A stretch of 64,000 nucleotides of DNA, taken from NCBI RefSeq assembly GCF_020860705.1, contig NZ_JAJBTT010000054.1, forward strand, positions 1 to 64,000, in the 5' to 3' direction. Positions 1-64,000 of this stretch are shown piece by piece (the first letter of the stretch is position 1; the number at the start of each line of letters is the position of its first letter). Origin of the DNA: Akkermansia sp. Its GTDB lineage: Bacteria > Verrucomicrobiota > Verrucomicrobiia > Verrucomicrobiales > Akkermansiaceae. A program made the position numbers and the translations under genes. The notes beneath the pieces were generated by a model. The model ran no database searches. It was not told the origin of the DNA and worked only from the letters and a program-made list of their open reading frames with translations.

Positions 1-131
1 GTCGGGGGGGGGGACTTGTGTATACCGCCCCGGTGGGGTGCGGGGGCGGGAGCCGTGCTCCCGTTTTCGCGCGGCTGGCAGCCGCCGAGGAGAATCAGGG
101 AACCGAGGGCGAGAAGAGAAAGGATTTTCAT
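1..131 (-). CDS. Lipoprotein, N-terminal part (runs off the window)
   Basis: Reading starts at ATG 131 on the minus strand and is open to the window edge (43 codons). The N-terminus is a lipoprotein signal peptide: MKILSLLALGSLILLGGC, where the lipobox LGGC gives the acylated Cys, followed by a low-complexity Ser/Thr/Ala/Pro stretch. The start lies 5 nt after the stop of the protease gene upstream, so the two are probably co-transcribed. A run of ten G on the plus strand (positions 4-13; C on the coding strand) lies inside the reading frame and encodes Pro residues. The mature domain is outside the window, so the function cannot be inferred. No clear ribosome binding site is visible. Confidence 0.7.
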   Translation of the reverse strand, partial: MKILSLLALGSLILLGGCQPRENGSTAPAPAPHRGGIHKSPPP

Positions 132-136
132 GGCGG

Positions 137-1708
137 TTAATGGGCGGGAGTGGTGTTCCGGTCGGGCTGGCGGCCGGGAATGGCGCTGTCAAGACGGGCG
201 TTTTTCGGAATATTGTAGGTTTTGGAGATGCGCTTGTTGGCCGCCTCCATGGCCTTGCCTTCAAAGACCAGGGGGCGTTCCCCGTTTTTCAATTCAATGA
301 CTACGTATTCCGGCATGTTTTTCGGGTAAAGCAGTTCGTAGGCGTGGGTGAGGCCCTTGACCTTCACGCCGTTGATTTTTTCCACGATGGCGTTGGAGAT
401 GGAGCCGGACAGGCGCGCGTTCACTTCGTCGTCCAGCACCTTGGTGATGATCACCATGTCTTCATGGTCCACGCAGCCGCCGTCTTCCTGGTAATCCCGG
501 ATGTCCAGGGCGACGTCCAGCATGGAGATGTCCGCCGCCGCCAGCACGTTGCGCTGGATGGGCTGGAATACCAGGCCGCCAAAGACGACGTAGCGGGGCA
601 TTTTATCGTATTCCGCCATCAGCAGGTCCTTGGAGAGGGAGGGTTTCATCACCATCTCCACTTTCATGGGCTTCCCGTTGCGGATGATGTCCAGCGGGAG
701 CCGGTCATCCTTGAAACAACGTTCAATGAGCTCTTTCATGCTGATTTTCTGGCCGTCCAGCTCGATCATGGCGGAGCTGTCCACGTCGTAGCCGTCCACC
801 TTCATCAGCAGGTCTCCGTTGCGGAGCACGCTGTCTGCGGAGGTGCCCTTGAGCACCTTGCCGATCAGCACCCCTTTTTCGTCGTCCGGCAGTCCGAACG
901 CCTTGCGCATGGCAGGGTTCAGGATGGGCGCCGCCTGGATGCCCATGTCCACGTAGCCGTCATAGACGCCGTCCTTGATGTCTTCCAGAAAATGGCGGAT
1001 GACGGGGGTGGGAATCACGTAGCCCGTGTTGTTGGCGTTGTTCAGCCCCTGGAAGGCCACGCCGATGACTTTATCCCCCATCAGGGCGGGGCCTCCGCTG
1101 TTGCCCGGATTGATGGCGGCGTCCACCTGGATGGTCAGGTGTTCCGTGTTGCGCGGATGGGCGTACGTGGTGAAGTCAATGCGGGAGACCACGCCGCGCG
1201 TGACGGAGAGCCTGTTGCCGCCGATGGGATAGCCGATCACCCTCACCTCATCTTCCAGATGGGGCAGGCTCTTGCTGAATTCAAAAGGCCTGATGTCCTT
1301 GAAGGGCGTGGGGTCTTCCGCCTCCAGCAGGGCCAGGTCCGCGTCATGGGCAATGAATTTGACCTTGGCGGGAATCTTGCGGGAATCCCCGTACATGGAG
1401 ATGTAAATGCGTTCCGCGTTGCTGACTACGTGGGCATTCGTCATGAAGGCGTTTTCCCCGATCAGGAAGCCGGTGCCGATGCCGCCCTGGTAGCGGCCTG
1501 TATCCCACGGAGTGGCGTAGTCCGGAGTCAGGGAGTCCACTTCAATTTTCACGACTCCCTTGTACTGGTCATTGATGGAAACGGCGGGACCGGACATAAC
1601 CTTGTCCACACCGAAGTCTGAGAGGGAAACGGCCGGTTCATCCGCATGGGAAAGCGCCGCGGCGGCCAGGACTGCACACAGCCCTTGGAGGCAGGTATGG
1701 AAATGCAT
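137..1708 (-). CDS. HtrA/Do-like exported serine protease
   Basis: 523-residue trypsin-like protease. The N-terminus (MHFHTCLQGLCAVLAAAALS) is a signal peptide, which is why the start is placed at 1708 although the frame is open further upstream. The triad can be read as H93 (TNAHVV), D124 (HDADLALL) and S204 (NPGNSGGPA). About 300 residues follow, with PDZ-like segments (GVLIGKVLKGTSADSVL near the middle, another near the C-terminus). This matches the HtrA/Deg family of envelope quality-control proteases, except that the second half diverges from DegP. It is followed by a lipoprotein gene 5 nt downstream. Envelope location is inferred from the signal peptide. Which Deg subtype it is cannot be told by eye. 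Confidence 0.85.
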   Translation of the reverse strand: MHFHTCLQGLCAVLAAAALSHADEPAVSLSDFGVDKVMSGPAVSINDQYKGVVKIEVDSLTPDYATPWDTGRYQGGIGTGFLIGENAFMTNAHVVSNAERIYISMYGDSRKIPAKVKFIAHDADLALLEAEDPTPFKDIRPFEFSKSLPHLEDEVRVIGYPIGGNRLSVTRGVVSRIDFTTYAHPRNTEHLTIQVDAAINPGNSGGPALMGDKVIGVAFQGLNNANNTGYVIPTPVIRHFLEDIKDGVYDGYVDMGIQAAPILNPAMRKAFGLPDDEKGVLIGKVLKGTSADSVLRNGDLLMKVDGYDVDSSAMIELDGQKISMKELIERCFKDDRLPLDIIRNGKPMKVEMVMKPSLSKDLLMAEYDKMPRYVVFGGLVFQPIQRNVLAAADISMLDVALDIRDYQEDGGCVDHEDMVIITKVLDDEVNARLSGSISNAIVEKINGVKVKGLTHAYELLYPKNMPEYVVIELKNGERPLVFEGKAMEAANKRISKTYNIPKNARLDSAIPGRQPDRNTTPAH

Positions 1709-1752
1709 GGTGGTCAGTGGTGAAAGGATAATGTTATCAAAAGAAAGGGAGG

Positions 1753-2874
1753 TTACAAGTTGCTCTTTCGGCTCTGGGTTGCCAGGCTTTCCTGGAAGGA
1801 ATTGACTTCCTCCAGCAGGGAGGAGAAGCGTTCCGTCACGTTGCCGTCCACCTGGTTTCCGCAGTTTTCCAGGGCGGCTACGGTCTGGCGCGTCTGTTCC
1901 ACGCACAGGGTCATGCGGGCGGCCATGGTGCAGTAGTCCGCATCGTTTTCCTTTTCCTGCAGGAGGCAGGAAAGAATGCGGGGGGTGATGTAGCGGATGC
2001 AGTAAAAGATCTGGCTCAGGGGTTCGGGCGGTTCCGTCCGGTTTCTCTGGGCCTTACTGATTTCCCTGCTGAACTGGCGCTGGCACAGGTCCGTCAGTTC
2101 CATGACCTGCTGGAAAAGCGGATGGAACATGCAGGACTGCACTTCCTGGGCCTCCTGCTCGTTCAGGATGTCAAACAGGCTGAGCATGCCGGTGCTTTTG
2201 CAGGAACACGGAGTACCCGTCTCTTCCGACTGGGCGATGTTGTCCAGCACGTCGTCCCAGCCCATCACAAAGGCCAGCCGGATGTCTCCGGTGGGGTTCA
2301 GCCTGTATTTCTGGAACACCTCCTGATAGGCGATGGCGATGGCTTCCGCCTCCCGGAGGCGCTTGTCCCAGTGGTGGTCGGGAAGGTTGCCGTCCTCCTG
2401 GTTGTTGGAGTAGGCCCTGGACCATTCCTTCACATGGGTGCGCAGCATCTGCTGGCTCGCCATGATCTGCACCTGTTCCTCGCAGGAATCCATGATCCAC
2501 TCAGGCAGGGACACCTTGATGGAAAAGGCCGTGCTTTCCAGCAGCACCATGTCGTGATGGCTGGTAAACCATTCCAGGTACAGGGCGTTTTCCATGGTTT
2601 TCTTCCCCTTGACGGGCATGCGGCGGCTGGCCGTCATGTCCCCCGCCACGCCCTGGATATTTTCCGGCAGCTGGGTAAGTTCCGCAGGAAGCAACTGGGG
2701 GGAGGGATTTTTAAAGTCAACCATGCACCCGGCCAGGTCCTGCAGGCAGTCTCCCTGCAAGGTGATGTTCACCGGATGGGACATCCCCATGAGCTGAAGC
2801 GTAAGCCGGATAGTGCCGCGTTCACGGTTGTCCAGGGTGCCGTAGTGGACATAATCTGTAATTCTAAATATCAT
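1753..2874 (-). CDS. Conserved hypothetical protein, 373 aa
   Basis: Start placed at ATG 2874 (MIFRITDYVHYG), which avoids an implausible proline-rich N-terminus. No signal peptide or membrane segment is visible. The protein is soluble-looking, rich in Gln, Glu, Met and Cys, with a predominantly helical C-terminal half. I do not recognise a family. It lies 44 nt upstream of the protease gene and just downstream of leuD on the same strand, so it may share a transcript, but nothing in the sequence links it functionally to either neighbour. Confidence 0.6.
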   Translation of the reverse strand: MIFRITDYVHYGTLDNRERGTIRLTLQLMGMSHPVNITLQGDCLQDLAGCMVDFKNPSPQLLPAELTQLPENIQGVAGDMTASRRMPVKGKKTMENALYLEWFTSHHDMVLLESTAFSIKVSLPEWIMDSCEEQVQIMASQQMLRTHVKEWSRAYSNNQEDGNLPDHHWDKRLREAEAIAIAYQEVFQKYRLNPTGDIRLAFVMGWDDVLDNIAQSEETGTPCSCKSTGMLSLFDILNEQEAQEVQSCMFHPLFQQVMELTDLCQRQFSREISKAQRNRTEPPEPLSQIFYCIRYITPRILSCLLQEKENDADYCTMAARMTLCVEQTRQTVAALENCGNQVDGNVTERFSSLLEEVNSFQESLATQSRKSNL

Positions 2875-2914
2875 ATGGGGAGGAGGGGGTAGGGGGAGAT
2901 GAAGCAATGCTGAA

Positions 2915-3523
2915 TCAGCAGGCGGCTGTTACCTGGGGCAGCTCCGCGTTTTTCTTTTCCACGGCATCCATGTTGACCAGCAGTTCCGCAATGGAATCCC
3001 AGCGGCCCTGGATCAGGGCTTCCCTGGCTTCCGCCGGCATCTGGATGGGGAAGGAGCCTTCCTTCCAGGAGACGGTCATGTTCCGGAGGTCGATCGTCAC
3101 TTCCGTTTCCGGATGATCGGAGATGTATCGAGCCAGGGAGGCAATATCCGCGGCGGAGGCGCACACGCATGGCAGTCCGATGCCGGTGCTGTTGCCAAAA
3201 AAGATTTCCGCAAAGGATTCCGCGATGACGGCCTTGACGCCGGAACGCCTGATGGTCTGCGGCGCGTGTTCACGGGAGGAACCGCAGCCGAAGTTGGAGC
3301 CTCCCAGAATGATGGAAGCGCCCTTGAAACGGGGATCATCCACCGGATGGGATTTGGACTGGCCGTTTTCATCAAAACGCTCGTCCCAGAACATGACCCC
3401 TGCCAGCTCGTCAAACGTTATGCATTTGAGGAAGCGGGAAGGAATAATGCGGTCCGTATCCATGTCCGGCCCGGGAACGGGAACGCAGGTGCCGGTGATA
3501 GAGGTAAATTTAGTCAGAGACAT
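2915..3523 (-). CDS. leuD: 3-isopropylmalate dehydratase small subunit LeuD
   Basis: 202 residues, normal for bacterial LeuD. The motif GGSNFGCGSSREHAP, the substrate-binding signature of the aconitase swivel domain, is present near residue 75. With LeuC it isomerises 2-isopropylmalate to 3-isopropylmalate, the second step of leucine synthesis, in the cytoplasm. leuC lies directly upstream with a 19-nt gap, so the heterodimer subunits are co-expressed. No other leu genes are in the window. Confidence 0.95.
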   Translation of the reverse strand: MSLTKFTSITGTCVPVPGPDMDTDRIIPSRFLKCITFDELAGVMFWDERFDENGQSKSHPVDDPRFKGASIILGGSNFGCGSSREHAPQTIRRSGVKAVIAESFAEIFFGNSTGIGLPCVCASAADIASLARYISDHPETEVTIDLRNMTVSWKEGSFPIQMPAEAREALIQGRWDSIAELLVNMDAVEKKNAELPQVTAAC

Positions 3524-3542
3524 ACAGGAAAAAGGTGGGAAA

Positions 3543-4955
3543 TTAATTAAAGGAAAAAACTTCGCGGGCGTCGGAGACTTTCCCTGTCAGGGCAGCGGCG
3601 GCCACCATGGCGGGGCTCATCAGCAGGGTGCGCCCCGTGGGGCTTCCCTGGCGTCCCTTGAAGTTCCGGTTGGAGGAACTGGCACAGAGCTGGTCTCCCT
3701 GGAGTTTGTCCGGGTTCATGGCCAGGCACATGGAGCAGCCTGCCAGGCGCCATTCAAAGCCGGCTTCACGGAAGATGTCCGCAATGCCTTCTTCTTCGCA
3801 CTGCCTGGCAGTCATCTGGGAGCCGGGAACGGCCAGCGCCCGGATTCCGGGGGCTACATGGCGCCCCTTGATGAGGGCCGCTACTTCCCGGAAGTCCGAG
3901 ATGCGGCCATTGGTGCAGGAGCCTACGAAGCACACCTGCACGGGCAACCCCTTGAGGGGCATCTCCGCCGGGAATTTCATGTATTCCAGCGCTTCATTGA
4001 TCATCTTCCGTTCGTCGTCGTTCCTGGCGGCGGCGGGGTTGGGCGTGCTTCCGCTGATGCCCGTATTCTGGTCCGGGGAAATTCCCCACGTTACGGTCGG
4101 TTCAATAGCGGCTCCGTCAATCTCCACGATCTCGTCGTATTCTGCATCCGCATCGGAAGCGAAGCTCAGCCAGCGTTCCACGGCCTTGTCCCAGTCCGCG
4201 CCGGTGGGGGCGAACAGGCGGCCCTTGAGGTATTCCACCGTGGTCCGGTCCGGATTCACGTAGCCGCAACGCGCTGCGCCTTCAATGGACATGTTGCAAA
4301 TAGTCATGCGTTCGTCCATGCTCATGGCGTCAATCACGTCGCCGCCGTATTCATAGGCAAAGCCCAGGCCGCCCTTGGCGCCCAGAAGGCCGATGATGTG
4401 CAGGGCCACGTCTTTGGCGCGCACGCCGGGGGCCAGTTTTCCGTTCACGTTGATGCGACGCACCTTGAGCGGGCTGAGGGCCATGGTCTGCGTAGCCAGC
4501 ACGTCGCGCACCTGCGTGGTGCCGATGCCCATGGCAATGGAGCCGAAGGCGCCGTGGGTGGCCGTGTGGGAGTCCCCGCACACGATGGTCATGCCCGGCT
4601 GGGTGATGCCGAGTTCCGGGCCTACCATGTGGACGATGCCCTGGAGACCGGTGGGAAGGTCAAAGAAACGGATGCCGTTTTCCGCACAGTTCCGGCGCAG
4701 TTCCTTAATCATGGCGTCAGCCGTGGCGTCCGCGAACGGTTCCGCCTGGTTGTCCGTGGGGATGATGTGGTCTACAGTGGCAAAGGTGCGTTCCGGGTGG
4801 CGCACGGTTAGGCCCAGATCCCGGACCATTCCGAAGGCCTGCGGAGAGGTGACTTCATGCAGCAGATGTGTAGCGATGAACATTTGCGTTCTTCCGTCCG
4901 GCAGGATGCCGACGGAATGAGCGTCCCAGATTTTTTGGAAAAGTGTTTTTCCCAT
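3543..4955 (-). CDS. leuC: 3-isopropylmalate dehydratase large subunit LeuC
   Basis: 470 residues from ATG 4955 ([15 protein letters not shown]), which is where LeuC homologues begin; upstream in-frame ATGs at 4964 and 4970 are possible. The [4Fe-4S] cysteines are recognisable in FVGSCTNGR and [10 protein letters not shown] near the C-terminus, and the aconitase motif [13 protein letters not shown] is present. This is the catalytic Fe-S subunit of isopropylmalate isomerase, partner of the adjacent LeuD. The downstream gap to leuD is 19 nt. No leader peptide or T-box is visible in the roughly 170 nt upstream. Confidence 0.95.
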
Positions 4956-5129
4956 AGCTGGCATAAGCATCCGTCCGTTCGGGAACCGCGTCAAGATGCA
5001 AGGACGTATTGCTGACACGGTCTGTGTCTTACAGGAGGTGTTTTTTTGAACATTTCCTCCGCATTCATGGTCTGAATTGGCCGTTTCCCAGCCTTTGGCG
5101 CATTTCCGTCTTCAAGGAAAGGAGTTTTT

Positions 5130-5798
5130 TTAATGGCTGCCGCCCTGATCTGCGGCCTTGGAATTCCGGTGGAATTTTTTCTTCCACAGTTCCGCAAAAA
5201 CGTCTCCGAAACGGTTCAACAAGTCGTCTTTCGGCAGGGAAGGGGGCATTTCATGTGCCAGGCAGGTCATCTGCACGCCCTGGATGCCACAGGGAGTGAT
5301 GGCCTGGAAGGGGGGCAGGGATTCAGGAGTCACGTTGAAGGCGAAGCCGTGCATGGCGATCCATTTTTTCACCCCGACGCCGATGGAGGCTATTTTGCGG
5401 TCTTCCACCCACACACCCACCAGTCCTTCCCTGATGCGGGCGTGCACGCCGAACCGGGCGCACGCTTCAATCAAGGTGTTTTCCAGAGCGGTGACGTAAT
5501 GGTGCAGATCCCTGCCGCAGCGGTTCAAGTCCGTGATGGGGTACCCTACCAGCTGGCCGGGACCGTGGTAGGTAGCCTGGCCGCCGCGGTTGATTTCATG
5601 AACCGGGAAAGGGAGCCGGGAACCGGGGTGCAGGCTGGCGTGGTCCCGCGTGCGCCCGATGGTATAGACCCCGGCATGTTCCAGCAGGAGCAGTTCATTT
5701 TCCCGTTCCGGGTCTTCCTGATGGGCCCGGACCAGCTGTTCCTGGAGTTCCAGGGTTTCCTGATAGTCTGCCAGACCGGGAATGCGGATGATGTTCAT
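5130..5798 (-). CDS. lipB: Octanoyltransferase LipB
   Basis: 222 residues. It transfers the octanoyl group from acyl-ACP to lipoyl domains, the first committed step of lipoate synthesis. Family hallmarks are visible: NRGGQATYHGPGQLVGYP, the catalytic Lys region RKIASIGVGVKKW, and the catalytic Cys in ITPCGIQGV. The C-terminal tail is Lys/Asp/Gly-rich and unremarkable. The amidase gene lies 33 nt upstream on the same strand. LipA is not in the window. Confidence 0.95.
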   Translation of the reverse strand: MNIIRIPGLADYQETLELQEQLVRAHQEDPERENELLLLEHAGVYTIGRTRDHASLHPGSRLPFPVHEINRGGQATYHGPGQLVGYPITDLNRCGRDLHHYVTALENTLIEACARFGVHARIREGLVGVWVEDRKIASIGVGVKKWIAMHGFAFNVTPESLPPFQAITPCGIQGVQMTCLAHEMPPSLPKDDLLNRFGDVFAELWKKKFHRNSKAADQGGSH

Positions 5799-5831
5799 GC
5801 TGCGGAAAGGCGCCCCCTTGCGGTGCGGGGC

Positions 5832-6851
5832 TTAGCGCGTTCTGCGCACCTGCTGGCCCAGGGCCGTGCGGTACTGGCGCACGGCGGCGGCCAGGGAGGA
5901 GGCCATGAAGTTCTGATAACGCTCCGTGGAGATGAGCAGGGCTTCCTGGGGATTGGACATGAAGCCCCCTTCCACCAGAATGGCCGGGTGCTTGATGGTG
6001 CACAGCACGGAATAGCGCGCGCGCTTGATGCCGCGGTCTACCATGGAGATGCCCTCCTTGATGGCGAGCGGCCCTTTCAGCATGTGCCCCTGCACGGCCG
6101 TAGCGAGGGCGATGTTCATGCTGTCCTGGGAGTTGCCCTGCAGGGCGTCCTGGCGGATGTTGCGGGACATGGAGGAGGAAGTGCCCGCAGGAGCCAGCGT
6201 GAAGGTTTCCACCCCGCGGGCGGAGGGACCGCCGTCATTGAAGTGAATGCTGATGAAGATAGCGTTGTCGTGCCTGTTGGCGATGCGCACACGGTCCTGA
6301 AGGGTAATGAAGTTGTCCGTGTCACGGGTCATCACCACCTGGTAGCCCATGCCCTTGAGGCGGTCCCGCAGTTTTCTGGCAACGGAGAGATTGATATCCG
6401 CCTCCCTGCTGATGCGGTTGCGTGTGCCGCTGTCATGGCCGCCGTGGCCGGGATCAATGACTACCGTGTTGAAGCTGCGGCGGTTGGCGATGTAAGTGGG
6501 GCGCAGGACCGGGTCAATGATTTTATGCAGGTCCATGTTGGAGACCATCAGCCCCTTGGACGGATGGTCCGCCACGGGATAGGAAAGCACGAACTTCATG
6601 TTGTTCATGAACATGTCCTGGCTGTGCGCCTGCATGCGTATCTGGATCTTTTCCGGCACTTCGTAGACTTTCTGCCGTCCTTCCGTCCGTTCCCGGGTCA
6701 GTTTGTAATGAGTGCGCACTTCAGACATCGGGATGTACTGCACTCCATTGATGGTTTCCGGGTTCCATCCGAAGGCCGTGGACAGCGTCAGCAGAAACAT
6801 GCCCAAAACGCCAAGCATGGCTGCAAATGATGTGCGAGAGGTCGGATACAT
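5832..6851 (-). CDS. N-acetylmuramoyl-L-alanine amidase (Amidase_3)
   Basis: Exported cell-wall hydrolase of about 339 residues that cleaves the amide bond between MurNAc and the stem peptide. The start at ATG 6851 gives a typical signal peptide (MYPTSRTSFAAMLGVLGMFLL); ATG 6887 is an alternative. Zinc-site motifs of the Amidase_3 fold are visible: VIDPGHGGHDSG, a Glu in SREADINLS, SIHFNDGG and the late Glu in ILVEGGFMSN. An N-terminal region of about 110 residues after the signal precedes the catalytic domain and is not recognised. It sits between recA and lipB on the minus strand, separated from recA by a terminator. Confidence 0.88.
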   Translation of the reverse strand: MYPTSRTSFAAMLGVLGMFLLTLSTAFGWNPETINGVQYIPMSEVRTHYKLTRERTEGRQKVYEVPEKIQIRMQAHSQDMFMNNMKFVLSYPVADHPSKGLMVSNMDLHKIIDPVLRPTYIANRRSFNTVVIDPGHGGHDSGTRNRISREADINLSVARKLRDRLKGMGYQVVMTRDTDNFITLQDRVRIANRHDNAIFISIHFNDGGPSARGVETFTLAPAGTSSSMSRNIRQDALQGNSQDSMNIALATAVQGHMLKGPLAIKEGISMVDRGIKRARYSVLCTIKHPAILVEGGFMSNPQEALLISTERYQNFMASSLAAAVRQYRTALGQQVRRTR

Positions 6852-6945
6852 AGGACGATATCGCGTCCAGACTAGCGGATTTTTCATGACGCACAAGAGA
6901 AAAGTTTCCGTGAAAGATTCTTTTGCGTCCGCCTCCGGAAAGCGT

Positions 6946-6977
6946 AAAGGCGGCTCCCGGAAGGGGGAGCCGCCTTT
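6946..6977 (-). terminator. Rho-independent terminator of recA
   Basis: Perfect 13-bp inverted repeat AAAGGCGGCTCCC with a 6-nt loop, beginning 29 nt beyond the recA stop. The T residues are within the stem arm (CCTTT), with no longer U tract. The position between recA and the amidase gene fits transcription termination. Confidence 0.75.
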
Positions 6978-7005
6978 GATAAGCGGGAGAAGAAAAAGCG
7001 ACGGA

Positions 7006-8046
7006 TTATTTGGCCGCCTTTTCGTCCATCTTGGCCTTGACCTGTTCCTCGATTTCCGCGTACAGGTCCGGATTGGATTTGAGGGCTTCCTTCGCGGCAT
7101 CCCTGCCCTGGGCAATCTGGCTGCCGTTGTAGCTGATCCAGGAACCGCGCTTCTGGATGATGTCGTATTCCATCGCCAGATCCAGCAGGCTGCCTACGGA
7201 GGAGATGCCTTCATTGTACATGATGTCGAATTCGCATTCCGTGAAAGGAGGGGCTACCTTGTTCTTGACCACCTTGATCTTGGTGCGGTTTCCGGCTACG
7301 GAACCGTCGCTGGCCTTGATCTGGCCGATGCGGCGGATGTCCACGCGTACGGAGGCGTAGAATTTCAGGGCGCGGCCGCCGGGCGTGGTTTCCGGGTTGC
7401 CGAACATGACGCCGATCTTTTCACGGATCTGGTTGGTGAAGATGCAGACGGTGCGGGCCTTGGAAATGAAGCTGGTAAGCTTGCGGAGGGCGGCGGACAT
7501 CAGGCGTGCCTGGGCGCCCACCGTGGAGTCCCCGATTTCGCCTTCCAGTTCCTGCTTGGTGACCAGGGCGGCTACGGAGTCCACGACGATGACGTCAATG
7601 GAGTTGGAGCGCACCAGGGCTTCGCAGATTTGGAGTGCTTCTTCACCGGAACTCGGCTGGGAGACCAGCAGGTCGTCCAGATTGACGCCCAGACGGGCCG
7701 CGTACTGGGGATCCAGCGCATGCTCCACGTCAATGAACGCGGCCAGTCCGCCGGATTTCTGCGCCTGGGCGATGGCCGTCAGGGTCAGCGTGGTTTTGCC
7801 GGAAGATTCCGGTCCGTAGATTTCCACGACGCGGCCGCGGGCGAAGCCGCCCACGCCCAGAGCGCGGTCAATAAGAAGGTTGCCGGTGGGGATGACGTCC
7901 ACTTCCATCTTGACGTTGTCGCCAAGGCGCATGATGGCGTTTTCTCCGAAGTCTTTCTGGATCTGGGAGAGGGCCAGGTCAAGGTTGCGCTTGCGGGCCG
8001 CAGCCAGTTTTTCCGCTTCGGGGGATAAAGGTGTTTCGTTACTCAT
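7006..8046 (-). CDS. recA: Recombinase A
   Basis: 346 residues, normal length. Cytoplasmic RecA strand-exchange ATPase and SOS co-protease. The Walker A motif [10 protein letters not shown] is at about residues 78-87, the Walker B region is [10 protein letters not shown], and [22 protein letters not shown] is the conserved loop 2 region. The C-terminal tail is Lys/Glu-rich as usual. It is monocistronic by appearance: its own promoter begins 13 nt upstream and a strong terminator follows. The protein is intact and shows no intein. Confidence 0.98.
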
Positions 8047-8058
8047 AATATCGTGAAA

Positions 8059-8086
8059 AGTATAGCTGACGCGGCGTTAATGGCAA
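8059..8086 (-). promoter_or_regulatory. recA promoter
   Basis: On the minus strand TTGCCA (8086-8081) is separated by 16 bp from TATACT (8064-8059). The predicted transcription start, near 8052, lies only about 6 nt before the ATG at 8046, leaving almost no leader. No palindrome resembling a known SOS box is evident around it. Confidence 0.6.
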
Positions 8087-8269
8087 GTGTTCAGTAGGTC
8101 TTCCGGTCCTCATTTCTCCTTGAAAAAGAGCAGAATTCTGACATGGGGGAAATCCTGTGAAAACCGGGCGTTTTAGCTGGGGGAATTGAGGAAAAATGGA
8201 GAGAATTGCCGTGAGCGCGGGCCACGCATGGGGGAAGAATGGATTCTGCGAGGGGGAACCGGGGCCAGG

Positions 8270-9220
8270 TCATTCCTCAATCGGTTCCGCCAGGGGAATG
8301 TCTTCATAGGATTCGTCAAAAAGGACGGGGATATTATGCTCCGGAATCAGGTTGATGGCGCTGATTTTGCGGTGCGTCTGGCGGGCGTGCTGAAGAGCCA
8401 GGGACAGTTTTTCCACCTGGTGTTCCAGGCCGTAATGGCTGAAAGTGGCCTGGCAGTCATTGGAGAAGCGCACGCAGAAGGACCAGTCGTTGGGCGTGGT
8501 GATGGAAACGATGCTTGGCAGGAATTCCGTCACGGTGCCGGACAGCAGTTCAATCAGCTGCATGGGCGCTTCCAGCTCCCGGATGCTGATTCCGTAGCTG
8601 AGCTGTCCGGAACTGGGCGGCCTGAGAGTGACGGAGGGCATGTGCTTCCCCTGGATGTAGGGCATGTGGACCTGCTCCATGCATGGAAAGATGACGCCTT
8701 CCTTGTCCGCCAGAATGCCGTATCTGGCGTCTCCCGGATGGATGCCCAGTTCCGGGCAGTCAATCCATGCCACGGGGATGCGCGCGTCAATGTCCACCAG
8801 AAGCGTGGGGTTGGAGGAGATCTGGCGTTTGACGGACGCCCGGCGGATGGCGGGGCATTTCTGCAGGCGCTGTTCCAGCTCTGCGGCGTCCATGGAAAAG
8901 ATGTTGTCCCCGGGACCTATGCCCATGACGGAGAAGGCCTGCTCCGAATTGAAGATGCCGTTGCTTTTCAGCGTGACGGTATCGATGGAGAGCCAGTCGT
9001 ACTTGAGGATGTAATCCTTCCAGAGAAAAACGATGGCTCCGATGAGACCGAAGATGAGCGTGTAAACGGTGACGATGTGGTACAGCTTGCGCCGGAAGAG
9101 CCAGAAACGGTAGTTCCTGCCCTTGCGCTCAATAGTTTCTTTTCTGGCCTCCCGTTCCAGCAGGAGCATTTCCGGCCTTTTGGCGGAGCGGGGGACTGGC
9201 GTTGTGGCTTTGTGCGACAT
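8270..9220 (-). CDS. ftsQ: Cell division protein FtsQ/DivIB
   Basis: 316 residues. A basic cytoplasmic tail of about 50 residues is followed by one membrane segment (YHIVTVYTLIFGLIGAIVFL), then a POTRA-like stretch (WLSIDTVTLKSNGIFNSEQAF) and a periplasmic domain. This is the layout of FtsQ, which links FtsL/FtsB to the divisome. Its place as the last gene of the dcw cluster, after murC-murB and ddl, supports the call because FtsQ sequence is weakly conserved. ftsA and ftsZ, which often follow, do not: the next gene is recA after about 220 nt. Confidence 0.88.
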   Translation of the reverse strand: MSHKATTPVPRSAKRPEMLLLEREARKETIERKGRNYRFWLFRRKLYHIVTVYTLIFGLIGAIVFLWKDYILKYDWLSIDTVTLKSNGIFNSEQAFSVMGIGPGDNIFSMDAAELEQRLQKCPAIRRASVKRQISSNPTLLVDIDARIPVAWIDCPELGIHPGDARYGILADKEGVIFPCMEQVHMPYIQGKHMPSVTLRPPSSGQLSYGISIRELEAPMQLIELLSGTVTEFLPSIVSITTPNDWSFCVRFSNDCQATFSHYGLEHQVEKLSLALQHARQTHRKISAINLIPEHNIPVLFDESYEDIPLAEPIEE

Positions 9221-9267
9221 CGGGGGGTGTGGAATGGGCGACTCCCCGCCCTCTGTCAGATATTACG

Positions 9268-10203
9268 CTATTTCCGGGGGGTGGCTAGCGATAATTCCGC
9301 TATTTTTTCGCAAAGAGCCTCGTAGGACCAGCCAACGGCGGCTGCGGCCTTGGGAAGCAGGCTGGAAGGGGTCATGCCGGGGATGGTGTTGATTTCCAGT
9401 ACAAAGGGAGCGCCGTCTTTCTCACGCAGCAGAACGTCCACCCGGCCGTACACTTCCACGCCTGCGGCGCGGTAGGCCTTCAGGGCGGCCTCCTGCACTT
9501 TCCTGGCGGTTTCTTCCGGAAGGTCCGCCGGGCAGATGTAGTCCGTGCCGCCGCCCATGTTCATCCACGGGTACTTGTTGCTCAGGTCATAGAACCCGGA
9601 GCGGGGGCAGATGTGGATGACGGGGAGGGCTTCTCCGTCCAGAATGCCCACCGTAAGTTCCCGGCCCTGGACAAATTCCTCCACCAGCACGGTGGAGCCG
9701 TGGGTGACGGCTTCCTCCATGGCGGGGAGCACGTCTTCCTGCCTGTGGACGATGTGGACGCCCACGCTGGAGCCTTCGCAGGGAGGCTTGATGACGAAGG
9801 GCAGGGGAAGGGAAGGCATGACGATGCCGTTGGAGCAGTCCAGAATTTCCGCGCGGGGAGTAGGTACTCCCGCTTCCAGAAACACGTTCTTGGATTTGGA
9901 CTTGTCAAAGCAAACGGCGCTGGAGCGGGAGCCGGCGCCCGTGTATGGAATGCCGCGTTCTTCCAGCATGGCCTGGAGGGTGCCGTCTTCTCCAAAGGTG
10001 CCGTGAATGATGTTGTAGACCAGTTCCGTGCCTTCCGGCAGCCGGAAATCCGGGCCTTGCACGTCCACCTGCGTTACGTTGGTGAATCCGGCCTGGCACA
10101 GGGCGTCGTAAACGGATTTGCCGGAGACGAGGGAAACTTCCCGTTCCGCTCCGGGGCCGCCTAGTAGAAGGGCGATCTTGAGGTCGCGCTTGAGGGTGCT
10201 CAT
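9268..10203 (-). CDS. ddl: D-alanine--D-alanine ligase
   Basis: 311 residues, the usual size for DdlB. ATP-grasp ligase joining two D-Ala before MurF adds the dipeptide to the stem peptide. Seen motifs: LLGGPGAEREVSLVSG at the N-terminus, VIKPPCEGSSVGVHIV for ATP binding, and FVLEINTIPGMTPSSLLP with metal-binding Glu and Asn residues at the C-terminus. It lies 23 nt downstream of murC-murB and upstream of ftsQ, the standard dcw position. Confidence 0.96.
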   Translation of the reverse strand: MSTLKRDLKIALLLGGPGAEREVSLVSGKSVYDALCQAGFTNVTQVDVQGPDFRLPEGTELVYNIIHGTFGEDGTLQAMLEERGIPYTGAGSRSSAVCFDKSKSKNVFLEAGVPTPRAEILDCSNGIVMPSLPLPFVIKPPCEGSSVGVHIVHRQEDVLPAMEEAVTHGSTVLVEEFVQGRELTVGILDGEALPVIHICPRSGFYDLSNKYPWMNMGGGTDYICPADLPEETARKVQEAALKAYRAAGVEVYGRVDVLLREKDGAPFVLEINTIPGMTPSSLLPKAAAAVGWSYEALCEKIAELSLATPRK

Positions 10204-10226
10204 GATGAAATAAAATAATGAATGGG

Positions 10227-12524
10227 TTAAAATTGAGGTTCCCGGTCTCCGATGACCTGGGCTTCCGATTTCAGGTCGATGCCGCGGTTTTCCATGGCTT
10301 CCTTGCGGATCATGTCAATCAGGATGGTGATGTCACGCGCCCTGGCATGGCCGCGGTTGATGATGAAATTGGCGTGCACGTCAGACACGCAGGCATCCCC
10401 CACGCAGGCGTTTTTCAGGCCCAGTTCGTCAATGAGTTTTCCTGCCGGGATTTCTTCCGGGTTTTTGAAGATGCATCCTGCACTGGCCCCGACGGGCTGG
10501 GAAAGCTTGCGCTTGGCGCGCGCTTCTTCCAGGCGCTGTTCCATTTCCTCCGGAGAGGCGGCCTGCGCTTCAAACACGGCCTGAAGAACAAAGTTGTGGG
10601 CCAGGTCCGGAATGGAGCGGTACTGGACGTTCAATTCCTCCTTCGTGTGGCTGCGGATTTCTCCGTCTTCATCCAGACACACTACGGAGACGAGGTTTTT
10701 AATCATGTCCATGCCCATGGCTCCGGCGTTCATGCGGAGGCTCCCCCCCACGTTGCCGGGAATGCCGTCCATCCATTCCAGGCCGCCCAGGCCGTTCTGA
10801 ACAGCGGCGGAGACCAGCTTTTTCAGCCGTACGCCCGCCCCGGCGGAAAGGCGGGTTCCCTGAATTTCCAGCACGTCGAATTCCCCGCCGGAGGGATGGA
10901 TGACGGCGCCCCGCAGGCCGCCGTCCCTGACGATGATATTGGAGCCGCGGCCAATGACATGCACGGGAATGTTCCTGTCCCGGCAATAGTTGACGGCCGT
11001 CTGCATGGCGGAGAAGGAGGTAGGTTCCAGCCAGTATTGGGCGCAGCCGCCCACTCCCATGGTGGTGTGGCGGGACATGGGTTCGTACAGCCTGCCTTCC
11101 AGGGATTCCCCTGCGGTGCGTTCCAGATCCTCCAGAAGGGCCAGGTCGCGCGCAATGCGCATGCCGCATTCGTGAACGTTTCCGGCTCCCAGCGTCAGGA
11201 ACAGGTCTCCGGGGTTCAGGGCGTTGCCAATGGTGTGGTGGGCGGTATCCAGATGGGGAAGGTAGTGCGTTTCCACCGGGCCGTGCTTGCGCATGGCGTC
11301 AATGATGGTCTGGCCGCTCACTCCTTCAATGGGCAGCTCGCTGGCGGGATAAACGTCCGCCACAAAGACGAGATCCGCCGCCTGCAGCACCTTCCCGAAG
11401 TCGTCCGCCAGCATCTGGGTACGCGTGTAGCGGTGCGGCTGGAAGTAAACCACCAGGCGGTTCGGCTGGAGGGAGCGGGCGGTCTGGAGGGTGGCGGCTA
11501 TTTCCGTGGGATGGTGGCCGTAGTCGTCCACGATCCGGATGGAGGGGGAAAGGTATTTGGTCTCAAAGCGGCGCTTGGCTCCGGCAAAGGAGGCCAGGCC
11601 GCGCGTCACCGCCGGGAAGTCCACGCCCAGTTCCGTGACCAGCGCAATGGCCGCCAGGGAATTCAGCACGTTGTGGCGGCCGGGAATGCCCAGCTCCACG
11701 CGGCCCAGTTCTTCTGCCCCCTTCAGGACGGTGAACAGGGTGCGGCCGCGGCGTTCCACCACGTCCGTGGCGGTATAGTCCGCATCAGACCAGCCGTAGG
11801 AAACGGAATTGGGGAATCCGGCGCATACGTCCGCCGCCCCGGGATGGGCACGGCAGTAAATGATTTTGCCCCGCGTCTGGGAGCATAGTTGGTGAAATAC
11901 GGCTTTGATTTCATCCAGATCCTTGTAATGGTCCAGATGTTCCGGCTCTATGTTGAGGACGATGCTGTGTTCCGGGATGTAGTTCACCAGCGTGCCGTCG
12001 CTCTCGTCCCCTTCCGCCACCAGGTATTCGCTGTCCTCATTCCAGTGGGCGTTGGTGCCCAGCACGGGAATTTCCGCCCCCACATAGTGGCACGGGCGCA
12101 TGCGGCCTTCCCTCATCAGGTGGGCGCAGAGGGCTGAGGTGGTGGTTTTGCCGTGCGTGCCGGAGACCACGACGCCCTTCTTCCCGTTCAGGATGGCCGC
12201 CAGGCATTCCGCGCGGCGCATGCAGGGAATGTTGAGCTTGCGCGCGGCGGACAGGGCCGGATTGTCCTCCCGGATGGCGCTGGAATAAATGACGATTTCC
12301 GCGTCGGAGACGGCATCTGCGGAATGGGGGCAGGAGAAAGACAGCCCCAGGCCTTGCAGCCGTTCGGTTTCCGTGCTGGTCACCCGGTCGCAGCCGCTCA
12401 CCCTGTGCCCCATTTCCATCAGCATGAGAGCCAGGCCGGACATGCCGGACCCGGCCACTCCGATGAGATGGAGGCGTGCCGGGTGTTCCCTGTCCATCAA
12501 ACGTTTTCGTAAGGTTTCAATCAT
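10227..12524 (-). CDS. murC-murB: Fused UDP-MurNAc--L-alanine ligase / UDP-MurNAc dehydrogenase (MurC-MurB)
   Basis: 765 residues from ATG 12524, which overlaps the murG stop by 8 nt. Residues 1 to about 460 are MurC: HLIGVAGSGMSGLA at the N-terminus, the ATP loop GTHGKTTT at 122-129, and DDYGHHPTEIAAT of the C-terminal domain. Residues from about 470 to the end are MurB: FAD-binding IGRGSNIIVRDGG, then GIPGNVGGSLRMNAG and SAGCIFKNP. In well-studied MurB enzymes a Ser acts as general acid in that last motif; here the corresponding residue is C684. The fusion joins enolpyruvyl reduction and L-Ala addition, two consecutive steps, in one polypeptide. No separate murB or murC is in the window. 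Confidence 0.95.
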   Translation of the reverse strand: MIETLRKRLMDREHPARLHLIGVAGSGMSGLALMLMEMGHRVSGCDRVTSTETERLQGLGLSFSCPHSADAVSDAEIVIYSSAIREDNPALSAARKLNIPCMRRAECLAAILNGKKGVVVSGTHGKTTTSALCAHLMREGRMRPCHYVGAEIPVLGTNAHWNEDSEYLVAEGDESDGTLVNYIPEHSIVLNIEPEHLDHYKDLDEIKAVFHQLCSQTRGKIIYCRAHPGAADVCAGFPNSVSYGWSDADYTATDVVERRGRTLFTVLKGAEELGRVELGIPGRHNVLNSLAAIALVTELGVDFPAVTRGLASFAGAKRRFETKYLSPSIRIVDDYGHHPTEIAATLQTARSLQPNRLVVYFQPHRYTRTQMLADDFGKVLQAADLVFVADVYPASELPIEGVSGQTIIDAMRKHGPVETHYLPHLDTAHHTIGNALNPGDLFLTLGAGNVHECGMRIARDLALLEDLERTAGESLEGRLYEPMSRHTTMGVGGCAQYWLEPTSFSAMQTAVNYCRDRNIPVHVIGRGSNIIVRDGGLRGAVIHPSGGEFDVLEIQGTRLSAGAGVRLKKLVSAAVQNGLGGLEWMDGIPGNVGGSLRMNAGAMGMDMIKNLVSVVCLDEDGEIRSHTKEELNVQYRSIPDLAHNFVLQAVFEAQAASPEEMEQRLEEARAKRKLSQPVGASAGCIFKNPEEIPAGKLIDELGLKNACVGDACVSDVHANFIINRGHARARDITILIDMIRKEAMENRGIDLKSEAQVIGDREPQF

Positions 12525-13641
12525 GGCTGGTTGCAGGGTCCGTATTTTCAATGACATTGGCGATGCGGGATACTGCATCAGGCGTATCCAGACGTAAAGC
12601 ACATTCATTCATGGAGGCCAGCAGGGAGGAATCCTTGAAAACTTCCTTCAGGAACGCTGTGATATCATCCGGCGTGAGGGTGTTTTCACGCATCATCCGC
12701 GCCGCGCCGTGAGCGGCAAAGACGCGCGCGTTGTGCGCCTGGTGGTCGTCAGCGGCAAAGGGATAGGGAACCAGCAGGGCGGCTTTTCCCATGTGGGCCA
12801 GTTCCGTCAGGCTGGACGCCCCGGAACGGGAAATGACGACATCCGCCGCCGCATAGGCGGTCGCCATGGCGGAACAGAATTCAATGACGTGCACGTGGGG
12901 CATGTCCGCCGTCAACTGGCTGACGCGCGCAAAGTCCGCAGAACCGGTGATGATGAGAAAATCGCACAGGTCCGCGCACTGCCGCGCCGCTTCAATGACC
13001 AGGGAGTTCAGGTTCTTGGCCCCCTGGGAACCTCCCATCACCAGGGTCACGCGGCGGTCCACGGGCAGGTTGAGTTCCGCCCGGGATTCATTCCTGTCCT
13101 TGCGGGCCACCATTTCCTGGCGTACCGGAGTGCCGGTGACGATGCATTTGGCAGAATTAAAGTAATGCCTGGCCTCCTCAATACCCAGCAGCACGTTCGT
13201 GCAGCATTTGGCGGTCATACGGTTGGCTTTTCCGGGCAGTGCGTTTGAATCGTGCACGTAGGTGCGGATGCCCTTGCGGTGGGCGGCGTACACGGGAGGG
13301 AAGGAGGTGAAGCCTCCCATGCCGATGACGACGTCCGCGTTCACCTCGTCCAGAAGGCTGCGGCTGAAACGGATGGCCTTATAGAGCCTGAGCCCGAAAC
13401 CCAGCAGGGACATGGACGGGATTTTGGGCATCGCAATGGCCTCAATGGTGCGGAAGTTGAGGTCGCCGTAATTCTTGCTGGCCTGGGCGTCTACCTTCTT
13501 CTGGGAAATCAGGAGGGTGACGTTGTGGCCGCGCTTTTTAAGTTCCTGCGCCACGGCTATGCCGGGGAAAAGGTGCCCCCCCGTGCCGCCGCAGGCAATC
13601 ACGATGTTCAGGGTGGGATGCGTGGGAGAGGGGTCAGTCAT
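12517..13641 (-). CDS. murG: UDP-GlcNAc:lipid-linked MurNAc-pentapeptide GlcNAc transferase MurG
   Basis: 374 residues. GT28 glycosyltransferase that converts lipid I to lipid II at the inner membrane face. The N-terminal glycine loop IACGGTGGHLFPGIAVAQEL and the UDP-GlcNAc-binding segment VISRSGASSLTELAHMGKAALLVPYP are clear. Its start overlaps the ftsW stop in an ATGA, and its stop overlaps the murC-murB start by 8 nt, so translation is probably coupled along ftsW-murG-murC. Confidence 0.97.
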   Translation of the reverse strand: MTDPSPTHPTLNIVIACGGTGGHLFPGIAVAQELKKRGHNVTLLISQKKVDAQASKNYGDLNFRTIEAIAMPKIPSMSLLGFGLRLYKAIRFSRSLLDEVNADVVIGMGGFTSFPPVYAAHRKGIRTYVHDSNALPGKANRMTAKCCTNVLLGIEEARHYFNSAKCIVTGTPVRQEMVARKDRNESRAELNLPVDRRVTLVMGGSQGAKNLNSLVIEAARQCADLCDFLIITGSADFARVSQLTADMPHVHVIEFCSAMATAYAAADVVISRSGASSLTELAHMGKAALLVPYPFAADDHQAHNARVFAAHGAARMMRENTLTPDDITAFLKEVFKDSSLLASMNECALRLDTPDAVSRIANVIENTDPATSHD

Positions 13642-14780
13642 AATCTTACATCAATGGAACGTTCGTCTTTGCGGGTGATTTCACAGTTGGGCTGTGCCCC
13701 GGTGGAAAATCTCTGAATGCTGGTGAGCATGCCCAGGGCGGCCAGCGTGAATACCAGGTTGGTGCCCCCGAAGCTGATGAAAGGCAGCGGCAGACCGGAG
13801 TTGGGCACGGCGTTGGTCACCACGGCTATATTCAGGATGGCGGGGCAGAAGATGATGGCGACAATCCCCACGGCCAGGAACCGCCCGTAGGCGTCCCGGC
13901 ACTGCATGGCCACGCCGATGCCGGCGTACGTCATCAGGAAATAACAGAGCAGGACGAACATGGTCCCGTAAAAGCCGAATTCTTCTCCAAGGGGTGCGAA
14001 GATGAAGTCCGTATGGGCAAAGGGGAGCGTGCCGTGCTTTTCCGCGCTGTTGCCCAGGCCCACTCCGTCCAGTCCCCCGCGGGACAGGGCGATGGAGGCG
14101 CGGTACTGCTGAAGTCCGGCGCCCAGGCGGTGGGCGTCCAGGTCCTTCCAGGCCAGGAAGCGTTCCAGGCGGTTGGCGTTGCTCTGCACCAGTACGTAAA
14201 GGGCCGCCCCGGCGAGCGCCATGGCGCCTCCCAGGTAGATCTTGCGCGTGCCGGCGACGAACATCACGCAGAACGCGGACAAGGCCAGTGCTACGGAAGT
14301 CCCCATGTCTTTTTCAAAAAGAATCAGAGCCAGTGGAATGCCGAAAATGACGCCGGGCATCACGAACCCCCACCAGAGGGAGGTGGTGCGGTCCCGGTAC
14401 AGGGCCAGCCAGTGGGCCAGCGCCATCATCATGCAGAGCTTGGCGCATTCACTGGGCTGGAACTGCATGCCGATGGTGATCCAGCGGCGTTCCCCGTTGA
14501 TTTCCTTCCCGATGCCCGGTACGTAGCACAGCACCAGCAGGAAGGAGGCGATTCCCAGGATCCACCAGACGTACTTCCTCCATATCCGGTAGTCTATCCG
14601 GGAGAGGACCAGGGCCCCCAGCAGCCCCGCGCAGGCGAAGGCGGTCTGCTTGAAGAGGGGTTCATACGGATGCTTGGTTTCCTCCGCCCATGCCGCCGTG
14701 CTGGATACCATCACCAGGCCTACGACCAGAAGGCAGATGACGAAAAACCAGACCAGAATCATGCAGACTTTGGAAGACAT
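13638..14780 (-). CDS. ftsW: SEDS-family lipid II polymerase FtsW
   Basis: 380 residues with about ten hydrophobic helices. SEDS family septal peptidoglycan glycosyltransferase. Characteristic pieces are GERRWITIGMQFQPSECAKL, ALILFEKDMGTSVALA and PNSGLPLPFISFGGTNLVF near the C-terminus. The position between murD/LysM and murG favours FtsW over RodA. It is expected to work with FtsI encoded in the same cluster. Confidence 0.95.
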   Translation of the reverse strand: MSSKVCMILVWFFVICLLVVGLVMVSSTAAWAEETKHPYEPLFKQTAFACAGLLGALVLSRIDYRIWRKYVWWILGIASFLLVLCYVPGIGKEINGERRWITIGMQFQPSECAKLCMMMALAHWLALYRDRTTSLWWGFVMPGVIFGIPLALILFEKDMGTSVALALSAFCVMFVAGTRKIYLGGAMALAGAALYVLVQSNANRLERFLAWKDLDAHRLGAGLQQYRASIALSRGGLDGVGLGNSAEKHGTLPFAHTDFIFAPLGEEFGFYGTMFVLLCYFLMTYAGIGVAMQCRDAYGRFLAVGIVAIIFCPAILNIAVVTNAVPNSGLPLPFISFGGTNLVFTLAALGMLTSIQRFSTGAQPNCEITRKDERSIDVRL

Positions 14781-14807
14781 GGCGTCAGGGACGGGGACAG
14801 GGGGGAA

Positions 14808-15614
14808 TTACTTTTTGGGGATCATGATCTTTTGGCCGATCTTGAGGCGCGCTACGTCCCGGTCGCTCATCTTGTTGAATTTCTGGAGAGAACGCCAGTT
14901 CATCTTGTACTTGCGGGCGATGACGGAAAGGGTTTCCCCCTTTTTCACGATATGCGGCACGCCATCCAGTTCCGTTTCAACTGCGGCGGTTTTTTCCGGA
15001 ACAAGCGTATCGCCGGGGCGCGCCGGGATGACCAGCGTGCTTCCGCTGACAAGGCGCTGCACCTTGGGATTGACGGCTTTCAGGTCATTGACGGCTACCC
15101 TGTTGTCACGGGCAACGCGTTCCCAAGTATCCCCCGTGCGCACGATGTGGCGCGCAGGACCTGCCACCGGAGCGGCGTCCGGAATGTATTCCTGGGCGGC
15201 AGGGGCCGGAGCCGGCTGCCTGTTCGGCCGGGCATCCACGACCTGTTCCGGCTGGGTGATGGTGACCGGAGCCACAGGTGCGGCCTGGGGCGCCTGGGGC
15301 ACCACCGCGGGAGCTGCCGCAGGGGCCGGAGTCTGGGGAACGGTGGGCGGAGCGGGCAGGGTGCCTGTCATTTCCACGGGTTCCACCGTATTCCTAAACC
15401 AGGTGCTGCGGATATAGACCCCGCCGATGACGAGAAGATGGAGAAGAAGCAGGACGACGAGCCAGCGTACGACGGTGCTGCTGGGCGCGTCATCTTCAAA
15501 TTCAGAGACGCGCGCTCGGTATCTGCTGAGCTTGGCACGGAGGATAGTGCCCATTTTACGTTTCGGACGGGTACGTCCGGTCGGGTTGTGATCGGGGGTT
15601 TTGGTCGTTTTCAT
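14808..15614 (-). CDS. Membrane-anchored protein with two LysM domains
   Basis: 268 residues: a basic cytoplasmic N-terminus, one membrane helix (WLVVLLLLHLLVIGGVYI, about residues 50-68), an Ala/Pro/Val-rich linker, then two LysM modules (starting HIVRTGDTWERVARDNR and HIVKKGETLSVIARKYK) at the C-terminus. LysM binds peptidoglycan glycan chains. The gene sits between murD and ftsW in the dcw cluster, 22 nt below murD, where classical clusters have no such gene. A role in attaching the divisome to the wall is inference from position; no catalytic domain is seen. Confidence 0.85.
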   Translation of the reverse strand: MKTTKTPDHNPTGRTRPKRKMGTILRAKLSRYRARVSEFEDDAPSSTVVRWLVVLLLLHLLVIGGVYIRSTWFRNTVEPVEMTGTLPAPPTVPQTPAPAAAPAVVPQAPQAAPVAPVTITQPEQVVDARPNRQPAPAPAAQEYIPDAAPVAGPARHIVRTGDTWERVARDNRVAVNDLKAVNPKVQRLVSGSTLVIPARPGDTLVPEKTAAVETELDGVPHIVKKGETLSVIARKYKMNWRSLQKFNKMSDRDVARLKIGQKIMIPKK

Positions 15615-15635
15615 GATGGTCGTTCTGGTGGGTTG

Positions 15636-16946
15636 TCAGGAAAGGGGGGAGAGGGCGTTCACCGCGTCCCGGAAGGCCTGCCCGCGCTGGACGTAGCCGG
15701 TGAACATGTCAAAGGAGGAGGTGCCGGGAGAGAACAGGACAGTGTCTCCCTCCCGGGCAAGGGAGCGGGCCTTTGCCACGCAGTCCGCTACGTCCGCGGC
15801 TTTTTCCGTGGGAACAGCGGGGGAGAAGGCATTCCAGAGCTGGTCCGTAATCTGGCCGAAGACCACGCAGGCGCGTACTTTTTCCTTCAGCATGGGTTGC
15901 AGAGGCACATAATCCAGCCCCTTGTCCTTGCCTCCGGCAATGAGGATGACCGGGGAATTCTGGGATTTCAGGGCCGCTTCCAGCGCGTGCAGGTTCGTGG
16001 CCTTGGAGTCGTTCAGCCACAGTATGCCGTCCAGCGTGCGGACAGTCTCGCAGCGGTGTCCGGGCGGCGTGAACTCTTTCAATACGTCCGCGGCAACTTC
16101 CGCGGGAATACCCAGGTGGCGGCAGGCCAGAACGGCGGCCATGACGTTTTCCGCGTTATGGCGCTGACTCAGGGTGGTGTCCGCCAGGTTCAACAGGGGA
16201 ACGTTTCCCTCCATGACCTGCGGTTCCCAGTAATAAAGGTCTGCCGCCGGGTCTTCCGAGCTGAACGTGCGGACGGGAGCTTTCAGCTGCGGGAGCGGTT
16301 CTCCGGCGCGTACGACAGCCAGGTCTTCTTCCGTCTGGTTGTCGAAAATGTGCAGTTTGGCCTGGTAGTAATCCTCCACGGTCTTGTAGCGGTCCATGTG
16401 GTCCGGCGCAAAATTGAGCCATACGGCTACGTCCGGATGGAAGTCACGGATGGTTTCCAGCTGGAAGGAGCTGACTTCCAGGGCCAGTACTTCCGGCACG
16501 GAATCCCGGAGCAGGATTTCCGCCATCGGGGTGCCGTAATTGCCGCAGGCGATGGCCGTTTTTCCCGCGCGCAGCAGGATTTTTTCCACCAGGGACGTGG
16601 TGGTGGTTTTTCCGTTGGTGCCGGTGATGGCAATGATGCGGCCGTGGTAGAAGCGGCTGGCCAGCTCCATTTCCCCGATGGTTTTCACGCCTTTCCGGCC
16701 AAAGGATTTGACGAAGGGGCTGTCCGTTTCAATGCCTGGGGAAATCACCACCAGGTCCGCGCGGAAGGAGCGCCCGTCCTCCTCCGTGGCCCCGGCGTAC
16801 AGGGGAATGTCTTCCGGCCAGCCGCCGATGGAGGCGGAAGTGTCAAACACGCACACGCGGGCGCCATGCTTCATGGCGAGGCGTGCCGCGGCGCGTCCGC
16901 TTCTTCCCGCTCCCAGAACGGCGATGTTGAGGTTGTTGAGCTGCAT
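15636..16946 (-). CDS. murD: UDP-MurNAc-L-alanine--D-glutamate ligase MurD
   Basis: 436 residues from ATG 16946 (MQLNNLNIAVLGAGRSG), 11 nt after the mraY stop. Mur ligase adding D-Glu. Seen: the Rossmann-like N-terminus, ATP loop GTNGKTTTTSLVEK, central NFAPDHMDRYKTVEDYYQAK, and NDSKATNLHALEAAL plus GGKDKGLDY of the C-terminal domain. Length and order in the cluster are normal. Confidence 0.96.
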   Translation of the reverse strand: MQLNNLNIAVLGAGRSGRAAARLAMKHGARVCVFDTSASIGGWPEDIPLYAGATEEDGRSFRADLVVISPGIETDSPFVKSFGRKGVKTIGEMELASRFYHGRIIAITGTNGKTTTTSLVEKILLRAGKTAIACGNYGTPMAEILLRDSVPEVLALEVSSFQLETIRDFHPDVAVWLNFAPDHMDRYKTVEDYYQAKLHIFDNQTEEDLAVVRAGEPLPQLKAPVRTFSSEDPAADLYYWEPQVMEGNVPLLNLADTTLSQRHNAENVMAAVLACRHLGIPAEVAADVLKEFTPPGHRCETVRTLDGILWLNDSKATNLHALEAALKSQNSPVILIAGGKDKGLDYVPLQPMLKEKVRACVVFGQITDQLWNAFSPAVPTEKAADVADCVAKARSLAREGDTVLFSPGTSSFDMFTGYVQRGQAFRDAVNALSPLS

Positions 16947-16957
16947 GTTCGTAGTCG

Positions 16958-18061
16958 TCAGGCGGTGGTGAGCAGGAAAAGGCCCAGGAACGCCAGCAGG
17001 AGGCTGATCATCCAGAAGCGGGTAATCACCTGGGTTTCCTTCCATCCCTTGAGTTCAAAATGGTGGTGAATGGGGGCCATGGCGAAAATACGCTTGCCGT
17101 GGCGCAGTTTGTAGCTGCCCACCTGAAGGACGACGGATGTGGCTTCCATGACGAAGACGCTCCCGATAATGATGAAAAGAAGTTCCTGCGCCGTACAGAC
17201 GGCGGCCATGCCGAACGCCCCGCCCAGGGCCAGGGAGCCCGTATCCCCCATAAAGACCTTGGCCGGATAGCAGTTATGCCACAGGAAGCCCAGGCAGGCC
17301 CCCACGAGCGCCATCATGAAAACGCTGATTTCACCTGCTCCGGGATGGAAGGGAACGTCCAGGGAATCCGCCATCAGCCAGTTGCCGCAGATGGCGGCAA
17401 TGATGGCGTAGGAGATGCCCGTGGTGACGGAGCAACCGGAAGCGAGGCCGTCCAGGCCGTCCGTCAGGTTCACCGCATTGGAGGCGGACATGACCACCAC
17501 GGTGCCGAAGGGGATGTAAACGTACCACGGCAGGTTCACCTGCCCGTAGAATGGAATGAACAGGGAGGAAACGTAGTCAGGCAGCTCCACGCGGGGGCTG
17601 CCTTCCGGATACAGGTACAGGAACGTAACGCCCAGCAGCCCGGCCAGGAACTGGATGAGAAGTTTTTTACGTGCGGAAATGCCGTCGGAGGTTTTCTTGG
17701 CCACCTTCAGGTAATCGTCCCGGAAGCCCAGCAAGCCCAGCGCCACCGTGACGAACAGGCAGGCGATGATGAAGGGATTGTTCATTCTGGCGCACAGCAG
17801 GGTGGCTATCACCATGGATCCTACGATCAGCACGCCGCCCATGGTGGGCGTCCCCGCCTTGGCTCCGTGGAGTTCCGCCAGCTTGTGCACTTCCTCCGCC
17901 GTCCTGATGGGCTGGCCGATTTTCAGGGAAATCAGCGCGCGGATCACCCGCGGAGCGAACGCCATGGTCAGGACGAAGGAAATGAGGCAGGCCAGCAGGG
18001 CTCTCCCTGCCGGAGCTGCAAGCGCCCCTGAGGGGCAGAGGTGTTCAATGAAGGAATGCAT
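16958..18061 (-). CDS. mraY: Phospho-MurNAc-pentapeptide transferase MraY
   Basis: 367 residues with about ten membrane helices. Transfers phospho-MurNAc-pentapeptide to undecaprenyl phosphate to make lipid I. Conserved segments are GTPTMGGVLIVGS, SNAVNLTDGLDGLASG with metal-binding Asp residues, VFMGDTGSLALGG and the cytoplasmic loop APIHHHFELKGWKE. It is flanked by murF (5 nt upstream) and murD (11 nt downstream). Confidence 0.97.
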   Translation of the reverse strand: MHSFIEHLCPSGALAAPAGRALLACLISFVLTMAFAPRVIRALISLKIGQPIRTAEEVHKLAELHGAKAGTPTMGGVLIVGSMVIATLLCARMNNPFIIACLFVTVALGLLGFRDDYLKVAKKTSDGISARKKLLIQFLAGLLGVTFLYLYPEGSPRVELPDYVSSLFIPFYGQVNLPWYVYIPFGTVVVMSASNAVNLTDGLDGLASGCSVTTGISYAIIAAICGNWLMADSLDVPFHPGAGEISVFMMALVGACLGFLWHNCYPAKVFMGDTGSLALGGAFGMAAVCTAQELLFIIIGSVFVMEATSVVLQVGSYKLRHGKRIFAMAPIHHHFELKGWKETQVITRFWMISLLLAFLGLFLLTTA

Positions 18062-18066
18062 GCGGT

Positions 18067-19440
18067 TTACTGGGGCGGAAAGGTGAGGTTCATGACTTGC
18101 TCCATGCGGGCAAGGCGGCTGCCCTTGAAGAGAACGATGTCTCCGGGGGACGTGTGGCTGCGGAGCCAGGCGGCGGCGTCCTCCGCGGTATCCAGATGAA
18201 TGGCCCTGGTAGACGAACCGGGGGGGATGGCATCCGTGATCCGCGCGGCATCCGTTCCCACGCTGATTACGCAGTCAAAGCGGAGCTTTTCCGCCGTGCG
18301 TCCCACCAGGGCGTGCCCTTCATCGGAAAAAGAGCCCAGTTCCCCCATCCTGCCCAGCACGGCAAACCGCCTGCCCGTGCAGGAGAGTTCCGCGACGGTG
18401 CGCAGGGCGGCCTGCATGGAATCCGGATTGGCGTTATAGGTATCGTCCACTACCAGCATGCCGTTGATCCGGGTGCAGTGAAGCCTGCCGCCCGTGATCC
18501 GGGCCTGGTTGAGGCCGGAGATGATCTGTTCCTTCGCAAGACCTGCCACCCATCCGGCCGCGGCGGCCAGCAGCGCATTGCCCACCATGTGGCGGCCGTG
18601 GACGGGAAGTTCCACCTCTTCCCGGCAGAAGTCCGGGATGAAAAGGGTGAAGCGCGTCCCTTTTTCCGTGGAGACAAGGTTTTCCGCCCGGACAGTGCCG
18701 GAGCCGATGCCGCAGTCAATGCAGGAGGCGCGGGTGGACTGGCGGATCATGTCCGCATAGTCGCAGTCCGCCGGGAAAATCATGAAGCCGTTTTCCGGCA
18801 GGCACCGGGCCACCGTGCATTTTTCCCGGGCGATGTTTTCCCGGGAACCCAGGTATTCAATGTGGGACGTGCCGATGCTGGTAATGATGCCGATCTTCGG
18901 GCGCGCCATTTCACACAGGGGGGCCAGTTCTCCCGGATGGTTCATGCCCATTTCCCACACGGCCGCCTCATCTGCCGGAGAGGCCTGGAGAATGCTGAGG
19001 GGAACGCCGATGTGGTTGTTCAGGTTGCCCTGCGTGGCGATGGTCCGGAATCCCTGGGAAAGGACGGCGGCGGTCAGGTCCTTGGTGGAGGTTTTTCCGT
19101 TGGAGCCAGTCAGGCCGACGGCAGTGAGGGTCAGCCCGGCGCGCCACCAGGAGGCGAGTTTTTGCAGGGCTTTCAACGTATCTTCCACCAGGATGACGGC
19201 GCAGGAGGGATCAATGCCCTGTTCCACGCGGCTGACGACGACGATGGCTGCGGTGCGGGAGGCCTCCGGGGCAAACAGGTTGCCGTCAAATTTTTCTCCC
19301 CCCAGGGCGAAAAAAACGGCATGGGGCGGCAGCTTGCGGCTGTCCGTGCACACGCCTCCGGAAGAGACCCTGTCAAAGGGGCCGCTGACCAGTTTTCCGC
19401 CGATGGCGTTGCAGATGCCGTGTGCCGTGAGGGAGGTCAT
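18067..19440 (-). CDS. murF: UDP-MurNAc-tripeptide--D-alanyl-D-alanine ligase MurF
   Basis: 457 residues. Mur ligase that adds the D-Ala-D-Ala made by Ddl. ATP loop GSNGKTSTKDLTAAVL, EMGMNHPGELAPL and DDTYNANPDSMQAAL are family-specific. It is preceded by murE with a 17-nt gap and followed by mraY after 5 nt, the canonical order. Confidence 0.96.
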   Translation of the reverse strand: MTSLTAHGICNAIGGKLVSGPFDRVSSGGVCTDSRKLPPHAVFFALGGEKFDGNLFAPEASRTAAIVVVSRVEQGIDPSCAVILVEDTLKALQKLASWWRAGLTLTAVGLTGSNGKTSTKDLTAAVLSQGFRTIATQGNLNNHIGVPLSILQASPADEAAVWEMGMNHPGELAPLCEMARPKIGIITSIGTSHIEYLGSRENIAREKCTVARCLPENGFMIFPADCDYADMIRQSTRASCIDCGIGSGTVRAENLVSTEKGTRFTLFIPDFCREEVELPVHGRHMVGNALLAAAAGWVAGLAKEQIISGLNQARITGGRLHCTRINGMLVVDDTYNANPDSMQAALRTVAELSCTGRRFAVLGRMGELGSFSDEGHALVGRTAEKLRFDCVISVGTDAARITDAIPPGSSTRAIHLDTAEDAAAWLRSHTSPGDIVLFKGSRLARMEQVMNLTFPPQ

Positions 19441-19457
19441 GAAAGGTGGAATGGTGG

Positions 19458-20963
19458 CTATGTCTGGGGGAATTCTTCCCGCTCCTTGATGAACATGTTG
19501 CGGCGCACTTCCTTGGCGTCGCTGAAATCAATGCGGCCGGAGGAAAGCTCCTGGTAGTTTTCATGGCCCTTGCCCGCAATGAGGACGATGTCCCCCAGCC
19601 GGGCCTGGTCGATGGCCGTGGCGATGGCCCGGGCGCGGTCCGGGATGATGGCGTACCTGCCTTCCGGCATCCCCGCCGTAATCTGGTTGATGATGGAGAG
19701 GGGTTCCTCGCTCCGGGGATTGTCGGAGGTGACGATGCAGGCGTCCGACAGGCGCGCGGCTACGGCTCCCATGAGCGGACGCTTGCCTTTGTCCCGGTCC
19801 CCGCCGCAGCCGAACACGGTAATCAGGCGGCGGGAGCACAGTTCCTTGAGCGTCCTGCAGACGTTTTCCAGGGCATCCGGCGTGTGGGCGTAATCAATGA
19901 AAATCTGGGCGCCTCCGGGATGGGTGAACAATTCCAGCCTTCCGGGAACCTGCGGGATGTTCTGGAGGTTTGCGATGGCGTCCCGCACCGGAATGCCGGC
20001 ACAGATGACGGCGGCCAGGGCAGCCAGGCTGTTGTACATGTTGAATTTGCCGATCAGGGGCACGCGCACCAGATAGCTTTTTCCCTTGTATTCCAATTCG
20101 TATTCGCTGCCCTTGGCGGTGGCGTGGTGCACCAGCATGCGGAAATCCGCACCCAGGGCGGAGCCGTAGGTCTTTACGGTCATCCGTCCGGAGAACATCT
20201 CCGCCAGCCGGCGGCCGTAGGCGTCGTCCATGTTAATGACGGCCACGGGCTTGCGGCGGGATTTGGTGTCCTGCGCCATCTGCTCGAACAATTTCACCTT
20301 GGCCTGGAAATAATTTTCCATGGTGTGGTGGTAGTCCAGGTGGTCCTGGGTCAGGTTGGTGAAAATGCCCACGTTGAAATTGATGCCTGCCACGCGTTCC
20401 TGGTCCAGCGCATGGGAGGATACTTCCATGGAGACGCCGCGGCAGCCGTTTTCATACATTTCCTTCAGCAGATGTTCCAGTTCCAGCGGACCGGGCGTGG
20501 TGTGGGTGGAAGGGGTGATTTCCTGCCCGTTGTCATAGGCGATGGTGCCGATCAGCCCGGCGCGCAGCCAGGATTGCCGGAGCAGGGAATGGGCGATGTA
20601 GGCCGTGGTGGTTTTTCCGTTTGTCCCCGTGACGCCGATCATGGTCATGTGGCGCGAGGGGTGGCCGTTCCAGGCCGCGCCCATCAGGCTGACGGCCAGC
20701 CGGGAATCATTCACCTCCACCCAGGAGATGCTGGCGTTCCTGGCTTCCTGCGTGCAGGGTATTTCCGCGACGATGGCGCAGGCGCCGCGGCGGATGGCTT
20801 CCGGGATGAATGCATGGCCGTCCGCCTGGATTCCTTTCAGGGCAATGTAGCAGGAGCCGGGCAGAACGCGGCGGCTGTCGCATTCCAGATGGGAGATTTT
20901 CACCTGGGGGGAGCCGGTGAGCGTATGGGAGGGAAGATCTTTGAGTAACGTAAGTAGCTTCAT
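19458..20963 (-). CDS. murE: UDP-MurNAc-tripeptide synthetase MurE (meso-diaminopimelate type)
   Basis: 501 residues. Adds the third stem-peptide residue. ATP loop GTNGKTTTAYIAHSLL, the carbamylated-Lys region and the substrate motif DNPRSEEP are visible. In known MurE enzymes DNPR is the signature for meso-diaminopimelate rather than lysine, so the wall is predicted to be of A1gamma type as in Gram-negatives. Starts 7 nt after the ftsI stop. Confidence 0.96.
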   Translation of the reverse strand: MKLLTLLKDLPSHTLTGSPQVKISHLECDSRRVLPGSCYIALKGIQADGHAFIPEAIRRGACAIVAEIPCTQEARNASISWVEVNDSRLAVSLMGAAWNGHPSRHMTMIGVTGTNGKTTTAYIAHSLLRQSWLRAGLIGTIAYDNGQEITPSTHTTPGPLELEHLLKEMYENGCRGVSMEVSSHALDQERVAGINFNVGIFTNLTQDHLDYHHTMENYFQAKVKLFEQMAQDTKSRRKPVAVINMDDAYGRRLAEMFSGRMTVKTYGSALGADFRMLVHHATAKGSEYELEYKGKSYLVRVPLIGKFNMYNSLAALAAVICAGIPVRDAIANLQNIPQVPGRLELFTHPGGAQIFIDYAHTPDALENVCRTLKELCSRRLITVFGCGGDRDKGKRPLMGAVAARLSDACIVTSDNPRSEEPLSIINQITAGMPEGRYAIIPDRARAIATAIDQARLGDIVLIAGKGHENYQELSSGRIDFSDAKEVRRNMFIKEREEFPQT

Positions 20964-20970
20964 GATGGAA

Positions 20971-23070
20971 TTATCTGCGCGGCGGTTTGGACGGGGAAGG
21001 AGAGGCTTGGGACCGGGAGGCTTTCTTGTCCGCCTCTGCGGAAGGCGTGTTCTTGGGAATGTTCATGGCCGCCGCCAGGCGCGTGGCCAGTTTCTGGAAG
21101 ACCGGAGCGCATACGGTGCCGCCGCCGGGATGGCAGTGCTTGGAAGTGGGGTCGTCAATGACGACGAGGCAGACGAAGGCCGGATCCTCCACGGGAAGCA
21201 TCCCTACAAAGGAGACGGTATAGCGGTTGTCAAAATAGCCCCCGGTGGGCTTCACCTTGTGGGCGGTGCCGGTCTTGCCCCCTACATTGTAGCCTTCAAT
21301 CCGCGCTCTTTTGGCGGTTCCGTCCAGGTCCGTAACATGGAAAAGGGCGTTCCTGAGGCCCCGTGCCGTTTTAACGCTCATGACCCGGCAGGCTTCCACA
21401 GGGGGGGAGGACTGGAAGTTCTTGTCATCCACGTAAATGCCGTCCACCAGCCGGGGGCGCATGCGCACGCCGTCATTTGCAATGGCGGCATAGGCCATGG
21501 CGATCTGCAGGGGGGAGACCATCAGGGAATAGCCGAAGCTGATGCGGGAGAAGTTGACGAAGTTGCTGCCGTCCTGGCACTGGCTGTTGGTTTCTCCCGG
21601 CAAATCAATCCCCGTCTTGGAGGAAAAGCCGTACAGGTCAAAGTACTTTTTATAAGTGGGCCATCCCGATTTCAGCGCAATGCGGAAGGCACCCGGATTG
21701 CTGGACTTTTTCAGCACGCCCGCTACGGTCAGGGCGCTGTAGAAGCGGGGAGCGTCCGTCACGGGACGGGAACCCGGCACCATGTAGGGCGTGCAGTTGA
21801 CCATGGTGTCGAACGTGGCTTTCCCCGTATCCACGGCGGAAGTGACGGAAACGATTTTAAAGGTGGAGCCGGGTTCGTACAGGGACTGCACAGCGAAGTG
21901 GTAGGCTCCTTCCTGAAGGCCCTCGCGCGTATTTAAATTATAGTGGGGGCGGCTGGCCATCGCCAGGATGCTGCCGGTCTTGGGCTCCACCACGATGATG
22001 CAGCCGCGCGGCTTGTGCGTCTGGTCCGTATAAAAAGAGATGGCGGCGTCTAGCTCCTCCTCCACGATCGTCTGGTACTCCATGTTCACCGTCAGGCGCA
22101 CGTTCAGGCCGTCTACGGCGTCCTTGAAGCGGGAATCCGCGGAGGGGATGATGCGGCCGCGGCTGTCCTTCCGGTATTCCCGGATGCCATTGTGGCCCAG
22201 AAGCTGGTCATCCAGCTGTTTTTCAAGGCCGGAAAGAGCCACGGGCCGGGGGCCGCTGTCCTTCGTCTGGGCAATGTAGCCCAGAATGTGCACCATGCAT
22301 TCCGGAACGGAATAGACGCGCTTGGAAGAGGTTTCAAACCGGAATCCCTGCACGCGGGCGTTCTGGATGGCCTGGCGCAACAGTTCCGCTTTTTCCTCGG
22401 ACAGGTTCTTGGCGATGACAATGCGCTTCTTGGGAATCTCCCCGTCCTTTTCCACCGTGCTGATGATGTCCTGCACGCTCATGTCCGGCAGGAAAGGGGC
22501 GATCACGCTGGCCGCGTATTCCAGATGGGCCTGCACGTATTTTCTCACCATGTCCGGCTCATAAAGCTCTTCCAGCTTCTTTTTGGCCATGTCCACCCCT
22601 TCCGGGCCGTCTTCAGGTTCTTCCAGCAGGATTTTCGCCAGGTTGTGCTCCTTGCTGCCGTCCTTTTTGCTGGCCGCCTGGCCGAGAATCTTGCTGCGGA
22701 AGCCGGAAACGAGCTTTTCCTTCTCCTTCTCCGTAGCAGCATCCTTCCAGAAAGAGGAATGGACGGCCTTGGAATAGGCCAGTGCCCAGCTGATGGTCTT
22801 GGGATCGTTCAGGTGGTAGCCGTCCGCAATTAGCTCGGAGCTCTGCATGTTGTTGGTGAGGATTTCCTCATTGGCGTCCATGATGCGGCCGCGCTGGGGC
22901 AAGAGCACCTCCCGTTCAATAATGCCGCCGCTGGGGACGCCGCCCGTTTTCCGGGGGGAAACCAGCTGGATATTGACCAGCGTCAGCATCAGCCAGATGA
23001 CCGTGGCGCCCGCCACGCCGCACAGGACGAGGCTTCTTCTGGCGAATCTGGATTTTGTAATCGTGATCAT
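20971..23070 (-). CDS. ftsI: Septal peptidoglycan transpeptidase FtsI (class B PBP)
   Basis: 699 residues from ATG 23070 (MITITKSRFARRSLV), 16 nt after the ftsL-like stop. One N-terminal membrane segment (LVLCGVAGATVIWLMLTLVN) is followed by a pedestal region and a transpeptidase domain. The penicillin-binding motifs are read as STFK (S402), SSN and KTGTAHK. It is longer than E. coli FtsI (588) because of a charged Lys/Glu-rich insertion in the pedestal (about residues 120-190) and a basic Ser/Pro/Lys tail. No PASTA domain is seen. It forms the polymerase-transpeptidase pair with FtsW. Confidence 0.94.
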   Translation of the reverse strand: MITITKSRFARRSLVLCGVAGATVIWLMLTLVNIQLVSPRKTGGVPSGGIIEREVLLPQRGRIMDANEEILTNNMQSSELIADGYHLNDPKTISWALAYSKAVHSSFWKDAATEKEKEKLVSGFRSKILGQAASKKDGSKEHNLAKILLEEPEDGPEGVDMAKKKLEELYEPDMVRKYVQAHLEYAASVIAPFLPDMSVQDIISTVEKDGEIPKKRIVIAKNLSEEKAELLRQAIQNARVQGFRFETSSKRVYSVPECMVHILGYIAQTKDSGPRPVALSGLEKQLDDQLLGHNGIREYRKDSRGRIIPSADSRFKDAVDGLNVRLTVNMEYQTIVEEELDAAISFYTDQTHKPRGCIIVVEPKTGSILAMASRPHYNLNTREGLQEGAYHFAVQSLYEPGSTFKIVSVTSAVDTGKATFDTMVNCTPYMVPGSRPVTDAPRFYSALTVAGVLKKSSNPGAFRIALKSGWPTYKKYFDLYGFSSKTGIDLPGETNSQCQDGSNFVNFSRISFGYSLMVSPLQIAMAYAAIANDGVRMRPRLVDGIYVDDKNFQSSPPVEACRVMSVKTARGLRNALFHVTDLDGTAKRARIEGYNVGGKTGTAHKVKPTGGYFDNRYTVSFVGMLPVEDPAFVCLVVIDDPTSKHCHPGGGTVCAPVFQKLATRLAAAMNIPKNTPSAEADKKASRSQASPSPSKPPRR

Positions 23071-23086
23071 GAACGGCTCAGCGCAT

Positions 23087-23431
23087 TTAATTGCCTGCCG
23101 CGGCAATGCGGGAGGCGTTTTCGGGAGAAATGTATTCTACGGCGGAGGGATCGATGGGCTGCAGGTCGGACTTGTCCTGGGCCAGCCTGTCGCGGATGGC
23201 CCAGCGGCTGGTCAGGGAGGAAGTCTTGGAGCGGTAGTATTCCTTCGTGAGCTCGCAGGAGGCGATCTCCTCGTTCATTTGCTTGATGTCGCGGGCGACC
23301 TGGATCTGGTCGTTTTTCAGCACGGCATAAGTGATGCCCGCTCCGCAGGTCAGGGAAGCGAAGGCAATGAGCCACATGATCATGCTTACGCTGATCTGAT
23401 GGCCGGTGAAACGCTGTTTGAATCTTTTCAT
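23087..23431 (-). CDS. ftsL: FtsL-like division protein
   Basis: 114 residues: short basic tail, a single membrane helix (IMWLIAFASLTCGAGITYAVL), then a helical segment (QIQVARDIKQMNEEIASCELT) suited to a coiled coil. There is no sequence signature for FtsL; the call rests on this topology and on the position between rsmH and ftsI, where ftsL lies in most dcw clusters. It lies 21 nt after rsmH. Confidence 0.75.
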   Translation of the reverse strand: MKRFKQRFTGHQISVSMIMWLIAFASLTCGAGITYAVLKNDQIQVARDIKQMNEEIASCELTKEYYRSKTSSLTSRWAIRDRLAQDKSDLQPIDPSAVEYISPENASRIAAAGN

Positions 23432-23452
23432 GGTGGTGGCGAAGGAGAGGAG

Positions 23453-25018
23453 TCAGATGATTTTTTCCACGCCGCGCAATTTGGCGCTGCGGGAACGGGG
23501 GTTGGTTGAAAGTTCTTCTTCTCCCGCAGTGACGGGCTTGCGGGAAAGCAGGCGGAAGCAGTAATCCGGGTTGGGGCGCGGAGCCGGCCATTCCGGACGG
23601 TCGATTTCCGGACGGCTCCGGAGGTCGAAGAACTGCTTGACCCTGCGGTCTTCCAGGCTGTGGAAGGTGATGACGGCCATGCGGCCTCCCTTGCCGAGCA
23701 GGCGCACGGAGGAATCCAGCAGGGCGTCCAGGGCATCCAGTTCCCCGTTGACGGCAATTCTCAGGGCCTGGAACGTGCGGGTGCCGGCGTGCTGCCTGCC
23801 CTTGCGGGGAAGAACGGATTCCACCACGCGGGCGAGCTGTGCGGTGGTGGTGATGGGAGCCGTGGAACGCGCCTTCACGATGGCGCGGGCGATGGCGCGG
23901 GAAGCCCGCTCTTCACCGAACTGCCAGATGATGTCCGCAAGCTCCTCTTCCGGAGCTTCATTCACCAGATTCCGGGCGGAAAAGGCGGCGCGGGTGTCCA
24001 TGCGCATGTCCAGGGGGCCGTCTTCCCGGAAGGAAAAACCGCGGGAGGCCGTGTCCAGCTGGTGGGAGGAAACGCCCAGGTCAGCCAGAAGTCCGTCCAC
24101 CCGGGAAACGCCCTGCATGGCGAGGATGGCTTCCACGTCCTGAAAGTTGCCGGCAAGCACCTTGAAGCGGGAGCCGAAGCGGGCCAGCTTGAGTGTGGCG
24201 GCGCGGCGGGCGTCAGGGTCACGGTCAATTCCCCAAACAGTAGCGCCTTGTTCCAGAAGAAGTTCCGTATGGCCGCCGCCCCCGAGCGTGCAGTCCACGA
24301 TGAGTTTTCCGGGTCCCGCTGCGAGCATGTCCACCGTCTCATGCAGCAGAACGGTGACGTGGCTGAATCCGGTTACGGCCTCGCCGCCGTCCTGTTCCTC
24401 CGCAGCAGTGGCGGAAACGGCGTCTTCACCCAGCTCGGAAATCAGGGCGTCCACCTTGGCTCCGGCTTCCGGAGCTTTCAGCGCTTCCGCGTGGTACACG
24501 TTTTCCCACGCCACGGAGGGGGCCAGGGCCTTCCAGGCGCAGACCAGTTCATCCACGCCCATCTCCTCCGTCAGTTCCGCAATCACGTGCACATGGTTGC
24601 GGCAGATGCTCCATGCCAGCAGGCGGCAGGACGTGCCGTCCGCAATGCCGTCCGCCAGGGCCTGAGCCTCCTCCGGGCGAACGTGCGTACCCGCGCCCGC
24701 GCGTAAAGAAAGCTCAACATGGTCGTCAAAAGCCCGGTTCAGGCTGGAGGACAATGCGCCCAGTTTGCCATAGGCGCCCTTCTGCCCCGCCAGGGACATC
24801 TCCGCGGTGATGCGCTCCTTTTCCTGCTGCCAGGAAACCATATCCTGCGCCGGAAGGGCGTCATGCACCCAAAAAACAATGGAATAGGCCGTAACTTCCG
24901 CATGCAGTCCGGTTCTGGCCCCCATGCCCAGACTGGAAACAAGCCAGCCCGGGCGCAACGCAAGCGTTGCGTACGGATGGGCCTGGTGCGTGGGCGGAAT
25001 GGTTGGGTTGGGAGGCAT
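23453..25018 (-). CDS. rsmH: RsmH 16S rRNA methyltransferase fused to an N-terminal RAYT/IS200-like HUH domain
   Basis: 521 residues, against about 310 for ordinary RsmH. From about residue 218 it is a full RsmH: FSHVTVLLHETVDML, the SAM loop VDCTLGGGGHTELLL, and FRIDVE-equivalent C-terminal motifs ending in RSRSAKLRGVEKI; it methylates N4 of C1402 in 16S rRNA. Residues about 35-185 resemble REP-associated tyrosine transposases: TAYSIVFWVHDALP corresponds to their opening strand, LRAGAGTHVRPEEAQAL to a mid helix, CRLLAWSICRNHVHVIAEL to the HUH strand (H142, H144), then AWKALAP and a Tyr at 175 (ENVYHAEAL) where the nucleophile lies. The frame is continuous and no likely start separates the halves. 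The start at ATG 25018 is 9 nt after mraZ. A linker of about 35 Ala/Glu-rich residues joins the domains. Confidence 0.92.
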   Translation of the reverse strand: MPPNPTIPPTHQAHPYATLALRPGWLVSSLGMGARTGLHAEVTAYSIVFWVHDALPAQDMVSWQQEKERITAEMSLAGQKGAYGKLGALSSSLNRAFDDHVELSLRAGAGTHVRPEEAQALADGIADGTSCRLLAWSICRNHVHVIAELTEEMGVDELVCAWKALAPSVAWENVYHAEALKAPEAGAKVDALISELGEDAVSATAAEEQDGGEAVTGFSHVTVLLHETVDMLAAGPGKLIVDCTLGGGGHTELLLEQGATVWGIDRDPDARRAATLKLARFGSRFKVLAGNFQDVEAILAMQGVSRVDGLLADLGVSSHQLDTASRGFSFREDGPLDMRMDTRAAFSARNLVNEAPEEELADIIWQFGEERASRAIARAIVKARSTAPITTTAQLARVVESVLPRKGRQHAGTRTFQALRIAVNGELDALDALLDSSVRLLGKGGRMAVITFHSLEDRRVKQFFDLRSRPEIDRPEWPAPRPNPDYCFRLLSRKPVTAGEEELSTNPRSRSAKLRGVEKII

Positions 25019-25027
25019 GAAGGGAGA

Positions 25028-25483
25028 TCAGAGAATGCCGTAGGATTGGTTGATGTCGGAAATGCTGGCGTTTTCACGCCGGGAAACTTCTTCATAGAGA
25101 GAGGGTTCCCATAATTCGAAATATCCTCTCCGCGCGGCCAGCCTGACGGAGGAACCGAGTTGTGCGTGTTCGCACATTTGTTTGGGTATCAGCAATTTAC
25201 CCTGGGCGTTAATGACGGCCTCCACGCAGTTGGCGTATAACCGGCCGATGAACAGGTCAATCTGCGCTTCCGTATATCCGGGCGTAGCTTCTATCTTATC
25301 AATGATTTGCTGGAATTTTTCCCGCGTGTAGACCTTAACGGTCGGCAATTCAAGGCGCCGGCCGGAGAGCAGGAGCAGGGCGCAACCTTCGGTAGGCCTC
25401 CATTCCGTCGGAATCGCAATCCGGTTTTTGGGGTCCAGCTTGTGCGTGTATGCACCAAAAAGGTTGTCAGATACACTGCTCAT
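25028..25483 (-). CDS. mraZ: Transcriptional regulator MraZ
   Basis: 151 residues from ATG 25483 (MSSVSDNLFGAYTHKLDPKNR); an in-frame GTG at 25498 is also possible. Two SpoVT/AbrB-type DNA-binding halves: HKLDPKNRIAIPTEWRP and VINAQGKLLIPKQMCEHA. MraZ is the first gene of most dcw clusters and represses its own promoter. Repeats of the expected type lie immediately upstream. The C-terminal part is slightly longer than usual (FELWEPSLYEEVSRRENA). Confidence 0.93.
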   Translation of the reverse strand: MSSVSDNLFGAYTHKLDPKNRIAIPTEWRPTEGCALLLLSGRRLELPTVKVYTREKFQQIIDKIEATPGYTEAQIDLFIGRLYANCVEAVINAQGKLLIPKQMCEHAQLGSSVRLAARRGYFELWEPSLYEEVSRRENASISDINQSYGIL

Positions 25484-25494
25484 CGCATGCAAGT

Positions 25495-25541
25495 ACACTA
25501 AGTAGTGACTTCAATACACTTTAATGCACTTGAAATGTCAA
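25495..25541 (-). promoter_or_regulatory. dcw promoter with MraZ-box-like repeats
   Basis: Minus-strand promoter TTGACA (25541-25536), 17-bp spacer, TGTATT (25518-25513). Inside and just downstream lie short repeats at 10-bp intervals: AAGTGC starting at 25531, AAGTGT at 25521, AAGTCA at 25511, and an off-register TAGTGT at 25500. MraZ is known to bind arrays of short direct repeats with one-helical-turn spacing (TGGG-type in E. coli, AAAGTG-type in Mycoplasma). The overlap with the spacer and -10 predicts repression. Confidence 0.72.
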
Positions 25542-25605
25542 CACCGTACTGGAAAAAACTATTTTTTCTTGTGTTCATGTCATGAAAAAAAGCATTGATC
25601 CGGTC

Positions 25606-25634
25606 TTGCTCCGTTCCGGGGCCGGTATTATATT
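25606..25634 (+). promoter_or_regulatory. Promoter of the MBL hydrolase gene
   Basis: TTGCTC (25606-25611), 17-bp spacer, TATATT (25629-25634). The predicted start of transcription, about 7 nt downstream, coincides with the ATG at 25641, so the mRNA may be leaderless. It is divergent from the dcw promoter. Confidence 0.45.
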
Positions 25635-25640
25635 CCGCGC

Positions 25641-26420
25641 ATGATGCAGTTTTGCGTGTTGGGCAGCGGCAGCGGAGGAAATGCCACCATTGTGAAGGCC
25701 GGTGAAACCGTCCTGCTGGTGGATGCCGGGTTCAGCGCCGCCAGGCTGCGGGATAAAATGAAATCCGCCGGCGTGGAACCGGATGAGCTGGACGCCATTC
25801 TGCTCACCCATGAACACACCGACCACATGAAAGGCGTGCACCAGTTCACCAAGAAATACACCGTGCGCGTTTATGCCACCCGCCACACGGCCATGTGCGT
25901 TCAGGAAAAAGCTCCGGAAGTCCCCTGGACTTATTTTGAAAAGGGGCAGTCCTTTAAAATAGGGGACATCGTGGTCACTCCCTTTGCCACTTACCATGAT
26001 GCTGTGGACCCGGTGGGGTTCAAATTTGAAACGGAACAATCCAGCCTGGGCTTCATTTCCGATACGGGCCACGCTCCCGGCAGCGTGGCGGAATACCTCT
26101 CCCTGGTGGACAGCCTGGTGGTGGAATCAAACTACGATCCGGACATGCTGGCAGCCACTCCCAGGCGGCCCTGGCCGCTGAAACAGCGCATTGCTTCCGA
26201 GCACGGGCACTTGTCCAACGAACAGGCCTGCGACCTGCTGAGGCGGATTGCCCATGACGCGCTGAAAAACGTGGTGCTGGCCCACCTGAGCGCAGAAAGC
26301 AATTCTCCGGCATTGGCAGAAAGCCTGATGCGTGCTACCCTGCATGACATGGGACTGGCTTCCACCTCCCTGTTCTGCGCCAGCCAGGATACCAGCCTGC
26401 CGTGGATCCGGGTCTGCTGA
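25641..26420 (+). CDS. MBL-fold metallohydrolase (YycJ/WalJ-like)
   Basis: 259 residues, metallo-beta-lactamase fold. The N-terminus QFCVLGSGSGGNATIVKAG and the metal motif LLTHEHTDHMKGV are typical of the YycJ/WalJ branch, thought to be nucleases or phosphodiesterases. Further ligands are expected at SDTGHAPGS and in EHGHLSNEQA. It is soluble, with no signal peptide. It is transcribed divergently from mraZ and followed after 28 nt by a TRIC channel gene. The exact substrate is unknown. Confidence 0.88.
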   Translation: MMQFCVLGSGSGGNATIVKAGETVLLVDAGFSAARLRDKMKSAGVEPDELDAILLTHEHTDHMKGVHQFTKKYTVRVYATRHTAMCVQEKAPEVPWTYFEKGQSFKIGDIVVTPFATYHDAVDPVGFKFETEQSSLGFISDTGHAPGSVAEYLSLVDSLVVESNYDPDMLAATPRRPWPLKQRIASEHGHLSNEQACDLLRRIAHDALKNVVLAHLSAESNSPALAESLMRATLHDMGLASTSLFCASQDTSLPWIRVC

Positions 26421-26448
26421 ATCTTCCCTTTTCCCCTTTCCTCCCGCC

Positions 26449-27135
26449 ATGTTCCTCTCCATCTGTGAAATCATGAGCACGATCATTGGCGCCCTGGCGG
26501 GGTCCATTGCTTCTTCACGGGTGAAAATGGACCTGTTCGGTGTGATTGTGTGCGGCACGCTGGCGGCGCTGGGCGGCGGAACCGTGCGCGACCTTCTGCT
26601 GGAAATTCCGGTGTACTGGACGCTGCCCTCCGGAGAAATCTTTGTGCTGGCCGCCGTCGTCACCAGCCTGGTGACTTTTTACGTGGCCCAGAAATACCCG
26701 CCGCCCATGGGCACCATCCGCGTGGCGGACGCCATCGTGCTGGCCCTCTTCGGCATGATCGGCACGGAAAAATCCTACCTGCACGGCTATACGCCCACCG
26801 TTTCCGTGATGATGGGAATCTGCACCGGCGTGGCGGGCGGCCTGCTGCGCGACGTGCTTACCGGCAACGTTCCCTACGTGTTCCGTCCCGGGGAACTGTA
26901 CGCCACTGCGGCCCTGCTGGGCGGCGTGGCATACGCGGTGCTTTATTACTTCGGAATAGATTCCTCCACCTGTTTTGTCACGGGCTTCGTGGTTACGCTC
27001 TCCGTGCGCCTGGCGGCTATCCGCTGGAACTGGAACCTGCCCTCCTATCTTCCCCTCTTTTCCCCGGAGGCGGAACCGGAAGCCATGGAAGAGGAGGAAA
27101 AGGAAATTCGTTCCGGAAAGACGGGCGGCAAGTGA
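26449..27135 (+). CDS. TRIC-family (UPF0126) cation channel
   Basis: 228 residues from ATG 26449. Two repeated three-helix units, each with the family glycine motif: LGGGTVRDLLLEIPVYW and AGGLLRDVLTGNVPYVFR. Prokaryotic TRIC proteins are trimeric K+-permeable channels of the inner membrane. The C-terminal tail is acidic (EAEPEAMEEEEKEI). It is downstream of and close to the MBL hydrolase gene, and convergent with mnmE. Confidence 0.9.
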   Translation: MFLSICEIMSTIIGALAGSIASSRVKMDLFGVIVCGTLAALGGGTVRDLLLEIPVYWTLPSGEIFVLAAVVTSLVTFYVAQKYPPPMGTIRVADAIVLALFGMIGTEKSYLHGYTPTVSVMMGICTGVAGGLLRDVLTGNVPYVFRPGELYATAALLGGVAYAVLYYFGIDSSTCFVTGFVVTLSVRLAAIRWNWNLPSYLPLFSPEAEPEAMEEEEKEIRSGKTGGK

Positions 27136-27179
27136 ACCCCGCCACTTGTGAAAGCTCCCCTCGATGCAATACCGGCGCT

Positions 27180-28529
27180 TTACTTGCCCAGGCAGAAGGA
27201 GGAAAAAATAGCACCCAGCACATCTTCCGTATCCACGGCGCCGGTGATTTCCCCCAGGTGCGTCACGGCTTCCCTCAGTTCCAGGGCCGTGAATTCCGGG
27301 CTCTCCTGCCGGGAGATGGATTCCGAAGCCAACCGGATGTGCTCCAGGCACAGGCCCAGTTCATGCTGGTGCCGGGCGTTGATGGCTACCAGGGAACTTC
27401 CCGATTCTCCGGGAAGCCGGGAAGCGAACGTGCGGACAATCGCTTCTTCCAGCTCTTTCTTTCCTTCCCCGGCGGTGCAGGAAAACCGGATGCCGGAAAC
27501 GGCCGCCCAGTCCGGATGGATCCCCAGGTCGCACTTGTTCAGGATCAGCAGCCGGGGCGCGGTATAAGGAGCGGCCGGGAAAAGTTCTGTCCGGGGCGCG
27601 GAAGCGTCCGCCACCTCCAGAACAAGGTCGGCGGTTTCCAGCGCCCTGTTGGTGCGGGAAATGCCGGCTTGTTCAATGACGTCGGAGGATTCCCGGACTC
27701 CTGCCGTGTCAATCAGGCGCAGGGCCAGCCCGGCGAGCTGGATGGATTCCTCCACCGTGTCCCGCGTGGTTCCGGCAATGTTGCTGACAATGGCCCGTTC
27801 ATACCCCAGCAGGGTATTCAGCAGGCTGGATTTTCCCACGTTGGGCGGTCCGGCGATTGCCGTCCGGATTCCTTCCCGCAGCAGACGGCCGCCTTCTGCG
27901 GTCCTCAGCAAGCCGGAAAGCTTTTCTTCCATGTTCCGGAGACGTTCCAGAAGATCGGAAGCCGTATCCGGGGAAATGTCTTCATCCGGAAAGTCGATAT
28001 AGGCTTCAATGTGGGCCAGGACGTGAACCAGGCTGTCCTTGAGTTCGTCCACCTGGGCTCCAATGCCTCCGTCCAGCTGGGTTTGCGCGGCTTTCAGGGC
28101 CAGGTCGCTTCCGGCGGAAATCACGTCCATCACGGCTTCCGCCTGGGTCAGGTCCATCCGGCCGTTCAGGAAGGCCCTCTTCGTGAATTCGCCCGGCTCC
28201 GCCGGGGAGGCGCCGCACTGGTACAGGCGTTTCAGCAGCCGGTCCGTCACCAGCATGCCGCCATGGCAGGAGATTTCCACGGTGTCTTCCCCCGTGTAGC
28301 TGGCCGGAGCCGGAAACCAAGTGATGAGCGCCTGGTCAATGGCGACTCCCTCCGCGTCCAGAATGCGGGCCAGGGCAGCCTGGCGCGGCTGGAGGCGCCC
28401 GGTCAGGGAGGCAGACGTGCATTTGCCGAGGACGTCCAGGCATCCGGAGCCGCTCATGCGGATGACGGCAATGGCTCCCTGTCCTGCGGCGGTCGCCTGG
28501 GCGGCTATGGTGCGTTCCGGGTCAATCAT
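27180..28529 (-). CDS. mnmE: tRNA modification GTPase MnmE
   Basis: 449 residues. Formyl-THF-binding N-terminal domain (TIAAQATAAGQGAIAVIRMS), helical domain, and an inserted G domain: GPPNVGKSS at about 227-235, GTTRD, DTAG, NKCD. The C-terminus ends FSSFCLGK; the canonical motif is FC(I/V/L)GK, whose Cys is needed for activity. With MnmG it makes the cmnm5 modification at U34 of tRNA. The start overlaps the mnmA stop in an ATGA, so the two enzymes of wobble-uridine modification are translationally coupled. Confidence 0.96.
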   Translation of the reverse strand: MIDPERTIAAQATAAGQGAIAVIRMSGSGCLDVLGKCTSASLTGRLQPRQAALARILDAEGVAIDQALITWFPAPASYTGEDTVEISCHGGMLVTDRLLKRLYQCGASPAEPGEFTKRAFLNGRMDLTQAEAVMDVISAGSDLALKAAQTQLDGGIGAQVDELKDSLVHVLAHIEAYIDFPDEDISPDTASDLLERLRNMEEKLSGLLRTAEGGRLLREGIRTAIAGPPNVGKSSLLNTLLGYERAIVSNIAGTTRDTVEESIQLAGLALRLIDTAGVRESSDVIEQAGISRTNRALETADLVLEVADASAPRTELFPAAPYTAPRLLILNKCDLGIHPDWAAVSGIRFSCTAGEGKKELEEAIVRTFASRLPGESGSSLVAINARHQHELGLCLEHIRLASESISRQESPEFTALELREAVTHLGEITGAVDTEDVLGAIFSSFCLGK

Positions 28530-29599
28530 GATTCTATGGATTCAAAAAAACCGCCGCCCAGCAACTTGCCTCCGTCGTAAAAGGCGCAAACCTGGCCCAC
28601 CGCCAGGGCGCGGAGGGGCGTATCAAAGCTGAGGCGGACCTTGCCTTCTTCCAGATATTCGCAGGAGGCCCATTCCGCTTTGGCCCGGTAGCGTGGCTGC
28701 GCCATGACGCGGGGGGGCAGGGGGGCCAGCGTGTTGGAAATGCCGCCAACTACGGCACGGGTGGCGTACAGTCCCTGCGTGGAAACGTCTTCATACCCCA
28801 GGATCAGGCGGTTGCGCTTGACGTCCTTCCCCACCACCACGTAGGCGATTCCCTCCCGCGGAGAGGCGACCCCGTGCCCTTTCCTCTGCCCCATGGTGAA
28901 CAGGTGCAGGCCGTTGTGCATGCCGAGCGTCCTGCCTTCCGTGTCCACGATTTTGCCGGGTTTGTCCGGCAGGTAGTGGCGCAGGAAATCGCTCATCTTC
29001 ACCTGGCCGATGAAACAGATGCCCTGGCTGTCCTTCTTGCGCGCCGTAGGGAGGCCGTATTTGTCCGCCAGAATACGGACTTCCGGCTTCAGCAGGTCTC
29101 CCAGGGGGAATATGGCCCGTGCGATTTGGTCCGGCCGCATCAGGGACAGGAAGTAGGACTGGTCCTTGTTCGGATCCCGGCCACGCAGGATGAAAGAACC
29201 CTGCGGCGTGTCCAGCCTGCGGGCGTAATGGCCCGTGGCAACGTAGTCAAACCCCTGTTCCAGCGCATAATCCAGAAAGACGCCGAACTTCATTTCCCGG
29301 TTGCACAGCACGTCCGGATTGGGCGTATATCCGGCGCGGTATCCTTCAATCAGATAATTGACGATGCGGGCGCGGTATTCGTCCACCAGGTCGATGACCC
29401 GGAACTCGATGCCGATTTTTTTGGCGACGCCCAGGGCATCCTGAATATCCTGCTCCCAGGGGCATTCGCCGGGGATGCCCTCGTCATTCACCCAGTTTTT
29501 CATGTACGCCCCCACTACGTCATGGCCCTGCTCCATGAGCAGGGCCGCTGCCACGGAGCTGTCCACCCCGCCTGATAAGCCTACAAGAATGCGTGCCAC
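28526..29599 (-). CDS. mnmA: tRNA-specific 2-thiouridylase MnmA
   Basis: 357 residues from GTG 29599 (ARILVGLSGGVDSSV), where MnmA homologues begin; the frame is open further upstream but does not resemble the family. The PP-loop SGGVDSS, the catalytic Cys pair in NPDVLCNREMKFG and GICFIGQ, and GHYARR identify it. It thiolates C2 of U34 in Lys, Glu and Gln tRNAs. It is followed by mnmE with a 4-nt overlap. Confidence 0.95.
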   Translation of the reverse strand: MARILVGLSGGVDSSVAAALLMEQGHDVVGAYMKNWVNDEGIPGECPWEQDIQDALGVAKKIGIEFRVIDLVDEYRARIVNYLIEGYRAGYTPNPDVLCNREMKFGVFLDYALEQGFDYVATGHYARRLDTPQGSFILRGRDPNKDQSYFLSLMRPDQIARAIFPLGDLLKPEVRILADKYGLPTARKKDSQGICFIGQVKMSDFLRHYLPDKPGKIVDTEGRTLGMHNGLHLFTMGQRKGHGVASPREGIAYVVVGKDVKRNRLILGYEDVSTQGLYATRAVVGGISNTLAPLPPRVMAQPRYRAKAEWASCEYLEEGKVRLSFDTPLRALAVGQVCAFYDGGKLLGGGFFESIES

Positions 29600-29843
29600 G
29601 ATGCTGGAAAAGATATGGATGTGATGGGGCGGAATGTGTTGGAGAGCCTTTCCCGCCAGCCCCTGTAAATCAAAGATACCCCCGCAAGCCAAGACAAAAA
29701 GAGAGGAAGACAGGCATCCGGCGTTAACTTCGGGCAAAATAAGGCGGTGTTTCCGGCTGGACTTTGATTGTTAAACAAGTGGCCCGAGTCCGGATCCAGA
29801 ATCCGAAGTCAACGAAAAAACCTGGGGAAAAGTTGGTTAGGGG
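29600..29843. other. Intergenic region upstream of mnmA
   Basis: No gene is supported here. The DNA is less GC-rich than its neighbours and no convincing promoter hexamers were found. It ends in the long inverted repeat described separately. Confidence 0.5.
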
Positions 29844-29926
29844 TAATAGGGCATCTAAGGATAACAGGAATAATAAGGGTCGGCAAAATTCCTCTATTGT
29901 CCCTGTTATCCTTATGTTTCCTATTA
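29844..29926. repeat. Long imperfect inverted repeat (36-nt arms)
   Basis: Arms 29844-29879 and 29891-29926, loop of 11 nt. Each arm has TAATAGG, five non-matching bases, a perfect 13-bp match TAAGGATAACAGG, then a partly matching tail. The right arm contains the stop codon of the acetyltransferase gene. It is AT-rich against a GC-rich background. It could act as a terminator for the acetyltransferase transcript or be a remnant of a small mobile hairpin element. Confidence 0.7.
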
Positions 29927-30613
29927 ATAGGGTTTCTTGATGGCGGCGTTGACTGTCACGGTTCCCGCATCCGCTTTTCTCCGCATGGCGACAATTTCCT
30001 CAAAGCGTTTTTGCGACGGAGTCCCGGAGACCATTTCCTTTGCCGGAAAATGCCGGTCAAATTCGGCGGCGCACTTTTCATCAAGATCATACACGGCAGC
30101 TTCCACGTAACGGCCTTTCATGCCGAATAAGGCATCTTTCTGCAATTCGCAGGCCTGGAGGGCTGCCGCGTACATATCATCCGCCGTTCTGATGCCCAGC
30201 GTTTCCGCGGGCACGAACCCGTGGCGTGAATAGTAGCCCGGGTCGCCGTACAGCAGAATGGCACGGAACCCCATTTCACGGGCTTTCATTTTGGTATATT
30301 CGATCATTTGCCGCCCGATTCTCCGGCGCTGGTATTCCGGAAGAACGGAGATGGGGCCCATGCCCAGCACCTCGCATTCCTTCCCGTCATTTGTCCTGAT
30401 GACGGATTTTGCATAAACGATGTTCCCGACAATGCGGCCGCCGTGAACGGCAACCACATCCAGTTCCGGGATAAAGGAGGGATGGCCGCGCATGATATGG
30501 AGCAGGTAGTGCTCATTGCAACCGGGGGAATAATGGTTCCAGAACGCTTCCCGCGTGACATGTTCCGTTTCCGCATAGTCTGCAGGCTGCTCCGTTCTTA
30601 ATTTGATGGTCAT
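29924..30613 (-). CDS. GNAT-family N-acetyltransferase
   Basis: 229 residues. GNAT acetyl-CoA fold: VVAVHGGRIVGNIVYAKS, then MGPISVLPEYQRRRIGRQMI (the acetyl-CoA loop QRRRIG) and AILLYGDPGYYSRHGFVPA. The last segment places it with YhbS-type enzymes. The substrate is unknown. It sits between mnmA and the SUMF1-domain lipoprotein gene, with a long AT-rich hairpin at its end, and looks like an accessory insertion between housekeeping genes. Confidence 0.85.
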   Translation of the reverse strand: MTIKLRTEQPADYAETEHVTREAFWNHYSPGCNEHYLLHIMRGHPSFIPELDVVAVHGGRIVGNIVYAKSVIRTNDGKECEVLGMGPISVLPEYQRRRIGRQMIEYTKMKAREMGFRAILLYGDPGYYSRHGFVPAETLGIRTADDMYAAALQACELQKDALFGMKGRYVEAAVYDLDEKCAAEFDRHFPAKEMVSGTPSQKRFEEIVAMRRKADAGTVTVNAAIKKPY

Positions 30614-30626
30614 GGAAAGTCTCTCT

Positions 30627-31829
30627 TTACGGTTCCCCCTTGGAAAAGTTCCAGAGGCGGTGCATGGTGATGACGTCCGGAATGTTCATGGGGCGCACCA
30701 CGCGGAAGCCGATCATGCCTCCATCCGTCAGATACCAGATGCTTTTGGGGTTCTGGGGATCCTGGCGGTTCCAGGCGGGAGAGCTGGCGCGGCGCGCGGC
30801 GTTCCGCAGGCGGTCCGGATCATCTTCCCAGGAACCTCCGCGGACCACGTGGGGAGCCTTGGGCATGATGACGAGGGGATCTTTCACGGACTGTCCGGAC
30901 CGTTTGGCGTAAGCGTCCGGAGTGTAGGAATCCAGGACCCATTCAGCCACGTTTCCGTGCATGTCCCGGAGTCCCCACGCATTCGGTTTTTTGGACCCCG
31001 TTTTCTGGTAGCGGTCATTGGAATTGTCCCAGTACCAGGCGTACTGGTCCAGGGCCTCCTCCCCGTTTCCGTAGGAATAGGCGCCGGAATTTCCTGCACG
31101 GCAGGCGTATTCCCATTCCGCTTCCGTGGGCAGGCGGTAGTAGTGCCCGGTCTGGGCGCTCAGCCATTCACAGAATTTGCTGGCGGCGTGATGGGACATG
31201 GATATGGCAGGCAGGCCGTGTTCATAGCCGCGGCCCATGCCCAGGTTCATCGCGGTGTAAGGGGCCGTGGGCTGCGTGACGGAGTCCCACAGTTCATCGT
31301 CCGGCTGTTCCTCCAGAAGCTGGCCGTCCTTGGCACGGGGGCGCCCATTCTCCATGAAGGCCGTATAGAGTTCCCAGGGGATTTCCATTTCTGAAATCCA
31401 GAAGGGGGAAACGCTGACTTCATGCCGGGGGCCTTCATCCGGTTTGCGGCCCGGTTCCTTCTCGGGGCTTCCCATGGAAAAAGTCCCTCCGGGAATGGCG
31501 ATCATGCGGAGGGAAGCCCCTGCCGCAGGCACCGCTTCCGTATAGGACTCAAAGCGTGCCGGCGTGCCGGAGGCCTCAATGAGCTGATGGATTTGGCGCG
31601 TGGTGCCAATCAGTTCCCGGGAAGGAAGGTCATCCGGAACGGGAAGGGAAGGACCGGCGGCGCGGTCCAGCTCCCGTTTTTGCAGGGCGGAGCGGCTTTC
31701 CCCCCACTGGCGCGCGCTGGTAATGCGCGCGGCATCCTCCGTGGCCGGCCGGGGGGAACCTTCGTCCCGGCACCCGGTCAGCAGGGCGCTTCCTCCCAGA
31801 AAGCAGGAAACAAGGAAAATGCCGCGCAT
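30627..31829 (-). CDS. SUMF1/FGE-domain lipoprotein (probably not catalytic as FGE)
   Basis: 400 residues with a lipoprotein signal (FLVSCFLGGSALLTGC). Residues about 105-390 form a formylglycine-generating-enzyme-like domain: MIAIPGGTFSMGSPEKE, RLPTEAEWEYACRAG, GNVAEWVLDSY, VVRGGSWEDDP, MIGFRVVRP. True FGE needs two Cys, one of them in the closing GFRC motif; here that position is Val (GFRVV) and the RNAARRASSPAWN segment also has no Cys. It is therefore more likely a binding or structural SUMF1-domain protein in the envelope than the activator of the sulfatases in this genome. Confidence 0.85.
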   Translation of the reverse strand: MRGIFLVSCFLGGSALLTGCRDEGSPRPATEDAARITSARQWGESRSALQKRELDRAAGPSLPVPDDLPSRELIGTTRQIHQLIEASGTPARFESYTEAVPAAGASLRMIAIPGGTFSMGSPEKEPGRKPDEGPRHEVSVSPFWISEMEIPWELYTAFMENGRPRAKDGQLLEEQPDDELWDSVTQPTAPYTAMNLGMGRGYEHGLPAISMSHHAASKFCEWLSAQTGHYYRLPTEAEWEYACRAGNSGAYSYGNGEEALDQYAWYWDNSNDRYQKTGSKKPNAWGLRDMHGNVAEWVLDSYTPDAYAKRSGQSVKDPLVIMPKAPHVVRGGSWEDDPDRLRNAARRASSPAWNRQDPQNPKSIWYLTDGGMIGFRVVRPMNIPDVITMHRLWNFSKGEP

Positions 31830-31852
31830 GGAGTGGTGCAGGCGGGAGAGTC

Positions 31853-32599
31853 CTACATCGTCATGCCCCCGTCACAGGCAATAACCTGTCCGGTGATGTA
31901 ACGGGCGTCATCAGAGGCAAGGAAGGCCGTCAGGGCGGCGATGTCTTCCACGGAGCCCTGTTCCTTCAGAGGAATCTTTTTGACGATTTCCTCCTTGAGG
32001 TTGTCCGGGATGGCGTTGGACATTTCCGTGCAAATGAAGCCGGGGGCAATCGCGTTGCACGTTACTTTGCGCGGTGCGAATTCCAGGGCCAGGGACTTGG
32101 TGAAGCCAATCAGGCCCGCCTTGGAGGCGGCATAGTTGGCCTGTCCGATGTTGCCGACCAGGCCGATGACGGAACTCATGTTGATGATGCGTCCGGCGGG
32201 GGATTTCATCAGTACGCGCTGGAGGGCCTTGACCGTATTGAAGGCGCTCTTCAGGTTGGTGTCCATAACGGCGTCCCAGTCTTCCTCTTTCATGCGGAGC
32301 ATGAGGGTGTCACGGGTGATGCCGGCATTGTTCACCAGAATGTCGATTTGCGGGAATTCCTTCAGAATGACGGAGATGGTTTCCTGGACGGCGGCGTAAT
32401 CCGCTACGTCGCAGGGATACGCCTTGCAGGAGTCCGGGAATTCTCCGTTGATTTCTTCTGCGGCTCCCCCGCAGCTGGACGGGCTGCGGCTGATCAGGAT
32501 GACTTTGGCTCCTTCCGAGGCGAAGCGGCGCGCGATGGCATTTCCGATTCCCCGGCCTGCACCGGTAACGATGGCTGTTTTACCTGCTAACTTTTGCAT
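31853..32599 (-). CDS. fabG: 3-oxoacyl-ACP reductase FabG
   Basis: 248 residues from ATG 32599 ([19 protein letters not shown]), the normal FabG length; the open frame further upstream is not used by the family. Short-chain dehydrogenase motifs: TGAGRGIG for NAD(P), NNAG, the catalytic Ser in [18 protein letters not shown] with Tyr and Lys, and PGFICTEM. Reduces beta-ketoacyl-ACP in fatty-acid elongation. A GGGG sequence 6 nt before the ATG could serve as ribosome binding site. No other fab gene is adjacent. Confidence 0.92.
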
Positions 32600-32702
32600 G
32601 CTGCCCCTAGTAAACCCGTTTTTTCCGGCTCCGGCAAGCTTGAAATGGGAGCAGGAGGCGACGGATGTTCCCGGTGCTTTGCCTGCTGTGCGGCCCTGCT
32701 GG

Positions 32703-33239
32703 TCAATTGGGAGGAAGTAGGTCTTCAACACGGATATCCTCGGCGTTTCCCCCTCCGTGTTCCTCCTCATCTTCATCCGTCTCTATAAAGGTACTGAATT
32801 CGTCCGAGTTTTCCAGAATATCCTTCAAGGCGGCGGACCCGTAATAGCGGGCTTCCAGCAGTCGTTTGCCTTCCTGCTTGCACTGCTCGGTCAATCGTTC
32901 CATCCGTTCCTCCATTTTTTCCATCAGGGCCTCTTCTTTTTCCTTTTCCTTATCGCTCAATTTATCCTGGAGATTAAGGAAATGCTGAATATCTTTCTGG
33001 ATACCCTGCAGCGTCTTGACGGCCTTGTCCGCGCTTTCCTTATCCTGCACGGCGGCCAGTGTCTGGTGAGTGTTGATGGCAAGAGAAAAAGCCTGGTTGA
33101 TCAGGGAATCGGCGGAAGGGGTTTTTTCTGCCGGGGCAGAGGACGCAGGGGCAGCGGCGAGCGCGGCCGGTTCACCGAACGCAAGCGATGCGCCGCACAG
33201 CAGCGCAGAACTCAGAACAGGGATAAGGGAAATCTTCAT
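32703..33239 (-). CDS. Exported hypothetical protein, helical with acidic tail
   Basis: 178 residues. Signal peptide ([22 protein letters not shown]), an Ala/Ser/Pro stretch, then a long amphipathic helical region rich in Lys and Glu (about residues 60-130), and a very acidic end ([12 protein letters not shown]) finishing EDLLPPN. No recognised domain. Periplasmic location is inferred from the signal. It is about 100 nt upstream of fabG on the same strand. Confidence 0.65.
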
Positions 33240-33440
33240 CCCGTCCTTTTAAGGCAGGATAAAACCCATGGCAAGGAGAAAAGACGCGGAGGCGGACAGT
33301 CCGGGAGATCGGGTCCCGGAAGTTTTTTCCCGGTTCAGGGAATTTCCTGAACATGGGGAAGCCGGGAGCTCCTCGTGTGCGGAAGAGTCATCATGACCGC
33401 CTGGTGCAGGCGAAGCGTTTCCTGCACGCTTGCCTGATTC

Positions 33441-35051
33441 TTATTCCGCCGTGATGCCACCCTTTTCGTCGTCCAGAATGCCGGACTTTTCCAGATAATA
33501 GTCATAGCCGCCCGCATAAGTGGTAATGGTTCCCCGGTTCACGTGCAGGGTTTTTTCCGCCAGGGAGCGGATGAAGTGCACGTCGTGGGAGATGAAGACC
33601 AGGGTTCCCTCATAATGTTTCAGGGCTTGCACCAGGGCTTCCACGGACAGAAGGTCCAGGTGGGTGGTCGGTTCATCCATCAGCAGGAGGTTGGGCGGGT
33701 CCACCAGGAACTTGACCAGGCTGAGGCGTGATTTTTCTCCGCCGGAAAGCACGCTGACGCGTTTTTCCACATCCAGCCTCCGGAACAGGAAGGAACCCAG
33801 GATGGAGCGCGCCTCTTCCTCGCGGATTTCAGCATTGCATTTCATGATTTCCTCCAGCACGGTATTCTCCGGATTCAGGTTTTCCGTGCGGGCCTGGGAG
33901 AAGTAGCCGATGCGCGTGGTGGTGCCGGGGGTGCGTTTGCCGGAATCAATGGGAATGATGCCCGCCAGGATTTTCAGCAGGGTGGATTTGCCTGCGCCGT
34001 TGGGGCCCACCAGCACGGTGCGTTCTCCGCGTTCTACCAGCAGGTCCAGGTTTTCGTAAACCTTGTGGTCGCCGTAGGACTGGCAGACCTTTTCCAGCTC
34101 AATGACTTTCTGGGTACTGCGCGGCGGCTGGGGAAAATTGAATTTGAATACTTTCCTGCGTGCCACGGGTTTTGGAATAAGCTTCATCTTTTCCAGCTGC
34201 TTGATGCGGCTCTGGACCTGTCCGGCCTTGGAATTGATGGAGCGGAAACGGTCAATGAATTCCTGGATATGTGCGATCTCCTTCTGCTGGTTGCGGTAGG
34301 CGGCCTGAAGCTGCTCAAAGCGCATGTCCCTCTGTTTCAGAAAGTCCGAGTAATTGCCGCGGTACTCCACCAATTTCTCGTTGTCAATGTCGTACACGCT
34401 TTCCACCAGTTCGTCCATGAAATCCCGGTCGTGGGAAATCATCAGGATGGCGCCGGGATAGTTTTTCAAATAGCGCTGAAGCCACAGCAGGGAAAGGAGA
34501 TCCAGGTGGTTGGTGGGTTCATCCAGCATCAGGAGGTCCGGTTCCAGGACGAGAAGCTTGGCCAGGTATGCGCGCATGATCCAGCCGCCGGACATTTCCC
34601 GTGCGGGGCGGTGGAAGTCGCTTTCCCGGAAGGCCAGCCCCTTGAGGATTTTTTTTGCCTTGGGTTCCAGCTGGTAGCCGTTGGCCGCATTAAAGGTGTC
34701 AATGGCCTCCGCATACTCCGGGGTATCCGTCCTGTTTGCGTTTTCTGCCGTCCGGATGACGTGGATGGCCCGTTCCATTTCAGGCGTGATGCCCATGGCG
34801 ATTTCCAGCACGGTTTCGTCCTTCGGTTCGCTGGCTTCCTGCGGAAGGTAGCCCACCATGGCGTACTCATCCATGCCGATGGAGCCTTCATCCGGCGTAT
34901 CTTCCCCCAGAATCATGCGGAACAGGGTGGATTTGCCTGCGCCGTTGGGGCCTACCAGGGCAACCCGTTCCCCCCAGTTAATGGTCATTTCCGTTTCCCT
35001 GAACAGGGTGCGTCCGGCGTGTGATTTGGTGAGGTTTTTGATCGTCAGCAT
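33441..35051 (-). CDS. ABC-F family ATPase
   Basis: 536 residues from ATG 35051 (MLTIKNLTKSHAGRTLF). Two ABC domains in tandem and no membrane part. Walker A GPNGAGKST occurs twice, signature motifs are MSGGW and LSGGEKSR, Walker B segments are LLMLDEPTNHLD and LLLMDEPTTHLD. A charged linker of about 80 residues joins them. ABC-F proteins act on the ribosome E site; EttA/YbiT-type housekeeping roles or antibiotic protection are both known. The length matches the housekeeping type. It is divergent from the lipoprotein gene at 35174. Confidence 0.9.
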   Translation of the reverse strand: MLTIKNLTKSHAGRTLFRETEMTINWGERVALVGPNGAGKSTLFRMILGEDTPDEGSIGMDEYAMVGYLPQEASEPKDETVLEIAMGITPEMERAIHVIRTAENANRTDTPEYAEAIDTFNAANGYQLEPKAKKILKGLAFRESDFHRPAREMSGGWIMRAYLAKLLVLEPDLLMLDEPTNHLDLLSLLWLQRYLKNYPGAILMISHDRDFMDELVESVYDIDNEKLVEYRGNYSDFLKQRDMRFEQLQAAYRNQQKEIAHIQEFIDRFRSINSKAGQVQSRIKQLEKMKLIPKPVARRKVFKFNFPQPPRSTQKVIELEKVCQSYGDHKVYENLDLLVERGERTVLVGPNGAGKSTLLKILAGIIPIDSGKRTPGTTTRIGYFSQARTENLNPENTVLEEIMKCNAEIREEEARSILGSFLFRRLDVEKRVSVLSGGEKSRLSLVKFLVDPPNLLLMDEPTTHLDLLSVEALVQALKHYEGTLVFISHDVHFIRSLAEKTLHVNRGTITTYAGGYDYYLEKSGILDDEKGGITAE

Positions 35052-35123
35052 GGTGAAGAAGGGCGGCATTCTAGCGGGCCGGAAAGGGGAAGGCAAGAGC
35101 CGTCAGGGCGGCATCCGGCATTT

Positions 35124-35154
35124 TTGAAAGCTTTACTGGATTTCTACATATAAT
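35124..35154 (+). promoter_or_regulatory. Promoter of the lipoprotein gene at 35174
   Basis: A perfect TATAAT at 35149-35154, with TTGAAA at 35124-35129 at a rather long 19-bp spacing. The predicted start of transcription, near 35161, leaves a leader of about 13 nt. Confidence 0.45.
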
Positions 35155-35173
35155 TTGCTAGCCTTGGCGCGCC

Positions 35174-35947
35174 ATGCCGACCATGCAGACATTCAGGCTT
35201 TTGCTTGCTGCCGCTCTTTTGTGCGGATGGAGTTCCTGCTGCACTCCTCCGGATGAGGATTTTGTACAGAAACCGTATGTGCAGCAGCAGATGTCAGGAC
35301 TGGCGAATGCCTTTCTGGCGCTGCTGCCGCCGGACAAGGCCGCTCTTCCCGCCGCCCGGGAGGAAGCCAAATGGCTGGCTGACACCGCCGTAGTCCAGTC
35401 CGCCGCAATCGCCCGCGAGAACAGAACCGTTCTCTTTGGCTGGCTGAACAACATCCTGGTCAATTCCAACCTGCGCGACAGGGGGCTCTGCTGGCAGGTC
35501 CAGCAGGATTTGTACCGTGACATGCGCCGCCGCCCCGTGAAGTATTTCCGGGTGGGGCTGACCATCCGCGACCATGGAACAGGGCGGGAGCACAGCTGCG
35601 TGTACGTGAACGCCGCCGGCGGAGGATTGCAGGGCTCCATCGTCCTGGACGCATGGAAAAACTGCGGGCACCTGGTGGCGCTGACCCAGAAGGACCGGAC
35701 AGGCGGCAAATGGGAAGAGGACTGGCGGGAGCCTTTCGTCTCCGCAGCTTTTCCGGAAGGGCATTCCTACGGAATGAAACATCATCTGGTCTGGCCCGGA
35801 TGGGCCAAGAAACGCCCGATGCTGATTCAGCGGATGTTCCAGTCCGGCCAGCAGGAGGAAGTGAAAGGCGGCGTCTCCACTGCCTCCGCTCCCCGGCAGG
35901 CAGCCGCTTCAGGTACTAAAGGGACCGGCACGCAAAAGGCTGCTTAA
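35174..35947 (+). CDS. Putative lipoprotein, conserved hypothetical
   Basis: 257 residues. Hydrophobic start (FRLLLAAALLCGWSSCC) that could be a lipoprotein signal, though the lipobox is atypical; start at ATG 35174 or 35183. The central region (about residues 75-210) has a globular look with FRVGLTIRDHGTGREHSCVYVNAAGGG and a conserved-looking Cys and His set, reminiscent of a small peptidase or transglutaminase-like fold, but no family is recognised. The C-terminus is Ala/Gly/Thr low complexity. It is followed by 220 nt before the next, opposing gene. Confidence 0.6.
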   Translation: MPTMQTFRLLLAAALLCGWSSCCTPPDEDFVQKPYVQQQMSGLANAFLALLPPDKAALPAAREEAKWLADTAVVQSAAIARENRTVLFGWLNNILVNSNLRDRGLCWQVQQDLYRDMRRRPVKYFRVGLTIRDHGTGREHSCVYVNAAGGGLQGSIVLDAWKNCGHLVALTQKDRTGGKWEEDWREPFVSAAFPEGHSYGMKHHLVWPGWAKKRPMLIQRMFQSGQQEEVKGGVSTASAPRQAAASGTKGTGTQKAA

Positions 35948-36090
35948 GAGAGACTGGCGCCCGGGAATAGGCGCGTGCGGTGGCGGCATGAAACGTGCCT
36001 GCCTTTCCTGCATGGGTGAAGCGTCCGCTTTTTTACGGGAAAGTCCGGTGAAATGGGGAATAGCGGAGTAAAAAGCAGGTTCAGGGCAAA

Positions 36091-36122
36091 GAAAAACGCA
36101 CTCAGTGCGTACACCGAGTGCG
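36091..36122 (-). terminator. Terminator of the small lipoprotein gene
   Basis: On the minus strand CGCACTC, a 12-nt loop, GAGTGCG, then TTTTTCTTT. Textbook rho-independent form, 50 nt after the lipoprotein stop. Confidence 0.85.
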
Positions 36123-36171
36123 GATTAATTGGATGATTTGCTAATGTTGCAGGGCAAGCCCCGCTGCAAAC

Positions 36172-36300
36172 TTATTTGCCCTTGGCCTGCACAACCGGAG
36201 CGGGAGCAGGAGCGGTGGTTTGCTGTTGCTGCTGCTGCTGGGAGCAGGAAGCAACCAGGCAAGCGGCGCCGGCGATGGCGAGGATAGCGATGTTCTTCAT
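36172..36300 (-). CDS. Small poly-Gln lipoprotein (42 aa)
   Basis: 42 codons starting ATG 36300. The signal MKNIAILAIAGAACLVASC ends in a good lipobox (VASC). The mature peptide would be only 24 residues: Cys, Ser, seven Gln encoded by CAG/CAA repeats, Thr-Thr, an Ala-Pro run and VVQAKGK. Entericidin-like small lipoproteins have this size and form. It has its own leader with a perfect hairpin and a strong terminator, which argues that it is a real, well-expressed gene. Function unknown. Confidence 0.75.
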   Translation of the reverse strand: MKNIAILAIAGAACLVASCSQQQQQQQTTAPAPAPVVQAKGK

Positions 36301-36335
36301 AATTCGAATTAAATACAGTGTTTATTAACTACTGG

Positions 36336-36357
36336 AACCTCCGCATCCACGGAGGTT
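36336..36357 (-). promoter_or_regulatory. 5' leader hairpin of the small lipoprotein
   Basis: Perfect 8-bp stem AACCTCCG with a 6-nt loop, 36 nt upstream of the start codon, not followed by a U tract. A possible promoter (TTGATT, 16 bp, TACATT) lies just upstream, which would put the hairpin at the 5' end of the mRNA, where it could stabilise the transcript. Confidence 0.45.
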
Positions 36358-36428
36358 TGCTGGGACCAATGTAAATGGTGACAAGTAGAAATCAAGAGAT
36401 TTTCTTGTTCCATGTCACGGCATTACAG

Positions 36429-36468
36429 AAAAGAGCAGGACCCCCGATTTCAAGGATCCTGCTCTTTT
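36429..36468 (-). terminator. Terminator of hpf (bidirectional form)
   Basis: AAAAGAGCAGGA and its complement (12 bp) around a 16-nt loop, ending in a T run on either strand. It starts 34 nt after the hpf stop and would serve that gene. Confidence 0.8.
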
Positions 36469-36502
36469 TTATGCGTTATGAAAAACGGTCCGTTTTTTAC
36501 GA

Positions 36503-37096
36503 TTACAACGTGGGGCCGAGTTCAATAATGGAATAGTCCCCGTCCGGACGCCGGTAGACGATCTGGAGCACGTCGCGACGCGCATTTCTGTAGAGCACGA
36601 AGGGCTTATCGGAAAGTTCCAGTTCCATGATGGCTTCCTCCTTGTAAAGCTTCTTGAGATTGTAGCTTTCTCTGTGAATGATCAGGGGTTCCGGATCTTC
36701 CTTAGAATCGCCGGGGTAATCCAGCACGGAATCGTCATAAACCGTTTCATCCAGCTTGCGGATGGTTTCCTGGTGATGAGGGCGGAAATTCTTCATCAGG
36801 CGCGTCTTGTGCTTGCGCATGCGGCGCATGATCTTGGTGATCGTTTCGTCGATGCAGGCATACATGTCCGCCCCTTCCGTGGAAGCGTCAATGGTGATAT
36901 GGTCTGAACAGAACAGGATCACCTGGGAAATCTTGCGGTCGCGTTGCACATCAAGCAATACTTTAACCTCCATAATGCGCGGGAAGTCCAGCCGGATCCC
37001 CTCAATCTTTTTCGTTACGAATTCACGAATCGCGTCTGTGACTTCCACGTGGCGTCCCGTGATCGTAATGGGTGTGTTTACGTTTACCTTTTGCAT
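36503..37096 (-). CDS. hpf: Long-form ribosome hibernation-promoting factor
   Basis: 197 residues. The N-terminal HPF/RaiA domain (ITITGRHVEVTDAIREFVTKK ... DMYACIDETITKIMRRMRKHK) blocks the decoding centre. After a linker, the C-terminal dimerisation domain is present (MELELSDKPFVLYRNARRDVLQIVYRRPDGDYSIIEL). The two-domain long form makes 100S ribosome dimers in stationary phase. One of the few genes here with a clear ribosome binding site: AGAGGT 7 nt before the ATG. Confidence 0.93.
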   Translation of the reverse strand: MQKVNVNTPITITGRHVEVTDAIREFVTKKIEGIRLDFPRIMEVKVLLDVQRDRKISQVILFCSDHITIDASTEGADMYACIDETITKIMRRMRKHKTRLMKNFRPHHQETIRKLDETVYDDSVLDYPGDSKEDPEPLIIHRESYNLKKLYKEEAIMELELSDKPFVLYRNARRDVLQIVYRRPDGDYSIIELGPTL

Positions 37097-37385
37097 TGTC
37101 GTACCTCTTTCTAGTTGATGTTAATGCGCGGACCCAGTCCGCACCTTTCAAGATATACAGATTTGACAATGTTTGTCGAGGAATCCTTTCTTTTTTCCGC
37201 ATCCGTGACCGGGCGTTTTTCCGGGCCAGGACGGCGCGGGAGGAGACTGGTGCAGCCTGTTACCCGTTGTGTTCCAAGCCGACGCAAGAAGGGGGCCTTT
37301 TTCCGTCTCTTGCCGTTGTCTCCGGAACGCGCCGCCGGGCCTTTGTCATACGGCGGCAATCATGAAAAATTTTATCTGAAAATAC
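37097..37385. other. Divergent region between hpf and the initiator tRNA
   Basis: No gene is supported. On the minus strand a weak promoter for hpf may be TCGACA, 16 bp, TATATC (about 37178-37151). The rest, about 200 nt of mixed composition, shows nothing recognisable. Confidence 0.4.
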
Positions 37386-37413
37386 TTGACAAGCCGGGAA
37401 GATGGGTTATAAC
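37386..37413 (+). promoter_or_regulatory. Promoter of the initiator tRNA
   Basis: TTGACA (37386-37391), 16-bp spacer, TATAAC (37408-37413). The predicted start is near 37420, 27 nt before the mature tRNA end. Close to consensus, as expected for a stable RNA. Confidence 0.8.
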
Positions 37414-37446
37414 AATCACGCATTCCTCTACGGATGCTCTCTAAAT

Positions 37447-37523
<77 letters not shown>

Positions 37524-37527
37524 TTTG

Positions 37528-37560
37528 AAAACCCTGCAAGTCAAAAGCTTGCAGGGTTTT
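37528..37560 (+). terminator. Terminator of the initiator tRNA
   Basis: 13-bp perfect stem AAAACCCTGCAAG, 7-nt loop, complementary arm ending in TTTTT. It lies 5 nt after the tRNA. Confidence 0.9.
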
Positions 37561-37608
37561 TGTTTGAGCAGGAGGTAGTTTTTGTGTGCCGGGTTCAAGG
37601 TATATTAA

Positions 37609-38156
37609 GAGTCCGGCCTCCCCACCTGCAACGCTCCCTTCAAGGGAGAAAAGCGCATGCCTTTTGAAGGCGGCGTTCGCGTTCCCATGATCGTCCGCTA
37701 TCCTGCGGATTCTCGTCTCCAGCCGGGTTCCGTCTGTAAGCAGGTCATTTCCGCCGTCGACATCCTGCCTGCGATGCTGGTGAAAATGGAGCCCCCATTC
37801 CCAACAATCTGGACGGCATGGACATGCTGCCCCTGATCGCCATGAAGGAGAACAAGGTGCCGCGGACGCCCTATTGGCGTACGGATTATACCTCTGCCAT
37901 CATGGACGGCGATGCGAAGTACCTGCTCGTGCCCGACCGGGCTCCTCAGCTGTATGATGTTGTAAAAGATTACCGGGAAATGGATGATCTTTATCCCGGG
38001 AACATGGAAAAAGCCGCTCCGCTGGCCCGCAAACTGGGGACCTACCTGAAGACGACTCCCGCTTTCCGCTTTCCGGATACCATTTTTTGGTCTTCCTGTT
38101 TGATGAAGCAGTACGACCATGCGCGTCCTGCCGTCCAATCCGGGGCGGGCAAATAA
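37609..38156 (+). pseudogene. Sulfatase remnant (C-terminal fragment, frameshifted)
   Basis: Two reading frames together give the C-terminal part of an arylsulfatase. The first (from 37609) has NAPFKGEKRMPFEGGVRVPM and VISAVDILPAML, typical of the stretch after the catalytic core. Near 37792-37797, at a run of five C, the match moves to another frame: IPNNLDGMDMLPLI, YWRTDYTSAIMDGDAKYLLV and PQLYDVVKDYREMDDLYPGN, a standard sulfatase ending. The N-terminal two thirds, including the CxPxR formylglycine site, are absent. It begins about 50 nt after the tRNA terminator. Confidence 0.85.
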
Positions 38157-38181
38157 ATTTCCTGTTTTGTCCGGTGATATT

Positions 38182-38210
38182 CCCGGAGGATTCTTTCTGA
38201 ATCCTCCGGG
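38182..38210 (+). terminator. Terminator after the sulfatase remnant
   Basis: 12-bp perfect stem CCCGGAGGATTC, 5-nt loop, followed by GTTTCTT. It is 25 nt beyond the stop, suggesting the ancestral gene ended here. Confidence 0.75.
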
Positions 38211-38546
38211 GTTTCTTGGCATCATTTTCATCAACAGCCTGCCTCGTTGCAGTTGGTGGAATGTTTTTCCGCAATGGCGCTTGGAAAAGAGGAGTTTTCC
38301 AAAAGGAGTCATCCTTGAAAGGTGCGCCGGCGGCGGTCAGTATATTTTTACCGTTTTAAGGCGGCTGCGGGACATCACGACCTTCTTTGTTCTTGTGACG
38401 ACTAACAATAAAGGGTATGACACCGCTGGCCTATCTTTGCCGGGAGCTGCATGACTGATGAAACGGCATGCTTTCCGGCCGGGAAATAATCCTTTCATCC
38501 ATTCCGGAACGACTTTCCGGCCTACATTATTCAACATATTACAATT
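38211..38546 (+). promoter_or_regulatory. Upstream region of the GH31 gene
   Basis: 336 nt without a supported gene. A possible promoter is TTGTGA (38393-38398), 17 bp, TATGAC (38416-38421), which would leave a leader of about 120 nt. No operator or known RNA motif is recognised, and no Shine-Dalgarno sequence precedes the start. Confidence 0.35.
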
Positions 38547-41500
38547 ATGGGAAACTCAATTGACAATGGCATGTTCCGGAAGTCCGTTCTGCTGGCTTTC
38601 GGATTGTCCTTTTCCTTCTCCGGTTTTGCCCTTGCCGCATCAGGGGATCCGGCCCCGGAACAACAGGTCCAAACGGTGGAAGGCGCCAGGAAAATCAATC
38701 CTGCCGCCGTGGAAGTGCTGCTTGGGGAAAATCACCGGATGACGTTTGATTTTTACGGGGACAACGTTTTCCGGATATTCCGGGATGACAAGGGCGGCAT
38801 TATCCGTGATCCCAAGGCGGAACCGGAAGCCAGGATACTGGTGGACAATCCCCGGAAGCCTGTTTCCAGACTGGATGTGGCCGAGCAGGGTGGCGTGGTC
38901 GCCATCACCACGGGGAAGATCAGGATTGAGATAGACAAAAAAACCTCCCTCCTTAAAATCATCAATCTGAAGGACAATTCCGTGGTGGTGGAGCAGATGG
39001 CTCCCATTCTTTTTGAGAAGGGTAAAACCAGCCTGTCCCTGAAGGCGAACCCTGATGAATATTTTTACGGCGGCGGCGTGCAGAACGGCCGTTTTTCCCA
39101 CAAGGGGAAAGTGATTTCCATTGAAAACCAGAACAGCTGGACGGACGGAGGCGTGGCTTCCCCCACTCCCTTCTACTGGTCTACCAAGGGGTACGGCGTC
39201 CTGTGGCACACTTTCAAAAAAGGGCAGTATGATTTCGGATCCAAGGAAAAGAACCTGGTCAACCTCCAGCATGATGAAAATTACCTGGACGTCTTTTTCA
39301 TGGTCAACGATGGCCCTGTCAGCCTGCTGGGGGATTTCTACCAGCTCACCGGCACGCCCGTCCTGCTGCCCAAGTTCGCCTTTTACCAGGGCCATTTGAA
39401 CGCCTACAACAGGGATTACTGGAAGGAAGACGAAAAAGGCATCCTGTTTGAGGACGGCAAGCGGTACAAGGAAAGCCAGAAGGACAACGGAGGGATTAAG
39501 GAATCCCTGAACGGGGAGCTGGGCAACTACCAGTTTTCCGGCCGTGCCGTGGTGGACCGCTACAAGGCCCATGACATGCCCCTGGGATGGCTTCTGCCGA
39601 ATGACGGCTACGGGGCCGGCTACGGGCAGACGGATACCCTGGACGGCAATATTGCGAATTTGAAGAGCCTGGCGGAATACGCCCACAAGAACGGCGTGGA
39701 GATCGGGCTGTGGACCCAGTCCGACCTGCATCCCAAGCCGGAAATCAGCGCCCTGCTGCAGCGGGACATCGTCAAGGAAGTACGGGACGCCGGAGTTCGC
39801 GTGCTGAAGACGGACGTCGCCTGGGTGGGGGCCGGCTATTCCTTCGGCCTGAACGGCATTACGGATGTGGCCCAGATCATGACTTATTACGGAAACAACA
39901 GCCGTCCGTTCATCATCTCTTTGGACGGCTGGGCCGGAACCCAGCGGTATGCCGGCATCTGGACGGGCGACCAGACGGGCGGCGTCTGGGAATACATCCG
40001 TTTCCATATCCCCACGTACATCGGATCCGGCCTTTCCGGTCAGCCCAACATCTGTTCGGATATGGACGGCATTTTCGGCGGGAAGAACCCCCTGGTGAAT
40101 GCCCGTGATTTCCAGTGGAAGACCTTCACTCCCATGGAACTGAACATGGACGGCTGGGGAGCCAATGAAAAGTATCCCCATGTTTTCGAGGAACCCGTCA
40201 CTTCCATCAACCGGTGGTACCTGAAGCTGAAGTCGGAACTGCTTCCATACTCCTACAGCATCGCAGAGGAATCCGTTTCCGGCCTGCCCATGATCCGGGC
40301 CATGTTCCTGGAATATCCCAATCCCTATACCCTGGGTAAGGCGACCCAGTACCAGTTCCTGTACGGCCCCTATTTCCTGGTGGCTCCCATTTACCAGGAA
40401 ACGCGTGTGGACAAGGAAGGCAATGACGTTCGCCACGGCATTTACCTGCCGGAAGGACAGTGGATTGATTATTTCACCGGAGACCTGTACGAAGGCGGCA
40501 AGATTTACAATGACTTTGACGCTCCCCTGTGGAAACTGCCCGTGTTCGTCAAGAACGGCGCGATCATTCCCATGACGAATCCGAACAACAATGTTTCGGA
40601 AATTAACCCGAATCTCCGGATTTACGAGCTTTATCCGCACGGCAGTACTTCTTTCACCACGTATGACGACGACGGAGTGACGGAGGAATACCGGGCCGGC
40701 AAAGGCGTCCGCACGCTGGTTGAATCCAGGGTGGACGGCAAGAATAACGTGACCGTGACCGTTCATCCCGCCGTAGGGGATTTCAACGGCTTCCAGAAGA
40801 AGAAGGCCACGGAGTTCCGCATCAACGTGACGCAGAAGCCTTCCGGAATCTCTGCAAAGATCGGGGAAAACGGCGTTAACCTGGCGGAAGCGGCTTCCCT
40901 GGACGATTTCAAGTCCCGGGAAAACGTGTACTTCTATGACCAGGCTCCCAACCTGAACCGGTTTGCGACGAAGGGAAGCGAGTTTGAAAAGAAGGTGGTC
41001 ACCAAGAATCCGCAGTTGCTGGTGAAGCTGGCCGCGGCGGACATTACGGCGGCTCCCACCGTGCTGACTGTAGAAGGATTCCGTTTTGAACCCGCTGAAA
41101 AGTACCGCCTTTCTTCCGGAGTACTCACCGCTCCGGCGAATGCCGCCGTAACGGAGGAAAACGCGGCCGCGTACACCTTGAAGCCCTCGTGGGACGCCGT
41201 TCCGAATGCCGATTTTTATGAGATCGAGTTCGGCGGCATGCTGTACACCACGATCAAGGGCACGGAATTCCTGTTTGAGGATTTGGAGGCTGAAACGCCC
41301 TATTCCTTCAACGTGCGCGCCGTCAACCGTGACGGCCATTCCGGCTGGACGGCCATCAGTGCTAAGACCAAGGCCAATCCGCTTGAGTTCGCCATTCCGG
41401 GAATTGAAGGCGAGACGAGCGTGGAAAACCAGGGCAACTCCCTCGTGAAGCTGTTTGATTTCAAGGAAAAGGATGCCTGGCACACCAAGTATGGCGCGAA

Positions 41501-42479
41501 GGCCGTGCCGTTTGACCTGGTCATGGATCTGAAGACGATCAACAAGCTTGAGAAGTTCCATTACGTTCCCCGTGAGGATGGCGGCAACGGAACGTTGCTG
41601 AAGGGCACCGTCTACTACAGCATGGACCGGGAAAACTGGACGAAAGCCGGAACGTTCCAGTGGGACAAGAATGGCGAAGTGAAGATATTCAACTTCAAGG
41701 ACGCTCCCACGGCGCGCTACATCAAGCTGAACGTCACGGAAGGCGTGGGCGACTACGGCTCCGGCAGGGAAATCTATGTCTTCAAGGTTCCCGGCACGGA
41801 AAGCTATCTGCCGGGCGACATTAACAATGACGGCAAGATTGACCGTAATGACCTCACCTCCTATATCAACTACACGGGCCTGAGGAAGGGTGATTCCGAC
41901 TTTGAAGGTTATATCAGCAATGGGGACATCAACAAGAATGGCCTTATTGACGCCTACGATATTTCCGTGGTAGCCACCCAGCTGGAAGACGAGGCCGACG
42001 AGCCGCAGGAAGAGGCTAACAAGGACGAGGAAGCGGATAAGAAGGAGGGCGATGAGGACAAGGAGAAAGCCGCCGCAAAAGAGCAGAAGAAGGTTCACGT
42101 GGACGGAAAGCTCCTGCTCAGCACCGATAAGAAGAAGTACGCCAAGGGAGACGCCGTCAAGGTGACCGTCAAAGGCAGAAACCTCCGTCAGGTGAATGCC
42201 CTGAGCTTCGCCCTCCCCTATAATCCCCAGGATTTGGAATTCGTGGGCGTGGAAGTTAAAAACATGAAGAAGATGGAGAACCTGACGAACGACAGGCTTC
42301 ATACGAACGGTACAAAGGCTCTTTATCCCACCTTTGTCAATATTGGAGACAAGGAATCCGTTGAAGGTTCTTCCGAACTCTTTGTGTTGAAATTCAAGGC
42401 CAGGCGTGACGTGAAGTTCCAGCCGAAACTCACGGACGGCATGCTGGTGGATAAAAAATTGAATACCAAGAAATTATAA
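38547..42479 (+). CDS. Exported GH31 glycoside hydrolase with dockerin and cohesin-like modules
   Basis: 1310 residues. Signal peptide (FRKSVLLAFGLSFSFSGFALA); start at ATG 38547 or 38571. GH31 catalytic part about 60-720: WLLPNDGYGAGYG, nucleophile D423 in LKTDVAWVG, acid/base D475 in GIWTGDQTGG. After a beta domain come a fibronectin-III-like module (LKPSWDAVPNADFYEIEFGG), a CBM32/F5-8C-like module (about 960-1080), dockerin repeats (DINNDGKIDRND, DINKNGLIDAYD; from about 1091), an acidic Glu/Asp/Lys linker and a C-terminal cohesin-like beta domain (about 1190-1310). This resembles the GH31 subfamily of alpha-N-acetylgalactosaminidases acting on mucin O-glycans; alpha-glucosidase or alpha-galactosidase activity is possible. 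Next to a sulfatase remnant, it fits mucin breakdown. Confidence 0.9.
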   Translation: MGNSIDNGMFRKSVLLAFGLSFSFSGFALAASGDPAPEQQVQTVEGARKINPAAVEVLLGENHRMTFDFYGDNVFRIFRDDKGGIIRDPKAEPEARILVDNPRKPVSRLDVAEQGGVVAITTGKIRIEIDKKTSLLKIINLKDNSVVVEQMAPILFEKGKTSLSLKANPDEYFYGGGVQNGRFSHKGKVISIENQNSWTDGGVASPTPFYWSTKGYGVLWHTFKKGQYDFGSKEKNLVNLQHDENYLDVFFMVNDGPVSLLGDFYQLTGTPVLLPKFAFYQGHLNAYNRDYWKEDEKGILFEDGKRYKESQKDNGGIKESLNGELGNYQFSGRAVVDRYKAHDMPLGWLLPNDGYGAGYGQTDTLDGNIANLKSLAEYAHKNGVEIGLWTQSDLHPKPEISALLQRDIVKEVRDAGVRVLKTDVAWVGAGYSFGLNGITDVAQIMTYYGNNSRPFIISLDGWAGTQRYAGIWTGDQTGGVWEYIRFHIPTYIGSGLSGQPNICSDMDGIFGGKNPLVNARDFQWKTFTPMELNMDGWGANEKYPHVFEEPVTSINRWYLKLKSELLPYSYSIAEESVSGLPMIRAMFLEYPNPYTLGKATQYQFLYGPYFLVAPIYQETRVDKEGNDVRHGIYLPEGQWIDYFTGDLYEGGKIYNDFDAPLWKLPVFVKNGAIIPMTNPNNNVSEINPNLRIYELYPHGSTSFTTYDDDGVTEEYRAGKGVRTLVESRVDGKNNVTVTVHPAVGDFNGFQKKKATEFRINVTQKPSGISAKIGENGVNLAEAASLDDFKSRENVYFYDQAPNLNRFATKGSEFEKKVVTKNPQLLVKLAAADITAAPTVLTVEGFRFEPAEKYRLSSGVLTAPANAAVTEENAAAYTLKPSWDAVPNADFYEIEFGGMLYTTIKGTEFLFEDLEAETPYSFNVRAVNRDGHSGWTAISAKTKANPLEFAIPGIEGETSVENQGNSLVKLFDFKEKDAWHTKYGAKAVPFDLVMDLKTINKLEKFHYVPREDGGNGTLLKGTVYYSMDRENWTKAGTFQWDKNGEVKIFNFKDAPTARYIKLNVTEGVGDYGSGREIYVFKVPGTESYLPGDINNDGKIDRNDLTSYINYTGLRKGDSDFEGYISNGDINKNGLIDAYDISVVATQLEDEADEPQEEANKDEEADKKEGDEDKEKAAAKEQKKVHVDGKLLLSTDKKKYAKGDAVKVTVKGRNLRQVNALSFALPYNPQDLEFVGVEVKNMKKMENLTNDRLHTNGTKALYPTFVNIGDKESVEGSSELFVLKFKARRDVKFQPKLTDGMLVDKKLNTKKL

Positions 42480-42546
42480 GGTTGTTTCCTGATGCGGTTC
42501 CTCCTGTTCCGGCTGAATGCGTCGGCACATGGGGGACGCCATTGAT

Positions 42547-42590
42547 GGAAGGGCGTTCCCGCGGCTTTTCCGCCGTGGAAACGCCCTTCC
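42547..42590 (+). terminator. Terminator-like hairpin after the GH31 gene
   Basis: 19-bp stem beginning GGAAGGGCGTT with two non-Watson-Crick positions and a 6-nt loop. There is no U tract, so the function is less certain. It lies 68 nt after the GH31 stop. Confidence 0.55.
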
Positions 42591-43064
42591 GCCTATTCGG
42601 GACGATCCCGGGAGCGGGAACTGGAAACGATTCCATCCCCCTTTTCATTTCCGGAAGCGGCGGTGACGTGATGAGGCTGCCCCGGGAAGCGGATGAACCG
42701 TTTTTTTCTGGAGCGCCCGGCCTTTTCACGTATGTTGGGAGCGCCAGACAGGCGCCCATGATGCCATGACAGGCCCCGGATTTACCCCCTTGTTCTGTTC
42801 TCTGTTGACGGCCTCCCCTTTTCCGGGCGGCATGCTGGATGCGGGCATGATTTCATGTGCGGCGTTGGCAGTCCTCTCTTGTTCCGGCCGCCATACTTTG
42901 GGCGGGGATTGCGTCTCCCGGTGTTCTCATGGCGTACTTGGCCTTGCCAAGGCGCCGCTCTTTTCCTCTGTCCTGTCCGCGCGGGCGGACAGCCCTTTTG
43001 CAACGCTGGCTGCCGCCGTTTACGTGATGCTTTCAGTGACGGCGCAAGTCTGGTTTTATTCATC
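42591..43064. other. Long leader or intergenic region before the sulfite reductase gene
   Basis: 474 nt with no gene I can support. Short open frames exist on both strands but have no start context, family resemblance or domain. Several small hairpins are present (GGCGCC-type near 42740-42760, CTTGGC near 42940, CTGTCCG near 42980). No SAM, cobalamin or other known riboswitch core is recognised. Confidence 0.45.
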
Positions 43065-44513
43065 ATGAAAGATACCTATACCCTGGAATATTCGTTTTGC
43101 GGAGGCTGGATGGAGCCTGCCCAGTGGCAGGCGGTTCTGGACGCCGTGGACGGCGGATGCCGTTTTGTTTCCTTCTCCACTGTTTCCATTCCACTGGACG
43201 GGGAGGAGGAGCAGGCATGTGTGGAGAAGGGGCTGGCTCTGGCGGAAAAGCTTTCCCGCCTGGTTCCCTGGGCGGAACAGGCCGTGGACGTGGGTTCTTC
43301 CCTTTCCTGGGGGGGAAACCGGGACGCATGGCTGGAATTCGCCGGGAAGCTGAACAGGTTTTCCTCTCCCGTTTCCTTCCCCGCGTATGAGATACGCAAA
43401 AACCGTGAACGGCTCTTTTCCTCAGATCCCCGTCCGGAGGAACGTTTTTCCGCCCTGCACAAACGCACCAGAATTTGTCTGGAAGAAGCTCCCCATGATG
43501 AATTCGGGCTGTTTTCTTGTGATCTGGGCTTCGTGGTTCCCAGAGGCGGCCATCCGGAGGGCGGCGTGCATCTGTTTGCGGGCGGCGGTGGCGGCATTCA
43601 GTGGGGGAGTCCGGCTTTGGCTCCCCGGGCCGCATCGTGGCTGGGGCGGTATTCCCTGCCGGAGGCCCTGAAGGCGGCCGGGGTGCTGGCGGCCTTGAAC
43701 GAACGGTTCGGGGACCCGGGCAATCCGCGCAAGAGGAGGTTGAAGTCATTGTTCGCCGCCCGTGGCCTGGACTGGGTGCTGAATGAACTGAAAAAAGCCG
43801 GATTGTATCCGGGAGAGGGGGAAAAGCCGGAGTTTTCCTCTTCCGGAGAGTGGAGCCGCAATGATTTTTACAACGGACTGCTGGTGGCGCTCCCTTCCGG
43901 CAGGTTGGAGGATACGCCGGAATATGCGGTAGCCGCGGCTCTGCGGCGCGTTGCGCCTTTACTGACTTCTCCGGTGCGTATCACGCCGCGTGGGAATCTC
44001 AGGTTCCATCCGGCGGACAGGTGTGCGGCGGAACGCCTCAAGGTGCTGCTGCGTGGTTCCAGGCATTTTTCCCCCCTTTCCATTCAATCCTGTTCCTGCC
44101 GTGGCTTGCCGGGCTGCCGCCGCGCCCGCTCCGCGTCTTCCCTGATTCATCAGGAACTCAATGGCTGGCTGGAGGAAATTCTACAGGAATTCGGGCTGGA
44201 GGAGGAACCTGTCGTATTCCGGATTTCCGGCTGCCCCAATGGCTGCTCCCGCCCTCTGTTTGCGGAACTGGCCCTGGTAGGCCGGAGCGAAGGCGTTTAC
44301 GACGTGTTTGCCGGAGGAAGCGCTCAGGGCGACAGGACGGCGTTGCTGCTGCGCTGGGCCGTTCCCATCGGGGAAGTGCGGGGGCTGTTCCGGGAACTCT
44401 TCCTCCAGTTTGCCCTTGCCAGGCAGGAGAATGGGGAGCGGGCGTTCGGGGAATGGATCTTTGACCGGATTTTGTCCGGGGGAACGGAGCCCGGGTGCTC
44501 CTGTCATCCGTAA
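43065..44513 (+). CDS. Siroheme-[4Fe-4S] sulfite/nitrite reductase family protein
   Basis: 482 residues from ATG 43065. The C-terminal half has the paired cluster-siroheme cysteines: CSCRGLPGC and, about 50 residues on, ISGCPNGCSRP. GNPRKRRLKSLFAARGLDW matches the basic siroheme-contacting segment, and DLGFVVPRGGHPEGGVHLFAGGG the preceding domain. It is shorter than the usual 550-570 residue hemoprotein: the N-terminal ferredoxin-like half is reduced and poorly conserved. Sulfite reduction to sulfide for assimilation is the likely role. No electron-donor subunit, siroheme synthase or other cys gene is adjacent. Confidence 0.82.
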   Translation: MKDTYTLEYSFCGGWMEPAQWQAVLDAVDGGCRFVSFSTVSIPLDGEEEQACVEKGLALAEKLSRLVPWAEQAVDVGSSLSWGGNRDAWLEFAGKLNRFSSPVSFPAYEIRKNRERLFSSDPRPEERFSALHKRTRICLEEAPHDEFGLFSCDLGFVVPRGGHPEGGVHLFAGGGGGIQWGSPALAPRAASWLGRYSLPEALKAAGVLAALNERFGDPGNPRKRRLKSLFAARGLDWVLNELKKAGLYPGEGEKPEFSSSGEWSRNDFYNGLLVALPSGRLEDTPEYAVAAALRRVAPLLTSPVRITPRGNLRFHPADRCAAERLKVLLRGSRHFSPLSIQSCSCRGLPGCRRARSASSLIHQELNGWLEEILQEFGLEEEPVVFRISGCPNGCSRPLFAELALVGRSEGVYDVFAGGSAQGDRTALLLRWAVPIGEVRGLFRELFLQFALARQENGERAFGEWIFDRILSGGTEPGCSCHP

Positions 44514-44928
44514 TTCGCAGGCGGCGCGTCCGTACATTCCATATGACTGAAACGTGCTCCGGCTTCCAAGGGCGCACGGGCGAATAGCGGAGGTTGAGGT
44601 CGGGCAGGAACCCCGGCGATCTTGAAAAGCCGGTGTAGGATTGCCGCATGGGATTCCGGAGCCATGTCAGCATTGGGAATCATCGGGACGGCTTTTGCCG
44701 TCATGTTTGTATTTTCTTCCGTCAGAAACTGGCCTGGAAGATGAAGTTTTTTCTTGGCAGAAAGAGGTGGAATTCAAACGGCGGAACAGGCTTTTCCGAG
44801 GTCTGAATGTGTTGACATGCCGTTGTTTCCATGTCCCTTCAGAGACGTGGAATTTGGTTTTAGAAGGTTATTTTAATCATTCATTGATGATTTTATTGAT
44901 GATTTAAAGTTTTTGTTATCATTTTTGG
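44514..44928. other. Intergenic region upstream of the LytTR gene
   Basis: 415 nt without a supported gene. The last 100 nt are markedly AT-rich and hold a direct repeat ATTGATGATTT at 44883-44893 and 44895-44905 (12-bp period), 24 nt before the LytTR start. This may be part of its promoter. The first 300 nt show nothing recognisable. Confidence 0.45.
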
Positions 44929-45414
44929 ATGACCATTAAATTTATTAAAGTCACTAAAAAAGATAGAACCTGCTACGCCCCGGTTCCGGAACCCGTGGAG
45001 CAGGGGGACAACCTGGAGATCATGGAAGTGAAGGATGGCGCCCTTTCCCCGCGGCCAACCGGAGCCTCCGTGGTTTCCCTGTCCAGGAATCCCATGGTAT
45101 TCGTAAAGGTAAACGACGGGTTCAAGCGCATCCTGATGAAGCACATCCTGTATGTGGAGGCGGGAGGGAGCTACTGCACCCTGCACGTGCACGGGATGCC
45201 GTCCATCCTGGTATCCGCTCCGCTGGCACGGGTGGCGGAACATCTGGACGGGGAATATTTCCTCCGCGTGCATCGTTCCTATCTGGTGAACAAACTGCAT
45301 ATAGAATCCATTGCAGGAAATTTCCTCCAGGTGGGAAATGCCTCCATTCCCGTCAGCAAATTCATGAAAAAGAAAGTGCTGGGCAGTCTGAACATGCTGT
45401 CGTTCTCCAAATAG
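44929..45414 (+). CDS. Stand-alone LytTR-domain DNA-binding regulator
   Basis: 161 residues. A variable N-terminal part of about 60 residues is followed by a full LytTR domain: ILMKHILYVEAGGSYCTLHV, LARVAEHLDGEYFLRVHRSY, LVNKLHIESIAGNFLQVGN, IPVSKFMKKKVLGSL. LytTR domains bind paired direct repeats and usually sit behind a receiver or beside membrane partners. Here neither a receiver domain nor a membrane segment nor a histidine kinase gene is present, so the signal is unknown. The following operon starts 152 nt downstream, with a repeat pair of the right geometry between them. Confidence 0.88.
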   Translation: MTIKFIKVTKKDRTCYAPVPEPVEQGDNLEIMEVKDGALSPRPTGASVVSLSRNPMVFVKVNDGFKRILMKHILYVEAGGSYCTLHVHGMPSILVSAPLARVAEHLDGEYFLRVHRSYLVNKLHIESIAGNFLQVGNASIPVSKFMKKKVLGSLNMLSFSK

Positions 45415-45445
45415 GAACAAGGGCGGGCGCATGCTCCGGCCGTCG

Positions 45446-45480
45446 TCCGGAAAGGCGGAACGGCGATTCCGGAAAGGCGG
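45446..45480 (+). promoter_or_regulatory. Candidate LytTR operator (13-bp direct repeat, 22-bp period)
   Basis: TCCGGAAAGGCGG occurs twice, at 45446-45458 and 45468-45480, identical and in the same orientation. The 22-bp period places both copies on one face of the helix, two turns apart. LytTR proteins such as AgrA and AlgR bind direct repeats with this centre spacing. It lies 87-121 nt before the first DUF2589 gene and directly after the regulator gene. Confidence 0.55.
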
Positions 45481-45566
45481 GATGGAAGCACCGCTCGAAT
45501 GGACCCATCATTACAACGTCGCCAGAAGGCGGCACATGATATTAACCTCAACCAGAATATAACTAT

Positions 45567-46400
45567 ATGGCAATTGATAAATCAGCAGCAGACGTAGCGA
45601 CGTCCTCCCTGCAGTCGCTGCCTTTCGGCAACATCATCGGCGGTCCCCTGGTCGCCTGCGTGGAAGCCCAGGCCCAGGCGGCCCGGACATCCTGGGAATT
45701 CATCCAGAACGTGGGTCTGTACACGGAGGGAGAAGAGAAGAAGACGGTGAACGTCTCCTTCCAGTTCGTCAAGGAGGGCCGCATGGCCCAGATCTCCGTT
45801 CCCCTCCTGACCATCGTTCCCATCCCGTACATCGCCATCAACTCCATTGACATCAACTTCAAGGCGAACATCAGCGCCTCCGCCGCCAGTACGGAAACGG
45901 AGAATTCCTCCAGCTCCGTAGACACCAGCGTTTCCGCTTCTGCAAGGTGTTTCTGGGCGCGCGGCAGCATGAATGCCAGCTATTCCAGCAAGAAGGATTC
46001 CTCCGCGACGAAGGATTCCAAGTACAGCGTGGAATACACGATGGATGTGGCGGTTCACGCCGGGCAGGACAGCATGCCCGCCGGCATGGCCAAGGTCCTG
46101 GAAATGCTGAACAACAGCATCTCCGTGGTATCTCCGCAAGGAGAGCTGCAGGTGGAGCACGTCGTCAATGAAGACGGCAGTGTGAAATTGACGGCGGCCT
46201 ACAAGAATGGGGAAGGCCTCTACAAGCCTGAAGAGATCAGCCTCAAGATCGGGGATTCCGCGACGGTGTTTGAAGCGGCGGACAAGATCCTGGTGACGGA
46301 AACCTCCAAGGAGTTCTCCCTGACTGCATCCGAAGCCCAGAACTGCACGGTGTCCGCAGGCCAGTGCTCCAGGAAGGTAGCCGTGCCCTCCGCCTCCTAA
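45567..46400 (+). CDS. DUF2589-family protein with extra C-terminal domain
   Basis: 277 residues. The first 180 match DUF2589: SLPFGNIIGGPLVACVEAQAQ, SWEFIQNVGL, VNVSFQFVKEGRMAQISVPLL, PYIAINSIDINFKANI, then a Ser-rich segment and a strand pair (YTMDVAVHAGQDSMPAGMAKVL). About 85 further residues form an extra beta-rich domain (VEHVVNEDGSVKLTAAYKNG). There is no signal peptide or membrane helix. Function of the family is unknown. It is the first gene of an operon of five, with related proteins at positions two and three, suggesting a multi-subunit assembly. Confidence 0.85.
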   Translation: MAIDKSAADVATSSLQSLPFGNIIGGPLVACVEAQAQAARTSWEFIQNVGLYTEGEEKKTVNVSFQFVKEGRMAQISVPLLTIVPIPYIAINSIDINFKANISASAASTETENSSSSVDTSVSASARCFWARGSMNASYSSKKDSSATKDSKYSVEYTMDVAVHAGQDSMPAGMAKVLEMLNNSISVVSPQGELQVEHVVNEDGSVKLTAAYKNGEGLYKPEEISLKIGDSATVFEAADKILVTETSKEFSLTASEAQNCTVSAGQCSRKVAVPSAS

Positions 46401-46434
46401 GAAGCCATAACCCTTTCTCCTCCATCCCGCAGCC

Positions 46435-47241
46435 ATGTCACGCCTGAATTTGATCGTTGAGTCCTTGTTAAGGGACATCATTGAAGCGCAGCACGCGGCG
46501 AACTGCCATGCGGCATCGCTCGCGCGCCAGTATGGGAAGCACGGCAGTGTGCGTGGCTTCCAGCTTCCCAGCGCACAGGTGGATACCCTGGAATTCGATC
46601 TGAAATATGCCGTGACCGGGACTTCCGGGGTGGAGGAGAAACAAGTGCTGGATGCGGAACAGTGCAGCCTGTTCCAGCAGGAAGTGGCGGAGAGGTTTCC
46701 CGCGTACATCATCCGGTCCATCGTGATGACCGTCGTTCATTCCGATTTGCCTGACGACGAGGCGCGTAGCGATTTCCATTCCCTGGTATCCCGGGAAGAG
46801 CAGTGGAAGAAGCGTTTTTGCGATTTCCTGCAGGAAAAGATAACCAGGGCCGTTTCCGACCACGAGGGCGCGTTGATCCAGGCGGAATCCGGACTGGACA
46901 AGGGCCTTCTGGCCGACTTGCTGGCAGGTGTGGGAGAGAAGGAGTTTCTGGACAATGGCGATCTGGCCGGCCTTTTCCAGGGCCGGCAGGGCGACGCCCT
47001 CAGGCAGGAATGCCGGGAGAAGCTCCGTGAAAGCCTTGCCTCCTTCATTGATGTCATTGCGGAAAAATACACGTTCACGAAACAGGTGAGCAATGTGGTG
47101 GTGGACGTGGAGGTGGAGACGGAAAAGCTCCGGAAGATGCCGGAGAACGCCATCCAGACGCTGCACATGCATATTGCTCCCGCCGCTCCCCCCGCCGTCC
47201 TGGCGGAACAGAACGATATTTCCGGACTGGGCAACCAATAA
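46435..47241 (+). CDS. DUF2589-operon protein 2
   Basis: 268 residues, 34 nt after the preceding gene. The N-terminus (SLLRDIIEAQHAANCHAASLARQYG) is helical. It is followed by a beta segment (VDTLEFDLKYAVTGT), a mid helical region rich in Gln and Glu, and an end (VVVDVEVETEKLRKMPENAI ... LHMHIAP) that resembles the closing strands of its neighbours. Distant relationship to DUF2589 is inferred from these shared edges. No signal peptide. Function unknown. Confidence 0.72.
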   Translation: MSRLNLIVESLLRDIIEAQHAANCHAASLARQYGKHGSVRGFQLPSAQVDTLEFDLKYAVTGTSGVEEKQVLDAEQCSLFQQEVAERFPAYIIRSIVMTVVHSDLPDDEARSDFHSLVSREEQWKKRFCDFLQEKITRAVSDHEGALIQAESGLDKGLLADLLAGVGEKEFLDNGDLAGLFQGRQGDALRQECREKLRESLASFIDVIAEKYTFTKQVSNVVVDVEVETEKLRKMPENAIQTLHMHIAPAAPPAVLAEQNDISGLGNQ

Positions 47242-47251
47242 AGATAGATTT

Positions 47252-47842
47252 ATGAGTGATTCAACCAATAACAAGGTGAACGGGCACATCATGAGCCTGC
47301 AGCAGTTGATCTCGGCCCCTCTGGTCGCGACGATTGATGCGGACGCGATGTCCACGGAACGTTACATGAAGCATTTCATGTCCCTGGCTTTTGAGTCCTA
47401 CAATCCTGCGGACGGTTCCACGGGGGCGTTGAGGCTCATCAGCTTCAATTTTACGGACAGTGACGCTTCCGGCGGAACGGAAAAAAAGGTCAGCGTGCCG
47501 CTTATCAGCCTGGTGACGCTGCCGCTGCTGCAAATCAAGCAGGCGGACTTCGACTTTGACATCAATATCATTGATGCCGTCGCTTCCGCTCCGGATGAAC
47601 GCTTTTCCCTGGACAAAGGGGAGGTGGACTCCTCCGCCGGGAAGGCGCAGGACGGCGGCCTGAATTTCCGGGCTTCCCTGGCTCCCCAGGCCGGGCGCGG
47701 CCCGTCTTCCTCTTCCTCCCTGCAGGCAAACATGAAAATCCATGTCACCATGCATCAGGCGGACATGCCTTCCGGTTTGTCCCAATTCCTTCAGCTGACC
47801 TCCAGGCCGCATTACGAAGACTCTCCCTCACAGGAAAAATAA
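47252..47842 (+). CDS. DUF2589-family protein (short)
   Basis: 196 residues from ATG 47252, 10 nt after the preceding stop. It parallels the first protein of the operon: LQQLISAPLVATIDADAMST, a beta strand LRLISFNFTDSDASG, VSVPLISLVTLPLLQIKQAD, FDFDINIIDAV, a Ser-rich loop, and MKIHVTMHQADMPSGLSQFL. It lacks the extra C-terminal domain of the first protein. Cytoplasmic by absence of a signal. Function unknown. Confidence 0.8.
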   Translation: MSDSTNNKVNGHIMSLQQLISAPLVATIDADAMSTERYMKHFMSLAFESYNPADGSTGALRLISFNFTDSDASGGTEKKVSVPLISLVTLPLLQIKQADFDFDINIIDAVASAPDERFSLDKGEVDSSAGKAQDGGLNFRASLAPQAGRGPSSSSSLQANMKIHVTMHQADMPSGLSQFLQLTSRPHYEDSPSQEK

Positions 47843-47859
47843 CTAATTGAAATAAACAT

Positions 47860-48090
47860 ATGGACCAGAAAACAACTTATTCCTACCAGCGCACTCCGGG
47901 GCTTGACTGCCCCAAATGCGGAGTGTACTTCCCGACAACCATTCCGGACCTGCTGTCCGGAACCATCCAGTGCCCCCACTGCGGGCTGGCCCTATCCATT
48001 GACCGGAACGCTTCCGGCCACGCCATGCAGGCCCTGGAAAAATTCCAGGCCAGCATTGACAAGCAACTCCCCTCGGCCTCCCTGTCATGA
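47860..48090 (+). CDS. Small zinc-ribbon protein
   Basis: 76 residues, 17 nt after the DUF2589 gene. Two Cys pairs (DCPKCGVYF and IQCPHCGLAL) about 20 residues apart make a zinc ribbon; the rest is helical (ALEKFQASIDKQL). The stop overlaps the next start in an ATGA. It may bind nucleic acid or a protein partner of the operon products. Confidence 0.78.
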   Translation: MDQKTTYSYQRTPGLDCPKCGVYFPTTIPDLLSGTIQCPHCGLALSIDRNASGHAMQALEKFQASIDKQLPSASLS

Positions 48091-48437
48091 AGAAATTGCT
48101 GGTTCTATTATCCGCCCTGCTGTGCATGGCCCTTCCTCCCCTTTCCTTGGCGGACATGCAGGAGATCCATCCCCGCCAGCTTGCCGCAGGATGGCAGGAA
48201 GTTCTGCGTCTTGTGCCGGACGGGCAGAAAACCATCCGGGTCCGGGACAAGGCGGCTGCGCTGGATCTTCTGTTGAACCTGGGCGCCTCCGGAGTGCCGG
48301 AAGACGGCGTGAAGCTTTCATGGGAGGGCTTGGCCGTCACCGTGAAACCGGGAGAGAAGGGGAGCGGCGTTTTCTACGTCCTGCAGGCGCAGGACAAGGA
48401 AGGAACAATTCGTGAAATAAGGATTGTTCCGCAGTGA
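48087..48437 (+). CDS. Exported hypothetical protein at the end of the DUF2589 operon
   Basis: 116 residues. Signal peptide (KKLLVLLSALLCMALPPLSLA) and a compact mature domain of about 93 residues with alternating strands. No recognised family. It is translationally coupled to the zinc-ribbon gene by a 4-nt overlap. It is the only exported product of the operon, so it would work in a different compartment from the other four. Converges with the next gene with 24 nt between stops and no terminator. Confidence 0.7.
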   Translation: MKKLLVLLSALLCMALPPLSLADMQEIHPRQLAAGWQEVLRLVPDGQKTIRVRDKAAALDLLLNLGASGVPEDGVKLSWEGLAVTVKPGEKGSGVFYVLQAQDKEGTIREIRIVPQ

Positions 48438-48461
48438 GCAAGCGCTTCCCCCGGAAAGCCG

Positions 48462-48782
48462 TCATTCATTCTCAAAATCCCACACGCGGCGGCGGGCGTT
48501 TTTCTTCGTCCGGCCGCCGTTGGCCTTGCGGAAGGGGTCAAAAAGAGGGTCCAGCCCGTTCCCTTTCAGCAGCAGGCATTGTTCCATCAGGCGGCCCAGT
48601 TTCCCTTTCGGGAAGCCCTTGGCCTGGAACCAGGCCAGGTATTCCTGGGGAACGTCCATCAGCGGGCATCCCTTGGGCGGGTATTTGGCCGGCCCATACA
48701 TGCCGAAGGGGACATGGGTTTGCGCGATTTCCTCCACCAGTTTTCTTAAATCCTCTGCGTCAGGTATCTTAGGATCGTTCAT
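48462..48782 (-). CDS. DUF3820-family protein
   Basis: 106 residues from ATG 48782, overlapping the stop of the upstream hydrolase gene by 4 nt. The motif HVPFGMYGPAKYPPKGCPLMD, then VPQEYLAWFQAKGFPKGKLGR, matches the DUF3820 family, sometimes labelled quorum-sensing-regulated virulence factor, whose fold is exonuclease-associated. The C-terminal tail is strongly basic (RKANGGRTKKNARRR), suggesting nucleic-acid contact. The function is not established. Confidence 0.75.
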   Translation of the reverse strand: MNDPKIPDAEDLRKLVEEIAQTHVPFGMYGPAKYPPKGCPLMDVPQEYLAWFQAKGFPKGKLGRLMEQCLLLKGNGLDPLFDPFRKANGGRTKKNARRRVWDFENE

Positions 48783-49483
48783 GGGTTTTGCAGGATGAAT
48801 TGTTGCAGGCATTCCGCCAGCCGTTCCGGAGCTTCCAGAGGAAGCCGGTGGCCGGCATGAGGGATGATGACGGCTTGTTCCCCTCCCTCCCTGCGTGCAA
48901 GGGCGGTGAATTTGGCGTCGCGCTCCCCGGCTATCCATAAGTGGGGAACGGGAGACTGCTTCAGGAGCGGAGCCAGGTTTTCCTGGGCGCCCACGGACCA
49001 GTCGATAAAAGCGCGGGAGATGGATTTACGCCACGGTTTCAGGGAAGAACGGTCAGTTTTTTTTTCTCCGCCGTCAAACACGCTTTGAGCGTCCCATTCC
49101 TTTAAAAAATCCTCCCATGGGGAGGAAAGGCATTTGACGGCCCATTCCGCATCCTTTGCCCGGCGAGCGGCTTTTTCCGCCTCACCCTCCAGCCCGGGAT
49201 TGGAGCTGACGAAGACGGCGCCTTTCCAGAGGGGGGGATGGGCCAGAACGGCATGCATGGCCAGCCTGCCCCCCAGGGAATAGCCGCAGAGATGGGGATG
49301 CTTGTCCTGGGCGGCTATTTCAGAGCACAGCACGCGGCCCATGTCCTTCAGGCTCTTGGGGCAGCATTCCAGATATTTCCAAAGGTTCAGGGCGCGCGCT
49401 TCCATTCCTCCGGAGCGCAGGGCTTCCATGACAGGCTTCCAGTCCGCCGGAGATCCCAGGTTGCCGTGCAGGAGCCAAAGCAT
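48779..49483 (-). CDS. Alpha/beta hydrolase, MenH-like
   Basis: 234 residues. Alpha/beta-hydrolase fold with HGNLGSPADWKPV (oxyanion strand), nucleophile in GYSLGGRLAM, an Asp in IAGERDAKFTAL and a His in PHAGHRLPLEAPERLAE. GYSxGGRLA plus the late GHxxxLE is the form seen in MenH (SHCHC synthase of menaquinone synthesis). No other men genes are nearby, so a general hydrolase is the alternative. Coupled to the DUF3820 gene by an ATGA overlap. Confidence 0.72.
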   Translation of the reverse strand: MLWLLHGNLGSPADWKPVMEALRSGGMEARALNLWKYLECCPKSLKDMGRVLCSEIAAQDKHPHLCGYSLGGRLAMHAVLAHPPLWKGAVFVSSNPGLEGEAEKAARRAKDAEWAVKCLSSPWEDFLKEWDAQSVFDGGEKKTDRSSLKPWRKSISRAFIDWSVGAQENLAPLLKQSPVPHLWIAGERDAKFTALARREGGEQAVIIPHAGHRLPLEAPERLAECLQQFILQNP

Positions 49484-49498
49484 GATGGAAGCCCTTTC

Positions 49499-50104
49499 CT
49501 ATTTGACGCCGTACCCGGCGAGTCCATTCATAAACATCTGGACGGAAATCATGATGAGCACCATGCCCATCATCCGTTCCAGAGCGATTGTTCCCTTGCT
49601 CCCCAGCATCCGCAGGAACTTCTGCGCGATGAAGAGCACCAGCCCGGAAAGGAACCACGCCGTGACGATGGCTCCGGCGTAGGTCATCTGGGAAATGCTG
49701 TCCGGAATCTGGGAAGCGTGCAGCATGATGATGGCCAGGGAGGAGGGACCGGCCATCAGAGGCATGGCAATGGGGACGATGAAGGGTTCGTCCTGTGCTT
49801 CGCTGCTTCCGCCGGTGGAGAGCATGTTTTTGGCCGGAAACACCATGCCCAGCGCCACGAGGAACAGCAGGATGCCGCCGGAAATATTCAGGGTGGACGG
49901 TTCCAGCCCCAGCAGGGTCAGCAGGAATTTGCCGGAAAAGAAGAATAGCAGAAGAAGGCACAGCGCAAAGACAAGTTCCCTGACCAGAATGGCTTTTTGC
50001 TGGGCCGGGGTATATTTTTTCAGCATTCCCTGGATCATCGGAGCCAGTCCCACGGGATCAATGATGATAAACAGAAGAATGACGGTGGAAAGGAAATCCT
50101 GCAT
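49499..50104 (-). CDS. MarC-family integral membrane protein
   Basis: 201 residues from ATG 50104, with six membrane helices. Family motifs: LFIIIDPVGLAPMIQGML at the start, ISGGILLFLVALGM, and PIAMPLMAGPSSLAIIML mid-protein. MarC proteins are inner-membrane proteins of unresolved function. A hairpin of 7 bp lies just before the start codon (50111-50134). It lies upstream of the MenH-like gene with 15 nt between. Confidence 0.9.
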   Translation of the reverse strand: MQDFLSTVILLFIIIDPVGLAPMIQGMLKKYTPAQQKAILVRELVFALCLLLLFFFSGKFLLTLLGLEPSTLNISGGILLFLVALGMVFPAKNMLSTGGSSEAQDEPFIVPIAMPLMAGPSSLAIIMLHASQIPDSISQMTYAGAIVTAWFLSGLVLFIAQKFLRMLGSKGTIALERMMGMVLIMISVQMFMNGLAGYGVK

Positions 50105-50339
50105 GGAATACGCCCGTTGTAAACGATACGGGCGCATGCGTCAAAGGGAACCGTCGGCAGCGGGAATTTTCCCCGTCCGTATGGCTGTTTTTCCCCCGGC
50201 ACCAAAGTTGGGTTTTTGTGTCCGGGAAGCGATTTGAGGACGTTGGGAGATTTTTCGCAGGATACCATATTTTTTGGGAAGGACGGGAGAGGAATTCCTT
50301 CCCCTGGCCGGAGCATCCAGAAGGTTTCCGTTTCCGGAG

Positions 50340-50747
50340 TTACAGAAGAAGGTCCTGGATGTTGTCCGAGGAGATGACGCCCGTTTCCGTGGAAGACAGG
50401 GTGCACAGGGCGTCCATCAGGTTTTCCTGGCCCAGGGCAAGCCCGGCTTCCTCCACCAGCACGTCGTCGATATCTAGGGTGGCGACGGACATGGAAGCCG
50501 TATCCGGAGCGGAGGGGTTCATCAGGGCGGCAATGCCGATGACGGCAGCCACCAGGGCCGCGGCGGAAGCGCCCCAGATGCGGAAGGAGTGCCGTTTAAA
50601 ATGATGAATGGATTCCACCGGGACGGCCGGGGAGGTTTCTTCCCCGGCAATACGCATCATGACCTTGCGGGCAAAATCATCCCCCGGAACAGGCTGGGAG
50701 GCATGGCCCAGAATCTGCCAGAGTTTTGTATCGTCCTGTTCGTTCAT
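50340..50747 (-). CDS. Anti-sigma-factor-like single-pass membrane protein
   Basis: 135 residues from ATG 50747. A hydrophilic N-terminal part (LWQILGHASQPVPGDDFARKVMMRI) resembles the start of anti-sigma factors without a zinc site. One membrane helix (GASAAALVAAVIGIAALM, about residues 58-76) follows, then an acidic extracytoplasmic tail. There is no sigma-factor gene beside it, so the role is uncertain. It lies 67 nt after the SGNH hydrolase gene. Confidence 0.6.
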   Translation of the reverse strand: MNEQDDTKLWQILGHASQPVPGDDFARKVMMRIAGEETSPAVPVESIHHFKRHSFRIWGASAAALVAAVIGIAALMNPSAPDTASMSVATLDIDDVLVEEAGLALGQENLMDALCTLSSTETGVISSDNIQDLLL

Positions 50748-50814
50748 TGTGGTGTTTCTGCTGAAGTTTCTATCAGGAAAAACCCCGGAAAGTAAGTCCG
50801 GTTTCTTGGCGGCG

Positions 50815-51780
50815 TCATTTTTTCCGTTCTGCGGCCTGCCTGATGACGGGGGCCAGCACGGCGGCGATGCGTTCATAGCCGGCCGCGGAAGGATGCAGGC
50901 CGTCATTGGAGAGTTCTTCCGGAACGCGCCCGGAAGCGTCCGCCATGACGCGGCCCGGTTCCGTGTAGATGAAGTTCTGTTCCGCAGCCAGGCGGCGCAG
51001 GAGAAGATTGATGGCGGCAATGCGTTCCGCCGTGCCTTCACGGGCGCTGTTGCGCGGATAGAAGCCCTGGAGGATGATGACGGCTTTTTCCAGCCTGCGG
51101 ATGATTTCCCGGCAGACGGCGCGGATGCCATCCAGGATTTCCTCATCCGTGTTTTCCGTAAGGTTGTTCGTGCCGATGAGCACCACGCAGACGGCGTTTT
51201 CCGCCGCACCGTCCAGTTCGCCGTGGCGGAGCCGCCACAGGGCGTTTTCCACCCGGTCATAGCCGAAGCCCAGGTTGGCCGCCGTCATTCCCGCCGTGCA
51301 CATGCGCCATGTCTCCGGGGATTTCTGGAGGATGTCCCGGCCCGGTTCGTCCACGGGAGGCCCTCCCCAGAAGTGGGTGATGGAGTCTCCGATGAAGAGG
51401 AGGTCCGGATGCGTTTCCCGCACCAGGCGGCACACGGCTTCATGCCGGGCCGCCCAGTCGTAGATCATGAAGTCCCGGTTCTGGGTGCAGGGAATCAGCG
51501 TAGAAGGAAAGGGCCGGACCGCGGGAACGCCCGGCATGATGAAGGTTTCCGGTTCCGTAAGCCCGCGCTTGCCCTGGAACAGGCGGAAGCGGATGCGCGT
51601 GCCGGGCGGGGCCTGCACCGGAGCCAGGTAGCGGCCCTGCGTGCAGAGCATGCGGGGGGAGGCCGCGTTCACGTCCATGCGGATGACGGCTCCCGGAGGG
51701 GCGTTCACCGCAGTGAGTTCCAGTTCTCCGGCGCCGTTCAGCACGGCGCGGATTCCAGGGAATGTAGAAGATTCTGTCAT
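50815..51780 (-). CDS. SGNH/GDSL-type esterase
   Basis: 321 residues. The C-terminal 200 residues are an SGNH hydrolase of the PAF-acetylhydrolase type: FIGDSITHFWGG (nucleophile Ser), Gly in AANLGFGYDRVENAL, Asn in VLIGTNNLTENTD, and DGLHPSAAGYERIA with the catalytic Asp and His. The first 100 residues are a beta-rich accessory domain. There is no signal peptide, so a cytoplasmic location is inferred. The start overlaps the stop of the upstream gene in an ATGA. Deacetylation of a sugar or lipid is likely; the substrate is unknown. Confidence 0.85.
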   Translation of the reverse strand: MTESSTFPGIRAVLNGAGELELTAVNAPPGAVIRMDVNAASPRMLCTQGRYLAPVQAPPGTRIRFRLFQGKRGLTEPETFIMPGVPAVRPFPSTLIPCTQNRDFMIYDWAARHEAVCRLVRETHPDLLFIGDSITHFWGGPPVDEPGRDILQKSPETWRMCTAGMTAANLGFGYDRVENALWRLRHGELDGAAENAVCVVLIGTNNLTENTDEEILDGIRAVCREIIRRLEKAVIILQGFYPRNSAREGTAERIAAINLLLRRLAAEQNFIYTEPGRVMADASGRVPEELSNDGLHPSAAGYERIAAVLAPVIRQAAERKK

Positions 51781-52832
51781 GAGACGTCGCGCATGTGCTG
51801 GCGCATCTGCCTGCGTCCGATGGAGTCCGGGCCGCGGCCGTCCTGCATGCAGTAGTTCACGGGACGGCTCTGGGAAGCGCCATGGGGAGCGCCCAGGCGC
51901 TTGTCCGGTTCCGACGGCAGCAGATGCACCACTCTCTTGTTTTTCCAGACCAGCCAGAGCACGACCACGGCCACCAGCGCGGAGACGTGCAGGATGATGC
52001 CGACCCCATTGGCCAGGGCAAAGGACATCCAGGTTTTTATCATGGCGTGGAGGTGGGATTCATGCGCTTCCTCCGGCTCCTGGATGGTGATGTTGGCTTC
52101 CGGAATGCTGGCGGGGTTGTCCGGGTCCAGCGCGGGAAGGGAAGGCTTGGGGGCGGAAGCCATGTCCGCCTCCGTCCTCCGCGCCAGGGAAATCATGGCT
52201 TCAATGAGTTCGTCCTGCGGGTTGGTGAAGCGGGAGGCGTCCTGCTTCACCTGGTACAGGAGGTCCCGGCGGCCCGCATCCCCCAGCTGGGCGCTCAGGT
52301 CCGGATCCAGCGCAATCTGGGCGCTTTTAATGTCCCCCATGTGGAAGTGGAGCAGCAGGTTGCGCTCCTTGTTCCTGAAGATCTGGCGGCCGATCGTAGG
52401 GGCATTGATGGAGGGGGGCACTTTCTGCCCGGCCGCGAAGATGCTGACGAACAGGTTGACGTTGTAACGGGATTTGATGAGCTTGATGAGTTCGACGACG
52501 TCATTGCTCTCCACTTCCGTTAAAAGTTTCTGGGGATCGATCAGTCCCGTCGTAGTGCGGATGTAGTCCGGAAGGAAGTATTCATTGACGTCCGTGAAGT
52601 CCTCCGGAATGGGGTCCACGGCGGGGGAGTCCTCATTGGCGGGGGGAGCCGGTACGGAAGCGGAGGAAGGCGCTGCATCCACGGGAGGCAGAAGCGGGGC
52701 GTGGGCTTCCCACCAGGTTCCCTTCATCACGGCCTGCTGGTCACGGGCATTCCATTTCAGGGCGGGGAGCTCCTGGGCCGGGGCCATGCATGCGGCCCCC
52801 ATCAGCATGAATGGAAGCAGCAGGAGTTTCAT
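51777..52832 (-). CDS. Membrane-anchored TPM-like protein
   Basis: 351 residues. Signal peptide (KLLLLPFMLMGAACMAPAQ), a Pro-rich linker, then a globular domain at about 95-215 (LLTEVESNDVVELIKLIKSRYNVNLFVSIFAAGQ) that resembles the TPM fold, and a C-terminal membrane helix (GVGIILHVSALVAVVVLWLVW) with a basic tail. TPM domains occur in envelope and photosystem-repair proteins. The call is by fold-like pattern, not strong motifs. ATGA overlaps link it to the genes on both sides. Confidence 0.62.
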   Translation of the reverse strand: MKLLLLPFMLMGAACMAPAQELPALKWNARDQQAVMKGTWWEAHAPLLPPVDAAPSSASVPAPPANEDSPAVDPIPEDFTDVNEYFLPDYIRTTTGLIDPQKLLTEVESNDVVELIKLIKSRYNVNLFVSIFAAGQKVPPSINAPTIGRQIFRNKERNLLLHFHMGDIKSAQIALDPDLSAQLGDAGRRDLLYQVKQDASRFTNPQDELIEAMISLARRTEADMASAPKPSLPALDPDNPASIPEANITIQEPEEAHESHLHAMIKTWMSFALANGVGIILHVSALVAVVVLWLVWKNKRVVHLLPSEPDKRLGAPHGASQSRPVNYCMQDGRGPDSIGRRQMRQHMRDVS

Positions 52833-53449
52833 TCGCCGCCTCCTTTCCGCTGGTGCGGGGAGGGGGGAGTCAATCCGTACCGCATGGGGTGCCTGACCTT
52901 GGAGCGCGCCTTCCGGGCCACGAGGTGGACGGCGTCTTTCATGATGGCTCCCGCCGCCTGCAGCAGCATGCTTTCCCTCAGGGGGATGCGGGCCTTCATG
53001 ATGGTCTTGTTGATCAGGTCCGGTTCCACATAGGGATCCAGTTCATAGCCCCACATGAAGCAGGCCGTGTCCGTGCGCACGTCCAGCACCAGGATCAGGA
53101 GCCACTGGGGGTCCAGCGGGCCCTGGTGGTTGGGGAAGCCCGCCTCGTCCACCGTCAGGTGGTTCATCATCCAGAAGCTGTGCGGAATGAGGGAAAAGGG
53201 CTCCAGGATGTTGGGGAAATAGACGGAAAGGAGAACGGGGGGGATGCGGCGTTCCAGTTTTTCCAGCAGGGCGTTCAGCTTGACGCGGTCCTGCTGCCGG
53301 AGCGCTCCGGCGTTGTCGCACACGCGGCGGTAGGGGATGGAATTGGTGCCGTATTTCCTGTCCAGGTTTTCCAGGGAAAAGCCGCAGTGGGGGCAGAGTG
53401 ATTCCGCCCCGCGGTGGAAATTATGTAAACACTTCGGACAAGTCGGCAC
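52829..53449 (-). CDS. Zinc-ribbon and TPM-like domain protein
   Basis: 206 residues. The N-terminal zinc ribbon (TCPKCLHNF ... LCPHCGFSL) is followed by a TPM-like domain (QDRVKLNALLEKLERRIPPVL, then VYFPNILEPFSLIPHSFWMMN). The C-terminal part is basic. No signal peptide, so cytoplasmic. It is the first gene of the overlapping trio with the membrane TPM-like gene and SGNH hydrolase. Confidence 0.68.
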   Translation of the reverse strand: MPTCPKCLHNFHRGAESLCPHCGFSLENLDRKYGTNSIPYRRVCDNAGALRQQDRVKLNALLEKLERRIPPVLLSVYFPNILEPFSLIPHSFWMMNHLTVDEAGFPNHQGPLDPQWLLILVLDVRTDTACFMWGYELDPYVEPDLINKTIMKARIPLRESMLLQAAGAIMKDAVHLVARKARSKVRHPMRYGLTPPSPHQRKGGGE

Positions 53450-53515
53450 GGGGAAAGTTTAAGCATGAAATTCGCTGCCGAAAAGGCTAATTGTCAAAAA
53501 GAAATCATGTATGTC

Positions 53516-54289
53516 TCAATCTCCCAGATTTTCTTTCGTCACACGGTAAATGGCGGCGCATCTGGGGCACGTGACTTCCAGTTCCTCTTCTCCCTGGAAC
53601 AGGTCTTCCTCCCTTTCCTGAAGGGCCTTGAGCGTCGGCAGGATGCGGTCCAGCGTGCATCCGCAGTAGAAACGGAACCTGCGCGTTTCCAGCACGCGGG
53701 TGTCTTCATTCTCTTCCAGATGGGCCATTTTTTCCTGGGTAAGGGAGGACAGCCATTCTTCATCGGCGTCCGGCTGGGCCGTCACCATGGTGTAGCATTC
53801 ATCCGGCAGTTCGATGCAGCGCGCATTTCTCTGTTCGCTCTGCCTGTAGAATTCCTCCACCCACTTGGAGGGCGTAGTTCCCGGAATGGGAACGACGGAG
53901 TACCGCGGTTCAAAGCCCTTGCGGAGCAGGGTGGAGTACAGTGTGTTTTCCTCCGGCTCCTTGATGTCCTGCGTGAAGATGCGCCCCACCACGGATTCCG
54001 TAAGGGAGGACCCCGTGACAAACAGGTTGGCCACGGCGGGCGTTTTCAGGTTGACCGTCCAGGCGTGCTGTTCCGCCCAGGGACGGGCGACCATGTAGAG
54101 GGTGAAGTAGGCCATCAGTTCTTTCAGCAGGCCGTCATAAGGTTCTTCGTTACGCAGGCCGTACTGCATGAGATGGAGGTAGTAGTCCGTGAACAGGGGT
54201 GAGAATTTCGCCTTCAGAGCCAAGCAGTTGCGCCCGCGGACAAAGATGGATTCAACCGTAACGAATTCTTCTACCAATTCTTCGCTCAT
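53516..54289 (-). CDS. hslO: Hsp33-family redox chaperone
   Basis: 257 residues from ATG 54289 (MSEELVEEFVTVESIFVRG). N-terminal domain similar to Hsp33, and the zinc site at the C-terminus with all four Cys: YCGCTLDRIL (CxC) and VTCPRCAAIYRVT (CxxC). Hsp33 is a cytoplasmic holdase activated when oxidation releases the zinc. The sequence is divergent through the middle, but length and motif order agree. No neighbour of related function. Confidence 0.82.
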   Translation of the reverse strand: MSEELVEEFVTVESIFVRGRNCLALKAKFSPLFTDYYLHLMQYGLRNEEPYDGLLKELMAYFTLYMVARPWAEQHAWTVNLKTPAVANLFVTGSSLTESVVGRIFTQDIKEPEENTLYSTLLRKGFEPRYSVVPIPGTTPSKWVEEFYRQSEQRNARCIELPDECYTMVTAQPDADEEWLSSLTQEKMAHLEENEDTRVLETRRFRFYCGCTLDRILPTLKALQEREEDLFQGEEELEVTCPRCAAIYRVTKENLGD

Positions 54290-54495
54290 ATCACGCAAAT
54301 TCAGCCCTTTTCCGCAGGAAATCAACCGTTCCTCCTGTCATTAGAGGTGATCATGACAGGCGGTTCCCCCTGCCGTTTTCCTCCCCCGGCATGGAAAAGA
54401 CGGAAAAGAAGCTGACGGAGAAATAACGGCGCAGGCCCGGCGACTGCACGCAATACAGCCTTTACCATGCCTTTCCGCGCGTTTAACATGCACGC

Positions 54496-54999
54496 ATGGC
54501 AACCGACAAGAATATTACCATCCACACTTCCAAGGGCGACATCAAGGTGACGGTGTTCGCTTCCAAGACGCCCGTGACGGCGGCTTCCTTCCTGAACCTG
54601 GCTTCCAGAGGGTTTTATGACGGACTCAAGTTCCACCGCGTCATTCCGGATTTCATGATCCAGGGCGGTGACCCCACGGGAACCGGCATGGGCGGCCCCG
54701 GCTACCGTTTTGAAGATGAATTCCATCCGTCTCTCAAGCATGACGGTCCCGGCGTGCTTTCCATGGCGAATGCAGGCCCCGGCACCAATGGTTCCCAGTT
54801 CTTCATCACCCATGTGCCCACCGACTGGCTGAACGGCAAGCACTCCGTCTTCGGCAAGGTGACGGAAGGCCAGAACGTGGTGGATTCCATCAAGCAGGGG
54901 GATACCATTTCCGGTATCACGATTGAAGATGATACGAACGACCTGTTCACGGAGCAGGCCGACCGCATCGCCGCGTGGAACAAGGCCCTCGGCAAATAA
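54496..54999 (+). CDS. Cyclophilin-type peptidyl-prolyl isomerase
   Basis: 167 residues. Cyclophilin core: [40 protein letters not shown] with the catalytic Arg, [35 protein letters not shown]. No signal peptide, so cytoplasmic. The short C-terminal end is Asp/Glu-rich, then AAWNKALGK. No ribosome binding site is evident. A second ABC-F gene follows 79 nt downstream. Confidence 0.94.
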
Positions 55000-55078
55000 G
55001 TCCACCAGACTTTTTCAGGCGGCGGAAAAGGCGGTTTAACGCCGCCTTCCGCCGCTTTCCTCTCTACTTCTCCGGTAC

Positions 55079-57073
55079 ATGGTTCTGGCTGTTCAAAATC
55101 TGCGCGTGCAGTATGGCGCGCGCATTCTGTTCAATGATCTCTCCTTCACGGTTGAGGATGGGGAAAGAATTGCCCTGGCGGGCCATAACGGCGCGGGCAA
55201 GTCCACGCTGATGAAGTGCATGGCCGGCCTCAACGAGCCGGATTCCGGGACCATCATCAAGGCCAGGCACTCCCAGGTGGGCTATCTGCCCCAGGAGGGC
55301 ATCCACGTGCGCGGGCGCAGGTTGATTGATGAAGCCATGTCCGCCTTTGCGGACCTGATGGACCTCCAGAAGCGCATTGACGCCCTGACGCAGGAGATGG
55401 CTGGGTTGGATCCCCGCTCCGCAGCCTATTCCGAAGTGCTCAATGAGATCGGGGAACTGGAACTGGTGCTGCATGCCCATGATTCCGCGCGCCTGCGTCC
55501 CCGCACGGAATCCATCCTGCGCGGACTGGGGTTCAAGGACCGGGATTTTGAAAGGGACTGCGGGGAATTTTCCGGCGGCTGGCAGATGCGCATCGCCCTG
55601 GCCAAGCTGCTGCTCCGGGAACCGGAAGTGCTGCTGCTGGATGAGCCCACGAACCACCTGGACATTCAGTCCCAGCGGTGGATGGAGCAGTACCTGCGCG
55701 GCTACCGGGGGGCCATTATCCTCATTTCCCACGACGTTGCCCTGCTGGATTCCCTCGTTTCCCGCACCATCGCCTTTTATCACGGACGGGCGGAGGAGTA
55801 TGCCGGCAATTTTTCCTATTTCCTGAAGGAAAGCGTGTTGAGGAAGGAGATTCTGCTGCGCCAGAAAAAGGCCCAGGACCGGGAGATCGCCAAGACGAAG
55901 GAGTTTATCGACCGGTTCCGCTACAAGGCTTCCAAGGCGTCCCTGGTGCAATCCCGCATCAAGCAGCTGGAAAAGGTGGATTTGATTGAAGTGGAAGATG
56001 AGGATGCCGTGATGGATTTTCATTTTCCCGCCCCTCCCGCCGGGGGCCATTCCGTGGTCCGGCTGGAAAAGGTTTCCAAGCATTATGGCCCCGTTTCCGT
56101 CTTCGAAGAGGTGGATTTTGAAATCGTCAAGGGGGACCGCATTGCCATCGTGGGGGTGAACGGCGCGGGCAAGTCCACGTTTTCCCGCCTCATTTCCGGA
56201 GGGGAGGATCCCAGCTCCGGCAGCGTGACGATGGGGCACCATACGCAGATTGCCTTTTTCTCCCAGACGCATGCCGATGACCTGGACCCGGAAAAGACGG
56301 TTCTGGAATGCGTGGAGGCAGCCGCCACGCGGGAATCCGCGCCGATGGTGCGGAACCTGCTGGGCTGTTTCCTGTTCCGGGGGGACGACGTGCACAAGCG
56401 CGTAGGCGTGCTCTCCGGGGGGGAACGCTCCCGCGTAGCGCTGGTCTGCATGCTGCTGCATCCGGCCAATTTCCTGATTCTGGACGAACCGACCAACCAT
56501 CTGGACATCCAGTCCCAGCAGGTGCTTCAAAAGGCGCTTTCCGAATATCCGGGCTCCTATTGCATCGTTTCCCACAACCGGAGCTTTCTGGACCCCATTG
56601 TGACGAAGGTGCTGGAATTCGTGCCGGGGGGCAAGCCCCGCCTTTATATAGGCAACGTTTCCGATTATCTGGAAAAGGTGGAGCGTGACCAGGCCCTGGC
56701 TTCTTCTTCCACTTCTTCCGCCTCCGGGGCGGTTGATTCGGGAAGCAATGCGGACCGCAAGGCGCGCAGGCGCATGGAGGCGGAAATCCGCCAGAAAAAG
56801 ACCCGCGTGCTGCGTCCCCTCCAGGAGCAGCTGGAACGGCTGGAAGCGGAGATAGCGCAGCTGGAGATGGAAAAGACGGAGATTACCTCCCGGCTGGAAT
56901 GTCCGGAGGTGGCGGCGGACACGGATGCCGTTATGGAACTTACCACCCGCTTCCAGCAGGCGGACCGCCAGCTGGAAACCTGTTTTACGCAGTGGGCGGA
57001 TCTTTCCGAAAAGATTGAGGAGACGGAAGCCCGTATTGAAGCGGAAGCCGCAAAAAGCCTTTCCGGCAGCTGA
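55079..57073 (+). CDS. ABC-F family ATPase with C-terminal coiled coil (Uup/YheS type)
   Basis: 664 residues. Two ABC domains: Walker A GHNGAGKST and GVNGAGKST, signatures FSGGW and LSGGERSR, Walker B LLLLDEPTNHLD and FLILDEPTNHLD. A charged linker lies between them. About 120 residues at the end form a Lys/Glu/Gln-rich coiled coil (RPLQEQLERLEAEIAQLEME), as in Uup and YheS. Uup binds DNA or ribosomes; which of these it does here cannot be told. Distinct from the ABC-F gene at 33441. Confidence 0.92.
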   Translation: MVLAVQNLRVQYGARILFNDLSFTVEDGERIALAGHNGAGKSTLMKCMAGLNEPDSGTIIKARHSQVGYLPQEGIHVRGRRLIDEAMSAFADLMDLQKRIDALTQEMAGLDPRSAAYSEVLNEIGELELVLHAHDSARLRPRTESILRGLGFKDRDFERDCGEFSGGWQMRIALAKLLLREPEVLLLDEPTNHLDIQSQRWMEQYLRGYRGAIILISHDVALLDSLVSRTIAFYHGRAEEYAGNFSYFLKESVLRKEILLRQKKAQDREIAKTKEFIDRFRYKASKASLVQSRIKQLEKVDLIEVEDEDAVMDFHFPAPPAGGHSVVRLEKVSKHYGPVSVFEEVDFEIVKGDRIAIVGVNGAGKSTFSRLISGGEDPSSGSVTMGHHTQIAFFSQTHADDLDPEKTVLECVEAAATRESAPMVRNLLGCFLFRGDDVHKRVGVLSGGERSRVALVCMLLHPANFLILDEPTNHLDIQSQQVLQKALSEYPGSYCIVSHNRSFLDPIVTKVLEFVPGGKPRLYIGNVSDYLEKVERDQALASSSTSSASGAVDSGSNADRKARRRMEAEIRQKKTRVLRPLQEQLERLEAEIAQLEMEKTEITSRLECPEVAADTDAVMELTTRFQQADRQLETCFTQWADLSEKIEETEARIEAEAAKSLSGS

Positions 57074-57091
57074 CCGGATTGTTCAACAAAG

Positions 57092-57131
57092 AAACAGGGC
57101 TCTCTTCCGGAATCGGAAGAGAGCCCTGTTT
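57092..57131. terminator. Bidirectional terminator between ABC-F and PEP-CTERM genes
   Basis: 18-bp perfect stem starting AAACAGGGCTCTCTTCC with a 4-nt loop, A run on one side and T run on the other. It lies between convergent genes, 18 nt after the ABC-F stop. Confidence 0.92.
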
Positions 57132-57155
57132 TCGTAAAGAAGGAAAGAGTTCCTG

Positions 57156-57809
57156 TTATGCCCTGCGGCGGCGCATCAGGAGTGCCGCCAGGCCGAGGAG
57201 TCCCAGGGATGCGGTTGCCGGTTCCGGCACGGCGTCTCCGCGAAGCTCCAGTTGGGAAATCCCCAGGAAGGTGCCTCCGGTGCCGGGGGCTTTGGCATTA
57301 ACCGTCAGGGTGAACGTTTCTCCGGCTTTGACCGTGAGGGGAGTATTGAAGGAGGCTTCCTGCACGTCCGGTGTTGGCGTGCCGTCCTTGTCAGCCTGGA
57401 CGCGCTCGAAACTCAGATTAGCTGTGGAGGATGAGTCACCGGAGGCCAGGGTAACGGTGGCGGTTCCCGCCTTGGCGTCCGAATTGTCATGGCGTGTACC
57501 GGTACCGGTGACGAACTGGAAGCCCAGGTCAAGGGAGGAAATGGTGATATCCTGAACAGCCGTGAAGGAAAAAGTAACGGTCCAGCCGGTATTGTTGTCC
57601 TTCATTTGGAGGCTGGGAACCAGAAGGTCCGCAGCCAGGTTGGTGGCAAGGGACGTGGAGGGATTGGTGAGCGTGACGGAAGCGTTTTCCAGAAAATCGC
57701 TGCCCGTATTAATGGCCGTCTGGTGAAACTGGGTTTCATACAGGGTGGTTGCCGCCTGTACCCCGGAAATGCACAGTAAAAAAGCTGAAATGGAGAGAAG
57801 TGCCCTCAT
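57156..57809 (-). CDS. PEP-CTERM surface protein
   Basis: 217 residues from ATG 57809; ATG 57818 is in frame 9 nt upstream. Signal peptide (MRALLSISAFLLCISGVQA), a beta-rich body with many Thr/Ser, and a classical sorting tail: VPEPATASLGLLGLAALLMRRRRA (shown up to the Arg cluster, final 24 residues begin at VPEP). PEP-CTERM proteins are processed by an exosortase and kept at the surface or released with exopolysaccharide. The promoter region is flanked by a perfect inverted repeat that ends 2 nt before the upstream ATG, so expression may be switched by DNA inversion. Confidence 0.85.
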   Translation of the reverse strand: MRALLSISAFLLCISGVQAATTLYETQFHQTAINTGSDFLENASVTLTNPSTSLATNLAADLLVPSLQMKDNNTGWTVTFSFTAVQDITISSLDLGFQFVTGTGTRHDNSDAKAGTATVTLASGDSSSTANLSFERVQADKDGTPTPDVQEASFNTPLTVKAGETFTLTVNAKAPGTGGTFLGISQLELRGDAVPEPATASLGLLGLAALLMRRRRA

Positions 57810-57820
57810 GTGCGTCATAC

Positions 57821-57995
57821 TAGCGGAGTGTTAATCCGCAGGGTGGTTTTTATCTTTCTTAAAGAGAGAATCAACGGTAAATAAAGGGATAAGAAAGGAA
57901 AATGAATCAAGGCCCTTTCTTTTTTTTGCAATGAATTTTTAATCAACATGTTTTTAACGTATTTTTTACGTTGACTGCGGATTAACACTCCGCTA
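57821..57995. repeat. Candidate invertible promoter (21-bp inverted repeats, 133-bp interior)
   Basis: Perfect 21-bp inverted repeats at 57821-57841 and 57975-57995. Each has its own dyad, GCGGA-GTGTTAA-TCCGC, with a 7-bp centre, the form of a tyrosine-recombinase crossover site. The interior is AT-rich. On the gene-ward (minus) strand the fixed sequence TAGTAT (57822-57817) can serve as -10. In the orientation given, the -35 position reads CACCCT. After inversion it would read TTGACT at 17-bp spacing. A weak alternative in the present orientation is TTGATT, 16 bp, TAAAAA inside the interior. Confidence 0.68.
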
Positions 57996-58228
57996 CGCCT
58001 TAAAAAAGAAATGGTTCCGGAGGCCCTTGCAGGGGCGGTTAATCCTGGGAAATTCCTGTTTTCAGGAAGTACTCCTTCCGCGATGAAAGACCCTGTTTCC
58101 TGCAAGTTTTTTCCTTTGAAGCAGGACTTCTTAAACCAATGCGAGGGTGCGTTGGCGATCCCTTTTTCATTTCCGGGGAGCATAGGATGGCCCAGAGTTT
58201 GACTGGATCACATATTGCTCAACCCGGT
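57996..58228. other. Region between the inverted repeat and the transporter gene
   Basis: 233 nt with no supported gene on either strand and no clear terminator for the transporter gene, which ends at 58229. Confidence 0.4.
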
Positions 58229-59134
58229 TTACCTTGTTCCGTTTTTCCGCGTTTTGTTCCTGTATTCGGAAATCATGACGCCGCAGAGGGTCAGCAGAAT
58301 CCCCGTCAGGGATATCCAGGTCAGGCGTTCCCCCAGGATGATGGCGGAGGCTACCACGGCCACGACCGGAACCATGTAAATGTAAACGCTGGATTTGACG
58401 GCGCCCAGGATTTCCACCACACGGTTCCAGGACAGGAAGCACAGGGCGGAGGCGAACAGGCCCAGATACAGCAGGTTGAGGGCATTGACGGGCTTGACCA
58501 TCAGGTGCCAGTCCAGATTGACCGGAAGCACGAAAAGGGCCGGAATCATCAGTACAATGCCGTAAAAGAAGATGCGGCGCGTGCAGATGACCATGTTGGA
58601 GGTGTTGACGCCGATTTTTTTCATCAGGATGGAATACACCGCCCAGACGAAGGCCGCCCCCAGGGCCAGCACGTCCCCGACCGGGTTTAATTCCAGCACG
58701 AAGGCTCCGTTCGCCATGATCAGGAAGATGCCCGTGAAGGCGGCGGCGAAGCCCAGGAAGAAGCGGCGGGAAAAGCCTTCCCCTTTCAGCAGGAAGTGGG
58801 CCAGCAGGGCCGTGAAAAAGGGAACCACGGCTACGATGATGCCCACATTGGAAGCGAATGTGTACGTCAGGGCGATGTTTTCCAGCAGGAAGTACAGGGT
58901 GACTCCGGTGAGGCCCGCTCCGGCGAACAGGAGTTCTTTTTTCCATCCCGCGGGGGGAAGCAGGCGCGGCCTCAGGCACCAGAGGAAGGCGTACCCGATC
59001 ACGAACCGGGTGAAGAGCACCGTGACGGGGGTGAAGTCCCGGAGAAGCACCTTGGTGGAGACGAAGGTGGTGCCCCAGATCAGGATGGTCATCAGGGCGG
59101 CGGCGTGCCCCAGCGTGCGTTGGCGTGAACTCAT
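58229..59134 (-). CDS. EamA/DMT-family transporter
   Basis: 301 residues with ten membrane helices as two EamA repeats: GHAAALMTILIWGTTFVSTK at the start, FVWAVYSILMKKIGV at the start of the second half, VYIYMVPVVAVVASAIILGE late. Drug/metabolite exporter family of the inner membrane; substrate unknown. Start overlaps the stop of the cupin gene in an ATGA. Confidence 0.88.
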   Translation of the reverse strand: MSSRQRTLGHAAALMTILIWGTTFVSTKVLLRDFTPVTVLFTRFVIGYAFLWCLRPRLLPPAGWKKELLFAGAGLTGVTLYFLLENIALTYTFASNVGIIVAVVPFFTALLAHFLLKGEGFSRRFFLGFAAAFTGIFLIMANGAFVLELNPVGDVLALGAAFVWAVYSILMKKIGVNTSNMVICTRRIFFYGIVLMIPALFVLPVNLDWHLMVKPVNALNLLYLGLFASALCFLSWNRVVEILGAVKSSVYIYMVPVVAVVASAIILGERLTWISLTGILLTLCGVMISEYRNKTRKNGTR

Positions 59135-59475
59135 GGGTTGAACGGTGTTTGAGGCGCGCAGGAGGCTTCCACCGTCAGGCCTATGATTTCCGCCGGTTCC
59201 GCGCTTCTGTTCCAGACGGCGTGGAGGACGCCTCCGGGGACGAGCAGGGATTCATGTTCATGGACCGTCCTTTCCTCTTCATCAAGAAGGACGGTGGCTG
59301 TTCCGCGGGTGACGATGAACAAATGGGCGTGCGCGTGGCGATGGGGGGTAAGAGGGCCGCCTCCGCCGGGTTCCATTTTGGCGAAGGCTCCATCCTTCAG
59401 GATTCCCTGCACGCCTGAGAACAGATTCCTGGCGGTAAAGCCCGTATGACCGGGGATAGCGGAAAAAGCGTTCAT
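59131..59475 (-). CDS. Cupin-domain protein
   Basis: 114 residues, a single cupin barrel. Metal-site motifs: GPLTPHRHAHAHLFIVTRG and PGGVLHAVWNRS. Small single-domain cupins bind metal and a sugar or acid ligand; the exact role is unknown. It lies 5 nt after the cysS stop and overlaps the transporter gene start, so it may be linked to the transported compound. Confidence 0.85.
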   Translation of the reverse strand: MNAFSAIPGHTGFTARNLFSGVQGILKDGAFAKMEPGGGGPLTPHRHAHAHLFIVTRGTATVLLDEEERTVHEHESLLVPGGVLHAVWNRSAEPAEIIGLTVEASCAPQTPFNP

Positions 59476-59480
59476 GCCGG

Positions 59481-60896
59481 TCAGTTGCGCGCCAGGTCGT
59501 ATCCGTCCTTGCGGTCCTTGATGGTCCAGCCCAGGGCTGCCGCTTCCGCACGCAAGCGGTCGGCTTCCGCCCAGTCCCGGTTCTGTTTGGCCTGCCAGCG
59601 CTGTTCCGCCAGGGCGCGCACTTCCTCCGGAGCTTCCTCCCGTTCCTCTTCCGGCAGAAGGATGCCGAAGGCAGCAAGGATGAAGTGGAAGGCATTACGC
59701 ATGCGGCGCGCTTCTTCCGGAGACAGGGAGGGAACATCCGCCTTTTTGATGGCGCTGAAGACGTGGCCCAGGGCCTCCGGGGTATTCAGGTCATCATTCA
59801 GGCTGTCCCACGCCGGCTGGAAGATTCCCGGTTCCGGGGGAGCCGCGCAGAATTCCTCATAGGACGGGACGGCGTCCGTTCCGGCGGCGTTCCGGAGCTG
59901 CGCGTCAAATTTGGACAGGCGGGCCAGGGCTCCCTTGGCGTCATCCAGGGAGGAAAGGGTGAAGTTCAGCGGACGGCGGTAATAGCCCCCCGCCAGCACG
60001 TACCTGACGGCTGAAGCCTTGTGCCCCAGCTTGTCCAGGTCCGCCAGCGTGTACATGTTGCCCAGGGATTTGGACATCTTGCCGCCGTTTACCAGCAGGT
60101 GCGTGATGTGGAACCACAGGCGGGCAAAGCCGCCGCCGCAGGCACAGCGGGACTGGGCTATCTCATTTTCATGGTGCGGGAACACCAGGTCCACGCCGCC
60201 GGAATGGAGGTCAAAGTCATTGCCGAAGTATTTGTGGATCATGGCGGAGCATTCCAGGTGCCAGCCGGGGCGGCCTTCTCCCCACGGGGAAGGCCAGAAG
60301 TTCTCCCCGTCTTCCGGACGGCGGCTTTTCCACAGGACAAAGTCCGCGACGGAGTCCTTTTCATACTCGTCCGCGTTGGACCGGGTATTGGCGGTTTTGC
60401 CGAGGTCCAGTTCCCGTTCATCCAGATGGGAGAGTTTCCCGTATTCCGGGAAGGAGGAAATCTTGAAGTACACGGAGCCGTCTTCCGAAACATAGGCGTG
60501 GCCTTTTTCCACCAGCGCCTGCACCATCCGGATCTGTTCCGGAATGTGGCCTACGGCGGAGGGTTCCACGTGGGGGGGAAGGCAGTTGAGGGCGGTGCAG
60601 TCCCGGTGGAACAGGTCCGCCCAGCCGGCGGTGAATTCCACGAGGGTAACTCCGGCTTTTTGGGAGTCCCGGATGGTCTTGTCATCCACGTCCGTCAGGT
60701 TGCGGACATGCATGGTGGGCGTGCCGCCCAGTTCCACGACGCGGCGGAAAATGTCCTGCATCACGAAGGTGCGGAAGTTGCCGATGTGGGCCGGCCCGTA
60801 CACCGTGGGGCCGCAGCAGTAGAAACGCAGCGTTTTTCCATCCATGGGGGAAATGTCCTGTGCCGTTCTGGTGCGGGTATCGTAAAGGTGTAACAT
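59481..60896 (-). CDS. cysS: Cysteinyl-tRNA synthetase
   Basis: 471 residues, standard length. Class I signature CGPTVYGPAHIGNFRTFV (HIGN at 37-40) and NGGKMSKSLGN. Zinc-site residues are in FYCCGPTVY, GWHLECSAM and FPHHENEIAQS. The C-terminal anticodon-binding region ends normally. It is followed by the cupin and transporter genes. Confidence 0.97.
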   Translation of the reverse strand: MLHLYDTRTRTAQDISPMDGKTLRFYCCGPTVYGPAHIGNFRTFVMQDIFRRVVELGGTPTMHVRNLTDVDDKTIRDSQKAGVTLVEFTAGWADLFHRDCTALNCLPPHVEPSAVGHIPEQIRMVQALVEKGHAYVSEDGSVYFKISSFPEYGKLSHLDERELDLGKTANTRSNADEYEKDSVADFVLWKSRRPEDGENFWPSPWGEGRPGWHLECSAMIHKYFGNDFDLHSGGVDLVFPHHENEIAQSRCACGGGFARLWFHITHLLVNGGKMSKSLGNMYTLADLDKLGHKASAVRYVLAGGYYRRPLNFTLSSLDDAKGALARLSKFDAQLRNAAGTDAVPSYEEFCAAPPEPGIFQPAWDSLNDDLNTPEALGHVFSAIKKADVPSLSPEEARRMRNAFHFILAAFGILLPEEEREEAPEEVRALAEQRWQAKQNRDWAEADRLRAEAAALGWTIKDRKDGYDLARN

Positions 60897-60944
60897 GGCG
60901 GAACGATTAGAAGGGAAGAGGGCCGTCCGGTCAAGCGGGAAAAG

Positions 60945-60982
60945 AAGGCCGGGGACTGGCGGCTGTCCGCGTCCCCGGCCTT
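60945..60982 (-). terminator. Terminator of the GH20 gene
   Basis: 12-bp perfect stem AAGGCCGGGGAC around a 14-nt loop, followed on the minus strand by CTTTTC. It begins 35 nt after the hexosaminidase stop. Confidence 0.8.
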
Positions 60983-61017
60983 GAACAGGTCAGATAGTGA
61001 CGAGAAGGTGGAAAGGA

Positions 61018-62574
61018 TTATTTGTCAGCGTTCTGCTGGCCTTTCTTGTAGTTCGCGTTGATGCGGTCGATTTCTTCCTTGGTGATGGAGGCTTCCCGGT
61101 AGGGCTTGTTTTCCACCGTGCGTTCCAGCGTGTAGCCGAAGCGTTTCTGGAAGTGCTTCTTATGGGTCTCCATCTTCTTTTCAAAGTCTTCCAGGCTGGG
61201 GCGGTTCTTGTGGTCGCCCCAGGCGGTTTCAGAAACCGCCATGGCCCGGGGATAGGTCATGTACATGAGCAGTTCTCCAGAGGGGATCCATTCCGCCCAC
61301 ATGCAGAGGTTGATTCCCTTGATGTGTTTGACGTCTTTCTTGTCACGCCCGTTGCGGGGGTCGAAGTTGTAGCAGTCCTTCAGCAGGATGGGGCCGCCGC
61401 CCGGCCTGGCGCGTACGTCGTCCTGCGGGAACTTCATCTGGGTACGGGCCAGATAATACTTGTACTGGGGGGTGACGATCAGGTCAATGCCCTGTTCCTT
61501 CGTCTTGTCAATGCAGCGGGGGAATTCGCCAGGCAGCCAGGACATGACGGTTTCTCCCTTGTGGTAGTAGCCCTTGTTGATGTCGTACCACAGGATGGGC
61601 TTTTTCTTGTTCTTGGCGAGCATGGCGCCCAGGCTCTTCGTGAAATCGCTCATTTGCGCTTCCACGTCGTCCCCCTGGCCCTTCTTGGCGCGGGCGGCCT
61701 GGCAGTCAGGGCATTTTTTCCAGTCTCCCATGGGGCATTCGTCGCCGCCGATGTGCACGTAGCCGAAGGGGAAAATCTGCTGGACCGTATCAAAAGTATC
61801 CTTGATGAACTTCTTGGTGCCGGGCTTTTGCGGGCAGATGAGCTTGGAGGAAACGCCGCCGTGCGTCCATACCTGGGCGCGCTTGGTGTTGCAGCAGAAT
61901 TCAGGATAGGAAGCGGCCAGGGCCATGTTGTGGCCCGGCATTTCCACTTCCGGAAGCACCTGGATGCCGCGGACGTTGCAGTAGGCCACCAGGTCCTGGA
62001 GTTCCTTCTTGGTGTACATGCCTTCGTTGGCCAGCAGGGCGTTGTTCTGGCCTTCCGGGGCAGAGGGGCGTACGGCGCCGATGGTGCGGAGCTTGTCGTA
62101 GCCCGGCACGGGGAGGCGCCAGCCCTGGTCTTCCGTCAGGTGGAGGTGCAGGACATTGTACTTGTAGTAGTGCATGGCGTCCACGAAGTTGTAAAGTTCC
62201 TTCATGGGATAGTGATAGCGGCCCACGTCCACCATCATGCCGCGCCAGCCGAAGTCCGGAGCGTCCTGGATGCTGCCGCAGGGAAGGCCTTCCGGCGTGT
62301 CCGAGAGCTGGTCCTGAAGCTGGAACAGGGTAGCCATGGCCATGGCTTTTCCGTTGGGCGTGGTATAGCGAAGCTCCACGCCGCCGGGCGTGAGCTTCAT
62401 GGTGTATCCTTCATTGCCCAGTCCGGCAACTTTCTGCTCGTTCAGGATCTTGAGATTCTTGGTGGTGCCGGATGCCGTCGTTACCTTGACGGGTTCCGGA
62501 ATGATGTTGTAGGGATTGGTCCCGGCCCAGCAAAGGGAGCCGAGGAACGCAGCCGCTAGCAGGAGTGCTTTCAT
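61018..62574 (-). CDS. Exported beta-N-acetylhexosaminidase (GH20)
   Basis: 518 residues. Signal peptide (KALLLAAAFLGSLCWAG). GH20 fold: an N-terminal alpha/beta domain, then FGWRGMMVDVGRYHYPM, NVLHLHLTEDQGWRLPV, QVLPEVEMPGHNMA and the catalytic dyad D278-E279 in HIGGDECP; GINLCMWAEW near the end. Hydrolyses terminal GlcNAc or GalNAc by substrate-assisted catalysis. With the sulfatase gene upstream on the same strand it would act on sulfated mucin or glycosaminoglycan chains. Confidence 0.95.
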   Translation of the reverse strand: MKALLLAAAFLGSLCWAGTNPYNIIPEPVKVTTASGTTKNLKILNEQKVAGLGNEGYTMKLTPGGVELRYTTPNGKAMAMATLFQLQDQLSDTPEGLPCGSIQDAPDFGWRGMMVDVGRYHYPMKELYNFVDAMHYYKYNVLHLHLTEDQGWRLPVPGYDKLRTIGAVRPSAPEGQNNALLANEGMYTKKELQDLVAYCNVRGIQVLPEVEMPGHNMALAASYPEFCCNTKRAQVWTHGGVSSKLICPQKPGTKKFIKDTFDTVQQIFPFGYVHIGGDECPMGDWKKCPDCQAARAKKGQGDDVEAQMSDFTKSLGAMLAKNKKKPILWYDINKGYYHKGETVMSWLPGEFPRCIDKTKEQGIDLIVTPQYKYYLARTQMKFPQDDVRARPGGGPILLKDCYNFDPRNGRDKKDVKHIKGINLCMWAEWIPSGELLMYMTYPRAMAVSETAWGDHKNRPSLEDFEKKMETHKKHFQKRFGYTLERTVENKPYREASITKEEIDRINANYKKGQQNADK

Positions 62575-62688
62575 GGGATGATGTTTGGCGATGGTTGATG
62601 TTTGGGGGATGTTCCTGCGTTGTTCCGCCGCCGTCCGGATGATGTGCCGGAACGTGTTTCCCGGAAGCAGAACAGGTACGGAGAATAT

Positions 62689-64000
62689 TCAGTTTTTGGA
62701 AGGGGCGCAATCCCACCGGGGTTTGACGGAGAGCTTGCCCGTGGCTCCCGGGAAGCCTTCCGGCACCTGGTAGTCCTTGCGGAGCTGCTGGTACAGTTTT
62801 TTGAGTTCCTTGACGGTTTCCGCATATTCCGGTTTGTTCACCACGTTATGCATCTGGGCGGGATCCTTGTGGTTGTCGAAAAGCATCCATTCGTCACTGG
62901 TCCAGAGATAGGAGAGGGTATATCTCTCCGTGCGGAGGCCGTCATGCCGGGGAGCGTTATGTTCGCCCGGATTTTCATAAAAAGCGTAGTAGAGGGGGCG
63001 GTTCTTGAAGTCCTGGTGCTCTCCTGTATTGAACAGCGGGACAAGGCTGCGGCCCTGGAAGGTGTTCATGTTTTCCGGCGTGGCCGCTCCGGCCACTTCA
63101 CAGAAGGTGGGGGCGTAGTCCAGTTCCTGCACCATCGCGTTGGAACGCACGCCGGGCTTGATATGGCCGGGCCATTTCATGATGAGGGGCATGCGGAAGG
63201 ATTCCTCAAAAATCCAGCGCTTGTCGTACAGCCCGTGTTCACCCATGTAGAAGCCCTGGTCGCCGCAATAGAGGACCAGCGTATTCTTGTCCAGGCCGTT
63301 CTGCTTCAGGTAATCCATGATCTGGCCGATGCTTTCATCCACGGAGAGCACGGTGCCCAGGTAGTCTTCCATGTAATGGCGCCAGCGGCGCAGCAGGATG
63401 TCGCGCTGGGTCTTGATCTTTCCGCTTTGAATATCTTTCACGAGCTGGACGGTGCGGGCCTTGTGGTAGTTGTACCAGGCTTCCTTCTGCTGCGGGTCCA
63501 TGCGCACCCATTCCGGCATGTCCCAGTCGTACTTGGTATGCAGGGTCTTGGATTCCGGGCAGGAAATCATTTTCTGGATGTCTTCCGGCACCACGTCCTT
63601 GATCAGGTGTTCGTCAGACCAGACGTTGAAGTGGTTGAGCAGCGTCTGTTCCGTCATTTTCAGGAATTCCGGGCGGTCTGCAAAATCGTCTTCCAGATTG
63701 GCGGGCGGGTCAATGGCGTCTGCATATTGCTTGGCGCGCCCCAGATTCTGAATAGAGGGGCACCAGCAGCGGTGCGGCGCCTTGTGGCCCACGACGAGCA
63801 TGAAGGGTTTGTTCTTGTCGCGCTGTTCCAGCCATTTGAGACTCTTTTGCGTGACCAGCTCCGTGGCATAGCCGGGTTCCCTCTTCACCACGCGCTTGCC
63901 GTCCTTGCCGGGAGTAATGAAATCCGGGTTAAAGTAATTCCCCTGGCCGGGGAAAATTTCCCATGCATCAAATCCGGTAGGGTCTGATTCCAAGTGCCAT
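62689..64000 (-). CDS. Sulfatase (alkaline-phosphatase fold), partial
   Basis: C-terminal 437 residues; the gene starts beyond the window. The edge reads WHLESDPTGFDAWEIFPGQG, the segment after the GKWHL motif, so only the N-terminal part with the formylglycine (CxPxR) site is missing. FMLVVGHKAPHRCWCP, VLYCGDQGFYMGEHGLYDKR, ESFRMPLIMKWPGH and the ending LYQQLRKDYQVPEG are typical of the iduronate/choline-sulfatase-like S1 family. Probably exported. It lies 114 nt upstream of the GH20 gene; the pair suggests joint desulfation and deglycosylation. Confidence 0.92.
   Translation of the reverse strand, partial: WHLESDPTGFDAWEIFPGQGNYFNPDFITPGKDGKRVVKREPGYATELVTQKSLKWLEQRDKNKPFMLVVGHKAPHRCWCPSIQNLGRAKQYADAIDPPANLEDDFADRPEFLKMTEQTLLNHFNVWSDEHLIKDVVPEDIQKMISCPESKTLHTKYDWDMPEWVRMDPQQKEAWYNYHKARTVQLVKDIQSGKIKTQRDILLRRWRHYMEDYLGTVLSVDESIGQIMDYLKQNGLDKNTLVLYCGDQGFYMGEHGLYDKRWIFEESFRMPLIMKWPGHIKPGVRSNAMVQELDYAPTFCEVAGAATPENMNTFQGRSLVPLFNTGEHQDFKNRPLYYAFYENPGEHNAPRHDGLRTERYTLSYLWTSDEWMLFDNHKDPAQMHNVVNKPEYAETVKELKKLYQQLRKDYQVPEGFPGATGKLSVKPRWDCAPSKN

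Follow-up and report, generated by a model that had tools for sequence, protein, structure and literature searches.

Upstream of a PEP-CTERM gene in this Akkermansia genome lies a 175-bp element bounded by inverted repeats, which raises the question of whether the element is an invertible promoter for that gene and, if so, which part of the promoter moves and which enzyme may move it. The element was analysed within a 64-kb stretch of DNA, here called the window, which is contig C28 of a 3.07-Mb genome, and within a genus set of 76 genomes. The gene (positions 57156 to 57809, reverse strand) encodes a 217-aa protein with a signal peptide and a C-terminal VPEPATA motif with a membrane helix; the protein matches the Pfam PEP-CTERM family, and one exosortase is encoded by the same genome. 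Five orthologues aligned to it are 80 to 83% identical. Its predicted structure is a beta-sandwich of low confidence, and since a fold search with this model returned weak beta-sandwich matches only, no function is claimed from it. We have little doubt that the 175-bp element belongs to the CGGATT...AATCCG class of Akkermansia invertons and is phase-variable, with a split promoter that switches the PEP-CTERM gene; the basis in sequence comprises the repeats, an inversion between orthologues, the geometry of 49 invertons and the identity of the gene, from which we infer transcription, switching within the strain itself, the enzyme and the role of the surface protein.

The two arms, at positions 57821 to 57841 (forward strand, TAGCGGAGTGTTAATCCGCAG) and 57975 to 57995 (reverse strand), are 21 nt each, 100% complementary and spaced by 133 nt, the latter being the invertible segment (57842 to 57974, unstranded). 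Within each arm stands the 17-mer GCGGAGTGTTAATCCGC or its complement (the 17-bp cores, 57823 to 57839 and 57977 to 57993), flanked by TA at the outer side and CT at the inner side, and each arm holds the pattern GCGGA-N7-TCCGC. The earlier note had described the perfect 21-bp repeats around 133 bp, the GCGGA and TCCGC flanking a 7-bp centre, and a left arm ending 2 nt from the upstream ATG at 57818; positions, length and complementarity all proved correct, and the pair is unique in the window, where no second inverted repeat of at least 15 nt with arms 50 to 1,000 nt apart occurs. The uniform expectation for a 21-nt inverted pair within 500 nt is about 7e-6. Each arm differs by one mismatch from the Akkermansia inverton motif CGGATT...AATCCG, described by Jiang 2019 and found again as group 138 (PMC11892184), and the centres of the two arms are perfectly complementary. 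PEP-CTERM genes are enriched beside the A. muciniphila invertons of that group (PMC11892184), and the Akkermansia cps1 capsule inverton, which has the same inverted-repeat motif, has been seen in both orientations and flips in culture, in mice and in humans (PMC13343947). A phage collection searched with the locus gave no match.

Repeats of this kind could also be static, forming a hairpin, an attenuator or a MITE-like insertion without any inversion, as each arm is itself a near-palindrome and the terminal inverted repeats give the 175-bp element the look of a MITE. Such a reading is extremely unlikely: no terminator-like site was found in the region of the element, which moreover occupies the same place in front of the orthologous gene in G004, G005, G008, G009, G010 and G011, that is, in seven species with the window, and it is found in opposite orientations between near-identical flanks. 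When the gene was always set on the left, the flanks of G009 and G010, two close relatives, showed 98% and 100% identity, while the segment between them showed 95% identity inverted and 58% direct; the corresponding segment values were 85% inverted and 59% direct for G008 against G010, and 78% and 57% for G004 against G010. The G010 segment is thus inverted relative to those of G009, G008 and G004, and also to that of G005, and the G009/G010 pattern is, in alignment, what an inversion bounded by the repeats is expected to leave. Both orientations of the locus thus occur between orthologues of different species, and a wider contig search returned one A. muciniphila contig, apparently that of G009, and two distant ones matching in the PEP-CTERM part only. 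In G011 (G011:C20, L006), the nearest relative, the arms upstream of the PEP-CTERM orthologue have undergone a concerted change, with a centre 2 nt longer in both (GTGTGTTAA for GTGTTAA) and one mismatch between them; the resulting cores, and hence the spacer, are 19 bp long, which would put the promoter spacing off its optimum.

With inversion as the preferred reading, what the segment would carry can be read from its edges. A -35 hexamer, TTGACT (57971 to 57976, forward strand), is flush with the distal 17-bp core and faces away from the PEP-CTERM gene as assembled, while the gene-proximal inner edge holds CACCCT (57840 to 57845, reverse strand), which is no -35; a -10 hexamer, TAGTAT (57817 to 57822, reverse strand), lies outside the segment and 7 nt from the start codon. 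Inversion in silico puts TTGACT in the place of CACCCT, exactly 17 bp upstream of TAGTAT, giving 9 of 12 matches to the -35/-10 consensus, a score of consensus match only; as assembled, no other promoter-like pair scores above 8 of 12. The -10 is kept at the gene side in seven species, reading TAATAT, TAGTAT, TAACAT or TAGCAT in the six others. Toward its gene G010 reads TTGTTT-17 bp-TAATAT, the ON form, and in the window, G004, G008, G009 and G011 the -35 points away (OFF); by its sequence G005 is most likely OFF too, though a partial CTGTCA stands at its gene side. Every step that the earlier note had proposed for the promoter, from the fixed TAGTAT as -10 through the exchange of CACCCT for TTGACT at 17 bp to an assembled orientation that is OFF and an opposite one that is ON, was reproduced, and the comparison of strains that it suggested, run here on orthologues, yielded an OFF form in G009 and an ON form in G010, whose inverted segment supports the invertible-promoter reading as a whole. 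These data support a promoter divided by the recombination site, in which the -35 would lie inside the segment, the -10 outside it and the 17-bp core between them as spacer.

The same geometry recurs in a census of the genus, for which 40 stretches with listed motif sites were taken from three genomes, picked by the motif and not by promoter letters; all site pairs in these stretches, plus the orthologues, make 49 pairs, which are not fully independent, six being the window locus with its orthologues and some others being orthologous between genomes. In 45 of the 49 invertons a single inner edge has TTG directly against the 17-bp core, and in none do both edges have it; TA abuts an outer edge in 43 of the 49, and shifting the test by a single base reduces these counts to 2 and 1, respectively. 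This sharp loss at offset 1, together with the conservation of the -10 at the gene side in seven species, argues against a layout in which the whole promoter would lie inside the segment and the outer TAGTAT would be a coincidence. Most published invertible promoters are indeed wholly within their segments, and weak promoter-like pairs (8 of 12) occur within this one as assembled, on the gene strand, but with the -35 found inside and the -10 outside, we consider that layout very unlikely here.

The site is found at many places in the genome. The earlier note had suggested searching the genome for further copies of the site, and 84 exact motif sites were found, against 0 for the reversed pattern; TTGAC is flush at 34 of the 84 in this unselected count (control, 0), which, as there are two sites per pair, amounts to a little under one TTGAC per pair. 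In the census stretches the centres of neighbouring exact sites are complementary in 37 of 38 pairs, the exception falling between two adjacent invertons, which again argues against a static repeat. Most of the genes that the -10 side faces are of the signal-peptide, PEP-CTERM or sugar-transferase-like kind. The locus is thus a further Akkermansia inverton of an already known type, one of dozens in the genome. Nine contig ends lie within 60 nt of exact sites, with about 0.1 expected (G000 contigs C1, C8, C9, C17, C20, C21, C23, C26 and C27), which is consistent with a sequenced culture of mixed orientation, although sequence common to invertons may contribute. Elsewhere in the same genome, a stretch with 70% identity to part of the window inverton (G000:C40:109024-109139; L036 1501-1616) carries inverted repeats of its own, GCGGATTGATCATTCGC..., and its TTGACG faces a nucleotidyltransferase/aminotransferase-like ORF situated downstream. 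The highest site count in the genus belongs to G045, a 2.2-Mb member with 88 exact sites, 40 of which have TTGAC flush.

The OFF state of the window could be permanent, the locus having once switched and now being locked in its own species with the arms intact. Each arm is one base off consensus (CGGAGTGTTAATCCG vs CGGATTNNNAATCCG), the longer centre of both G011 arms would suit such a history, and the window and G011 are both OFF, as are 6 of the 7 orthologues in the assemblies. Yet the arms are perfectly matched over 21 bp, the two arms of G011 have the 2-nt change in common (with one further base different), which would be expected of continuing exchange, and most invertons of the genus assemble OFF too: oriented by side as assembled, 25 of the 49 are OFF and 8 ON, the remainder being ambiguous. 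We therefore regard a locked locus as unlikely.

The orthologues show that the start codon is the ATG at 57809 rather than that at 57818, because the latter, which runs into the -10, is absent from most of them. The -10 and the ATG at 57809 are 7 nt apart in six species and 6 nt apart in G005, and no Shine-Dalgarno-like sequence was found between the two. Since transcription starting about 7 nt past the -10 would begin on or next to the ATG, a leaderless mRNA is predicted for the PEP-CTERM locus only; for Akkermansia invertons at large a leaderless rule was rejected, as most other inverton genes start about 17 to 90 nt past the site.

As to the enzyme, no tyrosine or serine recombinase is encoded in the 64-kb window, in agreement with the earlier note, which had also recommended a genome-wide search for a tyrosine recombinase. 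The genome has 11 of these above the Pfam cut-off, four of them in one family of about 360 aa in which the catalytic R, K, R, H and Y are conserved and whose predicted structure has fold-level likeness to XerA, lambda integrase and the Tn1549 integrase. The box II position of tyrosine recombinases is usually His, and this family has Asp there (motif D-x-LRH, A1/A3 alignment). Serine recombinases were rejected as the general enzyme, none being found in G008 or G009. A tyrosine recombinase is plausible as the enzyme, narrowed by exclusion only: the complete genome of G010, with 74 exact sites, has four, namely two Xer-like proteins and two others, of 394 and 365 aa, and among non-Xer tyrosine recombinases the 365-aa protein alone was found in each of G008, G009 and G010. 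Its orthologue in the window genome, a 366-aa protein (G000:C16:76871-77926), is 92 to 96% identical to orthologues in six other genomes, and we give it, as the best candidate left by this exclusion, about an even chance of being the invertase. The presence or absence of the candidate across the genus was set aside as evidence, being confounded by phylogeny and scored with a model built from the window genome itself. G045, with its 88 sites, is an exception in having no close orthologue of the core recombinase, only distant (446-bit) relatives, and another member of the family may serve there. The core gene lies away from invertons, but several accessory paralogues lie near them; in L062, L063 and L114, accessory 360-aa paralogues directly adjoin invertons with the same motif, so an invertase gene might itself be phase variable.

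Taken together, the proposed mechanism runs as follows: (i) a site-specific recombinase, probably of the tyrosine class, would exchange strands in the two 17-bp sites, within their short centre, and so invert the segment; (ii) the -35 TTGACT would ride on the segment, with the 17-bp core as spacer, while the -10 TAGTAT would stay beside the PEP-CTERM gene; (iii) in the assembled orientation, with the -35 facing away, the gene would be OFF; and (iv) inversion, which places TTGACT-17-TAGTAT upstream of the surface gene, would complete a sigma70-type promoter with a predicted start at or next to the ATG at 57809 and a leaderless mRNA. The outcome would be ON/OFF heterogeneity of one cell-surface PEP-CTERM protein.

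Among known systems the element is closest to the CGGATT...AATCCG invertons of A. muciniphila, with which it shares the genus, the repeat motif (one mismatch per arm), an intergenic segment of about 150 bp and the occurrence of PEP-CTERM or other surface genes downstream, but it differs from those already described in species and target gene. The Mpi/Tsr-type invertible promoters of Bacteroides control capsule and surface proteins; they too belong to gut bacteria, invert a promoter between short repeats and govern surface products, but their repeats and promoter consensus differ and their promoter lies within the segment. E. coli fimS likewise is a short segment switching a promoter ON and OFF by tyrosine recombinases, but it carries the whole promoter, and its recombinases FimB and FimE are encoded adjacent to it, while no recombinase gene is adjacent here. 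Neither the split-promoter geometry nor the recombinase candidate was found in the Akkermansia inverton papers compared here, which include PMC11892184 and PMC13343947 but not Jiang 2019.

The finding extends surface-protein switches to a further Akkermansia species, and it makes ON and OFF readable from sequence by a precise grammar, with the -35 inside, the 17-bp site as spacer and the -10 outside. A promoter split across the inverton border might, by our own inference and not that of PMC11892184, explain the poor score of the published Akkermansia promoter motif within invertons (PMC11892184). The Akkermansia invertase is narrowed to a very short list, as G010 has its 74 exact sites and only two non-Xer tyrosine recombinases. 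Somewhat short of an even chance, in our estimate, is the wider proposal of a genus-wide design, in which the recombination site doubles as a 17-bp spacer and dozens of -35s move while the -10s stay fixed, all served in trans by the single conserved 366-aa tyrosine recombinase; if that were true, one enzyme would reshuffle the whole PEP-CTERM and capsule surface of Akkermansia.
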